Shown: positions 1 to 64,000, counted from the first letter of the stretch. The stretch is DNA of 64,000 nucleotides from Streptomyces sp. NBC_01288 (GCF_035982055.1 NZ_CP108427.1:10291001-10355000); one strand, 5' to 3'. Translations and numbers: made by a program. The notes: a model not told the origin generated them from the sequence alone.

Positions 1-176
1 ACGGCATCGACGCGGACGTGGCGATGCGCGTCCTGCGCCGCCACTCCCAGTACGCCAACGTCAAACTCCGCACGCTGGCCCAGTCCGTGCGCGAGGCCGC
101 GCCCACGGCACCCGGCCGGCCCCAGCACGACCTGCACCAGCGGATCTCGGCGGTGCTGTACCCCGACCGCGACTGA
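1..176 (+). CDS. ANTAR-domain protein, C-terminal end (partial)
   Basis: This gene enters from the left edge and only its last 57 codons are present; the frame begins at base 3 and ends with TGA at 174-176. The segment RVLRRHSQYANVKLRTLA matches the end of an ANTAR domain, the three-helix RNA-binding unit of transcription antiterminators. In actinobacteria such domains usually sit at the C-terminus of GAF-ANTAR proteins, but the N-terminal domain is outside the window, so the sensor type cannot be stated. A poorly conserved tail of about 30 residues follows the domain. Confidence 0.8.
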   Translation, partial: GIDADVAMRVLRRHSQYANVKLRTLAQSVREAAPTAPGRPQHDLHQRISAVLYPDRD

Positions 177-226
177 GCGGGCGTCCCAGCTTCCGGAGAT
201 GTCGGCCGCTTGGGTGTCGCAATCTC

Positions 227-241
227 GGGTAGGCCAACCTC
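227..241. promoter_or_regulatory. candidate operator shared with the second MarR/SpoIIE locus
   Basis: The 15-mer GGGTAGGCCAACCTC lies about 50 bases before the first MarR gene. It matches 12 of 15 positions of AGGTATGCCAATCTC at 3208-3222, next to the second pair. A shared operator for these paralogous regulators is an inference from position and similarity. Confidence 0.3.
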
Positions 242-289
242 ATGAGCGGCGAATCACCACACTGCCGACTTCCCTGAGGTCTCGAACGC

Positions 290-778
290 GTGGCACCGCA
301 CGGGGAGGCGGACCGGAAACCGGCGCAGGCGGACGGCACGGACGCCGTCGCGGGCCGGATCGCCGATGCCGTGGACGGCCTGGCCGAGCTGTGGACCACG
401 GCGGCGGCCGAGGCGTCCGTACGGCTCTCCTCGCATCAACTGCGCGCCCTGCACGCCCTGGAGGCCACACCGGGCGCGAATCTGACCATGCTGGCGGAAC
501 GGCTCGACGCCGGCCTGCCCACGGTGAGCAGACTGTGCGACCGGCTGGAGGCGGCCGGGCTGCTGCTCAGGGAGGCCGCCCCGCACAATCGCAGGGAAAT
601 ACAACTGCGCCTCACCACCCACGGCCGCGAGGTGCTGGCCGAGGTGGCCGACCTCAGGTCCCGGGCGCTGACCGAGGTCGTACGCGGCATGGAACCGGAC
701 GACCGCGTGGCCCTGGAGCACGGACTGCGGGCGTTCGTCGAGGCGCAACGAGGTCGGGCGCCCGGTGAGGGTGGATGA
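290..778 (+). CDS. MarR-family transcriptional regulator (paralogue 1)
   Basis: This 162-residue protein has the length and layout of a MarR regulator: an N-terminal dimerisation helix, then a winged helix-turn-helix at about residues 50-110 with the recognition segment LPTVSRLCDRLEAAGLL and the wing NRREIQLRLTTHG. The start is GTG at 290, with a weak TGAGGT ribosome site about 11 bases upstream. It abuts the convergent SpoIIE-type phosphatase gene. It is clearly related to the MarR protein at 3350-3835 (both share SRLCDRL-AAG and RREV/I-L-L), so the regulators and phosphatases form two duplicated pairs. A ligand cannot be predicted. Confidence 0.88.
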   Translation: MAPHGEADRKPAQADGTDAVAGRIADAVDGLAELWTTAAAEASVRLSSHQLRALHALEATPGANLTMLAERLDAGLPTVSRLCDRLEAAGLLLREAAPHNRREIQLRLTTHGREVLAEVADLRSRALTEVVRGMEPDDRVALEHGLRAFVEAQRGRAPGEGG

Positions 779-1963
779 TCACGGCGTCGCGGGGTCGCGT
801 CCGTTCCAGTCCAGGCAGACCACGGCGGCGTCGGCGGTCAGGTCGGTGCTGCCGAAGTGCTCGACCAGGCTCGCCACCACCGAGCGTGCGACCTCCTGCG
901 GAGCCTGCGTCGGCGCCGCGTCGAGCGCCCGGCGCAGAGCGTCCTCGCCGAACACGGCGCCCGCCGGGGAACGGGCCCCGTGGACGCCGGTGCTCACCGC
1001 CACGAGCCGGTCACCGGGCCGTACGGAGAAGATCTGCTCCTCGTAGGCCGTCTCCTCGAACATGCCGAGCGGGAGCTGTGCATCCAGTTCGATCTGCTGC
1101 ACCGTGTCGCCGCGGCGGCGGTAGAGCCGGGGCGAGCCCGCGTCGACGGCCTGGACGGTGCCCGTCGCGAGATCGAAGCGGAGCAGCAGGGTCGAGGCGT
1201 ACACCTTGCCGCCGAACTGGGCGTAGACGGCCTGGTCGGCAAGGCGGGCCTGGTCGGAGAGGCTCACGCCGGCCCGGCGTGCGTTGCGCAGGGCGCCCAC
1301 CGTGACGCTGGTCAGCAGAGAGGCGTCGATGCCGCGGCCCATGCCGTCGGTGACCGTCACGGTCAGCCGGCTGCCGTCGGTGCTCCAGTCGAAGTTGTCG
1401 CCGCCGACGGTGTACGCGGGCTCCAGATGGGCGCCGATCACGAACTCCGGGCGACCGCAGCCGCGCCCCGGAAGAAGCTGCCACTGCATCTCGGCGGCCA
1501 GCGTGAGCCGCCTCGTACGGCGGGCCAGGAGGTACAGGTCGGTGTCGCGCTCCGCCGTCGCGATCTCGTGGCCCAGCGCGGTCGCGAACTCGGCGAGGCC
1601 GCGCACTCCGGCGGTGTCGGCACCGGCGGCGGGCAGCCGGGCGGAGAGGACACCGAGCCGGTCGCCGCGCACGGTGACGGGCACGTGCACGGCGGCCGTC
1701 CCGTCCTCGGGCGGTTCGACGACGGGCGTCTGCACGGTGAACGCCCGTCCCGCCGGCCCGTCGTAGGCGGACAGCGGTTCGCCGGTCCCCGGCAGCGGGG
1801 CGACCGGACGCAGCACGCGCAGGCCGTAGTCGGCGAGGAGGAGGGTGACGTCCCGGGCTCCGGCCCGGTCACCGAGCAGGCGGCGGGTCGTCTCCACCAG
1901 AGCGTTGGGCGGGGCCGACCGCAACTCGCTCTCCACAGAGGGGAGCGACTCAGAGGTGCTCAC
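779..1963 (-). CDS. GAF-like/SpoIIE-type PP2C phosphatase (paralogue 1, altered metal site)
   Basis: The 394-residue protein has a GAF-like N-terminal sensor region (about 20-150), a linker helix with AAEMQWQLLP, and a SpoIIE-type PP2C domain (about 175-385). Phosphatase motifs are GGDNFD at 187-192 and TDGMGRG at 205-211. The later SDG motif reads STG at 324-326, so a conserved metal-binding Asp is Thr. GTG at 1963 was chosen over GTG at 1972 because GGAAGG lies about nine bases before it. Such phosphatases normally dephosphorylate STAS anti-anti-sigma factors, and a kinase and STAS protein occur at 9.8-10.9 kb; a direct link is inference. Activity may be weakened or lost. Confidence 0.85.
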   Translation of the reverse strand: MSTSESLPSVESELRSAPPNALVETTRRLLGDRAGARDVTLLLADYGLRVLRPVAPLPGTGEPLSAYDGPAGRAFTVQTPVVEPPEDGTAAVHVPVTVRGDRLGVLSARLPAAGADTAGVRGLAEFATALGHEIATAERDTDLYLLARRTRRLTLAAEMQWQLLPGRGCGRPEFVIGAHLEPAYTVGGDNFDWSTDGSRLTVTVTDGMGRGIDASLLTSVTVGALRNARRAGVSLSDQARLADQAVYAQFGGKVYASTLLLRFDLATGTVQAVDAGSPRLYRRRGDTVQQIELDAQLPLGMFEETAYEEQIFSVRPGDRLVAVSTGVHGARSPAGAVFGEDALRRALDAAPTQAPQEVARSVVASLVEHFGSTDLTADAAVVCLDWNGRDPATP

Positions 1964-2037
1964 GGCGTTCACCCTTCCGGCTCAGTGTCTTCACACTAGC
2001 GTCACGCCGGTGGGTGCGGGGTACGACGGGGCGCACC

Positions 2038-3201
2038 TCACCGCCCCCGCCAGTCCAGGCACACCACCAAGGCGTCGTCGTCCGGAGTCGGCGTACCGCG
2101 GTGGCCGGTCAGCTCGCGCAGTACGGCCCGCGGCACCTCGGCGGCGGGCAGCAGCCTCGTGTGCTGGATCGCCCGCGCCAGCGCCGCGTCCCCGTACGCC
2201 TCACCCTTGGGCGAGGCGACGGCGTACACCCCGTCGCTGACGAACAGGAGCCGGTCCCCGGGCTCGATCCGGAAGTCCTGCTCGACGTAGTCGGTCTCCT
2301 CGAACATACCCAGCGGCAACTGCGCGTCGAAGGCGATCCGCTCCACCACCCCGTCGCGCAGCCGCAGCGTCTGCGGCGATCCGGCGTCCACCACCCGGGC
2401 CCGCCCGGTGGTGAGGTCGAAGTCGAACATCAACACGGACATGTGGCTACGGCCCTGATAGTGGGCGTACACGGCCTGGTCCGCGAGAGCCGCCTGGTCG
2501 GCGAGGGGGATGCCCGCCCGGCGCGCGTTGCGCAGGGCGTTGACCGCCAGGTTCGTCAGGAGCGATGCCTCTATGCCCTCGCCCATGCCGTTCGAGACGT
2601 AGAGCGTGAGGTGGTCGGCCGTGGCGGACCAGTCGAAGTTGTCCCCGTGGATCGCGTACGCGGGTTCCAGCTGCGCGCCCAGGTCGAACTCGGAACGGGA
2701 GCACGAGCGGCCGGGCAGCAGCTGCCACTGCATCTCCGCCGCCAGCGTGAGCCGGTCCTTGCGCCGGGCCCGCAGATACAGGTCCGTGTCGCGTTCGGCG
2801 ACCAGCACCTCGTGCCCCAACACCTCGGCCAGCTCGGCCAGTTCGGGAAGACACTCGCGCGCGTGGTCGCCGCCGGGCAGCGTCACCGAGAGCACGCCGA
2901 GACGGTCCCCGCGCACACTGATCGGAAGATGCACGCGCACACTGCCGTCGCCGAGGTTGCCCTCCACGAACGGTTCCTGCGCACCGAAGGCGCGGCCCGC
3001 CGGGGTGTTGTGCACGGAGACCGGCGGCAGAGTGTGCGGCAGGTCGGTCACGGGTTGCAGCACGGTCAGGCCGTAGTCGGCCATGAGCAGGTCCACGGAG
3101 TCCGCCGCGTAGTGCCGACCCAGCAACTGCCCGACGACGTCGGGGAGTTCGTGGGGAGCGGCCGTGCGCAGCGCCCGCTCGACAGCCATGAATCTGTTCA
3201 C
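2038..3201 (-). CDS. GAF-like/SpoIIE-type PP2C phosphatase (paralogue 2, altered metal site)
   Basis: This 387-residue protein has the same architecture as its neighbour at 779-1963 and is closely similar throughout, including LTLAAEMQWQLLPGR, so the two arose by duplication. The phosphatase domain has HGDNFD at 185-190 and SDGV at 322-325. The middle motif is SNGMGEG at 203-209, so a metal-binding Asp is Asn. The loss is in a different motif from that of the neighbour. The start is GTG at 3201 with no clear ribosome site; ATG at 3189 is an alternative. It diverges from the second MarR gene, whose product probably regulates it. Confidence 0.85.
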   Translation of the reverse strand: MNRFMAVERALRTAAPHELPDVVGQLLGRHYAADSVDLLMADYGLTVLQPVTDLPHTLPPVSVHNTPAGRAFGAQEPFVEGNLGDGSVRVHLPISVRGDRLGVLSVTLPGGDHARECLPELAELAEVLGHEVLVAERDTDLYLRARRKDRLTLAAEMQWQLLPGRSCSRSEFDLGAQLEPAYAIHGDNFDWSATADHLTLYVSNGMGEGIEASLLTNLAVNALRNARRAGIPLADQAALADQAVYAHYQGRSHMSVLMFDFDLTTGRARVVDAGSPQTLRLRDGVVERIAFDAQLPLGMFEETDYVEQDFRIEPGDRLLFVSDGVYAVASPKGEAYGDAALARAIQHTRLLPAAEVPRAVLRELTGHRGTPTPDDDALVVCLDWRGR

Positions 3202-3207
3202 GATCGT

Positions 3208-3222
3208 AGGTATGCCAATCTC
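3208..3222. promoter_or_regulatory. candidate MarR operator between divergent SpoIIE and MarR genes
   Basis: AGGTATGCCAATCTC lies in the 148-base divergent gap, close to the phosphatase start. It is the partner of the 15-mer at 227-241 (12 of 15 identical). The location suits repression of the phosphatase gene, but binding is not shown. Confidence 0.3.
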
Positions 3223-3349
3223 TCACCCGAGGCACACGTCGCCCGCCCTGCGGTGGGCCGTACGGCCCCGGCGTCGCGTGTCGTCTCGTCCATCCGTGTT
3301 CGTTGCGCGTGCCTAGTAGGCTGGGGTCCGTCCCTGTGCCTGCGAGAGT

Positions 3350-3835
3350 GTGACCGTGACGTCCTTCCACCCCCGCCCCGAACCCGACGAGGTCGCGCGC
3401 GTCACCTCTACGGCCGCGGAACTGCTGGAAGTCCTGTGGGGGCGAGCCTCGACGGCGCCCGCGTCAGCCTCGCAGCTGCGGGTCCTGTTCATCCTGGAAC
3501 ACCACGAGGGCATCAACCTGCGCACCCTCGCCGACCATCTCGCCTCGACCCCGCCGTCGACCAGCCGGCTGTGCGACCGTCTGCAGGCCGCCGGCTTCGT
3601 CGACCGCGAGGTGAGTCCCACGGACCGGCGCGAGGTGCGCCTGTACCTCAGCAGCCTGGGGCGGTCCTTCCTGTCGGACCTGCGGGCCCGGCGCGAGGAG
3701 GCGCTCGGCGCGGTGCTGGAACAGATGCCGGCCGCCGGGCGCAGCGCGCTCCTCACCGGCCTTGAGGCGTTCTGTGCGGTGGCGGCGGCGCAGATACACG
3801 ACCACGACGACTCCTCCGGCAGCCGCACCGCCTGA
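3350..3835 (+). CDS. MarR-family transcriptional regulator (paralogue 2)
   Basis: This 161-residue winged helix-turn-helix regulator resembles the MarR protein at 290-778; the DNA-binding segment includes TPPSTSRLCDRLQAAGFV and the wing TDRREVRLYL. The start is GTG at 3350 or the in-frame GTG at 3356; GCGAGAG upstream serves either. A -10-like TAGGCT lies at 3317-3322. It is transcribed away from the second SpoIIE-type phosphatase gene, the usual layout for a MarR regulator of its divergent neighbour. The last residues are hydrophilic and histidine-rich and may be disordered. Confidence 0.88.
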   Translation: MTVTSFHPRPEPDEVARVTSTAAELLEVLWGRASTAPASASQLRVLFILEHHEGINLRTLADHLASTPPSTSRLCDRLQAAGFVDREVSPTDRREVRLYLSSLGRSFLSDLRARREEALGAVLEQMPAAGRSALLTGLEAFCAVAAAQIHDHDDSSGSRTA

Positions 3836-3972
3836 CCGGGCCGCCCGGTGCACGGAGTGGCCTCCGCCGACCGCGACATCCCAGATCCTTCCCCCTGCTG
3901 CGACGACACCCGCTACTTTCTTGCCTCATGGCCATAGTTGTCAAACGGCAAGTGTCTCGGGTGTCCTCGTCC

Positions 3973-4545
3973 TCAGCCGAGTTCGGCGCCCTTGGCCGCC
4001 GCCTCTTCCTCGGAGTGCGCGTCACCGGTGGCGAGCGTGCCGCCCGCGCTCTCCAGGTGCGCCCGCACGAACCACTGGAACTGCTCCAGGTCGCGCAGCT
4101 GCCCGATCAGCAGGTCCTCGGTGGCGGGGTCGATGTCGCCCGCCTCCTTGATCCCGGCCCGGACGTCCTCGATCAACCCGGTGTAGACGAGGTTGAGCGC
4201 GCCGAGGTGGGCGATGGCGTCGGCCCGGCCGATGGAGTAGTCGTCCCAGGTGCGCTCGGCGACCAGCGCGCCCGGGGTGCCCGGTGCGACCCCGCCGAGC
4301 GCGGCGATGCGCTCGGCCACGTCGTCGGCCATCTCGCGTACCCGGTCGACCTGCGGGTCGATCATCTCGTGCACGGCGATGAAGTGCGGCCCGACGACGT
4401 TCCAGTGCACGTGCTTCAGCGTCAGGTGGAGATCGTTCAGCGAGTGGAGCCGCAGCCGCAGCACGCCGATCAGCCGGCCCGCGGCCTCGCGCTCGATACC
4501 GGGAACGGTGTACTTCGGGGTCAGGTCCTTGGTCTCCTCGGTCAT
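3973..4545 (-). CDS. dps: Dps-family ferritin-like DNA-protection protein
   Basis: At 190 residues this has the size of an actinobacterial Dps protein. The first helix carries LTLKHVHWNVVGPHF and then HEMIDPQVDRVREMADD, the His and Asp/Glu ferroxidase ligands used between subunits to oxidise Fe(II) with peroxide. The C-terminal tail is acidic and alanine-rich, so any DNA contact probably uses the N-terminus. The start ATG at 4545 has AGAGGTGA upstream. The pyruvate-oxidase-like enzyme upstream on the same strand can generate hydrogen peroxide in this family, so the pairing with Dps is sensible, although the 97-base gap may hold a separate promoter. Confidence 0.93.
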   Translation of the reverse strand: MTEETKDLTPKYTVPGIEREAAGRLIGVLRLRLHSLNDLHLTLKHVHWNVVGPHFIAVHEMIDPQVDRVREMADDVAERIAALGGVAPGTPGALVAERTWDDYSIGRADAIAHLGALNLVYTGLIEDVRAGIKEAGDIDPATEDLLIGQLRDLEQFQWFVRAHLESAGGTLATGDAHSEEEAAAKGAELG

Positions 4546-4642
4546 GGTTCACCTCTGGTCATTCGGTAGGGCGTGCGGTTCCTTACCTGGTCACGGGTGC
4601 CCCGGTCCGGCGAGGTCAGACATCCCGTCCCTGAGCGATACG

Positions 4643-6445
4643 TCACGATTGGCCCGAGTGTCCTCCGCCGGGCAGGAGATCCTGGATCTTGGCCCTGAAC
4701 CCCTGCCTGAGCACGGCGGCGCGATCGCTGTCGCCCTTGAGGACGGAGGACGCGGCGGCCTCGATCTGCTCCAGGGTGGAGTGCGGCGGGATCGGCGGTA
4801 CGGCGGGATCGGTCACGAAGTCCAGCACGCACGGCCGGTCGGCGGCCAGCGCGCTCTCCCAGGCGCCGGTCACCTCCTCCGGCTTCTCGACCCGGATGCC
4901 GGTCAGGCCCAGGGAGCGGGCGAAGTCGGCGTAGGCGACGTCGGGGATCGACTGCGAGGGCAGGAACTGAGGTGCGCCTTCCAGGCCGCGCATCTCCCAC
5001 GTCACCTGATTCAGATCCCGGTTGTTGAGCACGGCGACGATCAACCGCGGATCCGCCCATTCCTGCCAGTACTTGGCGACGGTGATCAGCTCGGCCATGC
5101 CGTTCATCTGCATCGCCCCGTCCCCGACGAGCGCGACGGCCGGCCGGTCACCGTGTGCGAATTTCGCACCGATGGCATACGGCACCCCCGCACCCATCGA
5201 GGCGAGCGTCCCCGACAGCGAGCCGCGCATCGCACCGCTCAACTTCAGGTGCCGGGCATACCAGTTGGCGGCCGAACCGGAGTCGGCGGACAGGATCACG
5301 TCGTCCGGGAGCAGACCGCTGAGCGCGTGCACGACGTACTCGGGGTTGACCGGATCGGCCTCGACGGCGGCCCGCCGCTCCATGACCTCCCACCAACGGG
5401 CCACATTGGCCTCGATCTTGACCCGCCACGCCGGATCCTCCATCTGCTCCAGCAACGGCAGCAGCCGGCGCAGCGTCGCGGCGGCGTCACCGACGAGATT
5501 CACCTCGAACGGATAGCGCATCCCCACCATGTGCGGATCGATGTCGATCTGAACGCTCCGCGCCTTGCCGAACTTCGGCAGGAACTGCGAGTAGGGGAAC
5601 GACGACCCGATCACCAGCAGCGAGTCGCACTCGCGCATCATCTCGTACGACGGCCGGGTGCCCAACAGCCCGATCGCGCCCGTGACATAGGGCAGGTCGT
5701 CGTCCAACGCGTCCTTGCCGAGCAGGGCTTTGGCGACCCCGGCACCGAGCCGGTCGGCGACCGCCATCACCTCCGCGCGGGCACCCCGCGCGCCCTGCCC
5801 GATCAAGATGGCCGTCTTTCCACCGGAGTTGAGCACATCGGCGGCCCGACGAAGGTCGTCGTCGTCCGGCACCACCGTGGAGTGCGGCATGCCCAGACTG
5901 GACGGCACCATCTTGAAGGCGTGCTCGGGCGGGGCGTAGGGGAGGTCCTGGACGTCGGCCGGGATGATCACGGCGGTCACCGTGCGGCGTGCCATGGCGG
6001 TGCGCAGTGCCCGGTCGAGGACGTTCGGCAACTGCTCCGGGACGGTGACCATTTCACAGAAGTCGGAGGCGACATCCTTGTAAAGACTCAGCAGATCGAC
6101 CTCCTGCTGATAACTGCCGCCCATGGCACTGCGGTTGGTCTGCCCGACGATCGCGACGACGGGCACGTGGTCGAGCTTCGCGTCGTAGAGGCCGTTGAGG
6201 AGATGGATCGCGCCGGGCCCCGAAGTGGCCACGCAGACACCGACCTTGCCGGAGAACTTGGCGTAGCCGACGGCCTCGAACGCGGCCGTCTCCTCGTGCC
6301 GTGCCTGGACGAAGCGGGGGTTGTCGTCCGCGCGGCCCCAGGCGGCGAGGAGTCCGTTGATGCCGTCGCCCGGGTAGGCGAATACGTGGGTGACGTCCCA
6401 CTCGCGCAGTCGCTGGAGGAGATGGTCCGAGACCTTGGTGGACAT
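4643..6445 (-). CDS. ThDP-dependent pyruvate oxidase/dehydrogenase (quinone)-like enzyme
   Basis: The 600-residue protein has the three-domain layout of the PoxB/acetolactate synthase superfamily: N-terminal Pyr domain with HEETAAFEAVGYAKFSGK containing the catalytic Glu, a central nucleotide-fold domain, and a PP domain with the ThDP-magnesium motif GDGAMQMNG and downstream NNRDLNQ. The family converts pyruvate to acetate or acetyl phosphate and CO2, passing electrons to quinone or oxygen. The Pyr-domain opening (FAYPGDGINGLL) fits the pyruvate oxidase branch better than acetolactate synthase, but the electron acceptor is unknown. GGAAGGAC precedes ATG at 6445. Confidence 0.88.
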   Translation of the reverse strand: MSTKVSDHLLQRLREWDVTHVFAYPGDGINGLLAAWGRADDNPRFVQARHEETAAFEAVGYAKFSGKVGVCVATSGPGAIHLLNGLYDAKLDHVPVVAIVGQTNRSAMGGSYQQEVDLLSLYKDVASDFCEMVTVPEQLPNVLDRALRTAMARRTVTAVIIPADVQDLPYAPPEHAFKMVPSSLGMPHSTVVPDDDDLRRAADVLNSGGKTAILIGQGARGARAEVMAVADRLGAGVAKALLGKDALDDDLPYVTGAIGLLGTRPSYEMMRECDSLLVIGSSFPYSQFLPKFGKARSVQIDIDPHMVGMRYPFEVNLVGDAAATLRRLLPLLEQMEDPAWRVKIEANVARWWEVMERRAAVEADPVNPEYVVHALSGLLPDDVILSADSGSAANWYARHLKLSGAMRGSLSGTLASMGAGVPYAIGAKFAHGDRPAVALVGDGAMQMNGMAELITVAKYWQEWADPRLIVAVLNNRDLNQVTWEMRGLEGAPQFLPSQSIPDVAYADFARSLGLTGIRVEKPEEVTGAWESALAADRPCVLDFVTDPAVPPIPPHSTLEQIEAAASSVLKGDSDRAAVLRQGFRAKIQDLLPGGGHSGQS

Positions 6446-6581
6446 GGGCGGGGTCCTTCCGGTGGGGGTGTCCGTCCGGTACGGACCTGCGCCGGGTACC
6501 CCGGAAGTCGCCCGACGACATGCCGCGGGCCGGAAGCTTTCGGCCTCCGGCCCGTTGTGCGGCCCCTGCTCCTCCGACTCG

Positions 6582-6761
6582 TCAGTCGTCGCCTCTGACG
6601 ATGTTGCCCTCGGTGAGGGTCTGCGGAGGCGGGGCCACGCTGTTGTCGTCGACGGGCGGGATACAGGTGCGTACGGCCTTTCCGCTACGGCGACGGGCCT
6701 TCGCCCAACCGGTCTCGGGCGGCAGATGCAGGTCTTCCTTCTTGACGGTGCGCGCGGTCAC
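6582..6761 (-). CDS. hypothetical 59-residue protein
   Basis: A short frame opens at GTG 6761 and ends at TGA 6582. An in-frame stop lies just upstream, so this GTG is the only plausible start; AGAGAG lies upstream as a weak ribosome site. The product is hydrophilic, has a basic middle (KARRRSGKAV), a single Cys and a proline-rich centre (SVAPPPQTL). It lies alone between the pyruvate-oxidase-like gene and a hydrolase gene, all on the same strand. Third-position GC is high. No family is recognised and it may not be real. Confidence 0.45.
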   Translation of the reverse strand: MTARTVKKEDLHLPPETGWAKARRRSGKAVRTCIPPVDDNSVAPPPQTLTEGNIVRGDD

Positions 6762-6878
6762 AGCGCTTCAACTTCTCTCTCTGCGTCAGAAATGTTCGGT
6801 CCTGGAGCTAACCGTTCGGGTCCCCGCCGGGCACGGACTCAAACGCCGCCGGCGGATTCGGCTCCCGGACCGTGGCGA

Positions 6879-7706
6879 TCAACTCCTGGCGAACTCAAGG
6901 AGATCCGCATTGAATCGCTCGGCGAATTTCGGCACCATCGCCAGGCCGTGCGGGGCGCCCGGGTAGACCTTGTAGATCGCGTCCTTGACGAGCTTCGACG
7001 ATTTGTCGCCGGAGGCCACGATGGGAACGATCTGGTCGTCGTCGCCGTGCACGATCAATGTCGGGACGTCGATCTTCTTGAGGTCCTCGGTGAGGTCGGT
7101 CTCGGAGAATGCCTTGACGCAGTCATAAGCGCCCTTGATTCCCACGGTCATGCTCCACAACCAGAACTCGTCACGGGTTCCCTGGGTGACGGTCGAGTCG
7201 TCCCGGTTGGCGCCGTAGAACGGGGCACTGAGATCCTTGTAGAACTGCGAACGGTCCGACTCCACACCGTTGCGGATCTCGTCGAAGACCTCGATCGGCA
7301 GGCCTTCCGGATTCGCGTCCGTCTTGAGCATGAGCGGCGGGATCGCCCCGACCAGGACCGCCTTGGCGACCCGGCCGGAACCGTGCCGGCCGATGTAGCG
7401 GGTGACCTCACCGCCGCCGGTCGAGTGCCCGACCAGGATCACGTCACGGAGATCCAGGGCTTCGATGACCGACGCGAGATCGTCGGCGTACGTGTCGAGG
7501 TCGTTGCCGTCCCAGGGCTGACCGGAGCGCCCGCCCCCGCGCCGGTCGTGTGCCACGGCCCGGAAGCCGTTGTCGGCCATCACCTTCAGCTGGGGATCCC
7601 ACGCGTCGGCGGTCAGCGGCCAGCCGTGGGAGAAGACGACGGGCTGCCCCGCTCCCCAGTCCTTGTAGAAGATCTGCGTGCCGTCCGAGCTGGTGGCGAA
7701 GGGCAT
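6879..7706 (-). CDS. alpha/beta hydrolase, non-haem chloroperoxidase-like
   Basis: The 275-residue protein is a compact alpha/beta hydrolase. It starts [18 protein letters not shown], shows the oxyanion region FSHGWPL, the nucleophile elbow GHSTGG, an acid residue in HGDDDQIVP and the catalytic His in PGAPHGLAM. These features match the non-haem chloroperoxidase/esterase group, whose physiological substrates are usually esters or lactones and whose perhydrolase activity is often a side reaction. GGGAGGAA precedes ATG at 7706. The gene diverges from another hydrolase gene of a different subgroup. No substrate can be named. Confidence 0.9.
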
Positions 7707-7950
7707 GGTGTGTTCCTCCCGAAATGATCGGACTGTTTGAGTACGTCATACGGAGATTCGACGACGGCGAAGGGTCAGCGGCGAGAGGCGACCGGAATGA
7801 GCACGTCGACCACAACACTCTAGGTGAGGCGAGGAACTTCCGCGTGTCGAGCGAATTCCTGGCCGCTTCCACCGTAACCCGGGGGTGGAACGAAAAACGT
7901 CAGACCGCAGTTCGATCTTTCGCACCCGTGCGATGGCTACCGTTTCGGTC

Positions 7951-8847
7951 ATGCCAGAACTGACAGCACGGAACGTCGGCCCGTCCGGAATCGAGATCGC
8001 CTACGAACGTTTCGGTGACCCCGAGGCGTCGCCGGCCCTGCTGATCATGGGAGCGGGCGCCCAGATGATCAATTGGCCGGAGGAATTCTGCCAGGCGCTG
8101 GTCGACCGGGGTCTGCACGTGATCCGGTTCGACACCCGCGACGCCGGCCGCTCGACCCATTTCCCCGACGCACCCGTACCGGACTTCCCGGCGGCCCTGT
8201 CCGGCGACCTTTCCACAGCGTCCTACACACTCTCCGACCTGGCGGCCGACACCGTGGGCCTGCTCGACGCACTCGGCATCACCGGGGCACACCTCGTCGG
8301 CTCCTCGATGGGCGGGATGATCGCCCAGATGATCGCGATCGAGTACCCGGAGCGGACCCGGTCGCTCACCTCGATGATGTCCACGACCGGCGAGCCCGGC
8401 GTCGGCGAGGCCGACTTCTCCTTGTTCGCCGAACTGGGGGCACCGCCGCAGGACCGGGAGGCCTTCGTCGAGTGGCAGGTGCGCGCCCTGCGGCTCGCCG
8501 CGTCACCCGGCTTCCCGTTCGACGCGACCGCCGCGGCCGAGCGCGCCGGCCGAGTCTTCGACCGGGGCTACGACGCCCTCGGCATCCAGCGCCAGGGCCT
8601 CGCGGTGGTGGCCACGGGCGACCGTACCGAACGGCTGCGGTCGCTGCGCGTGCCCACACTGGTGGTGCACGGCGCCGACGACATCGTGTGCGACGTCAGC
8701 GGCGGTCGCGCCACGGCCGCGGCCGTCCCGGACGCCGAACTGCTGATCGTGGAGGGAATGGGCCACGGCCTCCCGCGCGAACTGTGGCCCGAACTCGCCG
8801 ACAGCATCAGTGAGTTCATCCACCACGTCGAGACGGTGACAGCCTGA
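7951..8847 (+). CDS. alpha/beta hydrolase
   Basis: This 298-residue protein has the classic hydrolase order: IMGAGAQMINWP (oxyanion region), DTRDAGRST, nucleophile elbow VGSSMGG, acid region VHGADD and catalytic His in GMGHGLP. It resembles the RdmC/aclacinomycin esterase-like hydrolases, which include pathway esterases, but no substrate is evident. The start at ATG 7951 begins the conserved fold; GTG 7885 and ATG 7933 are in frame upstream but have no better ribosome site. TACCGT ends seven bases before this ATG, so a leaderless message is possible. Confidence 0.85.
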   Translation: MPELTARNVGPSGIEIAYERFGDPEASPALLIMGAGAQMINWPEEFCQALVDRGLHVIRFDTRDAGRSTHFPDAPVPDFPAALSGDLSTASYTLSDLAADTVGLLDALGITGAHLVGSSMGGMIAQMIAIEYPERTRSLTSMMSTTGEPGVGEADFSLFAELGAPPQDREAFVEWQVRALRLAASPGFPFDATAAAERAGRVFDRGYDALGIQRQGLAVVATGDRTERLRSLRVPTLVVHGADDIVCDVSGGRATAAAVPDAELLIVEGMGHGLPRELWPELADSISEFIHHVETVTA

Positions 8848-9061
8848 CCACTGGCACAGGCCCCCAACCCCGGCCCGCTTCGCCGCGTGGCTTGTACTCG
8901 ATCGATTCGAGCGTGCCCCGACCGTCGTCGATGCCCCGCGAAACGGACTGACCGAGCAATACCCGCCCGCCGACGCGCAGTTGCGACCAGGCACTGGTGT
9001 TGGCCCGCGCAGCGGGGAAACTCGTTGGACAACACACCGGCAGTCAGCGAGCGTTGACGGA
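8848..9061. other. intergenic region without a recognised gene
   Basis: These 214 bases lie between a hydrolase gene and a methyltransferase gene on the same strand. No coding frame with convincing codon bias, no tRNA and no strong hairpin was seen; the promoter of the downstream gene presumably lies here. Confidence 0.5.
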
Positions 9062-9805
9062 ATGCGACAAGAGACGCTTTGGGGCGCTGACGTTGCCCAG
9101 CGGTATGACACGCCCGGCACCGACATGTTCGCCCCCGACACGTTGGGGCCGACCGTGGACCGCCTCGTGCAACTCGCGGGGGACGGGGCGGCGTTGGAGT
9201 TCGCCATCGGGACCGGGCGGGTCGCCGTCCCGCTCGCCGAGCGCGGAGTTCCTGTCACCGGGATCGAGTTGTCGGAGCCGATGGTGGAGCAACTGCGCAC
9301 CAAGGCCGACGAAGCGACGATCCCCGTGGTCATCGGGGACATGGCGACCACCGTCGCGCCCGGGACGTACAGCCTGGTCTACCTCGTCTACAACACGATC
9401 TCGAACCTGCTCACCCAGGCCGAGCAGATCGAGTGTTTCCGCAACGCCGCCCGTCATCTCACGCCTGGCGGACGGTTCGTGATCGAGCTCTGGGTGCCCG
9501 AGTTGCGCAAACTTCCGCCGGGGCAGGCGGCGACCGTCTGGCGGACCGACTCCGACTACATCGGCCTGGACACCTACGACACCCTGCGCCAGCACGTCGT
9601 GTCGCACCACATCCGGTTCGACGAGACCGAGCAGGCGCGGCTGGAGCGCAGCCCGCACCGGTACATCTGGCCGGCCGAACTCGATCTCATGGCCCAGCTG
9701 GCCGGGTTCGAGCTGGAGAGCAGGCACGGGGACTGGTCCGGCGCCGACTTCACCGCCGAGTCGCGCGATCACGTCTCCGTCTACCGGGTGCTGCCGACGC
9801 CGTAG
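9062..9805 (+). CDS. class I SAM-dependent methyltransferase
   Basis: The 247-residue protein shows methyltransferase motif I as ALEFAIGTGRVAVPLAERG, the acidic ribose-binding residue in TGIELSEPMV, motif II near VIGDMATT and a post-motif helix with HLTPGGRFVIE. This is the Methyltransf_25/ubiE-like Rossmann fold. The frame is open further upstream to 8981, but conserved sequence begins at ATG 9062 with RQETLWGADVAQRYD. The natural substrate cannot be inferred; neighbours are a hydrolase and regulators. Confidence 0.87.
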   Translation: MRQETLWGADVAQRYDTPGTDMFAPDTLGPTVDRLVQLAGDGAALEFAIGTGRVAVPLAERGVPVTGIELSEPMVEQLRTKADEATIPVVIGDMATTVAPGTYSLVYLVYNTISNLLTQAEQIECFRNAARHLTPGGRFVIELWVPELRKLPPGQAATVWRTDSDYIGLDTYDTLRQHVVSHHIRFDETEQARLERSPHRYIWPAELDLMAQLAGFELESRHGDWSGADFTAESRDHVSVYRVLPTP

Positions 9806-9835
9806 CCGCATCAACTCGGTTGCGCGATACCGCAC

Positions 9836-10315
9836 TTACGGCACCTGTGTCCCACCCGCCGTGCCGTCCGGGGCATCCGTCAGAGGGATGCGGGCGGTGA
9901 TGCGTTTGCCGACGGGTTCGCGCTGTGCCTCGAAGCCTCGCGCCACCGCCCGTACGATCTCCAGGCCGTGCTGCCCCACCCGTTGGGCGTCGGCGGCACG
10001 GGCGACCGGGAGCACCGGGTCGGAGTCCCACACCTCCACCTCGACCAGGGCATCGACGATCCGCAGATCCATCAACACCGGGCCGGGCGCGTACTTACGG
10101 GCGTTGGTGACCAACTCGCTGACGACCAGCTGGGTGAGATCCATGGCGCGGTCCGACACCGGCAGTCCGTATTCGGTCTGGGCCCGGGCGAGGAACGTCG
10201 CGGCCAGCCGGCGGGCCTCGGCGATGCACGAGCCGTCCCCGTCCAACGCCACGGTGGACCGCAGGGCCCGGGCCTGCGGCGCTGCGTCGTCGTCCTCCGA
10301 TGAATCCTGTTCCAT
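9836..10315 (-). CDS. RsbW-like ATP-binding anti-sigma regulatory protein
   Basis: This 159-residue protein is a stand-alone GHKL ATPase domain. The N box is SELVTNARKYAPG at about 66-78 and the G box is GQHGLEIVRAVA. Such proteins in streptomycetes are serine kinases that hold sigma factors or phosphorylate STAS antagonists. A STAS protein is encoded divergently at 10499-10861, which makes a partner-switching pair plausible. The start ATG 10315 follows a weak GGCGG site. The frame remains open far upstream, but that stretch overlaps other genes and has the wrong codon bias. Confidence 0.85.
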   Translation of the reverse strand: MEQDSSEDDDAAPQARALRSTVALDGDGSCIAEARRLAATFLARAQTEYGLPVSDRAMDLTQLVVSELVTNARKYAPGPVLMDLRIVDALVEVEVWDSDPVLPVARAADAQRVGQHGLEIVRAVARGFEAQREPVGKRITARIPLTDAPDGTAGGTQVP

Positions 10316-10498
10316 CCGGATCGTTTCACCGCCTTCCGCGTGCCCGGCGCATACCCCGTGAAGCAACGCGCACTCCGTCAATCTCCGTCGGTCCATCGGA
10401 CAGCTCCACCGGACACAAGCATCAACCGTACGATGCGGGGCAGCACTTCGGATGAAAATCCTGATCCGTAGCGCTCGCCGACTTGTGTATGAGGACAG

Positions 10499-10861
10499 AT
10501 GGTGGACACCGAACACGCGGGGCAGCCGGGGCCGTTGTCGGTCAGGACCGACGTCGTCGACGGCACCTTGGTCGTGGCTGTTGCCGGAGAGATCGACCAG
10601 CAGACAGGCGGCACACTGAGGGAGGCGCTGACCCTGCCGGAGGGCGCCGCACCGCGCGTTGTCATCGACCTGCGCCACGTCACCTTCATGGACTCCAGCG
10701 GCATCAACATCCTCATCGCCGTGCACACCGCCCTCGCCGAAGCGGGCGGCTGGCTGCGACTGGCCGGGGCCGCCCCGCCCGTGCTGCGCATCATCCAACT
10801 CGTCGGTATCGACGGATTCATCGAGTGCCGTCCGACGGTCCAACAGGCCCTCGACAGCTGA
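10499..10861 (+). CDS. STAS-domain anti-sigma factor antagonist
   Basis: The 120-residue protein has the single STAS fold of RsbV/SpoIIAA-type antagonists. The phosphoacceptor loop reads FMDSSGINIL, with a serine in the position phosphorylated by RsbW-like kinases. Antagonists of this kind sequester an anti-sigma kinase when dephosphorylated. GAGGA precedes ATG at 10499. The divergent RsbW-like kinase gene and the SpoIIE-like phosphatases at 0.8-3.2 kb supply the other two kinds of protein in a partner-switching circuit, though specific pairing is inference. Confidence 0.9.
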   Translation: MVDTEHAGQPGPLSVRTDVVDGTLVVAVAGEIDQQTGGTLREALTLPEGAAPRVVIDLRHVTFMDSSGINILIAVHTALAEAGGWLRLAGAAPPVLRIIQLVGIDGFIECRPTVQQALDS

Positions 10862-10921
10862 CCGTTGGAGAACCGGCCGTTGAAGAGTCGGCCCTCGGAG
10901 AGCTGACCGTCGAGCGGCCGT
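10862..10921. repeat. four imperfect tandem 15-base repeats
   Basis: Units begin at 10862, 10877, 10892 and 10907, directly after the STAS stop codon. The first two, CCGTTGGAGAACCGG and CCGTTGAAGAGTCGG, differ at three positions; the third and fourth are more diverged. The array lies in the 105-base gap before the isomerase gene. Its role is unknown. Confidence 0.6.
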
Positions 10922-10954
10922 GGAACCCGCTGTCGGGTTGTCGAGGCGCGGTGA

Positions 10955-10960
10955 TAGACA
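10955..10960 (+). promoter_or_regulatory. predicted -10 element of a leaderless transcript
   Basis: TAGACA is followed by exactly six bases and then the GTG start at 10967, with no ribosome site. Transcription would begin at or next to the start codon. Confidence 0.45.
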
Positions 10961-10966
10961 GTCCGC

Positions 10967-11785
10967 GTGGCAAAGACCCTGGAGTTCCCCGTCCTGCTGC
11001 GGCTGATCGACGAACGGTCGGTCGCGTTCCGGGCGGCGGTCGCCTCCGCGCCGAGCCTCGACGCACAGGTGCCGACCTGCCCGGAGTGGACCTTGCGCGA
11101 CCTCGTGCGGCACCTCGGCGGGGTGCAGCGAAGCTGGGCGGGAATCGTCACCGCGGGTCCCGCCGACGTCCGCCCCGACGTGACCGTCTCGGAGGCTCCG
11201 CGGGAGCGTGCGGACCTGCTGGCCTGGTCGGCCGAGTCCACGGAGCAACTGCTGGGCGCACTGCGGGAGTTCGGCCCTGATCGCGGCTGCTGGACGTGGT
11301 GGGGCGGATCGCGGTCTCCGCAGACCTCCGGCGCCGTGGCCCGGCACCAGGTCCAGGAGGCCATGGTGCACACCTACGACGCCGAGATCACCGTAGGCGC
11401 CCCGCAGCCGCTGCCGTCCGAGGCGGCACTCGACGGTGTCGACGAGTTCCTGTCCACCTGCTGCGCCGGGACGGACCCCTGGCCGCACGAGCCCGCTGTC
11501 GTCGAGTACCACGCCACCGAGGGCCGTTCCTGGCGCCTCTCGCTCTCCGGGGACGGCGCACGGGTCACCGAACTCCTCGCTCCCGCCGCCGGCACCGGAG
11601 AAGACGCGGCCGGCGCCATCCTCCAGGGCACCGCCGGTGAGCTGGTCCTCGCCCTGTACGACCGCATCCCGGTGAACTCCCTGAAGGTGGAAGGCGATCC
11701 GCGTCTCTTCGACCTGCTCCTGGCCTGGGACCCGACTGCTCAGGACCTGCCGACGCGGGCCGCCTCCTCTATGCCCCGCTCGTGA
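10967..11785 (+). CDS. mycothiol-dependent maleylpyruvate isomerase family protein
   Basis: The 272-residue protein has the four-helix DinB-like MDMPI domain at the N-terminus, with the family motif CPEWTLRDLVRHLGGVQRSW at about residues 39-58, where the histidines bind metal, and a smaller C-terminal domain ending in GDPRLFDLLLAW. Members use mycothiol, the actinobacterial thiol, for isomerisation or conjugation; most have no known substrate. Start GTG 10967 lacks a ribosome site and is probably leaderless. The 3' end overlaps the convergent SsgA-like gene by 17 bases. Confidence 0.9.
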   Translation: MAKTLEFPVLLRLIDERSVAFRAAVASAPSLDAQVPTCPEWTLRDLVRHLGGVQRSWAGIVTAGPADVRPDVTVSEAPRERADLLAWSAESTEQLLGALREFGPDRGCWTWWGGSRSPQTSGAVARHQVQEAMVHTYDAEITVGAPQPLPSEAALDGVDEFLSTCCAGTDPWPHEPAVVEYHATEGRSWRLSLSGDGARVTELLAPAAGTGEDAAGAILQGTAGELVLALYDRIPVNSLKVEGDPRLFDLLLAWDPTAQDLPTRAASSMPRS

Positions 11786-12191
11786 TCGCGGCCAGTTCCA
11801 GGTCGAGCGCCGGAGCGATACCGCTGACGTCGCGGCCGACTCTTTTCCGCACCTTGCGCACAAAGTCCGCGGCCTTCTCCGCGGGCAGCCACACGCGGGC
11901 GACCGACGGTGACCCGAGGGCAACCTCCACGCCCGCGAGCGGCCCCGGCGCGGGCCGTACGGTGATGTCCCCGTCGCCCGCCGGGAACAGCAGGCCCAGC
12001 GCGAGCAGTTCCCAGGCGAAGGTCCAGGTGACCTCCATACCGTCGGGCCCGAGCAACACCAGCCGCACCGCCAGGCAGTCGTCCGGCCGGTACACCAACT
12101 CCGCGGCGACGATGGCCCCTTCGTCGTCCGCCAGCACCACGAGCCCCGTCGTGCCGACCTTGAGCGGAACGCCGCCCGAGCGCTCCGTCAC
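11769..12191 (-). CDS. SsgA-like sporulation/cell-division regulator (SALP)
   Basis: This 140-residue protein has the size and pattern of the SsgA-like proteins found only in morphologically complex actinomycetes: the barrel strands VPLKVGTTGLVV, ELVYRPDDCLAVRLVLL and VTWTFAWELLALGL, and a C-terminal helical part. SALPs act in septum-site control, peptidoglycan remodelling and spore maturation. It is not possible to say which SALP this is. GTG at 12191 overlaps the stop of the upstream DUF5133 gene by four bases (GTGA), implying coupled translation. Confidence 0.9.
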   Translation of the reverse strand: MTERSGGVPLKVGTTGLVVLADDEGAIVAAELVYRPDDCLAVRLVLLGPDGMEVTWTFAWELLALGLLFPAGDGDITVRPAPGPLAGVEVALGSPSVARVWLPAEKAADFVRKVRKRVGRDVSGIAPALDLELAAITSGA

Positions 12192-12445
12192 GACACCAAC
12201 TCCCTTTCCCCGGGCGCGGTTTCGCCCGAGGAGACGGTGAACGTCTGCCGCCGGTGGGAGGGACTGGGGGAGCGCAGCAGGCGCACGGCCGCCATGGCCT
12301 CCTCCACCGTGCGGGTGCCGGTCAGCACGCACAGGGTGTAGGCGGCGTTCTGCACGGGGACGGCGACGGCCATGTGCCCGTCTGTCGCGAGCGCCAGATA
12401 ACGGTCGACCGCCTGTTGCAGCACTGCCGGGTTCGGCACGATCAC
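12188..12445 (-). CDS. DUF5133-family small protein
   Basis: An 85-residue protein starting at GTG 12445, with GGAGG nine bases upstream. The pattern NPAVLQQAVDRYLALA followed by NAAYTLCVLTGTRTVEEAM is typical of DUF5133, a streptomycete family of short helical proteins with no known function, often next to developmental or regulatory genes. Its stop overlaps the SsgA-like start by four bases, so the two are translated together and may share a developmental role. The tail is hydrophilic with no recognisable motif. Confidence 0.8.
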   Translation of the reverse strand: MIVPNPAVLQQAVDRYLALATDGHMAVAVPVQNAAYTLCVLTGTRTVEEAMAAVRLLRSPSPSHRRQTFTVSSGETAPGERELVS

Positions 12446-12668
12446 GTCAGGCCTCCACGTTCTCGGCGGAACCCGGATTCGTCGACACGCGGTCGCGACT
12501 GGAGGGAAGGGGCACGATGACACTCCTCGCACGGGAAGAAAGGGTGCCTGCTGGCCGAAGCACTGGACTGCGCTCGCTTGTGCCCCGTCCGTGGGGTCCG
12601 AAACAGACCCGGCGTCCGGTCCGGAACGGATCCGGCCGTGCACGATGCGCCTTGTCCCGTCCAGGAGT

Positions 12669-14465
12669 TCAGACGCGTTCGGGGACCGGGCCGCGGCGCA
12701 CGCCCTCGACGCGTTCCGGGCTCTCCGGGACGACCGGCAGGAGCAGATACGAGGGCTCGTCGCCGCCGGAGACCAGGGTCGTCACCCCACCGAAGAGGTC
12801 GGTCGGACGGTCGTCGGGATCGTTGTGCAGGAAGACCGCGTGCCCTTTCATCTCCACGCCGAACGACCGGGGCCAGGGGCCGTCCCCGGGGAACTCGAAG
12901 TCACGGCCCTGGACGGTCACCGCGAGACGGTAGCCCGCCGGGACGACCACCGAGGTCGGCCAGATCTCGATGTCCAGCGGGACGGCCATCCCCGGGGTCA
13001 GCGGGTCAAGATGGTCGTGCGGGTGCCAGGGGCGGTACGGCAGGCTCCGTTCGGCGTCGAGGGCCCGGTGCGAGGCACGCAGCCAGCCGTGCGCGACGAC
13101 ACCTGCCGGGTCGAGCGCGCTGACGAAGCGGATGTCACGGCCCTCCGGGTCCAGGACGCGCACGGTGAGGAAGAGGTCGGCGTCGGTGGTGCTGGACGAG
13201 ACCACGAGCCGCGCCGCCGCCGGGCCGGTGATCTCCGTCGGCTCGGCGAAGGGTTCGGTGGCGAAGGTCAACCCCTCACCCAGGGCATCGAATGGGGCCG
13301 TGTGCCGGTCGACGGGAGCCTCGGTGGACAGCGAGCCGTCACCGGTGCGCAGGTAGAACTTCGTCCACTCGGTGCGGGCCAACGGCCATTCGAGTTCGGC
13401 GCGTTGCTCGAAACTGCCGTCCACATGACGGACGTTGAGCTGGACGGGCGGCTGCCGGTCCCAGCCGGTGTCCTGGCCCTTCAGGAAGTGCCCGAAGAAC
13501 CGGCGTTGCAGGTCCAGTCCGCGTGCGGTGTAGAACTCGGTGACATGGCCGAGGCCGTGCACCTCCAGCCACTTCTGCTCCGACGACGCCTGTGCCCAGC
13601 CCTCGAAGCCGCCCCGACTGTGCAGCCCGTGCGCCCAGTTGGCGGCGGAAAGCAGCGGAACGGTGATCTTCGGCAGGTCCGCCGAACGCTCCCTGTAGAA
13701 CACGTCGTTGAGCGGGTGGGCCCGCAAGTCGGCCGTGGAATCACGGCGGTTGGCGGCCAGTTCCTCGTCGGTCAGGGTCTCGGGGCCGGCGATCGTCTCA
13801 CCGGTGTTCGGGTTGCGCAGGCCGCGGTCGCCGACTCCGTGCTGGGCGACACGTACCTGTCCCGGATACCACTTGGACACAAAGGTGTTGAGCAGACCGG
13901 CGTGGTGGGTGAACTCGCGGTAGTAGTCCGTCGCGCCCTCCCAGGGGATGATCGCGGCGAGGTGCGGCGGTTGCCTGGCCGCGACGAGCCACTGGCTGAC
14001 CGCGTAGTAGGAGACGCCGAGCAGGCCGACCTTGCCGTTGCTCCAGGACCGCGTGCCCGCCCACTCGACGCAGGCCGCGTAGTCGAGGGTCTCTCGTGGC
14101 GAGAAGATGTCCAGGAGCCCGGGTGAGCGTCCCGCCCCGCGCGAGTCGACCCGGACCACCGCGTACCCGTCGGGTACCCAGCGCTCGGGGTCGACGGTCT
14201 CCCAGTTCTGGTACGCGTTGCTGGAGCCGTCCAGGATCTCCGGATACTCCTCGACGAGCGGCTCCCACATCATCGGGAAGCCCTCCTGGAACGCCATTCC
14301 CTTGGCGTAGGGGCCGTGGTTCATGATCACCGGGTACGACCCGTCGGCCACGGGACGGAAGACGTCCGCGCGCAGCACCACGCCGTCGTCCATGGTGATC
14401 GGCACGTCCCAGTCGACGCGCATACCGTCCCGGACCTCGCTCTTGTGCTGGGTGTGCTGGGTCAT
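12669..14465 (-). CDS. CocE/NonD family hydrolase
   Basis: The 598-residue protein matches CocE-type acyl esterases/X-Pro dipeptidases. An alpha/beta hydrolase domain has VIMNHGPYAKG, DSRGAGRSPG and the nucleophile elbow GVSYYAVSQW; a helical cap follows, and a C-terminal jelly-roll domain includes ITGPAAARLVVSSSTTDAD. The catalytic His is probably in EVHGLGHVTEF. ATG 14465 was preferred over GTG 14474 because AGGTGG lies eight bases before it. It is divergent from a TetR gene with a 123-base gap, the usual arrangement for local repression. Confidence 0.9.
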   Translation of the reverse strand: MTQHTQHKSEVRDGMRVDWDVPITMDDGVVLRADVFRPVADGSYPVIMNHGPYAKGMAFQEGFPMMWEPLVEEYPEILDGSSNAYQNWETVDPERWVPDGYAVVRVDSRGAGRSPGLLDIFSPRETLDYAACVEWAGTRSWSNGKVGLLGVSYYAVSQWLVAARQPPHLAAIIPWEGATDYYREFTHHAGLLNTFVSKWYPGQVRVAQHGVGDRGLRNPNTGETIAGPETLTDEELAANRRDSTADLRAHPLNDVFYRERSADLPKITVPLLSAANWAHGLHSRGGFEGWAQASSEQKWLEVHGLGHVTEFYTARGLDLQRRFFGHFLKGQDTGWDRQPPVQLNVRHVDGSFEQRAELEWPLARTEWTKFYLRTGDGSLSTEAPVDRHTAPFDALGEGLTFATEPFAEPTEITGPAAARLVVSSSTTDADLFLTVRVLDPEGRDIRFVSALDPAGVVAHGWLRASHRALDAERSLPYRPWHPHDHLDPLTPGMAVPLDIEIWPTSVVVPAGYRLAVTVQGRDFEFPGDGPWPRSFGVEMKGHAVFLHNDPDDRPTDLFGGVTTLVSGGDEPSYLLLPVVPESPERVEGVRRGPVPERV

Positions 14466-14554
14466 GGCGACCACCTGGGTTCCGTGTCCGTGACCCGCTC
14501 GGCGGGCCGGCCGTCTGGAGTGACGCCTCCAGATGGTGCCTCGCGAAAAATGGA

Positions 14555-14582
14555 GTCACAACTACAAAAGCGGTGCTAGCTT
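14555..14582 (+). promoter_or_regulatory. predicted promoter of the TetR gene (leaderless)
   Basis: GTCACA (14555-14560) and TAGCTT (14577-14582) are separated by 16 bases. ATG follows exactly six bases later and no ribosome site is present, so the message is probably leaderless. The same gap must hold the promoter of the divergent CocE gene. Confidence 0.5.
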
Positions 14583-14588
14583 CCTTTC

Positions 14589-15224
14589 ATGGCAACTGCA
14601 CCCGTCGGGGCACCGGCAAGCGGTCAGCGCCTCACCCGCAAGGGGCAGGAGACGTACCGGCGCATCGTCTCGGAGGCCGCCGCCCTGATGTACGACCAGG
14701 GCGTCGTGAGCACGAGGATCGAGGACGTCCAGGCCGCCGCCGGGGTGAGCGCCTCGCAGATCTACTACTACTTCGGCGACAAGCACGGCCTCGTCCGCGC
14801 GGTGATCAACCACCAGTGCGAGAGCGTGCTCGGGGTGCACGCGCCGCTGCTCGCGAACCTCGACAGCATCGGGGCGCTGGAGGCGTGGCGCGACGTCATC
14901 CTGAGTATCCACCGGGACGGGCGCAACCAACAGGGCTGCCCGATGGGCAGGTTGAGCAGCGAACTGTCCCGGTCCACCCCGGAGACGCGGGCCGATCTGC
15001 TGGCCGGGTTCAGCCGTTGGGAGGGGGCGTTGCGGGACGGGTTGCGCGCGATGCGGTCACGCGGCGAACTGCCCGACCGGATCGACCCCGACCGCTTCGC
15101 GCTGGCACTGCTCGCCGCCGTCCAGGGAGGCCTGCTGCTCTCCCAGGCCCGCCGCGACACCGTCGCGCTCGAAGTGTCCCTCGACACGCTGATCGACTGC
15201 CTGCGCGGGCACGTCGACCGCTGA
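14589..15224 (+). CDS. TetR-family transcriptional regulator
   Basis: The 211-residue protein has a helix-turn-helix at about 23-70 (TRIEDVQAAAGVSASQIYYY then FGDKHGL), followed by an all-helical ligand-binding domain of the TetR_C_16/AcrR type with QGCPMGRLSSEL. Transcribed divergently from the CocE-type hydrolase gene, it probably represses that gene and itself. The MMPL transporter gene lies convergently downstream. The inducer is unknown. Confidence 0.9.
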   Translation: MATAPVGAPASGQRLTRKGQETYRRIVSEAAALMYDQGVVSTRIEDVQAAAGVSASQIYYYFGDKHGLVRAVINHQCESVLGVHAPLLANLDSIGALEAWRDVILSIHRDGRNQQGCPMGRLSSELSRSTPETRADLLAGFSRWEGALRDGLRAMRSRGELPDRIDPDRFALALLAAVQGGLLLSQARRDTVALEVSLDTLIDCLRGHVDR

Positions 15225-15229
15225 TGTGG

Positions 15230-15278
15230 GTGCGGGGCCTGCCCACCGGTCGTAAGGATCGGTGAACAGGCCCCGCAC
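15230..15278. terminator. bidirectional terminator between TetR and MMPL genes
   Basis: A perfect 12-base inverted repeat, GTGCGGGGCCTG at 15230-15241 and its complement at 15267-15278, encloses a 25-base loop that can pair further. It lies between convergent genes, so it can serve both. Confidence 0.75.
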
Positions 15279-15280
15279 TA

Positions 15281-15308
15281 TTGCTAGTTGCTAGTTGCTA
15301 GTTGCTAG
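15281..15308. repeat. four perfect tandem heptamers TTGCTAG at a stop codon
   Basis: TTGCTAG occurs four times without interruption. Read on the minus strand it is CTAGCAA, and the outermost copy supplies the TAG stop of the MMPL gene. Since seven is not a multiple of three, the array places TAG in all three minus-strand frames. Confidence 0.9.
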
Positions 15309-17500
15309 TTGCGACGGCCCGCCGGACCGTGGCTCACCGAGTCCTGGTCCCCGGTGCCGGTGGCCGGCCCTGAGGGGTCGGAACCGGCGCCCGTGCCGCC
15401 CGGGGTTTCCTGGGTGCGGTCGGCGTTGCCGGGCCACCAGGCGGCGTGGCCGATCAGGGCGGTGAGGCTCGGCGTGAAGAACATCGCCATCACGAAGGCG
15501 GCGACGGCGATGCCGAAGGAGACGGCGAACCCCATCTCCGTGAGCAGGGCGTTGCCGGCCAGCATCATCGTGGCGAAGGTCGCCGCGAGAATGAAACCCG
15601 CCGCGGCCACGGTCGGTCCCGCGTGCCGAAGCGCCATGCTCGCCGCCTCGCGCGGATCGCGGCCCTCGCGGGCCTCCTCGCGGAGCCGGGCGATCATGAG
15701 GATGTTGTAGTCCGTGCCGATGGCGACCACGAAGAGATACATGATCACCGGGAGCATGAACATCAGCCCCGGGTGTCCCTGAGCGTCCTGGAAGATCCAG
15801 ACGGTCGCACCGAGGGTGGCGCCGAAGCCGAGACCCACCGAGGCGATGAGGTACCACGGTGCCACCACACTGCGCAGGAGCAGTCCCAGGATCAGCATGA
15901 TCAGCAGGGCGGCGACGGGGAACACGGTCCGGTAGTCGTGATTGACCGCGCTGTTGATGTCCTTGTAGATCGAGGACATGCCGCCGACCAGTGCCTCGGT
16001 GCCGTCGGGCGCGGAGGAATGCGCGACGTCGCGCACCCGGCCCACGGCGTCGATCGCCTTCTCCGTGGACGCCTCGTACTTCAGCGTGACGGTGAAGTCC
16101 GCCGTGGTGCCGTCCTTGTTGACCTGGCTCATCCGGGCGTTCGCCACACCGTCGACGGCCCCGAGCTTCTCCGCGTAGGCAGTGAAGGCGGATCTGTCGA
16201 GCGGCTTGCCGTCGGTGCTGGAGAGGTAGACGTCGGTGGGGGCGGCGGCGCCCGCCGAGTACGCCTTCTGCATCTCGTCCTGGACGACCATCGACTCCTT
16301 GGTCTTGGGCATGGAACCCGAGGCCAGGTCGAAGGTGGCCTTGTAGCCCAGGGTGCCCAGCGACAGCGCGACCAGGACGAGCCCGGAGAGCGCGGCCGTG
16401 AGCGCGGGCCGGCGCTGCACACCGCGGCCGAGGGCCGCGAACCGGGCGTTCCGCGGCTCCTGTTGCCACGACTTGGAGGGCCAGAAGACCTTCGGCCCGA
16501 TCAGCGACACCACGGCCGGGATCAGCGTCAGGCCCGCGATCAGGGTGACGGTGACCGAGATGGCCAGCGCAGGACCCATCTGCTTGAGGAAGCCCAGCGT
16601 GGACAGCACCAGCGCGAGGAACGCGATGATGACCGCGCCGGCGGCCGAGGCGATGGCCTCGCCGACCCGGGCGACCGCGTTGACCATGGCCTGTTTAGGT
16701 TCGTCACCCGCCCGCAGACGTTCTCTGTAGCGGAACATCAGGAACAGGAAGTAGTCCGTGCCCACGCCGAACAGCACGACGATCAGGATCGACGAGACGG
16801 AACTGTTGGCCTGGAGACCGAACAGTTTGGTGGCGTACGCGATCAGCCCGTTGGCGATCGACGCCACCACGCCGATCAGGACCAGGGGGAGGAAGGCGAG
16901 GATCGGCGCCCGGAAGATGATCAGCAGGGTCACCAGGATGATGAGGAACGTCCCGATGCCGATCAGCGCCTCGCCGCGCTTCGAGGAGTCCTGCTGGTCG
17001 AGGGCCTGCGCGGCGGAACCGCCGAGCTTCACGTCGAGGTCCGTGCCCTTGGCCAGCTGCTTGACGTCGTCGCGCAACACCTTCGCGGCGTCCGCCTGCA
17101 CCGGCTGACCGGCCTTCTTGCTGTCCATCTGGACCAGGGTCATGGTGTACCGGCCGTCCTTGGACGGCGGGCCGGGGACCACCTTCTGCACCTGGTCGAT
17201 GTGCTTCTTGCCCAGCTCGGTCGTGATCCGGGCGACGTCCTTCTTGTCGTCGGCGGTCAGTCTGCCGCCGTCGGTGCGCTGGTACAGCGCGATCGCGGAC
17301 GGCGTGAAGGCGCTGGGGAACGCCTTCACCTGCAGATCCGCCGCTTTGATGGACTCGTAACTCTTGGGCAGGAAACTGCTCTCGTCACTGTTGGAGGGCA
17401 GGCCGGGCGCGGTGGCGACAATCGCCACCGCGGCGATCAGCCAGGCCACGATGGTCCAGACGGGATGTCTGACGACCCCGGTGCCTATACGTCGAAACAT
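15305..17500 (-). CDS. MMPL-family (RND) membrane transporter
   Basis: A 731-residue inner-membrane protein with the duplicated MMPL layout: TM1 near residues 15-35, a large extracytoplasmic loop of about 150 residues, a block of five TM helices, then the same pattern again. The family exports lipids, siderophores or hydrophobic drugs using the proton gradient. The start at ATG 17500 is supported by AGGAGG ten bases upstream, although the frame is open further. No partner lipid-synthesis gene adjoins it, so the cargo is unknown. The C-terminal tail is short, Gly/Pro/Asp-rich and cytoplasmic. Confidence 0.92.
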   Translation of the reverse strand: MFRRIGTGVVRHPVWTIVAWLIAAVAIVATAPGLPSNSDESSFLPKSYESIKAADLQVKAFPSAFTPSAIALYQRTDGGRLTADDKKDVARITTELGKKHIDQVQKVVPGPPSKDGRYTMTLVQMDSKKAGQPVQADAAKVLRDDVKQLAKGTDLDVKLGGSAAQALDQQDSSKRGEALIGIGTFLIILVTLLIIFRAPILAFLPLVLIGVVASIANGLIAYATKLFGLQANSSVSSILIVVLFGVGTDYFLFLMFRYRERLRAGDEPKQAMVNAVARVGEAIASAAGAVIIAFLALVLSTLGFLKQMGPALAISVTVTLIAGLTLIPAVVSLIGPKVFWPSKSWQQEPRNARFAALGRGVQRRPALTAALSGLVLVALSLGTLGYKATFDLASGSMPKTKESMVVQDEMQKAYSAGAAAPTDVYLSSTDGKPLDRSAFTAYAEKLGAVDGVANARMSQVNKDGTTADFTVTLKYEASTEKAIDAVGRVRDVAHSSAPDGTEALVGGMSSIYKDINSAVNHDYRTVFPVAALLIMLILGLLLRSVVAPWYLIASVGLGFGATLGATVWIFQDAQGHPGLMFMLPVIMYLFVVAIGTDYNILMIARLREEAREGRDPREAASMALRHAGPTVAAAGFILAATFATMMLAGNALLTEMGFAVSFGIAVAAFVMAMFFTPSLTALIGHAAWWPGNADRTQETPGGTGAGSDPSGPATGTGDQDSVSHGPAGRRN

Positions 17501-17783
17501 GCGGGAGGTCCTCCTGGGAAGGAAGATCACCGCAGCCCGGGGAGCGGACCCCGGCATCGGCGACCCCGACCGGTCCTCACCCGTGGGGCCGGTCGAACGG
17601 TTGTCTGTGGTCTTGTCATATCGGTCACGCGTGAAGATTCATAACACACGCATTGCTGCGGCACAGGTCCGCACGAACGGGTGGTTGTCTGTGACCCGTC
17701 CTCCTCCACCACGTTGTGCCGCTGGGCGGCACGCTCGCCGCCTTCGGAGACCGCCGGTCCGGCGGGTGCGAGGAGAGGAAATC

Positions 17784-18206
17784 ATGGGAGCAACGAAGTG
17801 GTCCACGGCTTTTGGAGCCGCGGGGCTGGTCCTCGTGGCCGTCGCGGCATCGGCGACCGCTCAGGGGCAGACGCCGCACGCACGCCTGGCCGGACGCGTC
17901 GTCCTCACCAACAAGGACAACGGCCGGACGGTGCCCGCGAGTTCGGGTGGCGATGTGGAGATCCGGCTCACCCACTCCCGCGAGCGCGGACTCACCTACA
18001 CCTGGACCGCTCCGGAGTCCGGTAACTCGGCAGCACTCGCACATGCCGCCGACGCCACGTACCCGTCCGGCGACGCCACGGCGGTCTTCCACGCGGTCTC
18101 CCGCGGCGTCGCCAACGTCACCGCGCAACGCCGCTGCGTCCCCGACCCCGGCAGCCTCTGCCCCCTGCTCGTCGAGACCTGGAAGGTGACGATCGAGGTG
18201 AAGTGA
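17784..18206 (+). CDS. secreted chagasin-like (I42 inhibitor fold) protein
   Basis: The 140-residue product has a Sec signal peptide (LVLVAVAASATAQGQ, cleavage near residue 26) and a mature domain of about 110 residues made of beta strands, including GGDVEIRLTHS, GLTYTW and the final ETWKVTIEVK. Strand spacing resembles chagasin/I42 cysteine-protease inhibitors, but the signature loops are not perfect, so function is tentative. Two cysteines at about 117 and 126 could form a disulfide. AGGAGAGG precedes ATG at 17784. It is 57 bases from the PobA-like gene downstream, but a shared role is not obvious. Confidence 0.7.
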   Translation: MGATKWSTAFGAAGLVLVAVAASATAQGQTPHARLAGRVVLTNKDNGRTVPASSGGDVEIRLTHSRERGLTYTWTAPESGNSAALAHAADATYPSGDATAVFHAVSRGVANVTAQRRCVPDPGSLCPLLVETWKVTIEVK

Positions 18207-18263
18207 CCATCCACCGGTCGGCCGGGCCCCGGGCGTCGGTAGGGTGATTCCGGAGGTGGCCAA

Positions 18264-19499
18264 GTGGCTGACAGCACACGGGAGTTGAGCGAGCCGCCGG
18301 AATCCACGACCGTGGTGGTGATCGGAGCGGGCCCGGCCGGGCTGACCGTCGCGAACCTGTTGCGGCGCAGCGGGATCGACTGTGTCGTCCTGGAACGGCA
18401 GACCCGCGAGTACGTGGCACAGCGCCAGCGCGCCGGCATCGTCGAGACCCGCGCCGTCCGCATGTTCGACTCCTGGGGGCTGGCCGACCGCGTCCTGGGC
18501 GGCGTCCCGCACGAGGGCGTCCTGGAGCTCCGGGTCGACGGCGTAACGCATTTGGTGTCCGACTTCGACGGCTCCGAAGGCCCTACGGCCCGCCTCTGCC
18601 CCCAGCAGATGCTGGTCCAGAAGCTCACCGCCGCGTACCTGGAGGACGGCGGCGACCTGCGCTTCGAGGCCGCCGACGTCTCCCTGCACGACCTGACCGG
18701 CGACCACCCCACCTTCCGCTACCGCACCGCGGACGGCGGCCTCCGTACGATCACCTGCTCCTACGTCGCGGGCTGCGACGGCGACCACGGCATCAGCCGG
18801 GGCGCCGTCCCCGCCGGGGCCCTCACGCCGTACGCCTTCGATCACGGCATCGGATGGCTGACGGTCCTGGCCGACGCGCCGCCGCCGGCCCACCCGCTCC
18901 TGGCCGTCAGCCCGCAGGGCTTCGCCGCGCACTTCCCGCGCGGCCCGTACACCAGCCGCTACTACCTCCAGTGCCCGCCGGACGACCACCCCGACGCCTG
19001 GTCCGACGCCCGCGTCTGGGACGCGCTGCGCACCCGGCTCGGGGACCCGGCCCTCGTCTCCGGCCCGATCACCGACCGCGAGATCTTCCGGCTCCGCAGT
19101 CTGGTCCACGACCCGATGCAGTACGGCCGCCTCTTCCTCGTCGGCGACGCGGCCCACATCGTCTCGCCGATGGGCGGCAAGGGGATGAACCTCGCTCTCT
19201 ACGACGCCGATCTCTTCGCCCGCGCCGTGCGGGACGCCGTCCACGACCACGACGACACCGCCCTGCGCACGTACTCAGAGCGGTGTCTGCGCCGTGTCTG
19301 GAGCGACCAGGAGTTCTCGCACTGGATGACCCGGATGCTCCATGACGCCGGTGACGCCACCAACTCCGGTCCCTTTCACCGGAGTTTGGCCCGCGCTCAA
19401 CTCGACCGGCTCTTCACGTCCGCTGCCGCGGCCGGCGCTTTCTCCGAACTCATGACGGGGATGGATTTCGGAGAGGGTGCCGGGCCGCAACCGCGTTGA
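18264..19499 (+). CDS. pobA: 4-hydroxybenzoate 3-monooxygenase-like FAD hydroxylase
   Basis: The 411-residue protein is a class A flavoprotein hydroxylase. It has the FAD-binding GAGPAGLTVA near residues 22-31, the PobA-like segment QRQRAGIVETRAV and the second FAD motif GDAAHIVSPMGGKGMNLA. PobA converts 4-hydroxybenzoate to protocatechuate with NAD(P)H and O2. Overall length and the RAGIVE motif favour PobA over other hydroxylases. GTG at 18264 follows GGAGG. No protocatechuate-cleavage genes are in the window, so the pathway, if present, must be completed elsewhere. Confidence 0.85.
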   Translation: MADSTRELSEPPESTTVVVIGAGPAGLTVANLLRRSGIDCVVLERQTREYVAQRQRAGIVETRAVRMFDSWGLADRVLGGVPHEGVLELRVDGVTHLVSDFDGSEGPTARLCPQQMLVQKLTAAYLEDGGDLRFEAADVSLHDLTGDHPTFRYRTADGGLRTITCSYVAGCDGDHGISRGAVPAGALTPYAFDHGIGWLTVLADAPPPAHPLLAVSPQGFAAHFPRGPYTSRYYLQCPPDDHPDAWSDARVWDALRTRLGDPALVSGPITDREIFRLRSLVHDPMQYGRLFLVGDAAHIVSPMGGKGMNLALYDADLFARAVRDAVHDHDDTALRTYSERCLRRVWSDQEFSHWMTRMLHDAGDATNSGPFHRSLARAQLDRLFTSAAAAGAFSELMTGMDFGEGAGPQPR

Positions 19500-19503
19500 C
19501 GTG

Positions 19504-20283
19504 TCAGGCCGTTGAGCCGCCGACGGTCAGGTGGCGGGCGAAGAACCGGACCGCGCTGTCCGCCTCGAACCTCGGCAGTTCCTTGTGCGAGCCCGAGTTG
19601 ACGTGCAACGACTTCTCCTTCGAGGCGAAGGCGTCGAACAGTGCGAGACCGGACGAGCGGGGGATGTGTTCGTCGTCCCACTGCAACGCGAACTCGATCG
19701 GGACGGTGATCCGCCGCGCCGTCTCGGCGAGCGAGTCGTCGTACCAGAAGAGGCCCAACACCGCGGCGGTGATGCGGGGTTCGGCCGCAGTCAGCGGTAC
19801 CCCGATCGCGGTGCCCATGTTCAGGCCGTAGTAGCCGACGGGTCCTCCGGTGCCGATCTCCGGGAGTTCCTGGAGGGCGTCCAGGGTCGCCAGCCACTCC
19901 GGTACGGCACGCTCGGCGAGGTGGGCGTTGTAGCGGACGACGATCTCGCCGACCGGTTCGCCCGCCGCCATCTTCCTTTGCATCAGGGCGATTTCGCGCT
20001 CGTCGTGCGGTGTGCGCGGGCGGTCGCCGTGGCCGGGTGCGTCGATGGTGGCGACGTGGAATCCGGCGCCGTTCACGAGGCGCTCCGCACGACCGGCCAT
20101 GGCCGGTGCCTTGCTGTGGTTGCCGCCGCCGTGGCCCATCAGGACCAGGGGAGCGCGTTCGGAGGCGGAGGCCGCGGGGGACCAGAGCGCGCCGGTGAGG
20201 TCGCCGACGGTGAAGTCGCGGACGAGGACACCGTTCGACGATGTCTCGGCGGTGAAGTGCACTGAATGTTGGGAGAGTTCCAT
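19504..20283 (-). CDS. alpha/beta hydrolase-fold protein with nucleophile Ser replaced by Asn
   Basis: This 259-residue protein has a dienelactone-hydrolase-like fold: MGHGGGNHSK near the start, the elbow segment YYGLNMGTAIGVPL, an acid residue in QWDDEHIP and a His in SGSHKELP. In active relatives the elbow is G-x-S-M-G; here the Ser codon is AAC (Asn), so the usual acyl-enzyme cannot form. It may be a binding protein or use another mechanism. AAAGG precedes ATG 20283. It converges on the PobA-like gene with a four-base gap, so no terminator fits between them. Confidence 0.85.
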   Translation of the reverse strand: MELSQHSVHFTAETSSNGVLVRDFTVGDLTGALWSPAASASERAPLVLMGHGGGNHSKAPAMAGRAERLVNGAGFHVATIDAPGHGDRPRTPHDEREIALMQRKMAAGEPVGEIVVRYNAHLAERAVPEWLATLDALQELPEIGTGGPVGYYGLNMGTAIGVPLTAAEPRITAAVLGLFWYDDSLAETARRITVPIEFALQWDDEHIPRSSGLALFDAFASKEKSLHVNSGSHKELPRFEADSAVRFFARHLTVGGSTA

Positions 20284-20331
20284 GGTGTTGCCTTTCGGGA
20301 TCGCCTTGGTGTGAGGCGCTCCCGGCGACAC

Positions 20332-20391
20332 CTATGCCGCTGGCCCAACCGTGGAAAAGAGGGGGAGCACCCACCTGGATACTGCGTTCAT
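20332..20391 (-). CDS. possible 19-residue upstream peptide
   Basis: A tiny frame from ATG 20391 to TAG 20332 has an almost perfect ribosome site, GAGGAGGTGA, well spaced before the ATG. It lies 48 bases upstream of the hydrolase-fold gene on the same strand. The peptide MNAVSRWVLPLFSTVGPAA is hydrophobic with one Trp. It could be a translated leader affecting the downstream gene; the ribosome site is the main support. Confidence 0.4.
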   Translation of the reverse strand: MNAVSRWVLPLFSTVGPAA

Positions 20392-20505
20392 GGGTCTCAC
20401 CTCCTCATGCGGTGTCACGGCCAACGGCAAGTTAGCAGCCCGGTCGCCGTCGCGGCCAACGCTTTTCCGTCTCGGCACCGCTGCATGCGCGTACATCTAA
20501 TGTTC

Positions 20506-20536
20506 TTGACACCTTCCCGGGCCGACGACGTAAGTT
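20506..20536 (+). promoter_or_regulatory. predicted promoter of the leader peptide/monooxygenase operon
   Basis: A perfect -35 hexamer TTGACA (20506-20511) is followed after 19 bases by TAAGTT (20531-20536). The spacer is longer than ideal. It is placed correctly for a transcript covering the leader peptide and both flavin monooxygenases. Confidence 0.5.
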
Positions 20537-20569
20537 GAGGCGATCGGTCCCGGACGGATGGAGGCCCCG

Positions 20570-20686
20570 ATGCGCGTACCCGACGCCGCACCCCACGGTG
20601 CCGTCCCGGGCGCGTGGCTGATCATCCGGCGGCATGTCGACTACTGCCGTACCGCCTCCGCCGTCTGTCCTTCCGCACGCCCCTGA
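20570..20686 (+). CDS. cysteine-containing attenuation leader peptide
   Basis: A 38-codon frame with GGAGG just before ATG 20570 encodes a peptide whose core IIRRHVDYCRTASAVCPS matches the RRHVD-x-x-R-x-x-S-A-x-C pattern of actinobacterial putative leader peptides. These small frames lie upstream of sulfur-assimilation genes and are thought to sense cysteine through ribosome stalling at their Cys codons. Here Cys codons are 26 and 33. A strong hairpin begins five bases after the stop, followed by two flavin monooxygenase genes. The match and context together make a regulatory role likely. Confidence 0.75.
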   Translation: MRVPDAAPHGAVPGAWLIIRRHVDYCRTASAVCPSARP

Positions 20687-20691
20687 CCCAT

Positions 20692-20710
20692 GCCGGCCCC
20701 TCGGGCCGGC
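20692..20710 (+). promoter_or_regulatory. attenuator hairpin after the leader peptide
   Basis: GCCGGCCC and its exact complement GGGCCGGC flank a three-base CTC loop, giving a perfect 8-bp GC stem between the leader stop (20686) and the monooxygenase start (20740). No U-tract follows. It could terminate transcription or mask translation signals depending on where the leader ribosome stalls. Confidence 0.6.
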
Positions 20711-20739
20711 CGTCTCGACGTGTTCTCGGAAGGAACCCC

Positions 20740-21840
20740 ATGTCCGGCCCCGCCCTGCGGCTCGCCCTCGAAATCGACGGTGACGGCGCCCATCCCGCGG
20801 CCTGGCGCCGCGCCGCCCACTCGCCCGACCAGCTGCTGAGCCCACGCCGGTTGGCCCGCGTCGCCGCCGCGGCGGAGAACGCCGGGTTCACCCTGCTCAC
20901 CCTGGACGACGGCGCACTCCCGCCCGGCGCCGGGCCCGACGTGGTCGGCCGGATCGGCGCGGTGGAGCGGGCCGCGTTCATCGCCGCGTCGACGAGCGTC
21001 GTCGGCATCGCGCCGGTCGTGCCGCCCACCTACGCCGAACCCTTCCACGTATCAAGCCAGTTGGCGTCCCTGGACCACATCTCGGCCGGGCGCGCCGGGT
21101 GGGTGGTGAGCGAGGAGACGCGGCCCGAGGCGGCCTCCGTCTGGGGGCGCCCGCTCGTCGACGGGGACGCGGCCCGCGCCCGCGAGTCGCGTGACGGCGT
21201 CGAGGTCGTCCGCGATCTGTGGGACTCCTGGGAGGACGACGCGGTCATCCGCTCCGTCGCCACCAGCCGCTACCTCGACCGCGACCGGCTGCACTACGTC
21301 GACTTCACCGGCGACACCTACACGGTGAAGGGCCCGGCGATCGTGCCGCGTCCACCGCAGGGCCAACTCGTCGTATTCGGCAGCCCCGACCGCGTCCCCG
21401 GCGATCAACTCGACGTTGCCCTCGTCGAGGGCCGCGACCTCGCCGCCGTCACCGCGAGCGCGTCCGCCGCCGGAACGCCGCGCACCTTCGCCGAGGTCGA
21501 AATCGCCCTCGACACCGCGGACGCCACGGCCGAGGAACGCGTCGCCGACCTTGAGGAGCATGGGTCCTGGAGCGACCGGGGTCGGCTGCGCCACATCGGC
21601 TCGGCCGCCGGACTCGCCGCGCTGCTGGGGGAGTTGAGGGGCGTGGTGGACGGAGTGCGCCTGCATCCACTGGTGTTGGACGAGGACCTCCCCGAGCTGT
21701 CCCGGCTCGTCCTGCCCCATCTCTTCGAACGACGGCACGCCGTACGCCCGTTGCCCGGCGCGTCCCTGCGCACCCACCTGGGCCTCGACCGGCCCGCCAA
21801 CCGCTACGCCGCCGCGGCCGCCCAGGAGGACGCACGATGA
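20740..21840 (+). CDS. LLM-class flavin-dependent oxidoreductase
   Basis: The 366-residue protein has the bacterial luciferase-like TIM barrel, with conserved stretches ERAAFIAASTSVVGIAPVVP, SQLASLDHISAGRAGWVV and the helix VEVVRDLWDSWEDD. It resembles the DszA/NtaA/SnaA group but has a shortened middle region; the C-terminal half is less conserved, so it might be a partner subunit. GGAAGGAA precedes ATG 20740. The next gene overlaps by four bases (ATGA), so both are translated together. The leader peptide upstream suggests cysteine-responsive expression and use of an organosulfur substrate. Confidence 0.85.
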   Translation: MSGPALRLALEIDGDGAHPAAWRRAAHSPDQLLSPRRLARVAAAAENAGFTLLTLDDGALPPGAGPDVVGRIGAVERAAFIAASTSVVGIAPVVPPTYAEPFHVSSQLASLDHISAGRAGWVVSEETRPEAASVWGRPLVDGDAARARESRDGVEVVRDLWDSWEDDAVIRSVATSRYLDRDRLHYVDFTGDTYTVKGPAIVPRPPQGQLVVFGSPDRVPGDQLDVALVEGRDLAAVTASASAAGTPRTFAEVEIALDTADATAEERVADLEEHGSWSDRGRLRHIGSAAGLAALLGELRGVVDGVRLHPLVLDEDLPELSRLVLPHLFERRHAVRPLPGASLRTHLGLDRPANRYAAAAAQEDAR

Positions 21841-23237
21841 CCCGCACCGACCCCCTCGACGTCCCCCGCCCCGACGCCCGACTCCACTTCGGCGTCTTCT
21901 TCCAGGGCGTCAACCACTGGACCGTCTGGTCGGACCCCGCCAGCGGTTCCCAGATCGACCCCGCCAACTTCCGGCGCGTGGCGCAGACCGCCGAACGGGG
22001 CCTGTTCGACGCGTTCTTCCTGGGGGAGGGGCTGCGACTGCGCGAGGTCGACGGCCAGATCCACGATCTCGACGTCGCCGGACGGCCCGACGCCATCACC
22101 CAACTCGCCGCGCTGGCAGCCGTGACGGATCGGATCGGTCTGGTCAGCACGTCCAACACCACCTTCAACGAAGCCCCGGATCTCGCCCGCCGCCTGTCCG
22201 GCCTCGACCTGCTCTCGGAGGGCCGTGCCGGCTGGAACGTGGTGACCACCGACAACGCCTGGACCGGCGCCAACTTCCGCCGCGGCGGCTACCTCGACCA
22301 CGCCGACCGCTACCGGCGCGCCGAGGAGTTCCTCACCGTCGCCCGCGCGATCTGGGACAGCTGGGAGGACGCGGCCGTGTCCGACTCGGCGGATGCCCCG
22401 TCCTGGGCGGCACCCGGCGCCGTACGCCAAGTCCGCCACCAGGGACCGCAGTTCGACGTCGACCTCGCACCCACCCTGCCGCGCAGCGCCCAGGGACACC
22501 CGGTGATCTTCCAGGCCGGGGACTCCGGCGAGGGCCGGGACTTCGCGGCCCGCAACGCCGACGTCATCTTCTCCGCGCACGGCAACGACTTCGACGACGC
22601 CCTCGCCTTCGCCGACGATCTGCGGCGCCGGCTGCGGGCCGTCGGCCGCCCCGAGGACGACCTGCGCATCCTCCCCGGTACCGAGATCATCATCGGCGCC
22701 ACGGAGGAGGAGGCCCTGGAGAAGAAACGCTGGATCCGCCTCCAACAGGTCACTCCGGCAACCGCGTTGGGCATCGCCGGGCTGCTGTGGGGCATCGACC
22801 TCTCCGGACGGGACGCCGACGGGCCGTTGCCCAAGGAGGACCCGGTCGCCGCCGAGAACGACGGCTCCTTCGGCGCGCGGCGCATCGCCGACCCCCGTCA
22901 AGTCGTCGCCGAATGGCGGGAGAAGGCCGACGCGAACCGCTGGTCGCTGCGCGAGACCGTCATCGCGCTCGGCCCCCAGCGCGGCCACGTCGGCACCCCG
23001 GAGGGCCTGGCGGACAAGTTCGCCCATTTCGTCCGGCACGGCGCGGTCGACGGCTTCAACGTCACGCCGTACCTGATCCCCGACGGCCTCGACGACATCG
23101 TCGACCACCTCGTCCCCGCGCTCCAGGAACGCGGCGTCTACCGCACCGACTACACCGGTACGACCCTCCGCGAACACCTGGACCTGCGCGAACCCCTCAC
23201 CCACCGCACCACGACGGACCGCCGCCGGGCGGGCTGA
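21837..23237 (+). CDS. NtaA/DszA-family FMNH2-dependent monooxygenase
   Basis: At 466 residues this is a full-length member of the NtaA/SnaA/DszA/SoxA group. Family segments include HFGVFFQGVNHWTVW near the start, FFLGEGLRLRE, STSNTTFNEAPDLARR and SEGRAGWNVVTTDNAWTGAN. These enzymes oxidise sulfones, sulfonates, chelators or related compounds with FMNH2 from a separate reductase; no reductase gene is adjacent. It forms an operon with the preceding LLM gene (four-base overlap). The sulfur-type leader peptide supports sulfur scavenging rather than chelator use, but the substrate is unknown. Confidence 0.9.
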   Translation: MTRTDPLDVPRPDARLHFGVFFQGVNHWTVWSDPASGSQIDPANFRRVAQTAERGLFDAFFLGEGLRLREVDGQIHDLDVAGRPDAITQLAALAAVTDRIGLVSTSNTTFNEAPDLARRLSGLDLLSEGRAGWNVVTTDNAWTGANFRRGGYLDHADRYRRAEEFLTVARAIWDSWEDAAVSDSADAPSWAAPGAVRQVRHQGPQFDVDLAPTLPRSAQGHPVIFQAGDSGEGRDFAARNADVIFSAHGNDFDDALAFADDLRRRLRAVGRPEDDLRILPGTEIIIGATEEEALEKKRWIRLQQVTPATALGIAGLLWGIDLSGRDADGPLPKEDPVAAENDGSFGARRIADPRQVVAEWREKADANRWSLRETVIALGPQRGHVGTPEGLADKFAHFVRHGAVDGFNVTPYLIPDGLDDIVDHLVPALQERGVYRTDYTGTTLREHLDLREPLTHRTTTDRRRAG

Positions 23238-23421
23238 CGAACCGACGCCGCGGACGCGGTGCCCACCGTCCCCCTGTGTCCGGTGGCCACCACGCCCGCG
23301 TCGCTCCGGCCCGGCGCCGCCGCGACTCCCACGGCGACCGTCACAAACGATGGCGGTGAGGGGCACGGGGCAGCAATGAATTCGAAACCCTTCAAAGTCG
23401 CACCGGCGAGGTTTGCCCCGG

Positions 23422-24402
23422 TCACCGCTCGTCAAGTAAGCGCAGGCCCAGGGGAGTTGCCGAGTGCCGTACGAACTGGCCCTCCCGGTGACTGGCGATC
23501 AGGCCTCCGTCGCGCAGCACGCCGAGCTGGTAACTGGCGCTGGGCAGCGCGATGTTGGCCGCCGTGGCCACCTCGGACGTCGTACGCGCTCCATGGCTGG
23601 CCAGACCCGCCAGAACCACCGTCCGGGTACGGCCCAGCAGCCGCTCCAGCCCGTCCCTGCTCGCCCGGACGATCTCCAGGGGCTGTTTGGCGACCGGGTA
23701 GACGAGCACCGGCCCGAGCGTGGGGTCCGCGAGCGCGGTGGGCCTGCGCCAGCAGAAGTACGATGGGATGAGGAGAAGGCCGCGCCCCTCCAGGTGCAGC
23801 TCACGGTCGACGGGATAGTCCACCTCAAGGACCGGAGCGTGCCAACGGGCGTGCGGGCGCAGCGCGTTGAGGAGCGCGGAGGTGCCGCCGTCGAGGAGTG
23901 CGCGGGACCGTAGTTCGACGTCGTTGCCGACGGCCGTCTGGATGCGGGGCCAGTACGGTTCGAGCAGTGTCTTGCAGGACAGTTCCAGGGCGCGCGTCAA
24001 CGTCCCCAAGGCCTTGGCGCCCGGTCTGTTGAGGGTCGACACCCAGGACGGCAGCGGACGCGACTCGGCGAGCCGGGACAACTCACGGGTCAGCCGGGTG
24101 CGGGAGGTGCTCCGCACCTGGTCGAGGCCGACGGCCAGACCGCCGCCGGTGACCGACGGGGTGAGGAAGTCGGGGATGTAGCCCACCGGAGGAATCAGCG
24201 TCTGCAAGGGCAACAGGGCCCGCCGGGCCCGCGGGTCCTTCGTCATCCCCTCGCGCACCGACCGGCGCCAGTGCCCGAACTCCAGCGGCCCTTGCCGTGC
24301 GTCCAACCGGCAGACACCACACACGAGTTCCCAGAGCGCGTGGGGCCGGCGGGCCACCCTGATGTTCTGTAGGTCCTGCGAGGTGAAGTGGATACGGAGC
24401 AT
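23422..24402 (-). CDS. ArsR-like winged-helix regulator with large N-terminal domain
   Basis: The 326-residue protein has an N-terminal region of about 240 residues beginning MLRIHFTSQDLQNIRVA and a C-terminal winged helix (TSEVATAANIALPSASYQLG, then the wing GLIASHREGQFVRHSATPLG). This layout is common in streptomycete DUF5937/ArsR-like regulators, in which the first domain is of unknown function. GAAAGAGG precedes ATG 24402. It converges on the monooxygenase operon and is followed upstream by the DUF1684 gene in the same direction; targets are unknown. Confidence 0.85.
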   Translation of the reverse strand: MLRIHFTSQDLQNIRVARRPHALWELVCGVCRLDARQGPLEFGHWRRSVREGMTKDPRARRALLPLQTLIPPVGYIPDFLTPSVTGGGLAVGLDQVRSTSRTRLTRELSRLAESRPLPSWVSTLNRPGAKALGTLTRALELSCKTLLEPYWPRIQTAVGNDVELRSRALLDGGTSALLNALRPHARWHAPVLEVDYPVDRELHLEGRGLLLIPSYFCWRRPTALADPTLGPVLVYPVAKQPLEIVRASRDGLERLLGRTRTVVLAGLASHGARTTSEVATAANIALPSASYQLGVLRDGGLIASHREGQFVRHSATPLGLRLLDER

Positions 24403-24610
24403 GCGGCCTCTTTCCTGCGCGTCGTCCGCGCGCAGTGTCGGTGGGGGCTGCGGCCGCGCGAAAACCTTCGCGCCATTAAGGGGGACGACTGAGGGGTGCG
24501 CATGGTTGTCGAAGGGGGAAACGGATGGCGGTACCGCGTCTGGGCGAGCAGCCGGGTTCGACGAACCCGGCTGCGACCCGGTGGTGCCGTGGACGCGGCC
24601 AGGACCACGA

Positions 24611-25438
24611 TCAGGCGACTCCTCCCCGCTCACGGGGTGTCTTCTGCCCGGCCTCGACGGACACCGGCAGCCGGTTCTCCGCCGGCGGCAGCGGGCAGGT
24701 GGCCAGGTCGGTGTAGGCGCACGGCAGGTTCGTCGCGCGGTTGAAGTCCAGGACGACCGTGCCGTCGGCGTCCGGCGGGGCGAGCGCGAGGGCCCGGTTC
24801 GCGGCGTACGTGGTCACCCCGGAGGTGGCGTCGGTGAAGAGCACGAGCAGTCCGCCCGGCCCCCGTCCGGGGAACGCGGTCAGGGCGAGCGACTGCCCGT
24901 CCAGCTCGAACTCGACCCGGCCCGGGGCGTCGTAGACATGCTCCAGCCCCTCGACCGCCGCGCCCACGGTCGTAGGACGCGGCGTCTCGAAGGCCGTATA
25001 GCGCCCCTGAACCACCCAGCGGGGATCCGGCGCGTAGGCGGGCGTACCGGCGAAGTCGGTGCGCAGCGGCGCGTCCGGGTGCCGGGGCCGCACGATGTCG
25101 TTCCCGCCGCGCTTCGCCACCTCGATCACCGCATCGCCCCAGACCGCGTCGACCCCGCCCCGCTCGGGCAGCACGCCGAAGCGGTGCTCGCCCCGCACCG
25201 GCGTTCCCTCCACGACGAGTTCCTCACCTTCGTCGAGGGCTACGGCGACCCCGTCGGCGTCGGTCCACCAGGCACCCGGCGCGTCCGGGAAGCGCTGCGG
25301 CCGGTCGTCGAGCCAGTGCAGCCCGGTGATCGCCAGGAACCCGTGCGGAGCGGTGAGGCGTTCCTCCTGCCCGCGATACCACTCCAGCCAGTCCTGAGTG
25401 AAGGCCTGGAGGTCGGTCGTGGTCAGGTCAACGGTCAT
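24611..25438 (-). CDS. DUF1684-family protein
   Basis: This 275-residue protein carries the signature of DUF1684: an N-terminal WLEWYRGQEERLTAPHGFLA followed by LTGLHWL-like sequence, and near the C-terminus the segment LDFNRATNLPCAY followed by ATCPLPPAENRLPV. The family has a beta-rich fold with conserved Asn, Arg and Cys in this last motif, but no established biochemical function. GAAGGAG precedes ATG 25438. It lies 208 bases upstream of the ArsR-like regulator on the same strand. Confidence 0.88.
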   Translation of the reverse strand: MTVDLTTTDLQAFTQDWLEWYRGQEERLTAPHGFLAITGLHWLDDRPQRFPDAPGAWWTDADGVAVALDEGEELVVEGTPVRGEHRFGVLPERGGVDAVWGDAVIEVAKRGGNDIVRPRHPDAPLRTDFAGTPAYAPDPRWVVQGRYTAFETPRPTTVGAAVEGLEHVYDAPGRVEFELDGQSLALTAFPGRGPGGLLVLFTDATSGVTTYAANRALALAPPDADGTVVLDFNRATNLPCAYTDLATCPLPPAENRLPVSVEAGQKTPRERGGVA

Positions 25439-25783
25439 GGTGGTCGCTCCTTCGTCGTGCGAGGCCCGGCCTCGAAGCGGGGTCGTACCAGTGCCAACCT
25501 CGGCGGCCCGGCGGGGGATTCCGGTCCGTGTGTGACAGCTTCATGTCACGTCGGACCAGGAGCGGACCAGCGCGCGCTCCTTCGCCACCCGTACCACCCG
25601 GCGGGACACCGTCCACCCGTACGTGGGACGGCATTGTTCGATTTCGAGCCGCTAGCATTTCCTCCACGTCGAGCCATGAAATTGCATGACGGGATTTCAT
25701 GGGGCTTCCACCTGTGCGGTTTCGACGCCGCGACGAAAAAGGTCGGAAAAGTTGGTTTGCCGAACGGAGAGGGTTCGTCTCTG

Positions 25784-26023
25784 ATGCAGAACTTCACAAA
25801 CGGAATGGCCGCCGGCCTCATCCCGGGAACGTGGGTGAAGAGCCGCATGTCCGAAGCGAACGGCATGTGCGTCGAGCTGGCCGCACTGCCCCGGGGCGGC
25901 GTGGCCGTACGGAACTCGACCGACCCCGGCGGACCCGCACTGATCTTTACCGCCGAGGAGATGGGCGCTTTCCTCGACGGTGCGAAGAAGGGGGAGTTCG
26001 ATGCTCTCGGTACTCCCAACTAG
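25784..26023 (+). CDS. DUF397-domain protein
   Basis: The 79-residue protein contains the DUF397 pattern: GTWVKSRMSEANGMCVELA, GVAVRNSTDPGGPALIFT and the final helix EEMGAFLDGAKKGEFD. DUF397 proteins are usually encoded beside XRE/DUF5753 regulators in streptomycetes and take part in development or antibiotic control, probably through direct interaction. The start ATG 25784 has GGAGAGGG upstream. The XRE partner begins 84 bases downstream, the reverse of the more common regulator-first order. Confidence 0.88.
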   Translation: MQNFTNGMAAGLIPGTWVKSRMSEANGMCVELAALPRGGVAVRNSTDPGGPALIFTAEEMGAFLDGAKKGEFDALGTPN

Positions 26024-26107
26024 GCCTCGGAGTACATAAGTTCGGGCAACGCCTCCGGACCGGGCGTGTCATCATGTGAAGGTGACTGCCCGTTGTGAGG
26101 AGAAGGC

Positions 26108-27079
26108 GTGTCCCCGGATCCGATTCCGATCAATCGTCTGGCCCGGCATACCGCCGGGCCGGACACGACAAAGACAGCGGCCACCATCATGCTCGGCCTC
26201 GCCGTCAAGGATTTGCGTGACGAGGTCGGTCTGACGCAGAAAGAGCTGGCGAAGGCCACCCACGTTTCGAACTCGACCATCAGTCGACTTGAGAATGCCG
26301 ATTCCACGCCCGAGGGGCGCACGGTCGAAGCGGTGATGGCCTATCTGAAACTCGACGGGCCGGCACGGAACAAGTTGTCGATGTTGTTCTCCCGTGCCCA
26401 GGAACCGGAATGGTTCCAGAACAGGTTCGACGACTGCGCCCCCGACTACCTGCGGCGGCTCCTCGGCCTCGAATCCGTCGCGATCGGGCTCACCACGTAT
26501 GACGTGCGCCTGGTGTCGGGCCTGCTACAGACTCCCGAGTACGCGAGCTGCATCCTCCGCACAGGCCTGCACCTCACGGAGTGGGACAGTCCGGAGATGG
26601 AGCTACGGGTGGCCATGCGCCGGGAGCGCCAGGAGCGGGTCTTCGACCAGACCGAGCCGCCGCGCTGTGTGTTCCTCATGGACGAGTCCGTCCTGCTGCG
26701 GAGAGCAGGCTCGGACCAGGTGATGCGCGACCAGATGCTCCACCTCGCGGAGATGGCCCGGCTCCCGCACATCACCATCCGGTTCGTGCTCCTCGACCGG
26801 ATGATCGCGGGCAACGAGGCATCGATGGCGGGCGGCATGGCCCACCTCCAGTTCGGCCGCGGCGGCCTGCCCGACCTCGTCTACGTCGAGGGCTACCGCA
26901 AGGCCGACTACTACAACAAGCCCGCGCTGAGCGCCGAGGAGCGGGCGAAACCCTGGCCGACGAAGGAGAACGACTTCGAGCGGCACCTCCAGCTCCTGCT
27001 GCGCATCCAGGGCGAGGCGTGTGCCTCACCCATGGAGAGCCGGCGCATGCTGAACGAGGCCGTCGAGCGGTACTCCTAG
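26108..27079 (+). CDS. XRE-family HTH regulator with DUF5753 domain
   Basis: The 323-residue protein has an N-terminal Cro/C1-type helix-turn-helix (about 32-85, with LTQKELAKATHVSNSTISRL) and a DUF5753 domain of about 180 residues including YDVRLVSGLLQTPEYAS and GLPDLVYVEGYR. This is the standard streptomycete regulator paired with DUF397 proteins. GAGGAGAAGG precedes GTG 26108. A 17-base tandem duplication straddles the stop codon (27062-27095). Targets are not evident. Confidence 0.92.
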   Translation: MSPDPIPINRLARHTAGPDTTKTAATIMLGLAVKDLRDEVGLTQKELAKATHVSNSTISRLENADSTPEGRTVEAVMAYLKLDGPARNKLSMLFSRAQEPEWFQNRFDDCAPDYLRRLLGLESVAIGLTTYDVRLVSGLLQTPEYASCILRTGLHLTEWDSPEMELRVAMRRERQERVFDQTEPPRCVFLMDESVLLRRAGSDQVMRDQMLHLAEMARLPHITIRFVLLDRMIAGNEASMAGGMAHLQFGRGGLPDLVYVEGYRKADYYNKPALSAEERAKPWPTKENDFERHLQLLLRIQGEACASPMESRRMLNEAVERYS

Positions 27080-27095
27080 TCGAGCGTTACTCCTA
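27062..27095. repeat. 17-base tandem duplication across the XRE stop codon
   Basis: GTCGAGCGGTACTCCTA at 27062-27078 is followed at once by the same sequence with one substitution (G to T). The first copy encodes Val-Glu-Arg-Tyr-Ser and the TAG stop; the second would encode the same ending with TAA in another phase. Confidence 0.85.
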
Positions 27096-27120
27096 ATCGC
27101 TGCCGCTGAGCCGGGTCAGG

Positions 27121-27927
27121 CTATTGCCGGGGTGGCACCTTCCCCAGGCCGCCGTACTCCGTCCACTCGATGCTGCGTTGGCGCTGCTGGAGCTCGGAGT
27201 CGGGCCGCCAGTCGGTCACGTCGACGAGTCCCGGGTCCTCCACGACGAGCCGGTCGAAGATCTCGTCCACGTCCGCCTTCTCCCGGACCCTGCCCCAATT
27301 GCCCCCGGTCTGGACCCGCATGAGTTCGGTGACGTCGTCGCGGACCTTGGCATCGTCGCTCACGAGCTGGCACACGACGACGAAGCTGCCCGGGACGAGC
27401 CGGTCAACGACCCGCTCCACAAAGGCCTTTGGGCCGGCGCTGTCCGGCAGGCAGTGCAGTACGGAGTTGAACAGGGCGGCCGCCGGCTCGGTGAAGTCGA
27501 TGAGCCGGGTGAAGTCCGGGTGACCGAAGATGGTGTCGGTGTCCGTCATGTCGACCGACAGGATCGCCGTGTTGTCGTTCTCGTTGAGCAGGGACTGGCC
27601 CAGCGACAGGACGACGGGATCGTTGTCGATATAGACGACGTGGGATTCGGGGGCGATCTCCTGCGCGATCTGGTGCACGTTGCGCTGCGTCGGAAGGCCC
27701 GAGCCGAAATCGATGAACTGCCTTATCCCGTGCTCCTCGGCCAGCACCCGGACCACGCGTTGGAGGAACCACCGGTTGTTCAGCGCGATCTCACGCGAGG
27801 TGGGTGCCACCTCCAGCAACAACTCGCAGGCATTCCGGTCCGCTTCGAAGTTGTTGCTGCCACCCAGCAGCCAGTCGTACATCCGCGCCGCGCTGGGCAA
27901 CGACAGATCGACATGATTGTGCTCCAC
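27121..27927 (-). CDS. DUF574/SAM-dependent methyltransferase (paralogue 1)
   Basis: This 268-residue protein belongs to the DUF574 methyltransferase family abundant in streptomycetes. Motifs are AARMYDWLLGGSNNFEADR near the start, FIDFGSGLPTQRNVHQIA (SAM-binding glycine loop), VVYIDNDPVVL and the terminal part with EWTEYGGLG. GTG 27927 was preferred because AGGGGA lies ten bases upstream and it matches the paralogue in length; the frame is open to 28008. Substrates are not known for the family. It converges on the XRE gene. Confidence 0.87.
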   Translation of the reverse strand: MEHNHVDLSLPSAARMYDWLLGGSNNFEADRNACELLLEVAPTSREIALNNRWFLQRVVRVLAEEHGIRQFIDFGSGLPTQRNVHQIAQEIAPESHVVYIDNDPVVLSLGQSLLNENDNTAILSVDMTDTDTIFGHPDFTRLIDFTEPAAALFNSVLHCLPDSAGPKAFVERVVDRLVPGSFVVVCQLVSDDAKVRDDVTELMRVQTGGNWGRVREKADVDEIFDRLVVEDPGLVDVTDWRPDSELQQRQRSIEWTEYGGLGKVPPRQ

Positions 27928-28113
27928 CAACGGCCCGTCCCCTCGCCGAATCCGCCCCATCCGAAGTGGAGTTGCCCATCCTAGGAGGGCAGCAGGCGAC
28001 CGCACCACCGCTGGTTCGGGTGAACCGTGGCGCAGGTTGGCGAAAGGTGGCGGATCGGAGCGTCCGCAAGGAGACCGCGTACGCCGGGAGGGGCAGAGGG
28101 GGCACCGGAGCGG

Positions 28114-28551
28114 TCAGGGATGCCTCAAGGGCGCCTCCGCACCGACGAGTTGGGGGAAGGTCCGCCGCGCGGCGGCGAGGGCCGCTTCGACCGCGGACGG
28201 CTCGACGCCCATCAACTCGGCCGCCTCGGCTAGGGAGAACCCCAGCCGGCGGCACAACACCACACTGTCCGCACACGCGTTGGGGAGCCGCTGGTACAGC
28301 ATGGTCAGGACCGGGTCCTGGCCCGCGGCACGCTCGCCCCGCCGCTCGACCTGACGGCGGAGTTCTTCCCAGACCTCGGCCGCGGGGCAGGGCTGACACA
28401 TCAACCACTGCCAGCGATCGTGGGCGGACACCAGCGTGGCTTCCACGACCGCCGTGGAACGTGCGACCGCGGACAGCCGAGCCCTGGCATAGAGCGTGTA
28501 GCGGGGGCGGTTCCGTTCGGCGAAGGCCGCGAAGCCGAGGTCCGCGATCAC
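28114..28551 (-). CDS. sigma-70 region 4-like protein
   Basis: A protein of about 145 residues. The C-terminal half resembles sigma region 4: LYQRLPNACADSVVLCRRL followed by the helix-turn-helix GFSLAEAAELMGVEPSAVEA. The N-terminal half (DLGFAAFAERNRPRYTLYAR) resembles region 2 openings of ECF-like factors but is short and lacks an obvious -10-binding helix, so this may be a sigma-like regulator rather than a working sigma factor. The frame extends to TTG 28593; GTG 28551 was chosen, and neither has a good ribosome site. Confidence 0.7.
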   Translation of the reverse strand: MIADLGFAAFAERNRPRYTLYARARLSAVARSTAVVEATLVSAHDRWQWLMCQPCPAAEVWEELRRQVERRGERAAGQDPVLTMLYQRLPNACADSVVLCRRLGFSLAEAAELMGVEPSAVEAALAAARRTFPQLVGAEAPLRHP

Positions 28552-28593
28552 CGGATCGACCGCCGATGACGGGGAGTCGATCCCGGTGCGCAA

Positions 28594-28968
28594 TGCCGCG
28601 AGTTCGACCCGGAATTCTCGACCCGGTTACCCTGCATCGGGGCTGCTACCGTGAATGTGCCCGGAGGGCAGCCGCAGGCGCCCTCGACGAATCGGCTCGT
28701 CCATTTGGTTGTTTCCTTGTCGATCTGCTTCGTCCCCGGGGATGTGATTGAGCACTTTCCCGGGCGGGTCCTTTGTGGACCTGGAAGGAAACTACCCCCC
28801 AGGGCTAGGCAGTTGAGCTGCCCCTGCCCTCCATGCAAAGTCATTTTTGCGCACTAAACATCGCGGTCGGGAAAAGTCGAATTCCTTCGCCTCTCGATCC
28901 TATTCGGCGACGAAAGGGGCGCCTTGTCTCCCCTTCGATCATTTTCGATCAGCCCGGCCGGACGGTTC
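28594..28968. other. 375-base gap with one possible tiny ORF and AT-rich stretch
   Basis: Between the sigma-like gene and the carbonic anhydrase pseudogene there is no clear gene. A 25-codon minus-strand frame (28704 to 28627) has AAGGAAA before its ATG and may be a leader for the sigma-like gene. Around 28845-28960 the GC content drops, and TTCGATCA occurs twice (28934-28941 and 28944-28951), suggesting promoter sequence. Confidence 0.5.
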
Positions 28969-29378
28969 TCAACCGACTTTGTTGAGCTTCCCGGTGGCCA
29001 CGTCGAAAACGAAGCCCCTGATGCGGTCCTTGTGCACGATGGAGGGATCGGCCCTGATACGGGCGATCGACTGTCGTACGTCGGCGTCCAGATCGGTGTA
29101 GGCCTCCGCCGCCCAGGACGGGCGGATACCGGTGTCCTCCTCGACCGCAGCCTTGAAGCCGTCGTCCGTGAAGGTCAGCATGCCGCAGTCCGTGTGGTGG
29201 ATGAGGATGATCTCCTCGGCGCCCAGGAGCCGTTGGCTGATCGCGAGCGAGCGGATCTCGTCCTGCGTGATGACACCGCCCGCGTTGCGGATGACGTGGG
29301 CCTCGCCCTTGTTCGCGGGCCCTCGAAGGTCTCGGCGTAACGGGTGTTGTTGGCCAGCAGTTCATCGGTCACGGACAT
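28969..29378 (-). pseudogene. beta-carbonic anhydrase, disrupted by an internal deletion
   Basis: The start (MSVTDELLANNTRYAETFEG, from ATG 29378) and the rest (GEAHVIRNAGGVITQDEI, HHTDCGMLTF, RGFVFDVATGKLNKVG) are excellent carbonic anhydrase sequence, but they are in different frames. The stretch between them, about 27 residues in intact relatives, is missing. It contains the CMDAR-type motif with the first zinc Cys and the catalytic Asp/Arg pair, so no active enzyme can be made. The junction is near 29315 at GGCCCGCGAACAAGG. GTCCACC upstream is a poor ribosome site. An assembly error would have to be a deletion of tens of bases. Confidence 0.85.
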
Positions 29379-29619
29379 GGTGGACCTCGGTTCTCGTCTC
29401 GTGTGTTCTCAGCGGTGCTGTGCGGGAGTCGGGGACGGCGCACGGCAACAGAACAGGTCGAAGACGTGGACACGACGCGAGGGCCAGAAGCCCGTCAGCG
29501 TGGTGGCGAAGGTCTGCACCCGACCAGTGAACCCTCCGCCACCGCAGACTGGCAAGCAACGGCCGGCCGCATCGGTCTCCCGGCCCGCCGTACAACCTAC
29601 GGATCACGGAGGAACGCTC

Positions 29620-30444
29620 ATGAGCACCTTCCCCACCGCGCGAGACGTCAGGACCACCCCCGAAGGCATCCTTTGGGAGCCGAGCCCACGCTGGGTGCGC
29701 GGCCGCAAGGGCGACACCACCGTCGTGGACAGCAGGCACCCCGTCCTCGTATGGGAACCGGCCGTACCCGTCCCGACGTACGCCTTCCCGCACGACGAGG
29801 TCCGCGAGGACCTGCTCCACCCGGCGAAGAACCCGCGGATCGGCAAGCACACCGGATCACGCGTCTTCTACGACCTCGAAATCGGCGGCGAGCTGGTGGA
29901 GAACGCGGCCTGGACCTATCCCGCCGACGACCTGGCCGGGTACATCGCCTTCGAGTGGTTCCGGCGGGTCGGGCGGGGCCTGGACCACTGGTACGAGGAG
30001 GAGGAAGAGATCTTCATCCACCCCCGTGACCCGCACAAGCGAGTCGACGCCATCCCCAGCGGCCGTCACGTCCGGGTCGAGATCGACGGCACGGTCGTCG
30101 CCGACACCCGCCGCCCGGTCCTGCTCTTCGAGACCGGTCTCCCGACCCGGTACTACATCCCGCGCGAAGACGTCCGGCTGGATCTGTTCGAGCCGACCGG
30201 CCACAGCACCGGGTGCCCCTACAAGGGCACCGCCACGTACTGGTCGTGGCGGGGCGAGGCCGGCGTTTCCGGTGTCCTGGCGAACATCGTCTGGAGCTAT
30301 CCGGAGCCGTTGCCCGCGGTCGGCGCCGTGACGGATCTGCTCGCCTTCTACAACGAGGCGGTCGACATCTTCGTGGACGGCGAGATCGTGGAGCGCCCGG
30401 TCACGCCCTTCACCGAGGCGTTCTCGGAGCAGTCGCCGGCGTGA
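29620..30444 (+). CDS. DUF427-domain protein (tandem)
   Basis: The 274-residue protein has two DUF427 units, one per half. Each has a DTR/DSRHPVL-like strand (VVDSRHPVLVWEPAVPVPTY and VVADTRRPVLLFETGLPTRY), a Y-IPREDV or AFPHDEV segment and an AWTYPADDL or VWSYPEP turn. The family has a compact beta fold of unclear function and is common in actinobacteria and proteobacteria. GGAGGAA precedes ATG 29620. It is transcribed away from the disrupted carbonic anhydrase gene and has no clear operon partner. Confidence 0.9.
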   Translation: MSTFPTARDVRTTPEGILWEPSPRWVRGRKGDTTVVDSRHPVLVWEPAVPVPTYAFPHDEVREDLLHPAKNPRIGKHTGSRVFYDLEIGGELVENAAWTYPADDLAGYIAFEWFRRVGRGLDHWYEEEEEIFIHPRDPHKRVDAIPSGRHVRVEIDGTVVADTRRPVLLFETGLPTRYYIPREDVRLDLFEPTGHSTGCPYKGTATYWSWRGEAGVSGVLANIVWSYPEPLPAVGAVTDLLAFYNEAVDIFVDGEIVERPVTPFTEAFSEQSPA

Positions 30445-30578
30445 CGGTACCGGTGAAGTCCAGCCCCGTTGGTTCGAGTCGAGGTGAAACACCGCCAACC
30501 GGGCAGTCGACACCTTGCACATGCCTCTTCGATGGCTGTCGTGCTCCGGAACCGTCAAAGGGATGTTGAAGGACATTG

Positions 30579-31406
30579 ATGGAGAGTCACAAAAAGGATG
30601 AGAAAAAGCATGCACCGAAGCGCAAGGTGCTCGACCTGACCGTTGTGCAGGTGGTGGCGAGTGCGCTTGCCACCGTGGTGGGCGCGGTGCTGGCGTCCAT
30701 GCTGGGGGTGACGGGGACGATCATCGGCGCCGCCGTGGTCAGTACCAGCGCCACCACCGGCGCGGCGGTCTTCCAGCACGCCTTCCGACGGACGGGCGAG
30801 GGGATCCGCAGAAGGGTGCCGTCGGTGGCGCTCGCGCTGACACCTAGTGAGGAGCGGGCCGTGCAACGCGCGGACGCCCGGGCGGCGTTCGCGTTACGGG
30901 GCGACACCTCGGCCGGTGCCGCGACACCGGCCGACGACCCCTCCGGCGAACCCGAGGACGCCACCGCCGACGACGAATCGGTGACCACCTACCGGGCCAC
31001 GTCCGGCTCCTTCTGGAGGTCCATCGGCTGGAAGAAGTTCGCCCTGGCGACCGGCCTGGTGTTCGCCCTGGCGATGGTCACGGTGACCGCGGCGGAGCTC
31101 GTCATGGGCAAGCCGATCGCGGCCGCGGTCAGGAACGAATCCGGCAACGGCACGTCTCTGGGCGGCGGTTCGGCCGGAAAGAGCGCTCCCGCACAGAGCC
31201 CGACACCCACGCCGCTGACGTCCAGCAGCGCGGGGTCGTACTCGGGCGGCACCGCCTCGCCGTCCGCGAGCGCGAAGCCGGAGACCAGCTCCAGCTCCGG
31301 TGCCGAACCGAGCCACAGCGCCGCCTCCAGCCCCGCGGCCTCGGCGTCGAGCGTGCCGTCGGCGAGCGGTGACACCCTGAACAGCTCCGGCGCCACCGCC
31401 CGTTGA
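30579..31406 (+). CDS. membrane protein with Ser/Thr/Pro-rich tail
   Basis: A 275-residue protein of unknown function. A lysine-rich N-terminus (residues 1-16) precedes two close hydrophobic stretches at about 21-42 and 44-65, a soluble loop of about 85 residues, and another TM helix at about 152-174. The last 100 residues are low-complexity Ser, Ala, Pro and Thr, probably extended outside the membrane. GAAGGA precedes ATG 30579. Codon bias is fully Streptomyces-like. It converges with the repeat-containing membrane protein gene, leaving only 12 bases between the stops. Confidence 0.8.
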   Translation: MESHKKDEKKHAPKRKVLDLTVVQVVASALATVVGAVLASMLGVTGTIIGAAVVSTSATTGAAVFQHAFRRTGEGIRRRVPSVALALTPSEERAVQRADARAAFALRGDTSAGAATPADDPSGEPEDATADDESVTTYRATSGSFWRSIGWKKFALATGLVFALAMVTVTAAELVMGKPIAAAVRNESGNGTSLGGGSAGKSAPAQSPTPTPLTSSSAGSYSGGTASPSASAKPETSSSSGAEPSHSAASSPAASASSVPSASGDTLNSSGATAR

Positions 31407-31418
31407 GCGGGACCGACC

Positions 31419-32579
31419 CTACTGAGGCGCCTGGTTCGCGTCGGCCAGCGCCCGGTGATCGGGATGGCCGGGCAGGTCCAGCTGTCGGCCGAACCGCCGC
31501 GAGGCGAGCAGCGCCAGCAGCGCGGTGAGCGCCGCCAGTGCGGCGAGTACGGCCATCAGCCCCGCGAACCAGGGCGGCGCGGCGGTGATCCGCAACGCCT
31601 GGGAGAGGCGTGAGGAGTGGAACCGCCCGTCGAACAACTGGAGGGCGGCCAGCGCGGCCGGCACCACCACGGACACGGCCAGCACGAACAGGCCGCCGTA
31701 CAGGATCAGCGCCGGTGCCAGCAGGACGCACAGGATCGAGACACCGAGCGCGAACCCGTAGGCGGTGCCGGAGGCTCCGTCACGGTGCACCGGGAAGTAC
31801 GACAGCCCGCACAGGATGAGCGTCGCCGCCGCGATCAGCCTCGGCCAGACCGGGGGAGCGGTACGGCGGGTGGCCGTACGCGGACGTCGTGGGCGGCGCT
31901 GACGAGCAGCCGGACGGTCATCCGCGGGTTCCGGCTCGTGCGTGTCCGCCGGGGTCCGTCCGGGCGCCTCGTACAACGGAGCCGTAGACCTGTCCGTCAT
32001 CGGTCCCGGGGCCTGGGCGGACGCGTCCTGTTCCTCGGCCAAGCGGCCGATCAACTGGACGAGTTCCTCGACGGGCCGGCCGGCCGCGGCCCGCACCGCC
32101 TCCTCGCCGCAGTGCGGTTCCACCGGAGCCCGCTGGAGCAGGGCCATCAGCCGGGTGACCTCCTCCACGGGCCGGCGTTCGGCGGCCGCGCGGATCGCCT
32201 CGTCGGCGGAGTCGGGGTTGCGCGGCGGCTGCGTCAGCAGGGTCACCAGACGCGTGATGTCCTCGACGGACCGGTCCTCACCGACCGCCCGAAGGGCGTC
32301 GACGGTGGCCTGCGCGTACTTCGGTGACTGCTCCAGCAAGGTGATGAGCTGGAGGACCTCGTCGAGCGGCCGGTCGGCGACGGCGGCATGCACCAGGCGG
32401 TGCATCGGATCGACGTTCTCGCCCTCGGTGCCGGTCTGGGCGGGACCCTCCTGCGTCGGACGTGACGTCGGCGGCGTTCCGTCGGCCGGCCCTCCGTCGG
32501 AGGGCGCGAACGCGTGGGCCGCGGTGCCGTGAGGTATGTCTGGTTGGTCCGGGCTGGGCGAGAAAGAGCGGATGGTCAT
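31419..32579 (-). CDS. membrane protein with 33-residue repeats
   Basis: The 386-residue protein has three regions: a low-complexity N-terminus (1-65), a repeat array (69-182) and a C-terminal membrane part. Repeats start at 69, 102, 135 and 168, with period 33, and follow the pattern (D/R)RP(V/L)(E/D)E(V/I)-x2-L(I/V/M)-x-LL-x-(Q/S)-x-P, ending A-(I/V/L)-RA. The last unit is truncated. A basic stretch (222-240) precedes TM helices at about 246-264, 273-292, 294-314 and 337-359. ATG 32579 has GGAG upstream; ATG 32591 is an alternative. No family was recognised; the repeats look like short helical pairs suited to protein binding. Confidence 0.8.
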   Translation of the reverse strand: MTIRSFSPSPDQPDIPHGTAAHAFAPSDGGPADGTPPTSRPTQEGPAQTGTEGENVDPMHRLVHAAVADRPLDEVLQLITLLEQSPKYAQATVDALRAVGEDRSVEDITRLVTLLTQPPRNPDSADEAIRAAAERRPVEEVTRLMALLQRAPVEPHCGEEAVRAAAGRPVEELVQLIGRLAEEQDASAQAPGPMTDRSTAPLYEAPGRTPADTHEPEPADDRPAARQRRPRRPRTATRRTAPPVWPRLIAAATLILCGLSYFPVHRDGASGTAYGFALGVSILCVLLAPALILYGGLFVLAVSVVVPAALAALQLFDGRFHSSRLSQALRITAAPPWFAGLMAVLAALAALTALLALLASRRFGRQLDLPGHPDHRALADANQAPQ

Positions 32580-32916
32580 GCTCGGCTCCATGAAGAGGGT
32601 GATGTTGCTATCGCCCCCCGATGCGCGATGAACAAGCTGATCCAGTCCATTACTAGGCGGCCGCCCGCCACCACGCCACGCGAGTACGCCACCCGTGTGA
32701 CCCCGGCCCGCAGTCCGCCGCCTCCACGGGGCCCGCGCGCTCATCCGTTCGGTGGCCGTCTGCTCGCACCGCGCGCGGGCCGTGCGTCAGATGGAATCAA
32801 CGCGTTCCGGGGGCCGCGTGAGAAGCGGCGGACGCCGGGTACCTGGGAAATCGCCGGAAAACGGGTCGGGTACGGCCGAGCCGGACCGCACCCGCGAGGA
32901 AAGGAAGGTGAGCGCC

Positions 32917-33243
32917 GTGCCGCGAGGTTCCAGCGCGAAGCGCGAGCGTCAGTACGAGCACATCAAGGAAGGCGCCGAGAAACGAGGCGTCTCCGAGGGC
33001 AGGGCCAAGGAGATCGCCGCCCGCACCGTGAACAAGGAGCGCGCCCGCGCCGGCGAGTCCGCGACCGCGAGCAGGACATCCACCCGGGACCCGAAGTCCG
33101 CCCCGCAGCGCGGCGGCGAGCGTTCTCACAGCGGGGCGCAGGGACCGACGAAGGATCAGCTCTACGCGGAGGCCAGGAAGCGCGGTGTCGACGGCCGTTC
33201 GTCGATGAACAAGCAGCAACTGGCGAAGGCCCTCGGCTACTGA
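32917..33243 (+). CDS. plasmid stabilisation-like small basic protein with Rho_N-like end
   Basis: This 108-residue hydrophilic protein has an N-terminal segment SSAKRERQYEHIKEGAEKRG followed by AKEIAARTVNKERARAGE, resembling ChaB/plasmid-stabilisation-type proteins of streptomycetes. The C-terminal segment GPTKDQLYAEARKRGVDGRS resembles the Rho N-terminal or LEM-like helix-extended-loop-helix, which often binds nucleic acid. GTG 32917 gives the family-typical PRGSS start and has GGAAGG upstream; GTG 32908 is also in frame. No plasmid genes are near. Confidence 0.82.
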   Translation: MPRGSSAKRERQYEHIKEGAEKRGVSEGRAKEIAARTVNKERARAGESATASRTSTRDPKSAPQRGGERSHSGAQGPTKDQLYAEARKRGVDGRSSMNKQQLAKALGY

Positions 33244-33292
33244 ATCCGGCTGACCGTCGCCCTACTCAATGACCCCAAGGAGAGTGATCCCG

Positions 33293-33637
33293 ATGGCCAC
33301 CGTGACCCTCACCGGAGCGTCCAAGGAGGACGCCGCCACCGTCTTCGGCGTCCTGCGGACGGCGTTCCCCACCGACCGGCCCTCCGACGACGTGCCCAAG
33401 GAAGCGCCGGGCGACCGCGCCGCCGTATGGACCGCCGAGTTCGAGCCGACCCAGGAATGGATCCCGACCGACCCCCTTCCCCTGGAGGGCTCGGTCTCCG
33501 CCACGCTCCAGGGCGGCTACGTCGCCGTCGGCCAGCTGCGTGAGGCGCTGAACGTCGCGTTCGCCGTGGACGAGCAGGGCACGGCGTCCGGAGACCAGGA
33601 ACAGGAGGTCGACCTCAGGCTCACGTCGAAGCGGTGA
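33293..33637 (+). CDS. hypothetical 114-residue protein
   Basis: AAGGAGA nine bases before ATG 33293 gives a good start. The protein is acidic and soluble (MATVTLTGASKEDAATVFGV, then acidic stretches) and ends with a Glu/Asp-rich tail and SKR. It alternates hydrophobic and polar residues in a way typical of beta strands, but no family is recognised. It lies 49 bases after the plasmid-stabilisation-like gene and may be cotranscribed with it. A cobalamin riboswitch follows downstream, so this gene ends its unit. Confidence 0.75.
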   Translation: MATVTLTGASKEDAATVFGVLRTAFPTDRPSDDVPKEAPGDRAAVWTAEFEPTQEWIPTDPLPLEGSVSATLQGGYVAVGQLREALNVAFAVDEQGTASGDQEQEVDLRLTSKR

Positions 33638-33714
33638 CGGGAGGGGTGCCGGCAGCCAACTCCTCGCACACACACGGTGCTGTCAGGAGCAGTACGCGGA
33701 ACGGGCCTGATTGA

Positions 33715-33860
33715 CGCCCTGGAGAGACGCGCCGTACTCTCCCCCTGTAGTGATGGCATAAGGAAGCTGGTGGAATTCCAGCACGGTCGCGCCACTGTGA
33801 GCCCGCCGCCGGAAGGTGGAGGGCGAGTCAGACACTGAACCTTCACTCGCCCGTACACGC
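33715..33860 (+). promoter_or_regulatory. cobalamin riboswitch controlling cbtB-cbtA
   Basis: The core consensus is present: GGTGGAATTCCAGCACGGTC, then GCGCCACTGTGA (33769-33800), and the closing B12-box-like GAGTCAGACACTGAAC (33825-33840). Paired flanks bring the ends together. The element lies in the 255-base gap before cbtB, whose ribosome site GGAGGG lies just after it. In this class adenosylcobalamin binding lowers expression. Confidence 0.88.
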
Positions 33861-33892
33861 AAGGGACGCACGATCCCGAAGGAGGGCTCACC

Positions 33893-34108
33893 TTGAGCAG
33901 CGTTTCCACCACCCGTCCGGTGTCCACCCCGGTTGTCCTGCCGGTCTCGAAGTCGATCGTCTGGCTGGTCGGCACCGCGCTGATCGCCCTGGCCGTCTAC
34001 TACTTCGTCGGTGTCGACCAGGGCGCCGTGTCGGTGTTCGGCAACGACATGCACGTCCACGAGTTCGTCCACGACGCCCGCCACTTCCTCGGCTTCCCCT
34101 GCCACTGA
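33893..34108 (+). CDS. cbtB: CbtB, cobalt-transporter small subunit
   Basis: The 71-residue protein has one TM helix at about 22-41 (SIVWLVGTALIALAVYYFVG) and a His-rich C-terminus (DMHVHEFVHDARHFLGFPCH), the metal-binding hallmark of CbtB. CbtA and CbtB form a predicted cobalt transporter found behind cobalamin riboswitches. The start is TTG 33893, supported by GGAGGG upstream; no better start is available. cbtA begins 36 bases later. The riboswitch upstream implies expression when cobalamin is low. Confidence 0.9.
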   Translation: MSSVSTTRPVSTPVVLPVSKSIVWLVGTALIALAVYYFVGVDQGAVSVFGNDMHVHEFVHDARHFLGFPCH

Positions 34109-34144
34109 CCCTCCGCCGGCACCTGGACGTACGGACAACTCGAC

Positions 34145-35011
34145 ATGGAAAAGAAGCTCATACTGCGCGGCATACTCGCCGGCGCAGTCGCGGGCCTGCT
34201 CGCCTTCGTGTTCGCGCGCATCTTCGCCGAGCCACAGATCGCCAAGGCCATCGACTACGAGAGCGGCCGTGACGCCGCCCAGAACGCCCTGGACAAGGCG
34301 GCCGGCCTGCCCGTCGAGGCCGCCGACCCCGACCTGTTCAGCCGCACCATCCAGGCCAACGTCGGTATCGGCGTCGGCATGATCTTCTTCGGCATGGCGA
34401 TGGGCGCCCTGTTCGCCGTCGCCTACACCGTCTGCCTCGGCCGCACCGGCGGGCTGCGGGCACGCAACCTGGCGCTCCTCGTCGCCGGCGGCGGATTCCT
34501 CGGCATGTACCTGGTGCCGTTCCTGAAGTACCCGGCCAACCCGCCCGCGATCGGTCACGAAGAGACCATCCAGCAGCGCAGCGCCCTGTACCTGATCATG
34601 GTCGTGTGCTCCGTCGCCTTCCTCGCGGGAGCCGTCTACCTCGGCAAGCACCTCCAGGCACGCTTCGGCAACTGGAACGCGACCCTCCTCGCCGGCGCCG
34701 CGTTCGTCGTCGCGATCGGGATCGTCATGCTGCTCCTGCCGCAGCTGGGCCATCTCTCGTACAACAAGGCCAACTTCGGCAACCAGGCCACCGAGACACC
34801 ACTGCCGCTGAAGGACGACAAGGGCACCATCGTCTACCCGGGCTTCCCCGCCGACGTGCTCTTCAACTTCCGCTTCTACTCGGTCGCCGCGCAGCTCATC
34901 CTCTGGACGGCCCTCGGCCTGATCTTCGCCCCCCTCGCCGAACGCCTCCTCAACCCGGCGCGCCCGGACGCCAACACGCCCTCCCAGGAGCCGGACCCCG
35001 TCCCGGCGTAA
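34145..35011 (+). CDS. cbtA: CbtA, cobalt-transporter membrane subunit
   Basis: The 288-residue integral membrane protein begins MEKKLILRGILAGAVAGLLA and has about six TM helices, with the conserved loops FARIFAEPQIAKAIDYE and LVPFLKYPANPPAIGHEETI, matching CbtA. It is the channel-forming partner of CbtB in cobalt uptake for B12 synthesis. The gene follows cbtB and ends just before a strong hairpin terminator. The C-terminal tail is short and cytoplasmic. Confidence 0.92.
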   Translation: MEKKLILRGILAGAVAGLLAFVFARIFAEPQIAKAIDYESGRDAAQNALDKAAGLPVEAADPDLFSRTIQANVGIGVGMIFFGMAMGALFAVAYTVCLGRTGGLRARNLALLVAGGGFLGMYLVPFLKYPANPPAIGHEETIQQRSALYLIMVVCSVAFLAGAVYLGKHLQARFGNWNATLLAGAAFVVAIGIVMLLLPQLGHLSYNKANFGNQATETPLPLKDDKGTIVYPGFPADVLFNFRFYSVAAQLILWTALGLIFAPLAERLLNPARPDANTPSQEPDPVPA

Positions 35012-35042
35012 CGGCTTCTTCCACCACTTCTCCTTCTACGGC

Positions 35043-35073
35043 GAGCGCGGTGATCGGTGCGATCACCGCGCTC
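35043..35073. terminator. bidirectional terminator between cbtA and methyltransferase gene
   Basis: GAGCGCGGTGATCG at 35043-35056 and its exact complement at 35060-35073 form a perfect 14-bp stem with a three-base loop. It lies between convergent genes, the typical position and form of a Streptomyces terminator without a U-tract. Confidence 0.88.
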
Positions 35074-35083
35074 GGTCCGTTCC

Positions 35084-35887
35084 TCACGGTTTGCGGGCGA
35101 CTCCGACGTACAGGGGGATCTCGTCGGTCTCGCTGTGCTGTTCTCCGGGTTCGGGGTGCCAGTTCGCGGCGAGTTCTATGCCGGGGGCGACAAGCTCAAG
35201 TCCCTTGAAGAAACTGGTGAATTCGGCGCGTGATCGTACCTGGGCGGGTGTGCCGCCCTTGCGGTAGACCTCGACGACGCGCTCCCAGGTCTCCGGGTCG
35301 AAGTCTCCCGTCGCGTGGGACAGGGCCAGGTAGCTCCCGGACGTAAGGGAGTTGAGCAGTTCACCCACGATGCGATGGGGATCGTCCTCGTCCGCCACCA
35401 GGTGCAGGAGGGCCATCAAGGACAGGGCGATCGGCTGCTCGAAGTCCAGTTGCTCCTTCGCCGCCGCGAGGATCTTCCCCGGCTCGCGCACGTCGGCCTG
35501 GACGTAGGTGGTGCTGCCCTCCGGCGTGCTGTGCAGAAGCGCCTCGGCATGCCTGAGGACGATCGGGTCGTTGTCCGCGTAGACCACGCGGGCACGGGGG
35601 TTGATCTCCTGGACCACCTGGTGAAGGTTCGGGCGGGTGGGTATCCCGGTGCCGATGTCCAGGAACTGGCTGACTCCCCGCTCCGCCAGCAGCCGCGAGG
35701 CCCGGTGCATGAAATCGCGGTTCACCCGCGCCATCTGCCTGACGGCGGGGAACAAGGAGATGACCTTCTCGGCGGCTTCCCAGTCGACGGGGTAGTTGTC
35801 CTTGCCGCCCAGGAAGTAGTCGTACATGCGGGCCGACTGGGGCTTGCCGGTGTCCACGTCGTCCGCGCTGAATCCTGCATCCGTCAC
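35084..35887 (-). CDS. DUF574/SAM-dependent methyltransferase (paralogue 2)
   Basis: This 267-residue protein is a homologue of the product of 27121-27927 and has all DUF574 motifs: SARMYDYFLGGKDNYPVDWE, FLDIGTGIPTRPNLHQV, VVYADNDPIVLRHAEAL and the terminal ETDEIPLYVGVARKP. AGGAGA precedes GTG 35887 at good spacing. It converges on cbtA beyond a strong terminator and lies downstream of the tandem universal stress protein gene. Two members within 9 kb is unremarkable in streptomycetes, in which the family is large. Substrate unknown. Confidence 0.9.
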   Translation of the reverse strand: MTDAGFSADDVDTGKPQSARMYDYFLGGKDNYPVDWEAAEKVISLFPAVRQMARVNRDFMHRASRLLAERGVSQFLDIGTGIPTRPNLHQVVQEINPRARVVYADNDPIVLRHAEALLHSTPEGSTTYVQADVREPGKILAAAKEQLDFEQPIALSLMALLHLVADEDDPHRIVGELLNSLTSGSYLALSHATGDFDPETWERVVEVYRKGGTPAQVRSRAEFTSFFKGLELVAPGIELAANWHPEPGEQHSETDEIPLYVGVARKP

Positions 35888-35964
35888 TTCGGTTCTCCTG
35901 TTGCCCAACGGCCTTTGTCGCGAGGTGAGTTCGGGCCCGCGAGTGTAACGGGCGGAGCTGTTTC

Positions 35965-36813
35965 TCATGCGTGGTGCGGGACTACGGTCACCGGGCACGC
36001 GGTGTGTTCCAGTACAGCGTGCAGGGTGGGCCCGAGTGTCGTGCCCGCGCGGCCGATCACCAGCAGTTCCGCCGAGGCCGGGACCGACGCCTGGACCAGG
36101 GCGGCCGCAGGGCTCTGGAGGCGGAGATCCTCGTAGACACCCACGTGCGGATACTTCTCCCGCCAGGGCCGCAACGCGTCCGAGAGGCGTTGGGCCTCCT
36201 GGTCCTCCCAGCGGCCTCGGTCCTTCTCCGGTGGTGCGTACGGCATCCAGTGTTCGGCGGGTGAGGGCAGCCGCCAGGCGTGTACGACGTGCAGGCCGGT
36301 GTCGCGCCGGCAGGCGGCGTCGAAGGCGAAGTCGACGACGGTGCCCGGCAGTTCGCCGCCGTCGACGCCCAGCGTCACGCCGTACGGTGACCGCCCGCGG
36401 CGGCTGTGGACGGACCCGCTCGGCACCAGGACCACCGGCCGCTCGGAGCGCTCGGCGACCTCGTGAGCCACGGAACCGAGGGCCAGGCCCGCGAAACCGC
36501 CCGTACCGCGCAGCCCGAGGACCGTGCAGTCGGCCTCGGCGGTCAGGGGGAGCAACGCCGATACGACCTCTCCGGTGAGGGCGACCGCCTCGGCCCGGAG
36601 TCCGGGGTGGTCCTTCGTGAGTGACGTGACGAGGGCGTCGGGAGAGGGCTCGCGGACGTAGGGCCAGGTGGTGAGGAGTTGCTCGTCGGGGAGTGTCGAG
36701 ACGTGGACGACCCGCAGGGGGAGTCCGCGTAACTCGGCTTCCGTGGCTGCCCAGTCGGCGGCTGTGCGACTGTCCGCGGAACCGTCGACGCCGACAACGA
36801 TCAGTTGGGCCAT
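35965..36813 (-). CDS. tandem universal stress protein (UspA)
   Basis: The 282-residue protein has two Usp domains (about 1-140 and 145-282). The first begins AQLIVVGVDGSADSRTAADW and has the ATP-binding signature GLRGTGGFAGLALGSVAHEV; the second has VIGRAGTTLGPTLHAVLEHT and ends CPVTVVPHHA. The glycine-rich loops suit ATP binding in both halves. GGAGG precedes ATG 36813. Such proteins accumulate under stress or low oxygen. The 439-base region on the other side holds a cobalamin riboswitch for the divergent btu operon. Confidence 0.92.
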   Translation of the reverse strand: MAQLIVVGVDGSADSRTAADWAATEAELRGLPLRVVHVSTLPDEQLLTTWPYVREPSPDALVTSLTKDHPGLRAEAVALTGEVVSALLPLTAEADCTVLGLRGTGGFAGLALGSVAHEVAERSERPVVLVPSGSVHSRRGRSPYGVTLGVDGGELPGTVVDFAFDAACRRDTGLHVVHAWRLPSPAEHWMPYAPPEKDRGRWEDQEAQRLSDALRPWREKYPHVGVYEDLRLQSPAAALVQASVPASAELLVIGRAGTTLGPTLHAVLEHTACPVTVVPHHA

Positions 36814-36989
36814 GGCCGTTGGACCTCCGTGCGAGCGGGTTGGGGCCTCCACGATCCGCCGTGCGGGGCGTGCCGCACAGGGGGCGGACGGAACCGGGCG
36901 AAAGTCCAGCGGTACCGGTGCAGAGCGGCAGTGGTTCAGGGGCACCTCCGCGCCGTACCCCGCAGCGGGAACCGACCGCCGATCTTGAT

Positions 36990-37204
36990 AGGTTGTGCGG
37001 GCCAGTCGTGCCACAACCGAGGCCAGGGAATCCGGTGGGAATCCGGAACTGACGCGCAGCGGTGAGGGGGACGGGCGGGGCAATCGACGCCACTGGGGCG
37101 ACGCGGACCGGCCGAAGGAGCCGGTGTGCGACGCGCCGGGAAGGCGCCCCGTCCGGACGAACCCGAGTCCGAAGACCTGCTGGCGCCTTCTCGCCCTCGG
37201 CGAG
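36990..37204 (+). promoter_or_regulatory. cobalamin riboswitch controlling the B12-uptake operon
   Basis: The consensus core is present: GGGAATCCGGTGGGAATCC, AACTGACGCGCAGCGGTGA (37018-37064), then GAGTCCGAAGACCTGC (37165-37180). A hairpin with stem CTCGCC and loop CTC (37190-37204) follows and may be the switching structure. The element lies before the binding-protein gene that starts at 37253. Confidence 0.9.
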
Positions 37205-37252
37205 GGGGAGTTCGTAGGCCAGGCTCCGCGTTCGAGCCCCGACAGGCAAGGC

Positions 37253-38314
37253 ATGCCCGTGATCCGTACCGCCCCCGTCCCGCTGCGTCGCCGTACCGCG
37301 GCACTCCTCATCGCGCCCGCCCTGCTGCTGACCGCGTGCGGCGGTTCCGACGGCGACAGCGCCGACGGCGAGACGGAGAAGTCCGCCGCGGGCTTCCCGC
37401 TCACCCTCACCGACTGCGGGAAGACGGTCACGTTGAAGTCAGCCCCGAAGCGGGTCGTCTCCCTCAACCAGGGCACCACCGAGATCCTGCTCTCGCTCGG
37501 GCTCGCCGACCGCATCGCCGGCACCGCCACCTGGACCGACCCGGTGCTCAAGGGCCTGACGAAGGCCAACGCGACCGTGCCGCGCCTCGCCGACAACGCG
37601 CCCTCCTTCGAGAAGGTCCTCGACGCCGAACCCGACTTCGTCACCGCCTCCTTCGTCTCGACGCTCGGCAAGGGCGGAGTCGCGACCCGCGAACAGTTCG
37701 AGAAGCTGGGCGTGCCGACGTACGTCTCGCCGTCCGACTGCGCGGGCAAGGACAACGAGAGCGGCGGCGACGGTTCGCGCAGCACACCGCTCACGCTCGA
37801 CAGCGTCTACGGCGAGATACGCGACCTGTCCCGCGCGATGGGCGTGAAGGCGCGCGGAGACCAGCTCGTCGCCCAGCTCAAGGCGCGGGTGACCAAGGCC
37901 ACCACCGGCCTCGACGCCTCCGACACCTCCCTCATGTACTGGTTCGCCAACTCCCAGTCGCCCTACCTCGCCGGCTGCTGCGGCGCCCCCGGCGCCATCA
38001 CCCGCACCGTCGGTGCGAAGAACGCCTTCTCCGACACCCATGACGAGTGGCCTCAGATCAACTGGGAGACCGTCGCCGACCGTGATCCCGACGTCATCGT
38101 CCTCGGCGATCTGACCCGCAAGTCGCAGACCGCCGAGACCGCCAAGGCGAAGATCCACTTCCTGGAGACCAACGCCGCCACCCGCAACCTCACCGCCGTC
38201 AAGAAGAAGCGGTACATCCTGCTCAGCGGCCAGGCGATGAACCCCTCCATCCGCACCGTCGAAGGGATCGAGCAGGTCGCCGCCGGCCTGCGCGACTTCG
38301 GACTCGCCAAGTGA
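37253..38314 (+). CDS. BtuF-like cobalamin-binding lipoprotein of an ABC importer
   Basis: The 353-residue protein has a lipoprotein signal (LIAPALLLTACGG, lipid Cys near residue 29) and a bilobal FecB/BtuF fold with PKRVVSLNQGTTEILLSLGL and, at the end of the domain, DRDPDVIVLGDL. Other family members bind siderophores or haem, so the substrate rests on the riboswitch. A Cys pair (AGCCGAPGAI) is unusual. The stop overlaps the next gene by four bases. It delivers its ligand to the permease at 38311. Confidence 0.88.
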   Translation: MPVIRTAPVPLRRRTAALLIAPALLLTACGGSDGDSADGETEKSAAGFPLTLTDCGKTVTLKSAPKRVVSLNQGTTEILLSLGLADRIAGTATWTDPVLKGLTKANATVPRLADNAPSFEKVLDAEPDFVTASFVSTLGKGGVATREQFEKLGVPTYVSPSDCAGKDNESGGDGSRSTPLTLDSVYGEIRDLSRAMGVKARGDQLVAQLKARVTKATTGLDASDTSLMYWFANSQSPYLAGCCGAPGAITRTVGAKNAFSDTHDEWPQINWETVADRDPDVIVLGDLTRKSQTAETAKAKIHFLETNAATRNLTAVKKKRYILLSGQAMNPSIRTVEGIEQVAAGLRDFGLAK

Positions 38315-39324
38315 CCGTCCGCACCCTGCTGTTGACGGGCGGCGGGCTGATCGCGCTGCTGGTCTCCGTGGCCTTCGCGGTGACCATCGGACCCGCCGAC
38401 ATCTCCACGGCCGACGTGTGGGCGTCGGTCGCGGCCCACCTCGGAGGCGGCGAGAGCACGCTCGCCCCGCTGCGGGACGGCATCGTCTGGGACCTGCGCA
38501 TGCCCCGCACGCTGCTCGCCGCCGTCTGCGGCGCCGGGCTTTCGCTGTGCGGCGCGGTCATGCAGTCCCTGCTGCGCAATCCGCTGGCGGACCCGTTCGT
38601 GCTCGGCGTCTCCTCCGGGGCGTCCACGGGGGCGGTCGCTGTGGTCGTGCTCGGGGTGGGCGGCGGGGCGGTGTCGCTGTCGGCGGGTGCGTTCGTCGGT
38701 GCGCTGCTCTCCTTCGGCCTGGTGATGCTGCTCAGCCACAGCCTCGGCGCGGGCATGGACCGGGTGGTGCTGTCCGGCGTGGCCGCCATGCAACTCTTCT
38801 CCGCGCTCACGTCGTTCACTGTGCTGACGTCGGCGGACGCCGAGACCACCAAGGGTGTCCTGTTCTGGCTGCTCGGCTCGCTCTCCGGCGCGGACTGGGG
38901 CCAAGTACTGCTCTGCGCGGGCGCGTTGGCGCTGGTCCTGGTCGTCTGCCTGGGCCATGCCACCACGTTGGACGCGTTCGCCTTCGGCGAGGAGGCGGCC
39001 GCGGGCCTCGGCGTGAACGTCGCCCGCGCCCGGCTCATCCTGCTGTGCGCCACGGCGCTGCTCACCGCCGTCCTGGTCAGCTGCGCGGGGGCGATCGGCT
39101 TCGTCGGCCTCGTCCTGCCGCACGTCACCCGCGCGTTGACGGGTGCCGGGCATGTACGACTGCTGCCGATCACCGCGCTGACCGGAGCCGTCTTTCTGGT
39201 GTGGGTGGACACCCTCGCCCGTACCGTCGTCGACCCCCAGGAGGTGCCGGTGGGGGTGGTGACGTCACTGATCGGAGTACCGGCGTTCGTAGTCGTGCTG
39301 CACCGAGGCCGGAGGAAGACATGA
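38311..39324 (+). CDS. FecCD/BtuC-type ABC importer permease
   Basis: The 337-residue protein has about nine or ten TM helices and the FecCD motif set: GAGLSLCGAVMQSLLRNPLA, then ADPFVLGVSSGAS and later GAIGFVGLVLPHVTRAL. It is the membrane channel of a cobalamin or siderophore-type importer. The GTG start at 38311 overlaps the binding-protein stop (GTGA), and its stop overlaps the ATPase start (ATGA), so the three subunits are translated in concert. The upstream riboswitch points to cobalamin. Confidence 0.93.
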   Translation: MTVRTLLLTGGGLIALLVSVAFAVTIGPADISTADVWASVAAHLGGGESTLAPLRDGIVWDLRMPRTLLAAVCGAGLSLCGAVMQSLLRNPLADPFVLGVSSGASTGAVAVVVLGVGGGAVSLSAGAFVGALLSFGLVMLLSHSLGAGMDRVVLSGVAAMQLFSALTSFTVLTSADAETTKGVLFWLLGSLSGADWGQVLLCAGALALVLVVCLGHATTLDAFAFGEEAAAGLGVNVARARLILLCATALLTAVLVSCAGAIGFVGLVLPHVTRALTGAGHVRLLPITALTGAVFLVWVDTLARTVVDPQEVPVGVVTSLIGVPAFVVVLHRGRRKT

Positions 39325-40139
39325 GCACCCCCGCTCCGGACACCGGCCTGCACGCGGACCGGGTAACCCGCCGCACCGACGGCCAACTGATCGTCGACGG
39401 CGTCACGCTCGCCCTGCACCCCGGCGAGACCGTCGGCCTCCTGGGCCCCAACGGGTCAGGGAAATCAACCCTGTTGCGTCTGCTGGCCGGTGTCCTCCCG
39501 ACCTCCACCGGAGTCGTCACGCTGGACGGTCGCCCGCTCGCCGAAGTCGGGCGCCGCGCAACCGCCCGCCGTATCGCCACCGTCGAGCAACACACCCACA
39601 CCCAGACCGAGTTGACCGTCCGCGAGGTCGTCGGCCTCGGGCGTATCCCGCACCGCCGCGCCTGGTCACCGGCGTCGGCCGCCGACGCCCACGCCGTCAC
39701 CGAGGCCCTCGAACGCACCGGCCTCACCGACCGCGCCGCCCAGTCCTGGCACACCCTCTCCGGCGGCGAACGCCAACGCGCCCAGATCGCCCGCGCTTTG
39801 GCCCAGGAACCCCGCGAACTCCTGTTGGACGAACCGACCAACCACCTGGACATCCAGCACCAGTTGGACCTCCTCGACCGGATCGCAGACCTCCCGGTCA
39901 CCACCGTGATCGCCCTCCACGACCTCAACCTCGCCGCGATGTACTGCGACCGCCTGCTCGTCCTCAACACCGGCCGCACGGTGGCCGAGGGCACCCCGAC
40001 CGAGGTCCTGACCCCGGCCCTCATCAAGGACGTCTACGGCGTCAGCGCCGAGGTCGGCCACGACCCTGGGCATCCGGTGATCCGTTTCCTGCGGCGCGGG
40101 AGCGGATGTCGTGGCGGGGGGACGGAGCCACCTGCGTGA
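39321..40139 (+). CDS. FecE/BtuD-type ABC importer ATPase
   Basis: The 272-residue protein has a Walker A motif (GPNGSGKST), a Q loop near VEQHTHTQTELTVREVV, the signature LSGGERQRAQIARAL, Walker B with ELLLDEPTNHLD and the switch His in IALHDLNLA. It powers the BtuFC-like importer encoded upstream. ATG 39321 overlaps the permease stop and has GGAGGAA upstream. The tail (residues 258-272, RGSGCRGGGTEPPA) is a non-conserved extension. Confidence 0.94.
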   Translation: MSTPAPDTGLHADRVTRRTDGQLIVDGVTLALHPGETVGLLGPNGSGKSTLLRLLAGVLPTSTGVVTLDGRPLAEVGRRATARRIATVEQHTHTQTELTVREVVGLGRIPHRRAWSPASAADAHAVTEALERTGLTDRAAQSWHTLSGGERQRAQIARALAQEPRELLLDEPTNHLDIQHQLDLLDRIADLPVTTVIALHDLNLAAMYCDRLLVLNTGRTVAEGTPTEVLTPALIKDVYGVSAEVGHDPGHPVIRFLRRGSGCRGGGTEPPA

Positions 40140-40281
40140 GGTCGCGCGCGGACGAAGTGGATCAGCTCGGAGGTGGAGTCCTGCATGGCCCCTCGCGTGC
40201 CGGGTCCGCGTTCCAGGAGCCAACTCCAGGCGGTTGCGATGTCAGGGGCTTCAGTCATGGGTCCCACCCTCTCAACCGACC
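40140..40281. other. intergenic region with a possible gene remnant
   Basis: These 142 bases separate the convergent ABC ATPase and SDR genes. On the minus strand a frame from ATG 40261 shows good third-position GC for about 38 codons and then runs antisense into the ATPase gene. It may be the truncated start of a lost gene. Confidence 0.35.
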
Positions 40282-41061
40282 TCAGTGCACGGAGAATCCA
40301 CCGTCCACGAAGACCGACTGCCCGGTGACGTAAGCCGAGGCGCGGCTCGCCAGGAACACCGTCGCGCCCGCGAAGTCCTCGGCCAGGCCGTTGCGGCCGA
40401 TCAGGGTGCGGGCGGCCAGGGCCGTCACCATCTCCGGGTTGGACGAGAGGCGTTCGTTGAGCGGGGTCATCACGAAACCGGGGACCAGCGTGTTGCAGGT
40501 GACGCCGTGCGGGGACCAGGCCTCGGCCTGGGAGCGGGCGAGGGACTCCAGGGCGCCCTTGGAGACGCCGTAGGCGCCGCTCTGGGCGAACGCGCGGTGG
40601 GCCTGCTGGGAGGTGATGTGGATGATGCGGCCGAAGCCCCGCTCGGCCATGCCGGGGCCGAAGCGTTGGCCCAGGAGGTGGGGGGCCTCCAGGTTCAGGG
40701 CCATCGTGGTGTCCCAAACCTCCTCGCTCAACTCGCCCATCGGCGGGCGCAAGTTGATGCCGGCGCTGTTCACGAGGATGTCCGGCTCGCCGAACACCGC
40801 TGCCGCCGCTTCTGCCGCCGCCCGGATGCCGCCCCGGGTACTCAGATCGGCGCTCACCCACGCCGCCCGGCAGCCCGCCGCCGTCAACTCGTCGACCGTG
40901 ACGGTCAGTTCCCGCTCCTTGCGTGCCACTACGACCACGCTCGCCCCCGCCCGGGCGAGTGCCCCGGCGGCGGCCCGGCCGATGCCGGAGCTGCCGCCGG
41001 TCACGACGGCGACTCGGCCGTCGAGTGAGAACAGTTCGGAGAGGTAGTCGTTGGAGAGCAT
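40282..41061 (-). CDS. short-chain dehydrogenase/reductase
   Basis: The 259-residue protein is a classical SDR. The NAD(P)-binding motif is VTGGSSGIGRAAAGALARAG at 20-39, an Asn-Ser-Ala-Gly motif is NSAGI near 106, the active-site Ser is in HITSQQ and the Tyr/Lys pair is YGVSK. C-terminal residues FVDGGFSVH are typical. The arginine-like position after the second strand (VVVARKERE) suggests NADP preference. TAAGCT ends six bases before ATG 41061 with no ribosome site, so the message is probably leaderless. Substrate unknown. Confidence 0.92.
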   Translation of the reverse strand: MLSNDYLSELFSLDGRVAVVTGGSSGIGRAAAGALARAGASVVVVARKERELTVTVDELTAAGCRAAWVSADLSTRGGIRAAAEAAAAVFGEPDILVNSAGINLRPPMGELSEEVWDTTMALNLEAPHLLGQRFGPGMAERGFGRIIHITSQQAHRAFAQSGAYGVSKGALESLARSQAEAWSPHGVTCNTLVPGFVMTPLNERLSSNPEMVTALAARTLIGRNGLAEDFAGATVFLASRASAYVTGQSVFVDGGFSVH

Positions 41062-41067
41062 TCCCGC

Positions 41068-41073
41068 AGCTTA
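41068..41073 (-). promoter_or_regulatory. predicted -10 element of the SDR gene (leaderless)
   Basis: On the minus strand TAAGCT is followed by six bases (GCGGGA) and ATG 41061. There is no ribosome site; transcription should begin at the start codon. Confidence 0.5.
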
Positions 41074-41187
41074 GGCGCCGTGTCCGGGCGGGCAGGACGG
41101 GGCCCTGTCGGACGTGGGCGGGCTGCCCCGAATCCCTGCCGTATCGGCTCTGATGGCATGCCCCTCGCACCGGCGGCACCAACTAGG

Positions 41188-41193
41188 TACCAT
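41188..41193 (+). promoter_or_regulatory. predicted -10 element of the antitoxin gene (leaderless)
   Basis: TACCAT is followed by CGCAGC and then ATG 41200, again a six-base spacing without a ribosome site. The toxin gene follows in the same transcript. Confidence 0.45.
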
Positions 41194-41199
41194 CGCAGC

Positions 41200-41436
41200 A
41201 TGCCATCACTGAATGTGTCCTTCACCGAAGAGGAACTTGAAGGAGTGCGCGCGGCCGCCGCGGCCGAGGGGAAGAGCCTCAAGCAGTATCTGCACGACCT
41301 CGGAGTCCGCGAGATGCAGCGCGGCCGGTTCGTCGCCGGTGCTTCTCTGTGGGCCGAGCGGTTGCGCGGAGAGTTCGACGACGCCTTCCCCGACGAGGTG
41401 CCGCCTTCCGAGCGTGACGGGGCCGCGGCCGCCTGA
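41200..41436 (+). CDS. RHH-like antitoxin of a Fic/Doc-type pair
   Basis: The 78-residue protein starts MPSLNVSFTEEELEGVRAAA, a short strand and helix typical of ribbon-helix-helix proteins, followed by AAEGKSLKQYLHDLGVREMQ and an acidic tail (FDDAFPDEVPPSERDG), which in antitoxins often binds and inhibits the toxin. The stop overlaps the next ATG by one base (TGATG), standard for toxin-antitoxin pairs. The transcript is probably leaderless. Autoregulation is likely but no operator was identified. Confidence 0.78.
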   Translation: MPSLNVSFTEEELEGVRAAAAAEGKSLKQYLHDLGVREMQRGRFVAGASLWAERLRGEFDDAFPDEVPPSERDGAAAA

Positions 41437-41813
41437 TGCACCTGTACATCGACGTCTCCTGGCTGCTCGACGTCCAGGAGGCCGCCCTCGGCCGCGAGGA
41501 CATGTCGGTCTCCGACTACTCCGCGCTCGTGGCCGCCGTATCCCGGCACAAGACGAAACTGCCGACCCTCGCCGCGGCCGACCCGGACGCCGCCTGGCGG
41601 GCCGCCGCGCTCATGCACACCATCGTGCGCCTGGAGCCGCTGCCGCACCGCAACAGCCTGTACGCCGCGTTCGTCGCCGCCCAGTACATGGGCCAGTCCG
41701 GGGAGGGGATCGACCCGCCCTACGGAGCCCTCTCCGACCTCGTCCGCAAGATCCGCGACACTCGGGTCGGGGTTCTCGCCGTGGCCGACCAGCTGCGCTC
41801 CTGGAAGGTCTGA
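41436..41813 (+). CDS. Fic/Doc-family toxin component with degenerate Fic motif
   Basis: The 125-residue protein is a helical Fic/Doc-like toxin of the streptomycete type. Conserved parts are YIDVSWLLDVQEAALG, WRAAALMHTIVRLEPLPHRN and the C-terminal QSGEGIDPPYGALSDLVRKI. The canonical catalytic motif HPFxDGNKR is absent; in its place is LPHRNSLYAAFVA, retaining His and Asn but lacking the Asp-Gly pair. Related Doc proteins phosphorylate EF-Tu and Fic proteins transfer AMP; activity here is uncertain. It is paired with the antitoxin gene just upstream. Confidence 0.82.
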   Translation: MHLYIDVSWLLDVQEAALGREDMSVSDYSALVAAVSRHKTKLPTLAAADPDAAWRAAALMHTIVRLEPLPHRNSLYAAFVAAQYMGQSGEGIDPPYGALSDLVRKIRDTRVGVLAVADQLRSWKV

Positions 41814-41862
41814 CCTGCGGCGACCCGGTGCGGCTCCGTGAACGTGGAGCCGTAGCCCTGCG

Positions 41863-41868
41863 TAGGCT
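41863..41868 (+). promoter_or_regulatory. predicted -10 element of the GlxA-like gene (leaderless)
   Basis: TAGGCT is followed by six bases and GTG 41875, with no Shine-Dalgarno. The spacing is the same as in several other genes of this window. Confidence 0.5.
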
Positions 41869-41874
41869 GTGTGC

Positions 41875-42831
41875 GTGTCCTCTGCCCGTCTGCGTCGCGT
41901 CGCCGTCCTCGTCCTCGAAGGCGCCAAGCCGCTCGACGTCGGAATCCCCGCGCAGGTGTTCACTACGCGGGCGAGCATGCCGTACGAGGTGCGGTTGTGC
42001 GGTGCGGCGCCCGGGCTGGTGACGGGCGGCGACGGACTGTCGTACCACGTGGCCGATGGTCTCGACGCGTTGACCTGGGCCGACATCGTGTTCCTCCCCG
42101 GGTACCGGTTCCCGGACCGGGAGGATCCGCCGCGGGGTGTCCTGGACGCGTTGATCTCCGCGCACGACCGGGGCGCGCGGCTCGCCGCGATCTCGACCGG
42201 GGCCTTCGCGCTCGCCGCCACGGGGCTGCTCGACGGCAAGCGCGCCACGACGCACTGGCACTACACGCGGGCGCTCGCGACGAAGTACCCGCTCGTCCGG
42301 GTCGACGAGAACGTCCTGTTCGTCGACGAGGGCAGCGTGCTCACCTCGGCGGGCGCCGCCTCGGGGATCGACCTGTGCCTGCACATCCTGCGCGGCGATC
42401 TCGGGGTGGCCGCGTCCAACCACGCGGCCCGGCGCCTGGTCGCGGCTCCCTACCGCAGCGGCGGTCAGGCGCAGTACGTGCCGCGCAGTGTGCCCGAGCC
42501 GCTCGGTGAACGGTTCGCCGCGACCCGCGAGTGGGTGCTGCACCGGCTCGGCGAGCCCCTCACCCTGGAGACGCTGGCCCGGCAGGCCGCTGTGTCACCG
42601 CGCACGTTCTCGCGGCGCTTCGTCGACGAGACCGGTTACACGCCGATGCAGTGGGTCATGCGGGCCCGCATCGACATGGCCCGTGAGCTGCTCGAACGGT
42701 CCGAGCGCAGCGTCGAGCAGATCGCGGCCGACGTCGGTCTCGGCACCGGCGCGAACCTCCGGCTGCACTTCCACCGTCTCCTCGGTACGACGCCGAGCGA
42801 GTACCGGCGGACCTTCGCGCAGGGGGAGTAG
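41875..42831 (+). CDS. GlxA-family regulator (DJ-1/PfpI domain plus AraC HTH)
   Basis: The 318-residue protein joins a DJ-1/PfpI-like domain (1-175; RVAVLVLEGAKPLDVGIPAQ to about ILRGDLGVAA) with a double AraC-type helix-turn-helix at the C-terminus (TLETLARQAAVSPRTFSRRF and SVEQIAADVGLGTGANLRLH). The usual nucleophile Cys of the DJ-1 elbow is absent (AAISTGAFAL has Ser-Thr), as in regulators that only bind ligand. GTG 41875 gives a leaderless message. It precedes the GAPDH gene by 110 bases, but control of it is not shown. Confidence 0.9.
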   Translation: MSSARLRRVAVLVLEGAKPLDVGIPAQVFTTRASMPYEVRLCGAAPGLVTGGDGLSYHVADGLDALTWADIVFLPGYRFPDREDPPRGVLDALISAHDRGARLAAISTGAFALAATGLLDGKRATTHWHYTRALATKYPLVRVDENVLFVDEGSVLTSAGAASGIDLCLHILRGDLGVAASNHAARRLVAAPYRSGGQAQYVPRSVPEPLGERFAATREWVLHRLGEPLTLETLARQAAVSPRTFSRRFVDETGYTPMQWVMRARIDMARELLERSERSVEQIAADVGLGTGANLRLHFHRLLGTTPSEYRRTFAQGE

Positions 42832-42941
42832 CCCGGCCCTGCCCGGGGTGTGGCGGGATCCTTTTGAACCATGGCGATCGCGCCACTGTCCGCGTCGGCT
42901 GTCGCGCGCGAGCCTGGTGGAGAACCGAAGGGACATAACTC

Positions 42942-43940
42942 ATGACTCGCATTGCCATCAACGGATTCGGCCGCATCGGACGCAATGTGCTGCGCGCCCT
43001 GCTCGAACGCGACAGCGAGCTGGAGGTCGTCGCCGTCAACGACCTTACGGAGCCCGCCACTTTGGCGCGGCTGCTCGCCTTCGACACGACGTCCGGCCGG
43101 CTCGGCCGCCCCGTGACCGTCGACGGGGACACCCTTGTCGTCGACGGCCGACGCATCAAGGTGCTCGCCGAGCGCGAACCGGCGGACCTGCCCTGGGCCG
43201 AGCTCGAAGTGGACCTCGTGCTGGAGGCCACGGGCCGTTTCACCTCCGCCAAGGCCGCCCGCGCCCACCTCGACGCGGGCGCGCGCAAGGTGCTCGTCAG
43301 CGCGCCCTCGGACGGCGCCGACGTCACGCTCGCGTTCGGGGTCAACAACGACGCCTACGACCCGGCCACGCACACGATCGTCTCGAACGCCTCCTGCACG
43401 ACCAACGCGCTGGCACCCCTCGCCGCGGTGCTCGACCAACTCGCCGGTATCGAGCACGGCTTCATGACCACGGTGCACGCCTACACACAGGAGCAGAACC
43501 TCCAGGACGGCCCGCACCGCGATGCCCGCCGCGCCCGCGCCGCCGCCGTCAACATCGTGCCGACCACGACAGGCGCCGCGAAGGCGATCGGGCATGTACT
43601 GCCGAACCTGGAAGGCAAGTTGTCGGGCGACTCGATCCGCGTGCCCGTGCCGGTGGGCTCGATCGTCGAACTCAACACCACCGTCTCCCGTGACGTGACC
43701 CGCGAGGACGTGCTCGCCGCCTACCGCACCGCGGCCGAGGGGCCCCTTGCCGGCGTCCTTGAGTACTCCGACGACGCGCTCGTCTCCTCCGACATCACCG
43801 GCAACCCGGCCTCGTCGATCTTCGACTCCGCGCTCACCCGCGTCGACGGCCGCCATGTGAAGGTCGTCGCCTGGTACGACAACGAGTGGGGCTTCTCGAA
43901 CCGTGTGATCGACACGCTCGAACTCCTCGCCGCGGGCTGA
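42942..43940 (+). CDS. gap: type I glyceraldehyde-3-phosphate dehydrogenase
   Basis: This 332-residue protein has the NAD-binding INGFGRIGRNVLRALLE, the catalytic SNASCTTNALAPLAAVL with Cys near residue 151 and the phosphate-binding HAYTQEQNLQDGPHRDARRA, with YDNEWGFSNRV near the end. It converts glyceraldehyde-3-phosphate to 1,3-bisphosphoglycerate. No other glycolytic gene adjoins it, so this may be a second, accessory gap gene. GAAGGGA precedes ATG 42942. The Asp after the second strand (AVNDLTEP) indicates NAD preference. Confidence 0.95.
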   Translation: MTRIAINGFGRIGRNVLRALLERDSELEVVAVNDLTEPATLARLLAFDTTSGRLGRPVTVDGDTLVVDGRRIKVLAEREPADLPWAELEVDLVLEATGRFTSAKAARAHLDAGARKVLVSAPSDGADVTLAFGVNNDAYDPATHTIVSNASCTTNALAPLAAVLDQLAGIEHGFMTTVHAYTQEQNLQDGPHRDARRARAAAVNIVPTTTGAAKAIGHVLPNLEGKLSGDSIRVPVPVGSIVELNTTVSRDVTREDVLAAYRTAAEGPLAGVLEYSDDALVSSDITGNPASSIFDSALTRVDGRHVKVVAWYDNEWGFSNRVIDTLELLAAG

Positions 43941-43990
43941 CCGTCCGCGCAGCCGAGCTGATCGTGAGGGCCCGGGGACCGGCGGTGTCG

Positions 43991-43996
43991 TAGTGT
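43991..43996 (+). promoter_or_regulatory. predicted -10 element of the P1 peptidase gene (leaderless)
   Basis: TAGTGT lies six bases before ATG 44003 and no ribosome site is present. The promoter lies just after the gap stop, so the peptidase can be made independently. Confidence 0.5.
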
Positions 43997-44002
43997 CTCG
44001 CC

Positions 44003-45064
44003 ATGCCCGTGCCGCCAAGCCCTCAAGTGCCCGCAGTACCCCGCCGAGCCCGTCAACTCGGGCTCGGCGTCGGTGACTTGCCCACCGGAACGCACAACGC
44101 GATCACGGACGTGCCCGGCATCCGCGTCGGACACACCACACTGATCCACCCGCCGCGCGTGCACAGCGGCGTCACCGCGATCGTGCCCGAGGGGGTGGGC
44201 CCCGGAAGCCCGTTGCCCGCCGGGGTGTTCGCGGGCAACGGCTACGGCAAGCTCCTCGGCACCACGCAGATCGTCGAACTCGGCGCGCTGGAAACCCCCG
44301 TGCTGCTCACCTCGACCCTGTCCGCCTTCCGGGTCGCGGACGCCCTGGTGGGCTGGATCCTGGAACGGCCCGAGGGCGCCGACGTCCCGAGCCTGAACCC
44401 GGTGGTGGGGGAGTGCAACGACGGGCTCCTGTCCGACATCCGGTCGCGTCCGGTGCGGGAGGAACACGTCCTCGCCGCACTTGAGTCGGCGTCCGCCGGA
44501 CCCGTCGCCGAGGGGTCGGTCGGCGCGGGCACCGGGATGACCGCGCTCGGCTTCAAGGCGGGCATCGGCACCTCGTCGCGGCGGGTGCCGGTCGTGGGGC
44601 AAGAGGCGACGCTCGGGGTGCTGGTGCAGGCCAACTTCGGTGGAACGCTACGGGTGTTGGGTCGCACGGTCACTCCCGCTGATGTGGGCCTTCCTGCGGA
44701 CGAGTCCAGTCCCGGTCCGGAGACCGGCTCGTGCATGATCGTGACTGCCACCGACGCGCCCCTGGACGCCCGCCAGTTGACGCGGCTCGCCCGCCGCTCC
44801 GTCTATGCGCTGGCCCGGGTCGGCGCCGGTTACAGCAACGGCAGTGGTGACTACGGCCTTGCCCTGGGCACTCGTCCTCTGGGTACGCCAGCCGGGCCCG
44901 CGGTGGTGCCTGATGCCGGGCTCGATCTTCTGTTCGGCGCCGTGCTGGACGCCGTAGAGGAGGCGGTTCTCAATTCGTTGTTGACCGCTGCTCGGGTCAC
45001 CGGGCCGGGTGGGCATACGCGGTATCCCTTGCCTGCGGGGGAGTTGCTTGCCCTGTTGGGGTGA
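44003..45064 (+). CDS. P1-family (DmpA-like) N-terminal nucleophile aminopeptidase
   Basis: The 353-residue protein matches DmpA/BapA peptidases. It starts with ARQLGLGVGDLPTGTHNAIT and DVPGIRVGHTTL, has SGVTAIVPEG, and the processing region SVGAGTGMTALGFKAGIGTSSR, in which cleavage before a Ser would free the nucleophile and make alpha and beta chains. The family acts on N-terminal residues of short peptides or beta-amino peptides; the substrate is not predictable. There is no signal peptide, so it is cytoplasmic. The 3' end lies 23 bases from the convergent GNAT gene. Confidence 0.92.
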   Translation: MPVPPSPQVPAVPRRARQLGLGVGDLPTGTHNAITDVPGIRVGHTTLIHPPRVHSGVTAIVPEGVGPGSPLPAGVFAGNGYGKLLGTTQIVELGALETPVLLTSTLSAFRVADALVGWILERPEGADVPSLNPVVGECNDGLLSDIRSRPVREEHVLAALESASAGPVAEGSVGAGTGMTALGFKAGIGTSSRRVPVVGQEATLGVLVQANFGGTLRVLGRTVTPADVGLPADESSPGPETGSCMIVTATDAPLDARQLTRLARRSVYALARVGAGYSNGSGDYGLALGTRPLGTPAGPAVVPDAGLDLLFGAVLDAVEEAVLNSLLTAARVTGPGGHTRYPLPAGELLALLG

Positions 45065-45087
45065 GTGCCTCTGAAGTGGTGCTGGGC

Positions 45088-45579
45088 CTAGACGTCGCGC
45101 TGGTACCAAGTGCCTTGTTTGCCGCCGATGTCGGAGGGGTGGGCGGGGCCTACCGGGGTGAAGCCGGCCTTGGTCAGGACCCTCTGGGATGCGATGTTCT
45201 CGTGGGAGGTGGCCGCTCTGATCGTGCGCAGGGCGTGCTGTGAGGCTGCCAGTCGGCACAGTTCCTTGACGGTTGCCGTCGCCACGCCCCGACCGGTGAC
45301 GTGCTGTGCCACCCGGTAGCCGAGGGTCGCCGTGTGTTCGTCGGTGATGTCGACCAGGTTGAATCTCCCGAGGACCGAGCCGTCCTCGGCCACGAGCACG
45401 TAGAAGGCGCAGATGCCGGCCTCCTGCTCGGCCAGCAGGGCGTCGAAGCCGGCGGTGAACTCGTCGAAGTAGGCGTCGCCGCGGTCGGAGATCGAGGTGG
45501 CGAAGTAGGCGCGGTTGACCGACTCGAAGGTCAGGACCGCCGGGGCGTGGTCGGCGTGGAGTGGCTGTAGTTCGGGCAT
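45088..45579 (-). CDS. GNAT-family N-acetyltransferase
   Basis: The 163-residue protein has the GNAT fold: an N-terminal strand and helix, FYVLVAEDGSVLGRFNLVDI, the acetyl-CoA loop in YRVAQHVTGRGVATATVKEL, and the later TSHENIASQRVLTKAGF. It resembles the RimJ/RimL group that modifies protein N-termini or small molecules. ATG 45579 is used; AGGTCAGG lies upstream. It follows a small gene at 45605-45877 with a 25-base gap and may be cotranscribed. Substrate unknown. Confidence 0.9.
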   Translation of the reverse strand: MPELQPLHADHAPAVLTFESVNRAYFATSISDRGDAYFDEFTAGFDALLAEQEAGICAFYVLVAEDGSVLGRFNLVDITDEHTATLGYRVAQHVTGRGVATATVKELCRLAASQHALRTIRAATSHENIASQRVLTKAGFTPVGPAHPSDIGGKQGTWYQRDV

Positions 45580-45604
45580 GTGCCTGACCTGTTCGGGGAG
45601 TTGG

Positions 45605-45877
45605 TCACTTTCTGACGAGGAGGCAGGTGCCGTCCGGGTCCCGTGTCTCCGGCACGCCCAGGTAGGCGAGATCCTGGACGAAGCGTCGGCGGGAGACGGG
45701 CATGTCGCCGGCCGAGTAGAGATAGCCCGCGTACATGCGCTCGGTGGGCTCCTGGCCCGACCAGGTCAACTGCTCGGTCAGCCAGCGCACCACGCCGGGA
45801 TCGACCGGGCGGACCTCGCCGGAATCGAAGGTGTGATGACACTGCGGGCATTCGACTTCGCTGGGCATGTGGGCCAT
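45605..45877 (-). CDS. hypothetical 90-residue protein with CxxC
   Basis: The N-terminus has a single CPQCHHTF pair, which could bind zinc with nearby histidines but lacks a second CxxC. The rest is helical (DPGVVRWLTEQLTWSG, SRRRFVQDLAYLGVPE) and ends CLLVRK. ATG 45877 is used; ATG 45868 is an alternative, and neither has a strong ribosome site. It is immediately upstream of the GNAT gene on the same strand. No family is recognised. Confidence 0.72.
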   Translation of the reverse strand: MAHMPSEVECPQCHHTFDSGEVRPVDPGVVRWLTEQLTWSGQEPTERMYAGYLYSAGDMPVSRRRFVQDLAYLGVPETRDPDGTCLLVRK

Positions 45878-46006
45878 TGAAGCCCGCCGGCCCCTTGAGC
45901 CACATCGGCCTGAGGTCGTAAGGGATGCCCGGAGTACTTGGGATGGTTCTACGGGATGTCCCTTAGTCCGCCAGCGGCCAGCGCGTCAACGGCCCACCGG
46001 GTTGGG

Positions 46007-47629
46007 TCAGTTCGGTTGGCCGAGCGGCAGGATCACCGCGGAGGGGTGGGCCGGGGTGTGCAGTACCTGCTGGTCGGCTGCGCGGAGCGTGGTGGCGGTC
46101 GCTCGGGGTTCGCCGGTGCCGAGGTTGCGGTTGTAGCGCGGGAAGGCGCCGCTGGAGATCTGGACGCGGATGCGGTGGCCGCGCTTGAAACGGTACGCCG
46201 TCGGCCAGAGTCGGACCTTCGCGCATGTCGTCTCGTCGGCGTCGGTGAGGCTGATCAGACCGTCGCAGACGTTCGTGGAACGGCCCTCCTCGTCCACGTC
46301 ACAGAGGCGCACGAACACGTCGGCGTACGGCAGGCTGGAGCGGAACCAGATCTCGGCGCTCACCTCGCCGATGACCTCGACGTCCTTGTCCAGGGCGGGA
46401 GTTGTGTAGGTGAGGACGTCCGGGCGGGCCTCCAGATCGGTGTTGTCGACGCGGCCCGACTTGACGCCGACGGCCATGCGGACGCCGCCGACGGCCGGGG
46501 TGGGGTCGGCCGGGTCGTAGCGGTAGGTGTCCGGGGCGGACTCGTCCGGCGGGTCGGCGGCCAGGGCGCCGGCGGGGTGGAGGTGGAGGCGCTGCGGGGC
46601 GTAGCCCGGCGGGGGCCAGGACGGGAAGTCGCGCCAGGTGTCCTCGCCCATCACGAACAGGCGCACCGGGGCGCGGTCGGACGGCTTCTCGCCGCGGGCG
46701 TGGGCCAGACCGAAGTCGAGGGCCTCGGCGGTCGCCGTCACCCCGACGCCCATGGAGATGTGCGCCCACGGTCCGACGGTGAGCCGGACCTCCCGTCCCG
46801 CGCCCTGTAGCGCCTGGAAGTCGCGGAGTTGACCGGGCAGGAAGATGTCGTACCAGCCGCCGACCGTGCTGACCGGCACGGTGAGGTCGGCGACCCGGGA
46901 GCTGTGGTCGAGCACGGACCAGAACGCTGAGTCGGCGTCGTGGTCGAGGGTGTTCTGGAAGTAGTCGGAGCGGCGGCCGATGGCGGCGGTGTCGGCCTCG
47001 TTGAGCGGGAGCGTGTACCAGGCGCGCCGTTCCTTCCGGAGCCGTAGCGCTTGGTGGAGCAGCGCGCCCCGGCGTTCCTGGCCCGCGACCTGGAGGCCCC
47101 AGCCGAAGGTCGCCTCCAGGGAGAACGACTCCTTGCGGAGGAACTCCAGCGTGAAGGCGGATTCCGAGACCGAGGGGATCAACGCCTTGACCTGCGGCGG
47201 CAGTTGGCCGGACACCGACCACTGGGCGAAACCCAGATAGCTGCCGCCGTAGAGCACGACCGCGTCTCCGCACCAGGGTTGCTCGACCAGCCACCGCACC
47301 GTGTCGAGACCGTCGTCGCGTTCGCCGCGGAGGGGGTCGAAGTCGCCGCCGGAGCCGAAGGTGCCGCGGGTGCTCTGGATCAGCACCTGGAATCCTCGCT
47401 CGGCCAGCGGCCTGGCCAGCTGCGCGGCGATCATGCCCGCCCTGCCGTACGGGATGCGGATGAGAGCGGTCGGGAGGTCGGCGGGGCCGGATTTCGGGGT
47501 CCAGCGGTCGGCCAGGAGGACGGCACCGTCGCGCATCGGGACCCGCAGATCGTGCTCGACGGTGAGGTCTCGGGTCGCGGGCGGGGGCAGGTGCAGGAGG
47601 CGCTGGGCGAGGTGGCTGCTGAGGTTCAT
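46007..47629 (-). CDS. CocE/NonD family hydrolase
   Basis: The 540-residue protein is a second CocE-type hydrolase: an alpha/beta domain with RDGAVLLADRW, IRIPYGRAG, STRGTFGSGG and the nucleophile elbow YGGSYLGFAQW, a cap and a C-terminal jelly-roll domain (VIGEVSAEIWFRSSLPYADV). Catalytic His is probably in VGPWAHISMGVG. ATG 47629 overlaps the upstream TetR gene's stop by four bases, so the two are one operon. It shares fold but only modest similarity with the product of 12669-14465; each has its own TetR gene. Substrate unknown. Confidence 0.92.
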   Translation of the reverse strand: MNLSSHLAQRLLHLPPPATRDLTVEHDLRVPMRDGAVLLADRWTPKSGPADLPTALIRIPYGRAGMIAAQLARPLAERGFQVLIQSTRGTFGSGGDFDPLRGERDDGLDTVRWLVEQPWCGDAVVLYGGSYLGFAQWSVSGQLPPQVKALIPSVSESAFTLEFLRKESFSLEATFGWGLQVAGQERRGALLHQALRLRKERRAWYTLPLNEADTAAIGRRSDYFQNTLDHDADSAFWSVLDHSSRVADLTVPVSTVGGWYDIFLPGQLRDFQALQGAGREVRLTVGPWAHISMGVGVTATAEALDFGLAHARGEKPSDRAPVRLFVMGEDTWRDFPSWPPPGYAPQRLHLHPAGALAADPPDESAPDTYRYDPADPTPAVGGVRMAVGVKSGRVDNTDLEARPDVLTYTTPALDKDVEVIGEVSAEIWFRSSLPYADVFVRLCDVDEEGRSTNVCDGLISLTDADETTCAKVRLWPTAYRFKRGHRIRVQISSGAFPRYNRNLGTGEPRATATTLRAADQQVLHTPAHPSAVILPLGQPN

Positions 47630-48234
47630 CGGGGGTGGTCTCCGTGTGCCGGGACTTGGTGGCTGAGGGTGAGGGTCGACGCGAGGCGGAGCAGACGGTT
47701 CGTCAGTGCCTCGGGGTCGAGGGGGTCCGTGCCGTCGATCACCCAGTTGTTGACGAGCGTGGCGGCTCCGCCCGCGATGAACTCCGAGAGGTCGTCCGCC
47801 GTCTGCTGGTCCAGCTCGCCGAACAGCTTGTGGACGGCGGGCCTGTTGAGGGAGCCGAAGAGTTTGTTGAGGGTGCTGGTCATGGCGAAGGCGCAGGAGC
47901 CGGTCAGCATCGGGCGGTAGAAGGAGCGGTGTTCCGCGAAGTGCCGCGCCAGCGCGGCCACGCCCTCGGAGGTGTCGCCGCCGTCTCCGGCCCGGGGGAG
48001 CAGCTCCCGTCGCACCAGGTCGATCGCGGCTTCCGTCAGCAGGGTGTCGCGGTCCCCGAACTGGAGGTAGACGAGGCGGCGGCTGACGTCCGCCGCCTCG
48101 GCGAGATCGGTGACCGGGATGTCCGTGGTGCCGCGCTCGGCCACGAGGCGCACCGCGGCCGCCATCAGGGCCGCGCGGGAGCGCCGGACCCTTCTGTCCT
48201 GGGTGCCGGATTCCTGGATCGGTTCGAGCTGCAT
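47626..48234 (-). CDS. TetR-family transcriptional regulator
   Basis: The 202-residue protein has a TetR helix-turn-helix at about 24-70 (TDIPVTDLAEAADVSRRLVY, then LQFGDRDTLL) and a helical ligand domain. It is the first gene of an operon with the CocE-type hydrolase. A perfect palindrome (48262-48277) lies over the predicted -35 of its promoter, the standard arrangement for autorepression. TAACGT ends six bases before ATG 48234 and no ribosome site is present, so the message is probably leaderless. Confidence 0.92.
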   Translation of the reverse strand: MQLEPIQESGTQDRRVRRSRAALMAAAVRLVAERGTTDIPVTDLAEAADVSRRLVYLQFGDRDTLLTEAAIDLVRRELLPRAGDGGDTSEGVAALARHFAEHRSFYRPMLTGSCAFAMTSTLNKLFGSLNRPAVHKLFGELDQQTADDLSEFIAGGAATLVNNWVIDGTDPLDPEALTNRLLRLASTLTLSHQVPAHGDHPR

Positions 48235-48261
48235 GCGGTTACGTTATACAGGTGAGAATAA

Positions 48262-48277
48262 ATGCACAAGTGTGCAT
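48262..48277. promoter_or_regulatory. TetR operator palindrome
   Basis: ATGCACA-AG-TGTGCAT is a perfect 7-bp inverted repeat with a two-base centre. It overlaps the predicted -35 of the TetR/CocE promoter (-10 TAACGT at 48246-48241 on the minus strand). Autorepression by the TetR protein is inferred from position and symmetry. Confidence 0.65.
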
Positions 48278-48330
48278 CTTCTTTGAGCTGGCTCGGTGGT
48301 GGGCCCGGTGCCGGGCCCGGCGCTGAGGCG

Positions 48331-48358
48331 TTGACGCATGCCGATATAGACATACGAT
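48331..48358 (+). promoter_or_regulatory. predicted promoter of the ArsR operon (leaderless)
   Basis: TTGACG (48331-48336) and TACGAT (48353-48358) are separated by 16 bases. ATG 48365 follows six bases later with no ribosome site. Confidence 0.6.
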
Positions 48359-48364
48359 GGCGCC

Positions 48365-48730
48365 ATGGCACGAGCGGCGACGACCTCGGATGCGTTCAAC
48401 GCGATAGCCGAACCGCGGCGGCGGGAGATCCTGCTGCTCCTGCGGGGCGGCGAGCGGCCGGTGACCGACCTGGCGCGGGACCTGGGGATGACCCAGCCGC
48501 AGGCGTCCAAGCACCTGCGGGTGCTCCGGGAGGTCGGGCTGGTGCGGGTTCGCGGGGAGGGCAAGCAGCGGCTGTACGACCTGGACGCTCGCGGGCTGCG
48601 GCCGGTCCACGAGTGGGTGGGCGGCTTCGAGCGGTTCTGGAGCGGGAGCTTCGACCGGCTGGACGAGTACGTGCAGGAGCTGAAACAGGCAAGGCAGGAG
48701 GAGGGACCAGATGATGGCGACGAGCAGTAG
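48365..48730 (+). CDS. ArsR-family regulator
   Basis: The 121-residue protein is a compact winged-helix regulator of the ArsR type: DAFNAIAEPRRREILLLLRG, TDLARDLGMTQPQASKHLRV (recognition helix) and the wing VRGEGKQRLYDLDARGL. Metal-binding Cys residues are absent, so it is not an arsenic or metal sensor; this subgroup is usually paired with an SRPBCC (AHSA1) gene, as here. It overlaps the SRPBCC gene by 20 bases. The leaderless message indicates a promoter just upstream. Confidence 0.93.
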   Translation: MARAATTSDAFNAIAEPRRREILLLLRGGERPVTDLARDLGMTQPQASKHLRVLREVGLVRVRGEGKQRLYDLDARGLRPVHEWVGGFERFWSGSFDRLDEYVQELKQARQEEGPDDGDEQ

Positions 48731-49241
48731 CGGCGGCGATGCCACGCACGCGACCGTGACCGCGGACCGCGAGGTCGTGATCTCCCGGGTGATCGGCGCC
48801 CCGCGGGAGCTGGTGTTCCAGGCGTTCACGCAAGTCCGGCACCTGTCGCGGTGGTGGGGACCGGAGGGCTTCACCACCACGACGCGGTCCTTCGAGTTCC
48901 GCGTCGGCGGGGCCTGGGACTTCGTGATGCACGGGCCGGACGGGACCGACTACCAGGAGTGGATCACCTGGCGCGAGATCGTCCCGCCGGAGCGGATCGC
49001 GCTGCTGCACGGCGAGTCCCGCGACGACCCCGACGCCTTCGAGTCGGTCCTGGCCTTCGAACCGGCCGGCGACGAGACCCGGATCGTGATGCGCACGGTG
49101 TTCCCCACCAAGGAACTCCGCGACGAGGCCGTGGAGAAGTACCACGCGATCGAGGGCGGCGAGCAGACGCTGGGCAACCTGGCGGCCTATGTCGCCGAAC
49201 TCGCCCGGAACGAGAGCGACTTGAAGGGAGCGGAGAGCTGA
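48711..49241 (+). CDS. SRPBCC (AHSA1-like) domain protein
   Basis: The 176-residue protein has a START/Bet v1-like fold with the AHSA1 pattern: REVVISRVIGAPRELVFQAF, HLSRWWGPEGFTTT, FRVGGAWDFVMHGPDG and EQTLGNLAAYVAEL at the end. Members bind hydrophobic ligands, but their role in ArsR operons is unclear. GGAGGAGG precedes ATG 48711, lying inside the ArsR gene, so translation is coupled. The stop overlaps the next gene by one base. Confidence 0.92.
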   Translation: MMATSSSGGDATHATVTADREVVISRVIGAPRELVFQAFTQVRHLSRWWGPEGFTTTTRSFEFRVGGAWDFVMHGPDGTDYQEWITWREIVPPERIALLHGESRDDPDAFESVLAFEPAGDETRIVMRTVFPTKELRDEAVEKYHAIEGGEQTLGNLAAYVAELARNESDLKGAES

Positions 49242-49906
49242 TGGCCGGGAAGGTGTTCTTCAGCGTGACGATGTCCCTGGACGGCTTCATGGCGCCGGAG
49301 GACGTGCCCGTCGAGTACGTGTTCTCGCCCGAGGGCCGGAACGACCCGAGGGTCCACCGCTGGATGGCGAAGTGGTCGGAACTACAGGCGTGGGTGTTCC
49401 CGCTGCGGTTCTTCCGGGAGAACCTCAAGCTGGGCGAGGGCGGCGAGGAGGGCCGGGACAACGACGTCGCGCGGGAGACGTTCGAGCGCACCGGTGCGAG
49501 CGTCATGGGCAGGCGCATGTTCGACGGCGGCGAGCTGTCCTGGCCCGAGGACGCGCCGTTCCACACCCCGGTGTTCGTCCTCACCCACACCGGGCGCGAG
49601 CCGTGGGAGCGGCCGGGCGGCACCACCTTCCACTTCGTCGACGACGGCATCGAGAGCGCCCTCGATCGGGCCCGCGTGGCGGCCGGTGACCGTGACGTGC
49701 GCATCGCGGGCGGCGCCGAGACGATCCAGCAGTACCTGGACAGCGGCCTGATCGACGAGTTCTCGATCGCGCTCGCGCCCGTGCTGTTCGGCGCCGGCAT
49801 CCGCCTCTTCGACCACGTGGACCCCGACCGCCTCACCTTGAACCAGACCCGCACGGACACGTCGTCCCGGGTGACCCACCTGACGTACACCGTCGGCAAG
49901 CGGTAG
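49241..49906 (+). CDS. dihydrofolate reductase-like RibD_C family protein
   Basis: The 221-residue protein begins GKVFFSVTMSLDGFMAPEDV, has ASVMGRRMFDGGELSWPEDA and IAGGAETIQQYLDSGLIDEF near the end, the signature of the RibD C-terminal/DHFR-like fold. It likely binds NADPH, but the substrate is unknown; few members are true folate or riboflavin enzymes. It is the third gene of the ArsR-SRPBCC-RibD operon. GGGAGCGGAGAG lies upstream. An insertion of about 30 residues (49-78) is not typical of all members. Confidence 0.9.
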   Translation: MAGKVFFSVTMSLDGFMAPEDVPVEYVFSPEGRNDPRVHRWMAKWSELQAWVFPLRFFRENLKLGEGGEEGRDNDVARETFERTGASVMGRRMFDGGELSWPEDAPFHTPVFVLTHTGREPWERPGGTTFHFVDDGIESALDRARVAAGDRDVRIAGGAETIQQYLDSGLIDEFSIALAPVLFGAGIRLFDHVDPDRLTLNQTRTDTSSRVTHLTYTVGKR

Positions 49907-49946
49907 CACCTCACCCCTCATCTCCCCCCACGACAAGGAGAGGCCC

Positions 49947-50378
49947 ATGACCGTGACCGACGTGAGCGAGGCCGCCAAAGCAGTGGTCCGGCGCAACACC
50001 GAGGAGGTCCAAGGAGGCGGCGACTACCAGCTGTACGACGAGTTGTTCGCCGACGACTTCGTCGACCACACCCCGCAGCCCGGCCGTACCTCCGACAAGG
50101 CGGGTGCCCTGGAGCTGTACAAGGTGTTGCGGGCCGCGTTCCCCGACTTCCACGCGGTGATCCACTGGCAGGCGGCCGACGGCAACCTCGTGACCACCTA
50201 CAAGACCTACCATGGCACGCACGAGGGGGAGTTCTTCGGAATCGCCCCCACCGGCAAGGCGATCGAGTTCGAGACCGTCGACGCGATGCGCGTGGTCGAC
50301 GGGAGGATCACCGAGCACTGGGGCGTGGCCAACCTCTTCTCCCTCATGGAGCAGTTGGGAGCCAGGCCCGGCGGCTGA
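49947..50378 (+). CDS. SnoaL-like polyketide cyclase/ester cyclase family protein
   Basis: The 143-residue protein has the NTF2-like SnoaL pattern: ELFADDFVDHTPQPG, AFPDFHAVIHWQAADGN, TTYKTYHGTHEGEFFGIAPTG and VDGRITEHWGVANLF. Such proteins include polyketide cyclases but many are of unknown role. ACAAGGAG precedes ATG 49947. It lies 40 bases after the RibD_C gene and may be the last gene of that operon. It then converges with the response-regulator gene. No aromatic polyketide genes are near. Confidence 0.9.
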   Translation: MTVTDVSEAAKAVVRRNTEEVQGGGDYQLYDELFADDFVDHTPQPGRTSDKAGALELYKVLRAAFPDFHAVIHWQAADGNLVTTYKTYHGTHEGEFFGIAPTGKAIEFETVDAMRVVDGRITEHWGVANLFSLMEQLGARPGG

Positions 50379-50389
50379 CGAACCGCGGA

Positions 50390-51046
50390 TCAGCTCGGCC
50401 CCAGCCCCGCGTCCCGCGCCAACAGGGCCGCCTGGACCCGGTTCTCGCACCGCAGCTTCGTCAGGATCCGGCTGACGTACGTTTTCACCGTCGCCTCGCT
50501 CACATGGATCCGCTCGCCCGCGTCGGCGTTCGACAAGCCCTCGCCGAGCAGCGCGAGCACTTCGAGTTCCCGGGTGCTGAGCGACTCCAGGCGCCGGCGC
50601 GCCTCCTCGCCGCGCGCCGCCGCCCGGCCCGAGGCGAGCTGGTCGACCACGTGACGCGTGGCGGCCGGTGACAGATACGCGTCCCCGGCCGCGGCCGCCC
50701 GTACCGCCTGGATCAGTTCGGCCGGCGCAGAGTCCTTCAGCAGGAACCCGGCGCCACCCTGGCTCAGCGCCCGCAGCACGTTCTCCCGCTCACCGAACGT
50801 CGTCAGGATCAGCGGACGTACGGCCGGTGCCACCCGCCGCAGTTCGGCCAGTGCGGACAGCCCGTCCAGCACGGGCATCTGGATGTCGAGCAGGGCCACG
50901 TCGACGGCGTGCGCGCGGACCAGGTCGACCGCCTCACGGCCGTTGGCCGCCTCCGCCACGACATCGATGTCGTCGGCGGAGGTGAGGATCATCCTGATGC
51001 CCGCCCGGATGAGGGGTTCGTCATCCGCGACGAGGACTCTGATCAC
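50390..51046 (-). CDS. NarL/LuxR-type response regulator
   Basis: The 218-residue protein has a receiver domain (1-120) with acidic Asp-Asp at the start (LVADDEPLIRAGIRMIL), phosphoacceptor Asp in VDVALLDIQMPVLDG and Lys in FLLKDS, then a LuxR helix-turn-helix at about 150-210 (LSTRELEVLALLGEGLSNAD and SEATVKTYVSRILTKL). AGGAGA precedes GTG 51046. The kinase gene ends 46 bases upstream, so the pair is an operon. Targets are unknown. Confidence 0.94.
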   Translation of the reverse strand: MIRVLVADDEPLIRAGIRMILTSADDIDVVAEAANGREAVDLVRAHAVDVALLDIQMPVLDGLSALAELRRVAPAVRPLILTTFGERENVLRALSQGGAGFLLKDSAPAELIQAVRAAAAGDAYLSPAATRHVVDQLASGRAAARGEEARRRLESLSTRELEVLALLGEGLSNADAGERIHVSEATVKTYVSRILTKLRCENRVQAALLARDAGLGPS

Positions 51047-51091
51047 AACTCTCCTGCGGGGCGTGCGACGGGGGCGACGGGCGGCCCAAGA

Positions 51092-52852
51092 CTACGACTT
51101 GGTCGCGAAGGCCCGCTTCTCGATCAGTTTGCCGTCCTTGAAGCAGAAGCGGAAGGCGGGCATGTCCCCTCCCTTGGTCGGCCAGTTCTTCGTGGAGAGA
51201 TACGACGAGCAGGTCGCCCCCGCCGGCTCGGCGGGCGCCTCGTCACCCAAGGTCCCGGCCAGGAACGACTTTCCGTGCGGCAGCCTGTCCCGTACGGCCG
51301 TCTCGGAATCCCCGACCTTCACCGACTCGTAGACCTTCGGATCGAGCATGAGCTTGTCGCCCTCCTTCCCCACCAGGTTGACGATCAGCACGACGGCGAC
51401 CACCCCGAGAACCAGGAAGGTCAGCACTGCGGCGCTGCATCCGATCACGACGCCCTTCTTCTTGCGTCCCATGGCGATGTCGAACTCCTTCTGCCTGTCC
51501 GGCGCACCGGACCAGTCGATGTCCGCACCACCGTCGCCGGGCGCCGCCCCCTCGTTCTGCCCCCGGAAGTCGTTCGCCGCATCGACGAAGGTCGCTCCGC
51601 CCGGCCCCGGGTCCGTCGGCCACCCGCCGCTCTCCGACCCACGCGGCGAGCGGGGACCGTAGGGCAGCACGCCCGCGATGCGGAACCCGCCGTCCGCCGC
51701 GGGCCCCGCGTGCACCATGCCGCCGACCAGCCGGGCCCGTTCCTGAAGCCCCGTCAGCCCCTGCCCGCCGCTCACCACGGTCCGCCGTACGGCCGAAGTC
51801 AGCGCGGGTACCGGCCCGTTGGCGACCTCGACGACCAAGGAGTCCGGCTCGTAACGCAGTTCGACGGCGATCGCGGCGCCCTGCGCGTGCTTCAGGGCAT
51901 TGGTCAGCGCCTCCTGCACGATCCGGAACGCCGCGTGGTCGGCGGCGGGAGCCAGCGGACGTGCCTGGCCCGTACGCCGCAGCGCCACGACCGTCCCCGC
52001 GCCGCGCGATCCGTCCACGAGGCCGTCGATCCCCGCCACGCCCCGCGACTGGGGCTCCAACTCGGTTTCGTGGTCCCGCAGTTGATCGGGGGTGCCGTCA
52101 CGCAGGATGCCGACCGCCTCCCGCAGTTCGTGCATCGCGGTCACGGACGCCTCCCGCAGTACGCCGACCACCTCGCGCTGCCCGCCCGTCAGCTCGCGGT
52201 CGACCTCCAACGCGCCCGTGTGGACGGCGATCAGGGCCAGTTGATGGCCGAGGCTGTCATGCATGTCCTGCGCTATGCGCTGCCGTTCGCGCAGGCGTGA
52301 GTGGGACGCGATCATCTCGCGCTCGCGCAGGAGCTGGGCGTTGTGCTCGTGCAACGCGCGCATCAGCGTGCGGCGTTGGGCACGGTTGCGACTGGCCAGG
52401 CCGGGCACGACCCCCGTCGCCAGGAACGCGAGCGTGGTGAACACCAGCGTCTGTACGGCCGGCAGCGGCTGCGACGGACTGGGGACGGACAGCCCGACGT
52501 AGAGGACGTAGGCGCCCGTGAAGAACGCGAGTGCCCGGCGCGGTGCCTCGATCCGCGCGCCCGCCGACCAGCTCACCACGATCAGCACGAACCCGAAACC
52601 ACCGAGCACACCGGCGACCGCACCGGTGACGAGCAGGGCGCCGGCGGGGAACGCCCGCCGCAGCAGGGAGATCACCGCGGCGACGACCCCGACGGCGACC
52701 ATCCGCAGAGCGCCGTCGCCCGTCTGGGTCACGGCCATGCTCAGGGCCAGGACTACGGCCAGCACCGTCTCGCCGACGATCTGCCGCCGGGACCACATGC
52801 CTGCCGCGCCCAGTCGGCTCCGGACATCGAGGGCCATCGTCTTCGCATTCAC
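51092..52852 (-). CDS. HisKA_3 sensor kinase with extra C-terminal extracytoplasmic domain
   Basis: The 586-residue protein begins with about five TM helices (22-150), then a HisKA_3 dimerisation domain with phosphoacceptor His198 in RIAQDMHDSLGHQLALI, and a GHKL ATPase (RIVQEALTNALKHAQG and GGQGLTGLQERARLVGG) ending near 400. A further 185 residues follow: a low-complexity linker, a TM helix at about 470-492 (VLTFLVLGVVAVVLIVNL) and an outside domain of about 95 residues with two Cys (GATCSSYL and AFRFCFKDG). The last part resembles small secreted streptomycete proteins. GTG 52852 is likely; ATG 52837 is an alternative. Confidence 0.88.
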   Translation of the reverse strand: MNAKTMALDVRSRLGAAGMWSRRQIVGETVLAVVLALSMAVTQTGDGALRMVAVGVVAAVISLLRRAFPAGALLVTGAVAGVLGGFGFVLIVVSWSAGARIEAPRRALAFFTGAYVLYVGLSVPSPSQPLPAVQTLVFTTLAFLATGVVPGLASRNRAQRRTLMRALHEHNAQLLREREMIASHSRLRERQRIAQDMHDSLGHQLALIAVHTGALEVDRELTGGQREVVGVLREASVTAMHELREAVGILRDGTPDQLRDHETELEPQSRGVAGIDGLVDGSRGAGTVVALRRTGQARPLAPAADHAAFRIVQEALTNALKHAQGAAIAVELRYEPDSLVVEVANGPVPALTSAVRRTVVSGGQGLTGLQERARLVGGMVHAGPAADGGFRIAGVLPYGPRSPRGSESGGWPTDPGPGGATFVDAANDFRGQNEGAAPGDGGADIDWSGAPDRQKEFDIAMGRKKKGVVIGCSAAVLTFLVLGVVAVVLIVNLVGKEGDKLMLDPKVYESVKVGDSETAVRDRLPHGKSFLAGTLGDEAPAEPAGATCSSYLSTKNWPTKGGDMPAFRFCFKDGKLIEKRAFATKS

Positions 52853-52953
52853 GCGCCAACGGTATGCAGCAACGCCCGCGCGCACAGCATCCGTTCGTCG
52901 CATCCACGAACGACCAAAGTCGTACGGTCCGCCCCCCACACTGTCCTCGTCCG

Positions 52954-53498
52954 TCAGCCGCCGTTCTTGAAGGACGTGACCTGGCACCGGACCTTGTCCT
53001 TGTCGTAGTCGGGCAGATCCAAGCTGTCCCCGCTGACCAGGGCCCAATTCCCGTCGGAGACAACGCTCTTGATGCCGCGGCGGTTCATGCACCGCACTAT
53101 CGCGCGTACGCCGTCGCCGTAGCGCGGGTTCTTCGCCGGGTCCATCTCCAAAGGCTGCAACGGGTGCTTCGAGTCGCAGGCCTTGATCGCGGGACTGCCG
53201 GCCGGAGCCTTTGTACCGGACGGCACGCCGTGTTCCTCAAGGCAGTGACTCCAGGCGTCCCAGAGCCTGTTGACGTCCTCCTGGCTGTCGTCGAGACGGA
53301 TCCGTAGGTGCCCGGCATCCGGGTCGGCCGCAGTCGCAGCATGCGCGGAGGGGTCGCGATGGAGGCGACACCTTCGTCATGGGTGCCGCCCCCGCCACCA
53401 CCGCAGGCGGCGAGCAGCACGAGGGTCACACCCGAGGCGACGACGGTCAGCAGGGGAGCGGTGACGCCTCGGTGGAGGGAAGGGAGGGAGGAGGGCAT
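52954..53498 (-). pseudogene. lipoprotein gene with a frameshift
   Basis: A frame from ATG 53498 has a lipoprotein signal (PLLTVVASGVTLVLLAACGG) and then loses sense near 53345. In a second frame the protein continues as DAGHLRIRLDDSQEDVNRLW, then CLEEHGVPSGTKAP and CMNRRGIKSVVSDGN, to TGA 52954. The two halves together would form a normal lipoprotein of about 180 residues. One or two bases appear lost or gained within 53340-53390, near C- and G-rich runs, so a sequencing error is possible. Gene lies upstream of the sensor kinase gene on the same strand; a shared role is unproven. Confidence 0.7.
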
Positions 53499-53720
53499 GG
53501 CGTCAACGTGCCGTCCACGTATGAAGATCCTGTCAGCGTCCGATCAGCGACCCATCAGCGTTCTGTGCGGTCGTCCGCCGTCGTACGGCGCCTCGTTCCG
53601 CACGGTGCGCATCGGCGATTACTTCTGTCCCAACGCTGTACGCGTATCCCGTGTTCGAGATAGCGTCACCACGCAGCTGCCGAGTGAAACGATTCAATCC
53701 ATTGCGCTCAAGGGGACGGC
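53499..53720. other. divergent promoter region
   Basis: These 222 bases separate the frameshifted lipoprotein gene from the divergent rhamnosidase gene. No gene is evident. TAGCGT near 53659 is a possible -10 for the rhamnosidase; no strong operator was seen. Confidence 0.4.
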
Positions 53721-56360
53721 ATGGCGTCGAACAGCACACCGGACAAAGGCATTTCCCGTCGCGTAGCTCTGGCCGCAGCCGGCACCGTCGGACTCACCGC
53801 GGCGTCCCTCTCCACCGGACTCCCCACGGCTGAAGCACTTCCCGCCGAGGGGGCCTCCGGTTCGCTCACCTCCAACCCGCCCCGCCGCTCCGGTGGTTGG
53901 CACCGCTACGTCCAGGGCCCGTCCTCGCGTACGGTCCGCCCGGTGCGGATCACCACGTCGACCGGAGACGTGAAGAACCCGGACGCGCTGCTCAAGCCCG
54001 GCGGAGCCAGATCCGTCCTGCGTCGCCCGCAGCCCGCGGCGGCGCCGACCTGGCCCGCCGGCACCACGGCCGAGGCGTCCTCGGCCCACGCGGGCAACAA
54101 CGGCAACGACGGCCAGCCGCGCACCTACGACGCCACCAACGCGGTCGACGGGAACCCGGACACCTTCTGGAACGACGACACCCTCGGCGTCTTCCCCGAC
54201 GTCCTCACCATCACCGCGCCGCAGGTCACGACCTTGCAGGGGATCACGGTGATCTCCAACAGCGACGGCGTGCCGACCGACTACACCGTCGACGTGTGGA
54301 CCGACGGCGACTGGCACACCGCCGCCACGGTCACCGGCAACGACGCGGTGCAGAAGGCCGTTCCGTTCACGGCGAAGGTCAGCACCGACCGCGTCCGCAT
54401 CACGGTGACCCACGCGCAGGACACCTCGCACGGCGACTTCACCCGGATCAACGAGGTCTGGCCCGCACCGGTCGAGCCCGTCCCGATACCGACCGTCACC
54501 GTGGACTTCGGCAAGGTCGTCGTCGGATACCCGCAGATCAGGTTCACGTCGGCGTCCACCAACTCGCCCGGTGTACGGGTCGCGTTCTCCGAGACCCGCC
54601 AATTCCTCACCGACCGCTCGGACTTCACCCGCGCCGACCAGGCGGGCGGCGCCGGAGGGGGTACCGACCAGTTCGCCGTCCCCGCGAAGGGCGCCAACTG
54701 GGTTGACCACAAAGGCTTCCAGGCCGGAGACAAGGTCTTCGCGGACGGCCTGCACGGATTCCGCTACCTCAAGATCAGCCTCGACGCACTCGCCTCGGAC
54801 AGCCCCGCCGCGCAGCCCTGGGGGACTGTCGAAATCGACTCCGTGGCGCTTCAGTTCACCGCGTACGTGGGCACACCGAGCACCTACCGCGGCTGGTTCC
54901 TGTGCTCCGACGACGAGTTGAATCGTTACTGGTACGGCGCCGCCTACACCAACGAACTCGTCACCGACACCTTCCGCCAGGACGACGTCGACCCCCGCAA
55001 CGCGTGGAGCGCCACGCTGGAAGGCAAGTTGGTCCTCCAGGACGGAGCCAAGCGCGACCGCGACCCGTACGTCGGCGACCTCGCCGTCTCCGCGCGCACC
55101 CTCTACCTCACCCACGACGACGCGGCCGCCGCGGCCCGCAACGTCCTGGCCGACCTCGCCGACCACCAGCGCGCCGACGGCTGGATCCCGCCCGCCTCCA
55201 TCGGCAACTACACCCTCCCGCTCTTCGACTATCCGCTGTACTGGGTCACGTGCAGCTGGGACTACGTCCTCTACACCGGCGACCGCCAGTACGCGACGCG
55301 CTACTACCCGACCCTGCTGAAGGTCCTGGACACCTGGTACCCGAGCGTCACGGACGGCGCCGGCCTGCTGAGCAAGGGCCTCAACGGCACCGACGGATAC
55401 GGCGACTACGCCTTCCTCGGCCGCACCGGCCGCGTCACCTACTACAACGCGCTCTACGTCCAAGCCCTCCAGAACGCCGCCCAGTTGGCCCGCCTGCTGG
55501 GCCAGAAGGCCGACGCCACACGCTGGAGCACACGGGCCGACAACGTTGCCCAGGCCGTCAACTCCCTGCTGTGGGACGCTAATGCGGGCGCCTACCTGGA
55601 CTCGGGGACGGGCGCGGTACGGCACGCCCAGGACGGCAACTCCCTCGCCGTCGTCACCGGCATCGCCGACGCGGCCCGCGCCACCTCGACACTCGCACAT
55701 CTCGACGCGACGACGCGACGGCCGTACGGGAACGCCTTCATGGACAACGACACGCTCTTCGACCAGGCGTCGCAGCGGGTCTACGCCTTCACCTCGTACC
55801 CGGAGATCGAGGCCCGCTTCCTCAGCGGTCAGGCCGGGTCCGCGCTCGACCAGATCCGCCGTATGTACGGCTGGATGGACAAGAACGACCCCGGCATCAC
55901 CCACTGGGAGGGCATCGGCCCCAACGGTTCGCTGTACGAGGACGCCTACACCAGCATGGCCCACGGCTGGTCCACCGGTGTCCTGCCGGCGCTGACCCAC
56001 AACCTGCTGGGCGCCCGGCCGACTTCACCCGGGTACGCCACCTGGGAGGTACGTCCGCAGCCCGGTGACGTCGACTGGGCGACGGGTCAACTCCCCTCCC
56101 CGCACGGCCCGTTGGGCGTGGAGTGGGAGAACAGCGCCCGCGTCTTCCGGCTCACCGTTCACGTGCCCCGGCACACCCAAGGCTCGGTCGTCTTCCCCGG
56201 TGACGCGCGCGGTCTGCGCGTGAGTGTCGGTCGGCGGACGCTGTGGGACGGGCGGCGGGCGTCGAGCCGCGATGTGACCGTGATCGACGGGACGGCGGTC
56301 ACGGTCGAGGGCCTCGGTGCGGGAGACCACAGCTTCGTGAGCGAAGTGCGCGGCAACTGA
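53721..56360 (+). CDS. Tat-exported GH78-like alpha-L-rhamnosidase
   Basis: The 879-residue protein has a Tat signal (ISRRVALAAAGTVGLTAAS, twin Arg 13-14), an F5/8 type C-like carbohydrate-binding domain at about 115-250, and a GH78-like catalytic core: a beta region, then an (alpha/alpha)6 barrel with WSATLEGKLVLQDGAKRDRD, then DPYVGDLAVSARTLYL, and EGIGPNGSLYEDAYTSM near the end. GH78 enzymes remove alpha-L-rhamnose from glycans or glycosides. The general acid was not assigned with certainty. AAGGGGA precedes ATG 53721. The sugar transporter downstream may take up the product. Confidence 0.88.
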   Translation: MASNSTPDKGISRRVALAAAGTVGLTAASLSTGLPTAEALPAEGASGSLTSNPPRRSGGWHRYVQGPSSRTVRPVRITTSTGDVKNPDALLKPGGARSVLRRPQPAAAPTWPAGTTAEASSAHAGNNGNDGQPRTYDATNAVDGNPDTFWNDDTLGVFPDVLTITAPQVTTLQGITVISNSDGVPTDYTVDVWTDGDWHTAATVTGNDAVQKAVPFTAKVSTDRVRITVTHAQDTSHGDFTRINEVWPAPVEPVPIPTVTVDFGKVVVGYPQIRFTSASTNSPGVRVAFSETRQFLTDRSDFTRADQAGGAGGGTDQFAVPAKGANWVDHKGFQAGDKVFADGLHGFRYLKISLDALASDSPAAQPWGTVEIDSVALQFTAYVGTPSTYRGWFLCSDDELNRYWYGAAYTNELVTDTFRQDDVDPRNAWSATLEGKLVLQDGAKRDRDPYVGDLAVSARTLYLTHDDAAAAARNVLADLADHQRADGWIPPASIGNYTLPLFDYPLYWVTCSWDYVLYTGDRQYATRYYPTLLKVLDTWYPSVTDGAGLLSKGLNGTDGYGDYAFLGRTGRVTYYNALYVQALQNAAQLARLLGQKADATRWSTRADNVAQAVNSLLWDANAGAYLDSGTGAVRHAQDGNSLAVVTGIADAARATSTLAHLDATTRRPYGNAFMDNDTLFDQASQRVYAFTSYPEIEARFLSGQAGSALDQIRRMYGWMDKNDPGITHWEGIGPNGSLYEDAYTSMAHGWSTGVLPALTHNLLGARPTSPGYATWEVRPQPGDVDWATGQLPSPHGPLGVEWENSARVFRLTVHVPRHTQGSVVFPGDARGLRVSVGRRTLWDGRRASSRDVTVIDGTAVTVEGLGAGDHSFVSEVRGN

Positions 56361-56439
56361 CCTTATTGGTGAGCCTCGTCGGCGCACGGCGTCGCGATGA
56401 ACCGCTCCGGGACGGACCAACAGGCGTCTGGTTCGGGGC

Positions 56440-56465
56440 GGTTCACTGTGAACCGGGTGAACCGG
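56440..56465. promoter_or_regulatory. candidate operator with inverted and direct repeats
   Basis: GGTTCACTGTGAACC (56440-56454) is an inverted repeat of GGTTCA around CTG. GTGAACCGG then occurs twice in tandem (56448-56465). The site lies about 100 bases before the MFS gene and upstream of its predicted promoter. A regulator is not identified. Confidence 0.5.
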
Positions 56466-56511
56466 GCGTTCGCTTTGGCTAATTGTGGCGGGTGTTTTGC
56501 CGGTCCTTGCG

Positions 56512-56541
56512 TTGCCCCGGGCCGCCGCGCCCACCTAGCCT
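56512..56541 (+). promoter_or_regulatory. predicted promoter of the MFS gene
   Basis: TTGCCC (56512-56517) and TAGCCT (56536-56541) are separated by 18 bases. Transcription would start near 56548, 20 bases before the start codon, leaving room for the ribosome site. Confidence 0.45.
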
Positions 56542-56567
56542 GACCTGCGGACCAAGGGAGGGCCGAC

Positions 56568-57830
56568 ATGCTGAAGACCGTCCGGGAACAGGCAGCGGGA
56601 CTCACCAGGGATCAGCGCAACGCCTTCGTCGCCGCCTACTTGGGCTGGGCGATGGACGCCTTCGACTACTTCCTCGTCGTGCTCGTCTACAGCGAGATCG
56701 CCGACGACTTCCACGTCTCCCTCACCGACATGGCCTTCCTCACCACGGCCACCCTGGTGATGCGACCGGTCGGCGCTCTCATCTTCGGCCTGTGGGCCGA
56801 CCGCAAAGGCCGCCGGACCCCGCTCATGGTCGACGTGGCCTTCTACTCGGTCATCGGATTCGCCTGCGCCTTCGCACCCAACTACACCGTGCTGCTCGTA
56901 CTGCGCCTGCTGTACGGCATCGGCATGGGCGGCGAGTGGGGCCTGGGCGCGGCGCTCGCCATGGAGAAGATCCCGGCCGAGCGACGCGGATTCTGGTCGG
57001 GCCTGCTACAGAGCGGCTACTCGCTCGGCTATCTGCTCGCCGCGGTGGCGTTCTTCGTCATCGAACCCGCCTTCGGCTGGCGGGGGTTGTTCGCCTTCAG
57101 CCTGGTGCCCGCCCTCGTCTCGCTGTGGGTTCGCGCCCGGGTGGAGGAGAGCGAGGTCTGGGAGAAGAGCGTCAAACTCAACCGCACCCCCGCCTACCAG
57201 GTGTTCAAGAACCCCGCGGTGCTACGGCGGTTCGTGTACCTGGTCGCGCTGATGACCGCGTTCAACTGGATGTCGCACGGCACCCAGGACATCTACCCGA
57301 CCTTCGTGAAGAAGGGCCTGGGCCTGTCCCCGGACACCGCGATCGCCATCGCCGTGGTCTACAACATCGGCGCCATCATCGGCGGCATGGTCCTCGGGGC
57401 GTACTCCGAGCGGCTGGGGCGCCGGCGCACGATCATGATCGCGGCGGCCGCGGGCCTGGTCGTGGTGCCCTTCTTCGTCCTGTCCAGCACGGTGGGCTGG
57501 CTGATGCTGTCCTCCTTCCTGATGCAACTGTGCGTACAGGGAGCCTGGGGCGTCATCCCCGCGCACCTCACCGAGATGAGCCCGGACACGATCCGGGGTT
57601 TCTATCCCGGAGTCACCTACCAACTCGGCAACCTGATCGCCGCCCTCAACCTGCCGATCCAGGAGGCCCTCGCCGAACGGCACGGCTATCCGGCGGCGAT
57701 GGCGTGGACCGTAACTCCCGCCCTGGTCCTGGTGATTGTGCTGAGCGCCGTCGGCAAGGAGGCCAAGGGGATCCGGTTCGGCGGTACGGGGACGCAGGCC
57801 CCGAGTACTCCGGCGGCGGACCCGGTGTAG
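56568..57830 (+). CDS. MFS sugar-acid/sialate-type transporter
   Basis: The 420-residue protein has twelve TM helices and MFS motifs: [20 protein letters not shown] in TM1, [15 protein letters not shown] in the loop between TM2 and TM3, and [14 protein letters not shown] in the second half. It fits the sialate:H+/aromatic-acid symporter groups (MHS/SHS), close to NanT-like and lactate permeases. AAGGGAGGG precedes ATG 56568. It follows the rhamnosidase gene after 207 bases that hold a possible operator and a promoter, so coregulation is possible. Substrate not certain. Confidence 0.87.
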
Positions 57831-57865
57831 CTCCGGCGGCGCGTGCGGGGGCAGCCGATCGCAGG

Positions 57866-59122
57866 TCAGAGGACCGGTGTACCCGGTCCCGTGGCGACAA
57901 CCGGCTCCACCCGTCGCGCGCGGGGCCGACCGCGTCGAAGCAGAGGCCGTTCGACGAGGGCGTACGACGCGAGGGCCGCGGCGAACGTGGCCGCGAGGCC
58001 GGTCTGGAGCAGGGCGTCACCGCGCACGCCGAGGTCGTGCAGCAGCCGGATGACGGGGTAGTGCCACAGATACATCCCGTAACTGAGGTTGCGCCCGGTC
58101 CAGACCATCGCGGACAGCGACAGCAGGCGGGTGGGCCACGACCGGGGGCACAGTTCCAGCGCGGCGACCACGCAGGCCGTCAGCAGGGCGGCAACCAGGA
58201 AACCGACCGTGTACCAGACGGGATTCCAGCCGCTCACCTCGGTGATCGGGATCTGCCAGGCGATCAGCCCCAGCACCGCGAGCGCGGGCCAGCAGAGCCG
58301 ACCCGCCCAGCGGCGCAGCGACGCCAGCCGGGGATCGTCGGCGCGCAGTCGGGCCAGGGCGAGGGCGAGCAGGGCGCCGATGAGGAGTTGGTCGGCGCGG
58401 GTGTCGGGGCCGTTGTAGATACGGTGCGCGGCTGTCGGGTCCCAGAGCACCGTCCGCCAGAGCACCGGCAGGACGCACAGGACCGCGACGCAGGCCAGCA
58501 CCACGCGTGCCGTCGCGTGCCGCAGCAGGACGAGCAGGAGGAGTGGCCAGGCGAGATAGAACTGCTCCTCCACGCCAAGGGACCAGGTGTGACTGAGGGG
58601 CGCGGTGAGATCCGAGTACGTCCCGGAGTCCCCGGCCCGTACGAGATTGACCACCGATCCCGCGGCCAGCGCCGCGGCCGCCCACGCTCCGCGGAACAGC
58701 GGCAGCGCGAACGTCACGGACAGCAGGGCGGTGACCGCGCACATCACCAGCAGAGCCGGCATCAGGCGCACCCACCGGCGCCGATAGAACGACCACAGTC
58801 CGATGCCACCGGTACGGGCGTACTCGCCGACCAGCAGCCGCGTGATGACGAAACCGCTGATCGTGAAGAACACGTCCACACCCACCGAGCCGCCCGGCAC
58901 CAGGTCCGGCTCCACGTGGTAGACGATCACCAGCACCACCGCGACCGTCCGCAACCCGTCCAGCCCCGCGACCCGCCCACCACCCCGCAGCGCCGACGAG
59001 AAGCCCCGCCCGCCGCCTCTGCCCCGTTCCGCGGACGCGGGCACGAGCGGCGGCGGCGCCGCCCGCACATCAGGGCTCTGCTCCGTGGCCTCGTCTACCG
59101 TGCTCCGCTGGAGGGTGCTCAT
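57866..59122 (-). CDS. acyltransferase-3 family membrane protein
   Basis: The 418-residue integral membrane protein has about ten TM helices and the AT3 motifs: an N-terminal GLDGLRTVAVVLVIVYHVEP with the catalytic His, VDVFFTISGFVITRLL and SHTWSLGVEEQFYLAWPLLL. AT3 proteins transfer acetyl or longer acyl groups to sugars, antibiotics or cell-surface polymers. A 47-residue Pro/Ala/Glu-rich N-terminus precedes TM1. It converges on the MFS gene. A role in modifying the peptide made by the downstream NRPS is possible but has no support beyond distance. Confidence 0.9.
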   Translation of the reverse strand: MSTLQRSTVDEATEQSPDVRAAPPPLVPASAERGRGGGRGFSSALRGGGRVAGLDGLRTVAVVLVIVYHVEPDLVPGGSVGVDVFFTISGFVITRLLVGEYARTGGIGLWSFYRRRWVRLMPALLVMCAVTALLSVTFALPLFRGAWAAAALAAGSVVNLVRAGDSGTYSDLTAPLSHTWSLGVEEQFYLAWPLLLLVLLRHATARVVLACVAVLCVLPVLWRTVLWDPTAAHRIYNGPDTRADQLLIGALLALALARLRADDPRLASLRRWAGRLCWPALAVLGLIAWQIPITEVSGWNPVWYTVGFLVAALLTACVVAALELCPRSWPTRLLSLSAMVWTGRNLSYGMYLWHYPVIRLLHDLGVRGDALLQTGLAATFAAALASYALVERPLLRRGRPRARRVEPVVATGPGTPVL

Positions 59123-59270
59123 ATCGGCCGCGTCTGCCCACGCCTGCGCGGATCACACAAATTCTCATGGTGCGCACAGGTTGGCGTTGCTCTGGCGTTG
59201 CCTTTCGGACGCCGGTGTCCGGCGACTAATGGTCGGCAGACAGGCCGCCTGACTTGGCAGACTGATCGGC

Positions 59271-59840
59271 ATGGCCAACTCGTATGCGCAGGCAGTGCTG
59301 AGGACGACGGATCTTGCCGAGGTACTGCGCGCCGCCGGGCGACTGCTCGAACTCGCCGACACCACGGAACTCGAAGTCGACTTCGAGGCAAGGGTTTCCA
59401 CGCCCGGAGAGCTGGAGCGGTTGAGCGGGGTGATGCCGGAGGCCGAGTGGTTCTCCTACGGAACCGACCGACACGGCTTCTCGAAGGATGGCGGAGTTCC
59501 GTCGGAGTGCCTCCCGGTCCTCCTGCGCAGATGGTGCATGGCCCCGGAAACCGTGGAGGAGTTCGTGGCCGTGGCCGGGGACGTCCCGGCCATGGTCCGC
59601 TGGGACTTCAACGGTTGGCCCGAGGCTCCGGAAGTGGGTCTCGGCAGCGGTGGTTGCAGAGGCGCTTACGTGACGGTGTGCATGAACGCACGCGACCTCG
59701 ACATCTGCTTCGTCGAGGAGCCCGCGCCGGACCACACGCTGTACGTCCACGTGAAGCAGATCGAGGCCGAACGGGCTCCCTGGCTGGCGGCACAGGTCGG
59801 CCTGCGGATCATCGGGGAGTTGGAGATGGCACCCCTCTGA
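59271..59840 (+). CDS. hypothetical 189-residue protein
   Basis: An acidic soluble protein of unknown function. It has alternating helices and strands (SYAQAVLRTTDLAEVLRAAG, FSYGTDRHGFSKDGGVP, VGLGSGGCRGAYVTVCMNA, then TLYVHVKQIEAERAPW). Three Cys lie in the middle. A weak ribosome site or none is present; CAGACT ends seven bases before ATG 59271. It is followed after 72 bases by another hypothetical gene and then by the NRPS gene, all on the same strand. It resembles no immunity or scaffold family that I recognise. Confidence 0.75.
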   Translation: MANSYAQAVLRTTDLAEVLRAAGRLLELADTTELEVDFEARVSTPGELERLSGVMPEAEWFSYGTDRHGFSKDGGVPSECLPVLLRRWCMAPETVEEFVAVAGDVPAMVRWDFNGWPEAPEVGLGSGGCRGAYVTVCMNARDLDICFVEEPAPDHTLYVHVKQIEAERAPWLAAQVGLRIIGELEMAPL

Positions 59841-59912
59841 GGTTGCACTGTTGCACTCAGAACGTCCGCCGGGCCGGCCTGCCGAACTGGCCATCGCCGT
59901 AGAGGAGATGCA

Positions 59913-60470
59913 GTGCTGGGATTGTTGGGCTTCTACGACGAGTTCGACGGCCGTTCCGGTTGTCCGAACGGGTCGATACACGATGCCGTCCGGCCCGTCG
60001 GCGAGCCGGACGAGCCGGACCTGGTGGCCTACCTGGACGCCGGACACGTCCTGATCGACGTCATGGAAGCCGGGCACGACGTCATCACCGGCGATGCCCA
60101 CCGGAATTCCGCTGGATGCTCCTCCCCGGTGACCGACGGGACGTGGCTGTGGCGCCAGGACCTCCCGCACTACCTGGAGACACACCACGTCTCGCTGCCC
60201 GAGGCGTTCGTCGAGCACGTCCGCGGCCTGAACCATCGGATGCCCGCCGTCACCGTCGCCGAGTTCGCTCCGCACTACGACGAGACCATGCCCCTGGTCG
60301 GCTGGGCCTCGGCGGTGCCATGGCGATCGACTGCGACCGTGCTCGTACCCGCACCGCGACCAGTGACCGACAAGGCCCAGTTCGACGCGGCGGCGTCGGC
60401 CCAGTCCCGCAACCGGCCACACGGCAACTGGAGCAGACCGCGCAAGCCGCGCAACCCGCCGAGAACGTAG
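59913..60470 (+). CDS. hypothetical 185-residue protein
   Basis: GAGGAG precedes GTG 59913 with good spacing. The soluble protein has GFYDEFDGRSGCPNGSIHDA, YLDAGHVLIDVMEAGHDVIT, then a Trp-rich turn (TDGTWLWRQDLPHYLETHHV) and a basic C-terminal tail (RNRPHGNWSRPRKPRNPPRT). It appears to be a single small domain with no recognised family. It lies 61 bases before the NRPS gene, so cotranscription with it is possible, but no role in peptide synthesis is evident. Confidence 0.78.
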   Translation: MLGLLGFYDEFDGRSGCPNGSIHDAVRPVGEPDEPDLVAYLDAGHVLIDVMEAGHDVITGDAHRNSAGCSSPVTDGTWLWRQDLPHYLETHHVSLPEAFVEHVRGLNHRMPAVTVAEFAPHYDETMPLVGWASAVPWRSTATVLVPAPRPVTDKAQFDAAASAQSRNRPHGNWSRPRKPRNPPRT

Positions 60471-60531
60471 GGCGCCACCGCCTGCTTTCATTGCTCATTA
60501 CGACTCAGATCCAGTGAAATGAGCTCTGCAC

Positions 60532-63500
60532 GTGCCGTACACCAAAAGTTCATTCGCCATGTTGGGGGCCCAACTAGGGGTCTGGTACGGCACCCTGCTC
60601 GAACCGCATTCGCCCCGCTTCAATATGAGTCAGACCTGCGAAGTGCTGGGTCCCGTGGACCCGGATCTTCTCCGGGCGACGTTCCATCATGTGTCGCTCG
60701 AAGTGGAGGCCGTGCGTCTGCGGTGTGTGAGGGAGGAGGGGGTGCCGACGCAAATGGTCGGTTCGTTGCTGCCGCCTCCCATGGAGTTCGTCGACTTCAG
60801 CGACGCATCCGATCCTCGGGAAAGCGCGGACGCGTGGATCGAAGCGGATCGCGTCAAGGTGTTCGACCTGGCCGACGGCCGCATGACCCGCCACTGCCTT
60901 CTCAAGTTGGCGCACGACCGCTTCATCGTCTACTCGTGCGCGAGCCATATCTCTTTGGACGGCTACGGAGAGACCCTGTTCAATCAGCGCACGACGGAGG
61001 TCTATCAAGCGCTGCTGGACGGCAAGAGCCCCGAGGTGCGGTCTCTCGGGTCGGTGCGGGAGTTGGTGGACGAGGAGTCGGCCTATCGCGGCTCGGCCGA
61101 GTACGACGAAGACCGCCGGTACTGGATGGAACGGCTGGACGGAGCGGGATCCCCGCCGTCTCTCTCGCTCGGGACACGGCAGGGCGAGGACCACCAGGTC
61201 GTGTGCTCGGGGCGAATTCCCCCGGAACAGCGCGACGCGTTGCGCACCGCCACGCGGGCCGCTCTTCCCGTCGTTATCGCCGCCGCTGTGGCCGTTTATC
61301 TCAACCGGGTGACCGGCGCGTCCGACATCGTTCTGGGAATTCCCGTTTCCGCACGGGTGACCCCGGCGGCCAAGATGACGCCCTCCATGATGACCAACGC
61401 GATTCCGTTGCGGCTGACCGTCGACCGGGACATGAGTTTCGCGGAAGTGGTCAAGCAGGTGTTGAAGGAGATGCGGGACGGTCGTCGTCATCAACGCTAT
61501 CGGTTTCAGGATCTGCGCCGAGATCTCCGGCTGCACGGGGACCAGAAACTCTTCGGCCCTGAAATCAACGTGCTGACTTTCCCCAACGGGTTCGAACTCG
61601 GCGGCCACAAGCTCATTCAGCATTACATCAACACCGGCCCCTGCGACGATCTCACCCTTCTGATCTACGACCCGGGCGACGGCCACGGGCTCGTCATGGA
61701 CGCCATAGGCAACAGTGAGCGGTACTCCGAGGACGAGGTGACCGGGCATCATCGGCGGTTGCGTCAGATCCTCGACCTCGTCACGAAGAATCCCGACATG
61801 GTCGTAGGAGATATCGATGTCCTCCATCCCGCCGAGCGGGAGAAGATTCTCGTCGAGTGGAATGACACCGCGGTCCCCGTGCCGGACACGAACCTCGCCG
61901 GGATGTTTGAGGCGCAGGTCGTCGCAACACCGGATGCGGCAGCTGCTGTCCATGGGGACGAGACGGTTTCCTATGCCGTGCTCGATTCAACTGCCAGTGA
62001 AATCACTCGTGTTCTGGCAGATCATGGTGCTGGTCCTGGACAGCGTGTCGCACTGCTTCTGCCCCGCTCGGTGGGTCTCGTCTCGGCGATGGTCGCGGTC
62101 TCCAAGACCGGTGCGGCCTTTCTGCCCATCGACACGGAATTTCCCGATGCGCATGTCGGGCGCATTCTGTCCGACGCCGATCCTGGACTGGTGATCACGG
62201 ATGCGGCGCACGTCTCCGTCCTTCCTCCGGACACCCGACATGTCGTTGTCGACTCGCTCGGCACTGTGCGCGAGGTCAAGGGCGGTGCATGTGAAGCCGT
62301 GGGTGCGGATGTGGCTGCGGGGGAAACGCCGGCCTATGTCATCTACACCTCCGGATCGACCGGTCAGCCCAAGGGAGTTGTGGTCCCGCAGCGGGGGATC
62401 GTCAATCGGCTCCACTGGACGCAGGCGCAGTATCAGTTGGAGAGCAGTGACCGCGTTCTCCACAAGACGTCGATCAGTTTCGATGTCTCGCTGTGGGAGA
62501 TCTGGTGGCCGTTGACGGTCGGGGCCGCCGTGGTGATCGCCGAGCCCGGTGGACAGCGTGATCCCGCGTACCTCAGTGAGCTGATCCGTCGTGCGGGGGT
62601 GACCACCGCACACTTCGTACCGTCGCTCCTGTCGGAATTCCTCAATGAGCGGTCCGCGGCCTCGTGCCGGGGTCTCCTCCGGGTGTTGAGCAGCGGGGAG
62701 CGGCTCAGCAGCGCGTTGGCCGAGCGGTTCCACCGGACGCTTCCGGCACGGCTGCACAATCTGTACGGTCCCACCGAGGCGTCGATCGATGTCACCGCCT
62801 GGGAGAGCCGGCCGCAGGCGGGCGAAGGGACGGATGTCCCCATCGGACGGCCGGTGTTCAACACGCAGACGTATGTGCTGAACGAGAGCCGTATGCCGGT
62901 GCCGCCCGGGTATCCGGGGGATCTGTATCTGGCGGGCGCCCAGTTGGCGTCGGGCTATCTGAATCGGCCGGATCTCACGGCGGAGCAGTTCGTCGCCAAT
63001 CCCTACGGCACATCGCCGGACGAGCGCATGTACCGCACGGGGGACATCGCCCGCTATCGGCCCGACGGAGTTCTCGAATACCTGGGCCGCGAGGACGGTC
63101 AGGTCAAGGTTCATGGATTCCGTATCGAACTGGGCGCGGTGGAGGCCGCGTTGGTCGCACACGACGACGTGCGGTCGGCCGTCGCATCCGTGCACACGGA
63201 CCGGGCGGGCCACGAGCGACTGATCGCCCACGTGGTGCGTTCGGGCCCGGAGAGTTCCTTCACGGACGCCGATCTACGGGAGTTCGTGGCGTCCCGTCTT
63301 CCTTCGTACATGGCGCCGACCGTACTGACCGTCGATCACATCCCGTTGAAGGTGAACGGGAAAGTGGACCACCATGCGCTCCCCGCTCCCGACTTCTCCT
63401 CACGGGGTCCGAAGAGCGCACCGCGTACGGCAGTTGAGCATGCGCTTCATGACTTGGTCGCGCGTGTGCTCGGTCTGGACGACATCGGTATCGACGACAA

Positions 63501-64000
63501 CTTCTTCGAGCGCGGTGGCGACAGCATCCTCGCCATCAGGCTGGTGACACGGGCGAGGGAGGAGGGGTGGGTCCTGTCCGTGCAGGACGTGTTCTCCAAG
63601 GGCACGGTCCGGACATTGGCCGCCGCCGCACGGTACGAAGGAGAGGGACACCAGGCTGACGAGGACCCCGCACTCGGGCGGGGAGAAGTCGCGGTCACGC
63701 CGATCGTCGCGATACTCGACCGGACCGCCGACAGATTCGACGCGTTCCATCAATTCGCCGTCGTCCGTACTCCGTTGGGCCTCGGCCAGGACACCGTGAA
63801 GAACGCGATCCAGGCCGTACTGGACCACCACGACATGCTCAGGCTCCGCGCATGGCGCGAGGACGGGCGGCTCAAGCAGGTCGTGACCGAACCGGGTTCG
63901 GTGCGCGTCGACGACTGCTTCACGCGGGTGTCCGTAGGGGAGTTGGACGACAAGGCGTGGGACGACGTCCTGATCGCGCAGCGGCATGAGCAGGCGGGCC
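60532..64000 (+). CDS. nonribosomal peptide synthetase, first module C-A(Ser)-PCP-E (partial)
   Basis: The gene runs off the right edge; 1156 codons are present. An N-terminal C domain (1-430) has SHISLDG at about 137-143, keeping the catalytic second His of HHxxxDG. The A domain (about 450-955) has YTSGSTGQPKG, SFDVSLWEIWW, NLYGPTEASIDV, YRTGD and NGKVDHH. Reading the ten specificity residues gives D-V-W-H-L-S-L-I-D-K, the classical serine code. The PCP has FFERGGDSILAIRL with the phosphopantetheine Ser near 997. The next domain (TPIVAILDRTADRFDAFHQF and VLDHHDMLRLRAWR) matches the start of an epimerisation domain, predicting D-Ser. GTG 60532 was chosen; ATG 60559 is an alternative. A first-position C domain suggests an acyl or peptide donor on another protein. 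Confidence 0.92.
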   Translation, partial: MPYTKSSFAMLGAQLGVWYGTLLEPHSPRFNMSQTCEVLGPVDPDLLRATFHHVSLEVEAVRLRCVREEGVPTQMVGSLLPPPMEFVDFSDASDPRESADAWIEADRVKVFDLADGRMTRHCLLKLAHDRFIVYSCASHISLDGYGETLFNQRTTEVYQALLDGKSPEVRSLGSVRELVDEESAYRGSAEYDEDRRYWMERLDGAGSPPSLSLGTRQGEDHQVVCSGRIPPEQRDALRTATRAALPVVIAAAVAVYLNRVTGASDIVLGIPVSARVTPAAKMTPSMMTNAIPLRLTVDRDMSFAEVVKQVLKEMRDGRRHQRYRFQDLRRDLRLHGDQKLFGPEINVLTFPNGFELGGHKLIQHYINTGPCDDLTLLIYDPGDGHGLVMDAIGNSERYSEDEVTGHHRRLRQILDLVTKNPDMVVGDIDVLHPAEREKILVEWNDTAVPVPDTNLAGMFEAQVVATPDAAAAVHGDETVSYAVLDSTASEITRVLADHGAGPGQRVALLLPRSVGLVSAMVAVSKTGAAFLPIDTEFPDAHVGRILSDADPGLVITDAAHVSVLPPDTRHVVVDSLGTVREVKGGACEAVGADVAAGETPAYVIYTSGSTGQPKGVVVPQRGIVNRLHWTQAQYQLESSDRVLHKTSISFDVSLWEIWWPLTVGAAVVIAEPGGQRDPAYLSELIRRAGVTTAHFVPSLLSEFLNERSAASCRGLLRVLSSGERLSSALAERFHRTLPARLHNLYGPTEASIDVTAWESRPQAGEGTDVPIGRPVFNTQTYVLNESRMPVPPGYPGDLYLAGAQLASGYLNRPDLTAEQFVANPYGTSPDERMYRTGDIARYRPDGVLEYLGREDGQVKVHGFRIELGAVEAALVAHDDVRSAVASVHTDRAGHERLIAHVVRSGPESSFTDADLREFVASRLPSYMAPTVLTVDHIPLKVNGKVDHHALPAPDFSSRGPKSAPRTAVEHALHDLVARVLGLDDIGIDDNFFERGGDSILAIRLVTRAREEGWVLSVQDVFSKGTVRTLAAAARYEGEGHQADEDPALGRGEVAVTPIVAILDRTADRFDAFHQFAVVRTPLGLGQDTVKNAIQAVLDHHDMLRLRAWREDGRLKQVVTEPGSVRVDDCFTRVSVGELDDKAWDDVLIAQRHEQAG

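Follow-up and report, generated by a model that had tools for sequence, protein, structure and literature searches.

A leader peptide with a conserved UGU cysteine codon as a probable translational attenuator of a two-gene monooxygenase operon in Streptomyces

The short leader peptide gene upstream of two luciferase-like monooxygenase (LLM) genes, LLM1 and LLM2, in the window (the whole 64,000-nucleotide stretch of Streptomyces DNA that was analysed) is probably a cysteine-responsive translational attenuator of the LLM1-LLM2 operon. The original prediction had named a consensus -35 element, a 38-codon leader in which two codons are Cys, a perfect GC hairpin of 8 bp and two overlapping LLM genes, and all are present in the sequence (Table 1); the LLM genes overlap at ATGA. 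A further feature had been missed: an 8-nt stretch from the last base of the second Cys codon (the sensor codon) is the exact complement of the Shine-Dalgarno (SD) region of LLM1. At the sensor position we found a near-absolute synonymous-codon constraint (UGU versus UGC) throughout the genus. This constraint is new here, whereas the leader kind itself had already been annotated.

Table 1. Features of the LLM1-LLM2 operon and its leader region (positions counted from the first nucleotide of the window).
Feature	Position	Strand	Evidence
Promoter, -35 TTGACA and -10 TAAGTT	20506-20511 and 20531-20536 (20506..20536)	+	Sequence; 19-bp spacer
Leader SD, GGAGG	20560..20564	+	Sequence; GGAGG then an in-frame ATG/GTG in nearly all orthologues
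Leader peptide ORF, 38 codons, RRHVDYCRTASAVC core	20570..20686	+	29/30 orthologues; NF042934 24.4 bits
First Cys codon (codon 26), TGC	20645..20647	+	TGC in 29/29 orthologues
Sensor Cys codon (codon 33), TGT	20666..20668	+	TGT in 29/29 orthologues and in 15/15 own-genome leaders having that Cys
Anti-SD, TCCTTCCG	20668..20675	+	Expected to lie under a ribosome that stalls at the sensor
8-bp GC hairpin, GCCGGCCC-CTC-GGGCCGGC	20692..20710	+	Lies within the loop closed by the SD/anti-SD helix; not a terminator
LLM1 SD region, CGGAAGGA	20727..20734	+	Predicted to be sequestered by 20668-20675
LLM1, 366-aa luciferase-like monooxygenase, probable partner subunit	20740..21840	+	PF00296 58.1 bits
LLM2, 466-aa NtaA/DmoA-family FMN-dependent monooxygenase	21837..23237	+	TIGR03860 387.2 bits, cut-off 279.7
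DUF1684 gene, possible pathway gene	24611..25438	-	PF07920 160 bits

Leader region and a predicted helix over the LLM1 ribosome-binding site

The leader peptide starts with ATG at 20570, reads MRVPDAAPHGAVPGAWLIIRRHVDYCRTASAVCPSARP and ends at the stop codon 20684-20686. LLM1 was sought in 393 Streptomyces genomes, and the best 30 loci, the window's own included, were taken; the leader is present in 29 of them, with 53-226 nt between its stop codon and LLM1. In the remaining locus (L137), the operon keeps the SD GGAAGGA and has no recognisable leader, a natural loss. The peptide core, RRHVD[YFL]CRT[SAC]SA[VIA]C, is kept despite synonymous changes in its codons (for example, His is CAT in 15 and CAC in 14 of the 29 orthologues). 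Synonymous variation inside a near-invariant peptide core, together with conservation in 29/30 loci, indicates that the leader is more than a chance ORF. The promoter, whose -10 element is of the TANNNT type, was absent from the output of a sigma-70 scanner limited to spacers of 16-18 bp, versus 19 bp here. By a simple search, TTGACA with a TANGNTGA-type -10 was found in 21 of the 29 orthologues, and the two elements could be aligned in loci L042-L045.

In the minimum free energy fold of 20655-20760, UCCUUCCG, which begins at the third base of the sensor codon, is paired with CGGAAGGA, and the GC hairpin lies inside this helix. The fold has a z-score of -3.1, and 1 of 200 shuffled sequences was as stable. 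All seven core pairs are found in 25 of the 29 orthologues; L130, L135, L138 and L141 each lack one, and in L141 UCCCU could pair instead with AGGGA across a bulge. Two subgroups of orthologues keep about 8 bp by different extensions, either a G after TTCC pairing with a C before GGAAGG, or GUCC/GGAC; in the latter subgroup the G after TTCC is often lost. The codon following the sensor, within the anti-SD, is the rare Pro codon CCT in 26 of the 29 orthologues, although CCT makes up 2.3% of the Pro codons in the genes of the window. The evidence for pairing in the LLM operon is mostly conservation, two-sided covariation being scarce.

Employing a partition-function model, we computed the accessibility of the LLM1 SD. 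The median was 0.002 without a ribosome. It rose to 0.34 when the modelled ribosome (a mask) held UGU in its A site; masking at the first Cys codon left accessibility at 0.002, and masking at the stop codon gave a median of 0.35. Because the mask at the stop codon freed the SD equally in the model, the switch would depend on dwell time and not on position alone. In silico, then, the SD is paired by default and freed by occupancy of the regulatory codon. Since the SD is closed and then opened by the UGU mask in the model, and since there is no terminator-like site, we read the arrangement as translational attenuation.

We infer that the ribosome stalls at the sensor codon and that cysteine is the signal. 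With ample Cys-tRNA, the ribosome would complete the leader and depart, and UCCUUCCG would pair with CGGAAGGA, closing the ribosome-binding site of LLM1. With cysteine short, the ribosome would wait with UGU in the A site and cover UCCUUCCG (about 9 nt past the codon). The SD freed in this way would allow both monooxygenases to be made, LLM2 following LLM1 by translational coupling via the ATGA overlap, and the enzymes would release sulfur from an organosulfur compound. Stalling at the upstream UGC would leave the SD closed.

A similar arrangement is seen at one other operon of the same genome. The leader of ssuD, which encodes an SsuD-like monooxygenase, has its own 10-bp SD helix, CUCCUGUUGC/GCAACAGGAG, with a compensatory change of T-A to C-G (CCUGUUGC/GCAACAGG in L016 versus CCUGUCGC/GCGACAGG in L188 and L190). 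A direct SD helix was not seen in the other ssuD-type leaders (L182, L195 and L202). When all leaders of the own genome were modelled, a stall at UGU did not generally free the SD (p=0.33 versus a mask placed upstream by 7 codons), and when SDs were permuted among 23 leader types the pairing signal was weak (best p=0.005 of 11 offsets, uncorrected). SD sequestration as a rule for all leaders thus found weak or no support in these two sets, and other leaders may employ longer-range structures or another mechanism. Because the SD effect is not general in the own genome and the family-wide pairing signal is weak, we propose the mechanism for the LLM operon and ssuD and not for the whole leader family.

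Codon choice at the sensor position and competing mechanisms

In 84 non-redundant leaders, the motif-final Cys is TGT in 77 and TGC in 4, whereas the upstream Cys is TGC in 51 and TGT in 13 (Fisher p = 5e-22, a significance overstated by the relatedness of the sequences). With one leader per type, the sensor is TGT in 27 and TGC in 2. The uniform TGT of the own-genome leaders (Table 1) compares with a TGT usage of about 15% in the genes of the window. A DNA pattern of the motif ending in TGT matched in 295 of 296 Streptomyces genomes, at about 4-5 matches per genome by the listed counts, or more than 1,000, versus 10 matches in all 296 genomes for the same pattern ending in TGC, mostly of one leader type; a reversed-pattern control gave zero among the matches listed. 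The UGC exceptions (G039, G215, G290, G012, G071, G134 and others) mostly belong to a leader type with the core RRHVD[FL]RRVASA[VA]C. The motif with its UGU provides a DNA signature by which candidate members of the Streptomyces cysteine regulon can be listed.

An anticodon-loop pattern, which would miss a second gene with a different loop, detected one tRNA-Cys gene, with anticodon GCA. This anticodon recognises UGC through Watson-Crick pairing and UGU through a G-U wobble. In the simple reading, decoding of UGU would be slower and sensitive to starvation, and Cys would be encoded elsewhere in the leader by fast codons that let ribosomes reach the sensor. The favoured codon at the upstream Cys and the wobble-read UGU at the sensor would also fit the model above, because an upstream stall would not free the SD. 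We further propose, tentatively, that a single codon reads out the cysteine regulon of Streptomyces: a wobble-read UGU at a fixed site of the conserved leader peptide would have been selected as the starvation-sensitive sensor, with the faster UGC at the leader's other Cys codons. In at least a dozen unrelated operons, the stall site would then be determined by codon identity as well as by the amino acid. Such a clean separation of one synonymous codon as regulatory input is rare in nature, and these leaders could serve to test wobble decoding under amino-acid starvation. Codon choice as a tuning element of attenuation has reportedly been treated in theoretical work (PMC1183508); no report of the UGU constraint in these leaders was found in the part of the literature covered.

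UGU might instead be kept for base pairing with the SD region rather than for decoding. The third base of UGU is opposite an A in 28 of the 29 LLM-operon orthologues, and the UGU of ssuD is opposite ACA. However, leaders that lack such pairing have an invariant UGU as well, the permutation test across the family described above is weak, and in the 84-leader set the codons flanking the sensor are not fixed as the sensor codon is. As a complete explanation of UGU, pairing was unsupported beyond the LLM operon, ssuD and a weak case at cysO, and we regard it as somewhat unlikely.

Alternatively, the nascent peptide R-x-H-[VI]-D-L-x-R-x-x-S-A-x-C could arrest the ribosome while still in the exit tunnel, assisted by cysteine or a thiol as co-effector; starvation at the codon level would then be secondary. 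The amino-acid core is indeed conserved well beyond Cys across unrelated operons, with synonymous variation of CAC/CAT and GAC/GAT. Yet the sensor Cys is constrained at the codon level (UGU), which an arrest dependent only on the peptide would not need. We consider such arrest unlikely as the explanation; it could also operate jointly with translational attenuation.

According to the original prediction, the perfect GC hairpin would be part of an attenuator. In classical transcription attenuation, this hairpin or Rho would terminate the transcript except when a ribosome is held up at the Cys codons. A stable GC hairpin close behind the stop codon of the leader is compatible with this, and Rho-dependent attenuation has been proposed for mycobacterial cys leaders (PMC1262725). 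However, the hairpin is followed by no U-tract (no run of T in the DNA), and no intrinsic terminator-like site was found between the leader and LLM1. The hairpins of the orthologues differ in sequence and length (4-8 bp), and the spacer varies greatly while the SD/anti-SD pairing persists. The conserved structure is the predicted helix that sequesters the ribosome-binding site, and the role assigned to the hairpin is not supported; attenuation at the level of transcription appears unlikely.

Leader family, regulon and the monooxygenases

The window leader appears by sequence to belong to an already annotated kind, NF042934 (NCBIfam, cis_reg_atten, 'putative leader peptide'). It shares the 19-residue core of that family, matching profile positions 6-19, and is a short ORF with an R-x-H-V-D-L-x-R-x-x-S-A-x-C core before a sulfur-type operon. 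Its 24.4 bits fall short of the curated cut-off (27); of five orthologous leaders scored, three pass (29.0, 31.0 and 28.1) and two just miss (26.1 and 26.8). Membership of the window leader is therefore borderline by score and family-like by orthology. For this uncharacterised organosulfur operon, the annotation 'putative leader peptide' may now be turned into a concrete, testable switch. An Rfam search of the window gave no known RNA family at the leader locus; elsewhere in the window, cobalamin riboswitch matches were found at 36982-37198 (+; 74.8 bits, full length) and at 33762-33835 (+; 35.9 bits, partial, model positions 47-167).

Using profile and motif searches, we collected the leaders of this type in the own genome and assigned the names of downstream genes by reading their translations. 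The leaders precede cysO-cysM, sulfite/nitrite reductase, ssuD, an SsuC-like permease, flavin reductase, sulfurtransferase, an amino-acid permease, a GST-like protein, an LLM paralogue, and cysteine dioxygenase-like and sulfhydrylase-like genes. Family match, regulon context and conservation support the original proposal of a cysteine-type leader controlling a sulfur operon. That the short ORF is non-regulatory and its motif coincidental is extremely improbable: nothing beyond the shortness of the ORF speaks for it, against the 29/30 orthologues, about 16 copies in the genome, mostly preceding sulfur genes, and an existing curated family.

Several leaders deserve separate mention. Two of the own genome with a TGT sensor (L022 and L023, near 6834645 and 8430298 on C1, the single contig of this 10.56 Mb genome) precede a ROK-like regulator and a sugar-type ABC binding protein, which are not obviously linked to sulfur. 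At least four (L013, L018, L020 and L024) lie within about 15 kb at C1:1116965-1131625 of the own genome, with an LLM paralogue, a GST-like gene, an amino-acid permease and a binding protein, in what looks like a sulfur island. Leaders L018 and L203 end in SALN or SAMG without the terminal Cys; their Cys lies two residues after the conserved Arg (RVCSA) and is encoded by TGC in L018.

LLM2 passes the TIGR03860 model (NtaA/DmoA FMN-dependent monooxygenases), whereas LLM1 scores 153.5 bits, below the cut-off of 279.7. The closest solved relatives of LLM2 (PDB matches) are YtnJ/MoxC, NTA monooxygenase, DszA/BdsA and DmoA; the NtaA/DmoA family includes YtnJ/MoxC, DszA/BdsA and DmoA, the last two of which act on sulfur compounds. 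LLM1 matched 3SDO, YtnJ and 7E36 chain A. These sequence matches to solved relatives suffice to assign the family. An organosulfur (C-S cleaving) function of the LLM pair is likely. Genes that recur next to the pair in related loci encode an amino-acid-type ABC transporter (SBP_bac_3, BPD_transp_1), a GST-like protein and DUF1684. The DUF1684 gene adjoins the LLM1/LLM2 homologues in several Arthrobacter, Streptomyces and Rhodococcus loci; in the Arthrobacter loci it immediately precedes LLM1 and has the same orientation. Because of these neighbours, an imported S-substituted amino acid or similar thioether is favoured as the substrate at least as much as sulfonates or sulfones. The original prediction that the enzymes desulfurise an organic sulfur compound is plausible from the family and relatives of LLM2. 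By itself the leader does not disclose the substrate class, which it had been expected to make testable: leaders of this type are also found ahead of cysteine synthase, sulfite reductase, SsuD, permeases and others.

Comparison with known systems

The LLM pair resembles NtfO1-NtfO2 (PDB 7E36, PMC8027225), two LLM subunits that form a heterodimer, in which LLM1 matches chain A best and LLM2 chain B. Because of this precedent, and because homologues of LLM1 and LLM2 stand side by side in nearly all of 80 related loci, an LLM1-LLM2 heterodimer is likely by analogy. NtfO1-NtfO2 differ in that they hydroxylate a macrolactone intermediate and have no role in sulfur metabolism.

Leaders of the Ms5788A type have been proposed as cysteine attenuators in mycobacteria (Shell 2015, PMC4633059), and cysteine-responsive attenuation was reported experimentally in M. 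smegmatis, according to the papers that cite that work (Canestrari 2020, cited in PMC9031893 and PMC13236596). With the NF042934 profile, an Ms5788A-type leader from a distant relative scores 41.8 bits; this sequence passes the Ms5788A model as well, at 47.3 (cut-off 45). Like the Ms5788A/Ms4527A leaders, the window leader lies upstream of sulfur genes and has Cys codons near its stop, behind a conserved R-R-x-V-D-L-x-R core; for the downstream operon in mycobacteria, cysteine-dependent control has been reported (PMC4633059; Canestrari 2020, as cited). The mycobacterial leaders are described as leaderless with runs of Cys, whereas the window leader is SD-led, with GGAGG before ATG, a predicted -10 about 34 nt upstream of it, and two separate Cys codons, a single sensor UGU and an upstream UGC. 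Unlike in the mycobacterial leaders, the SD of the next gene would here be sequestered by bases that start inside the sensor codon itself.
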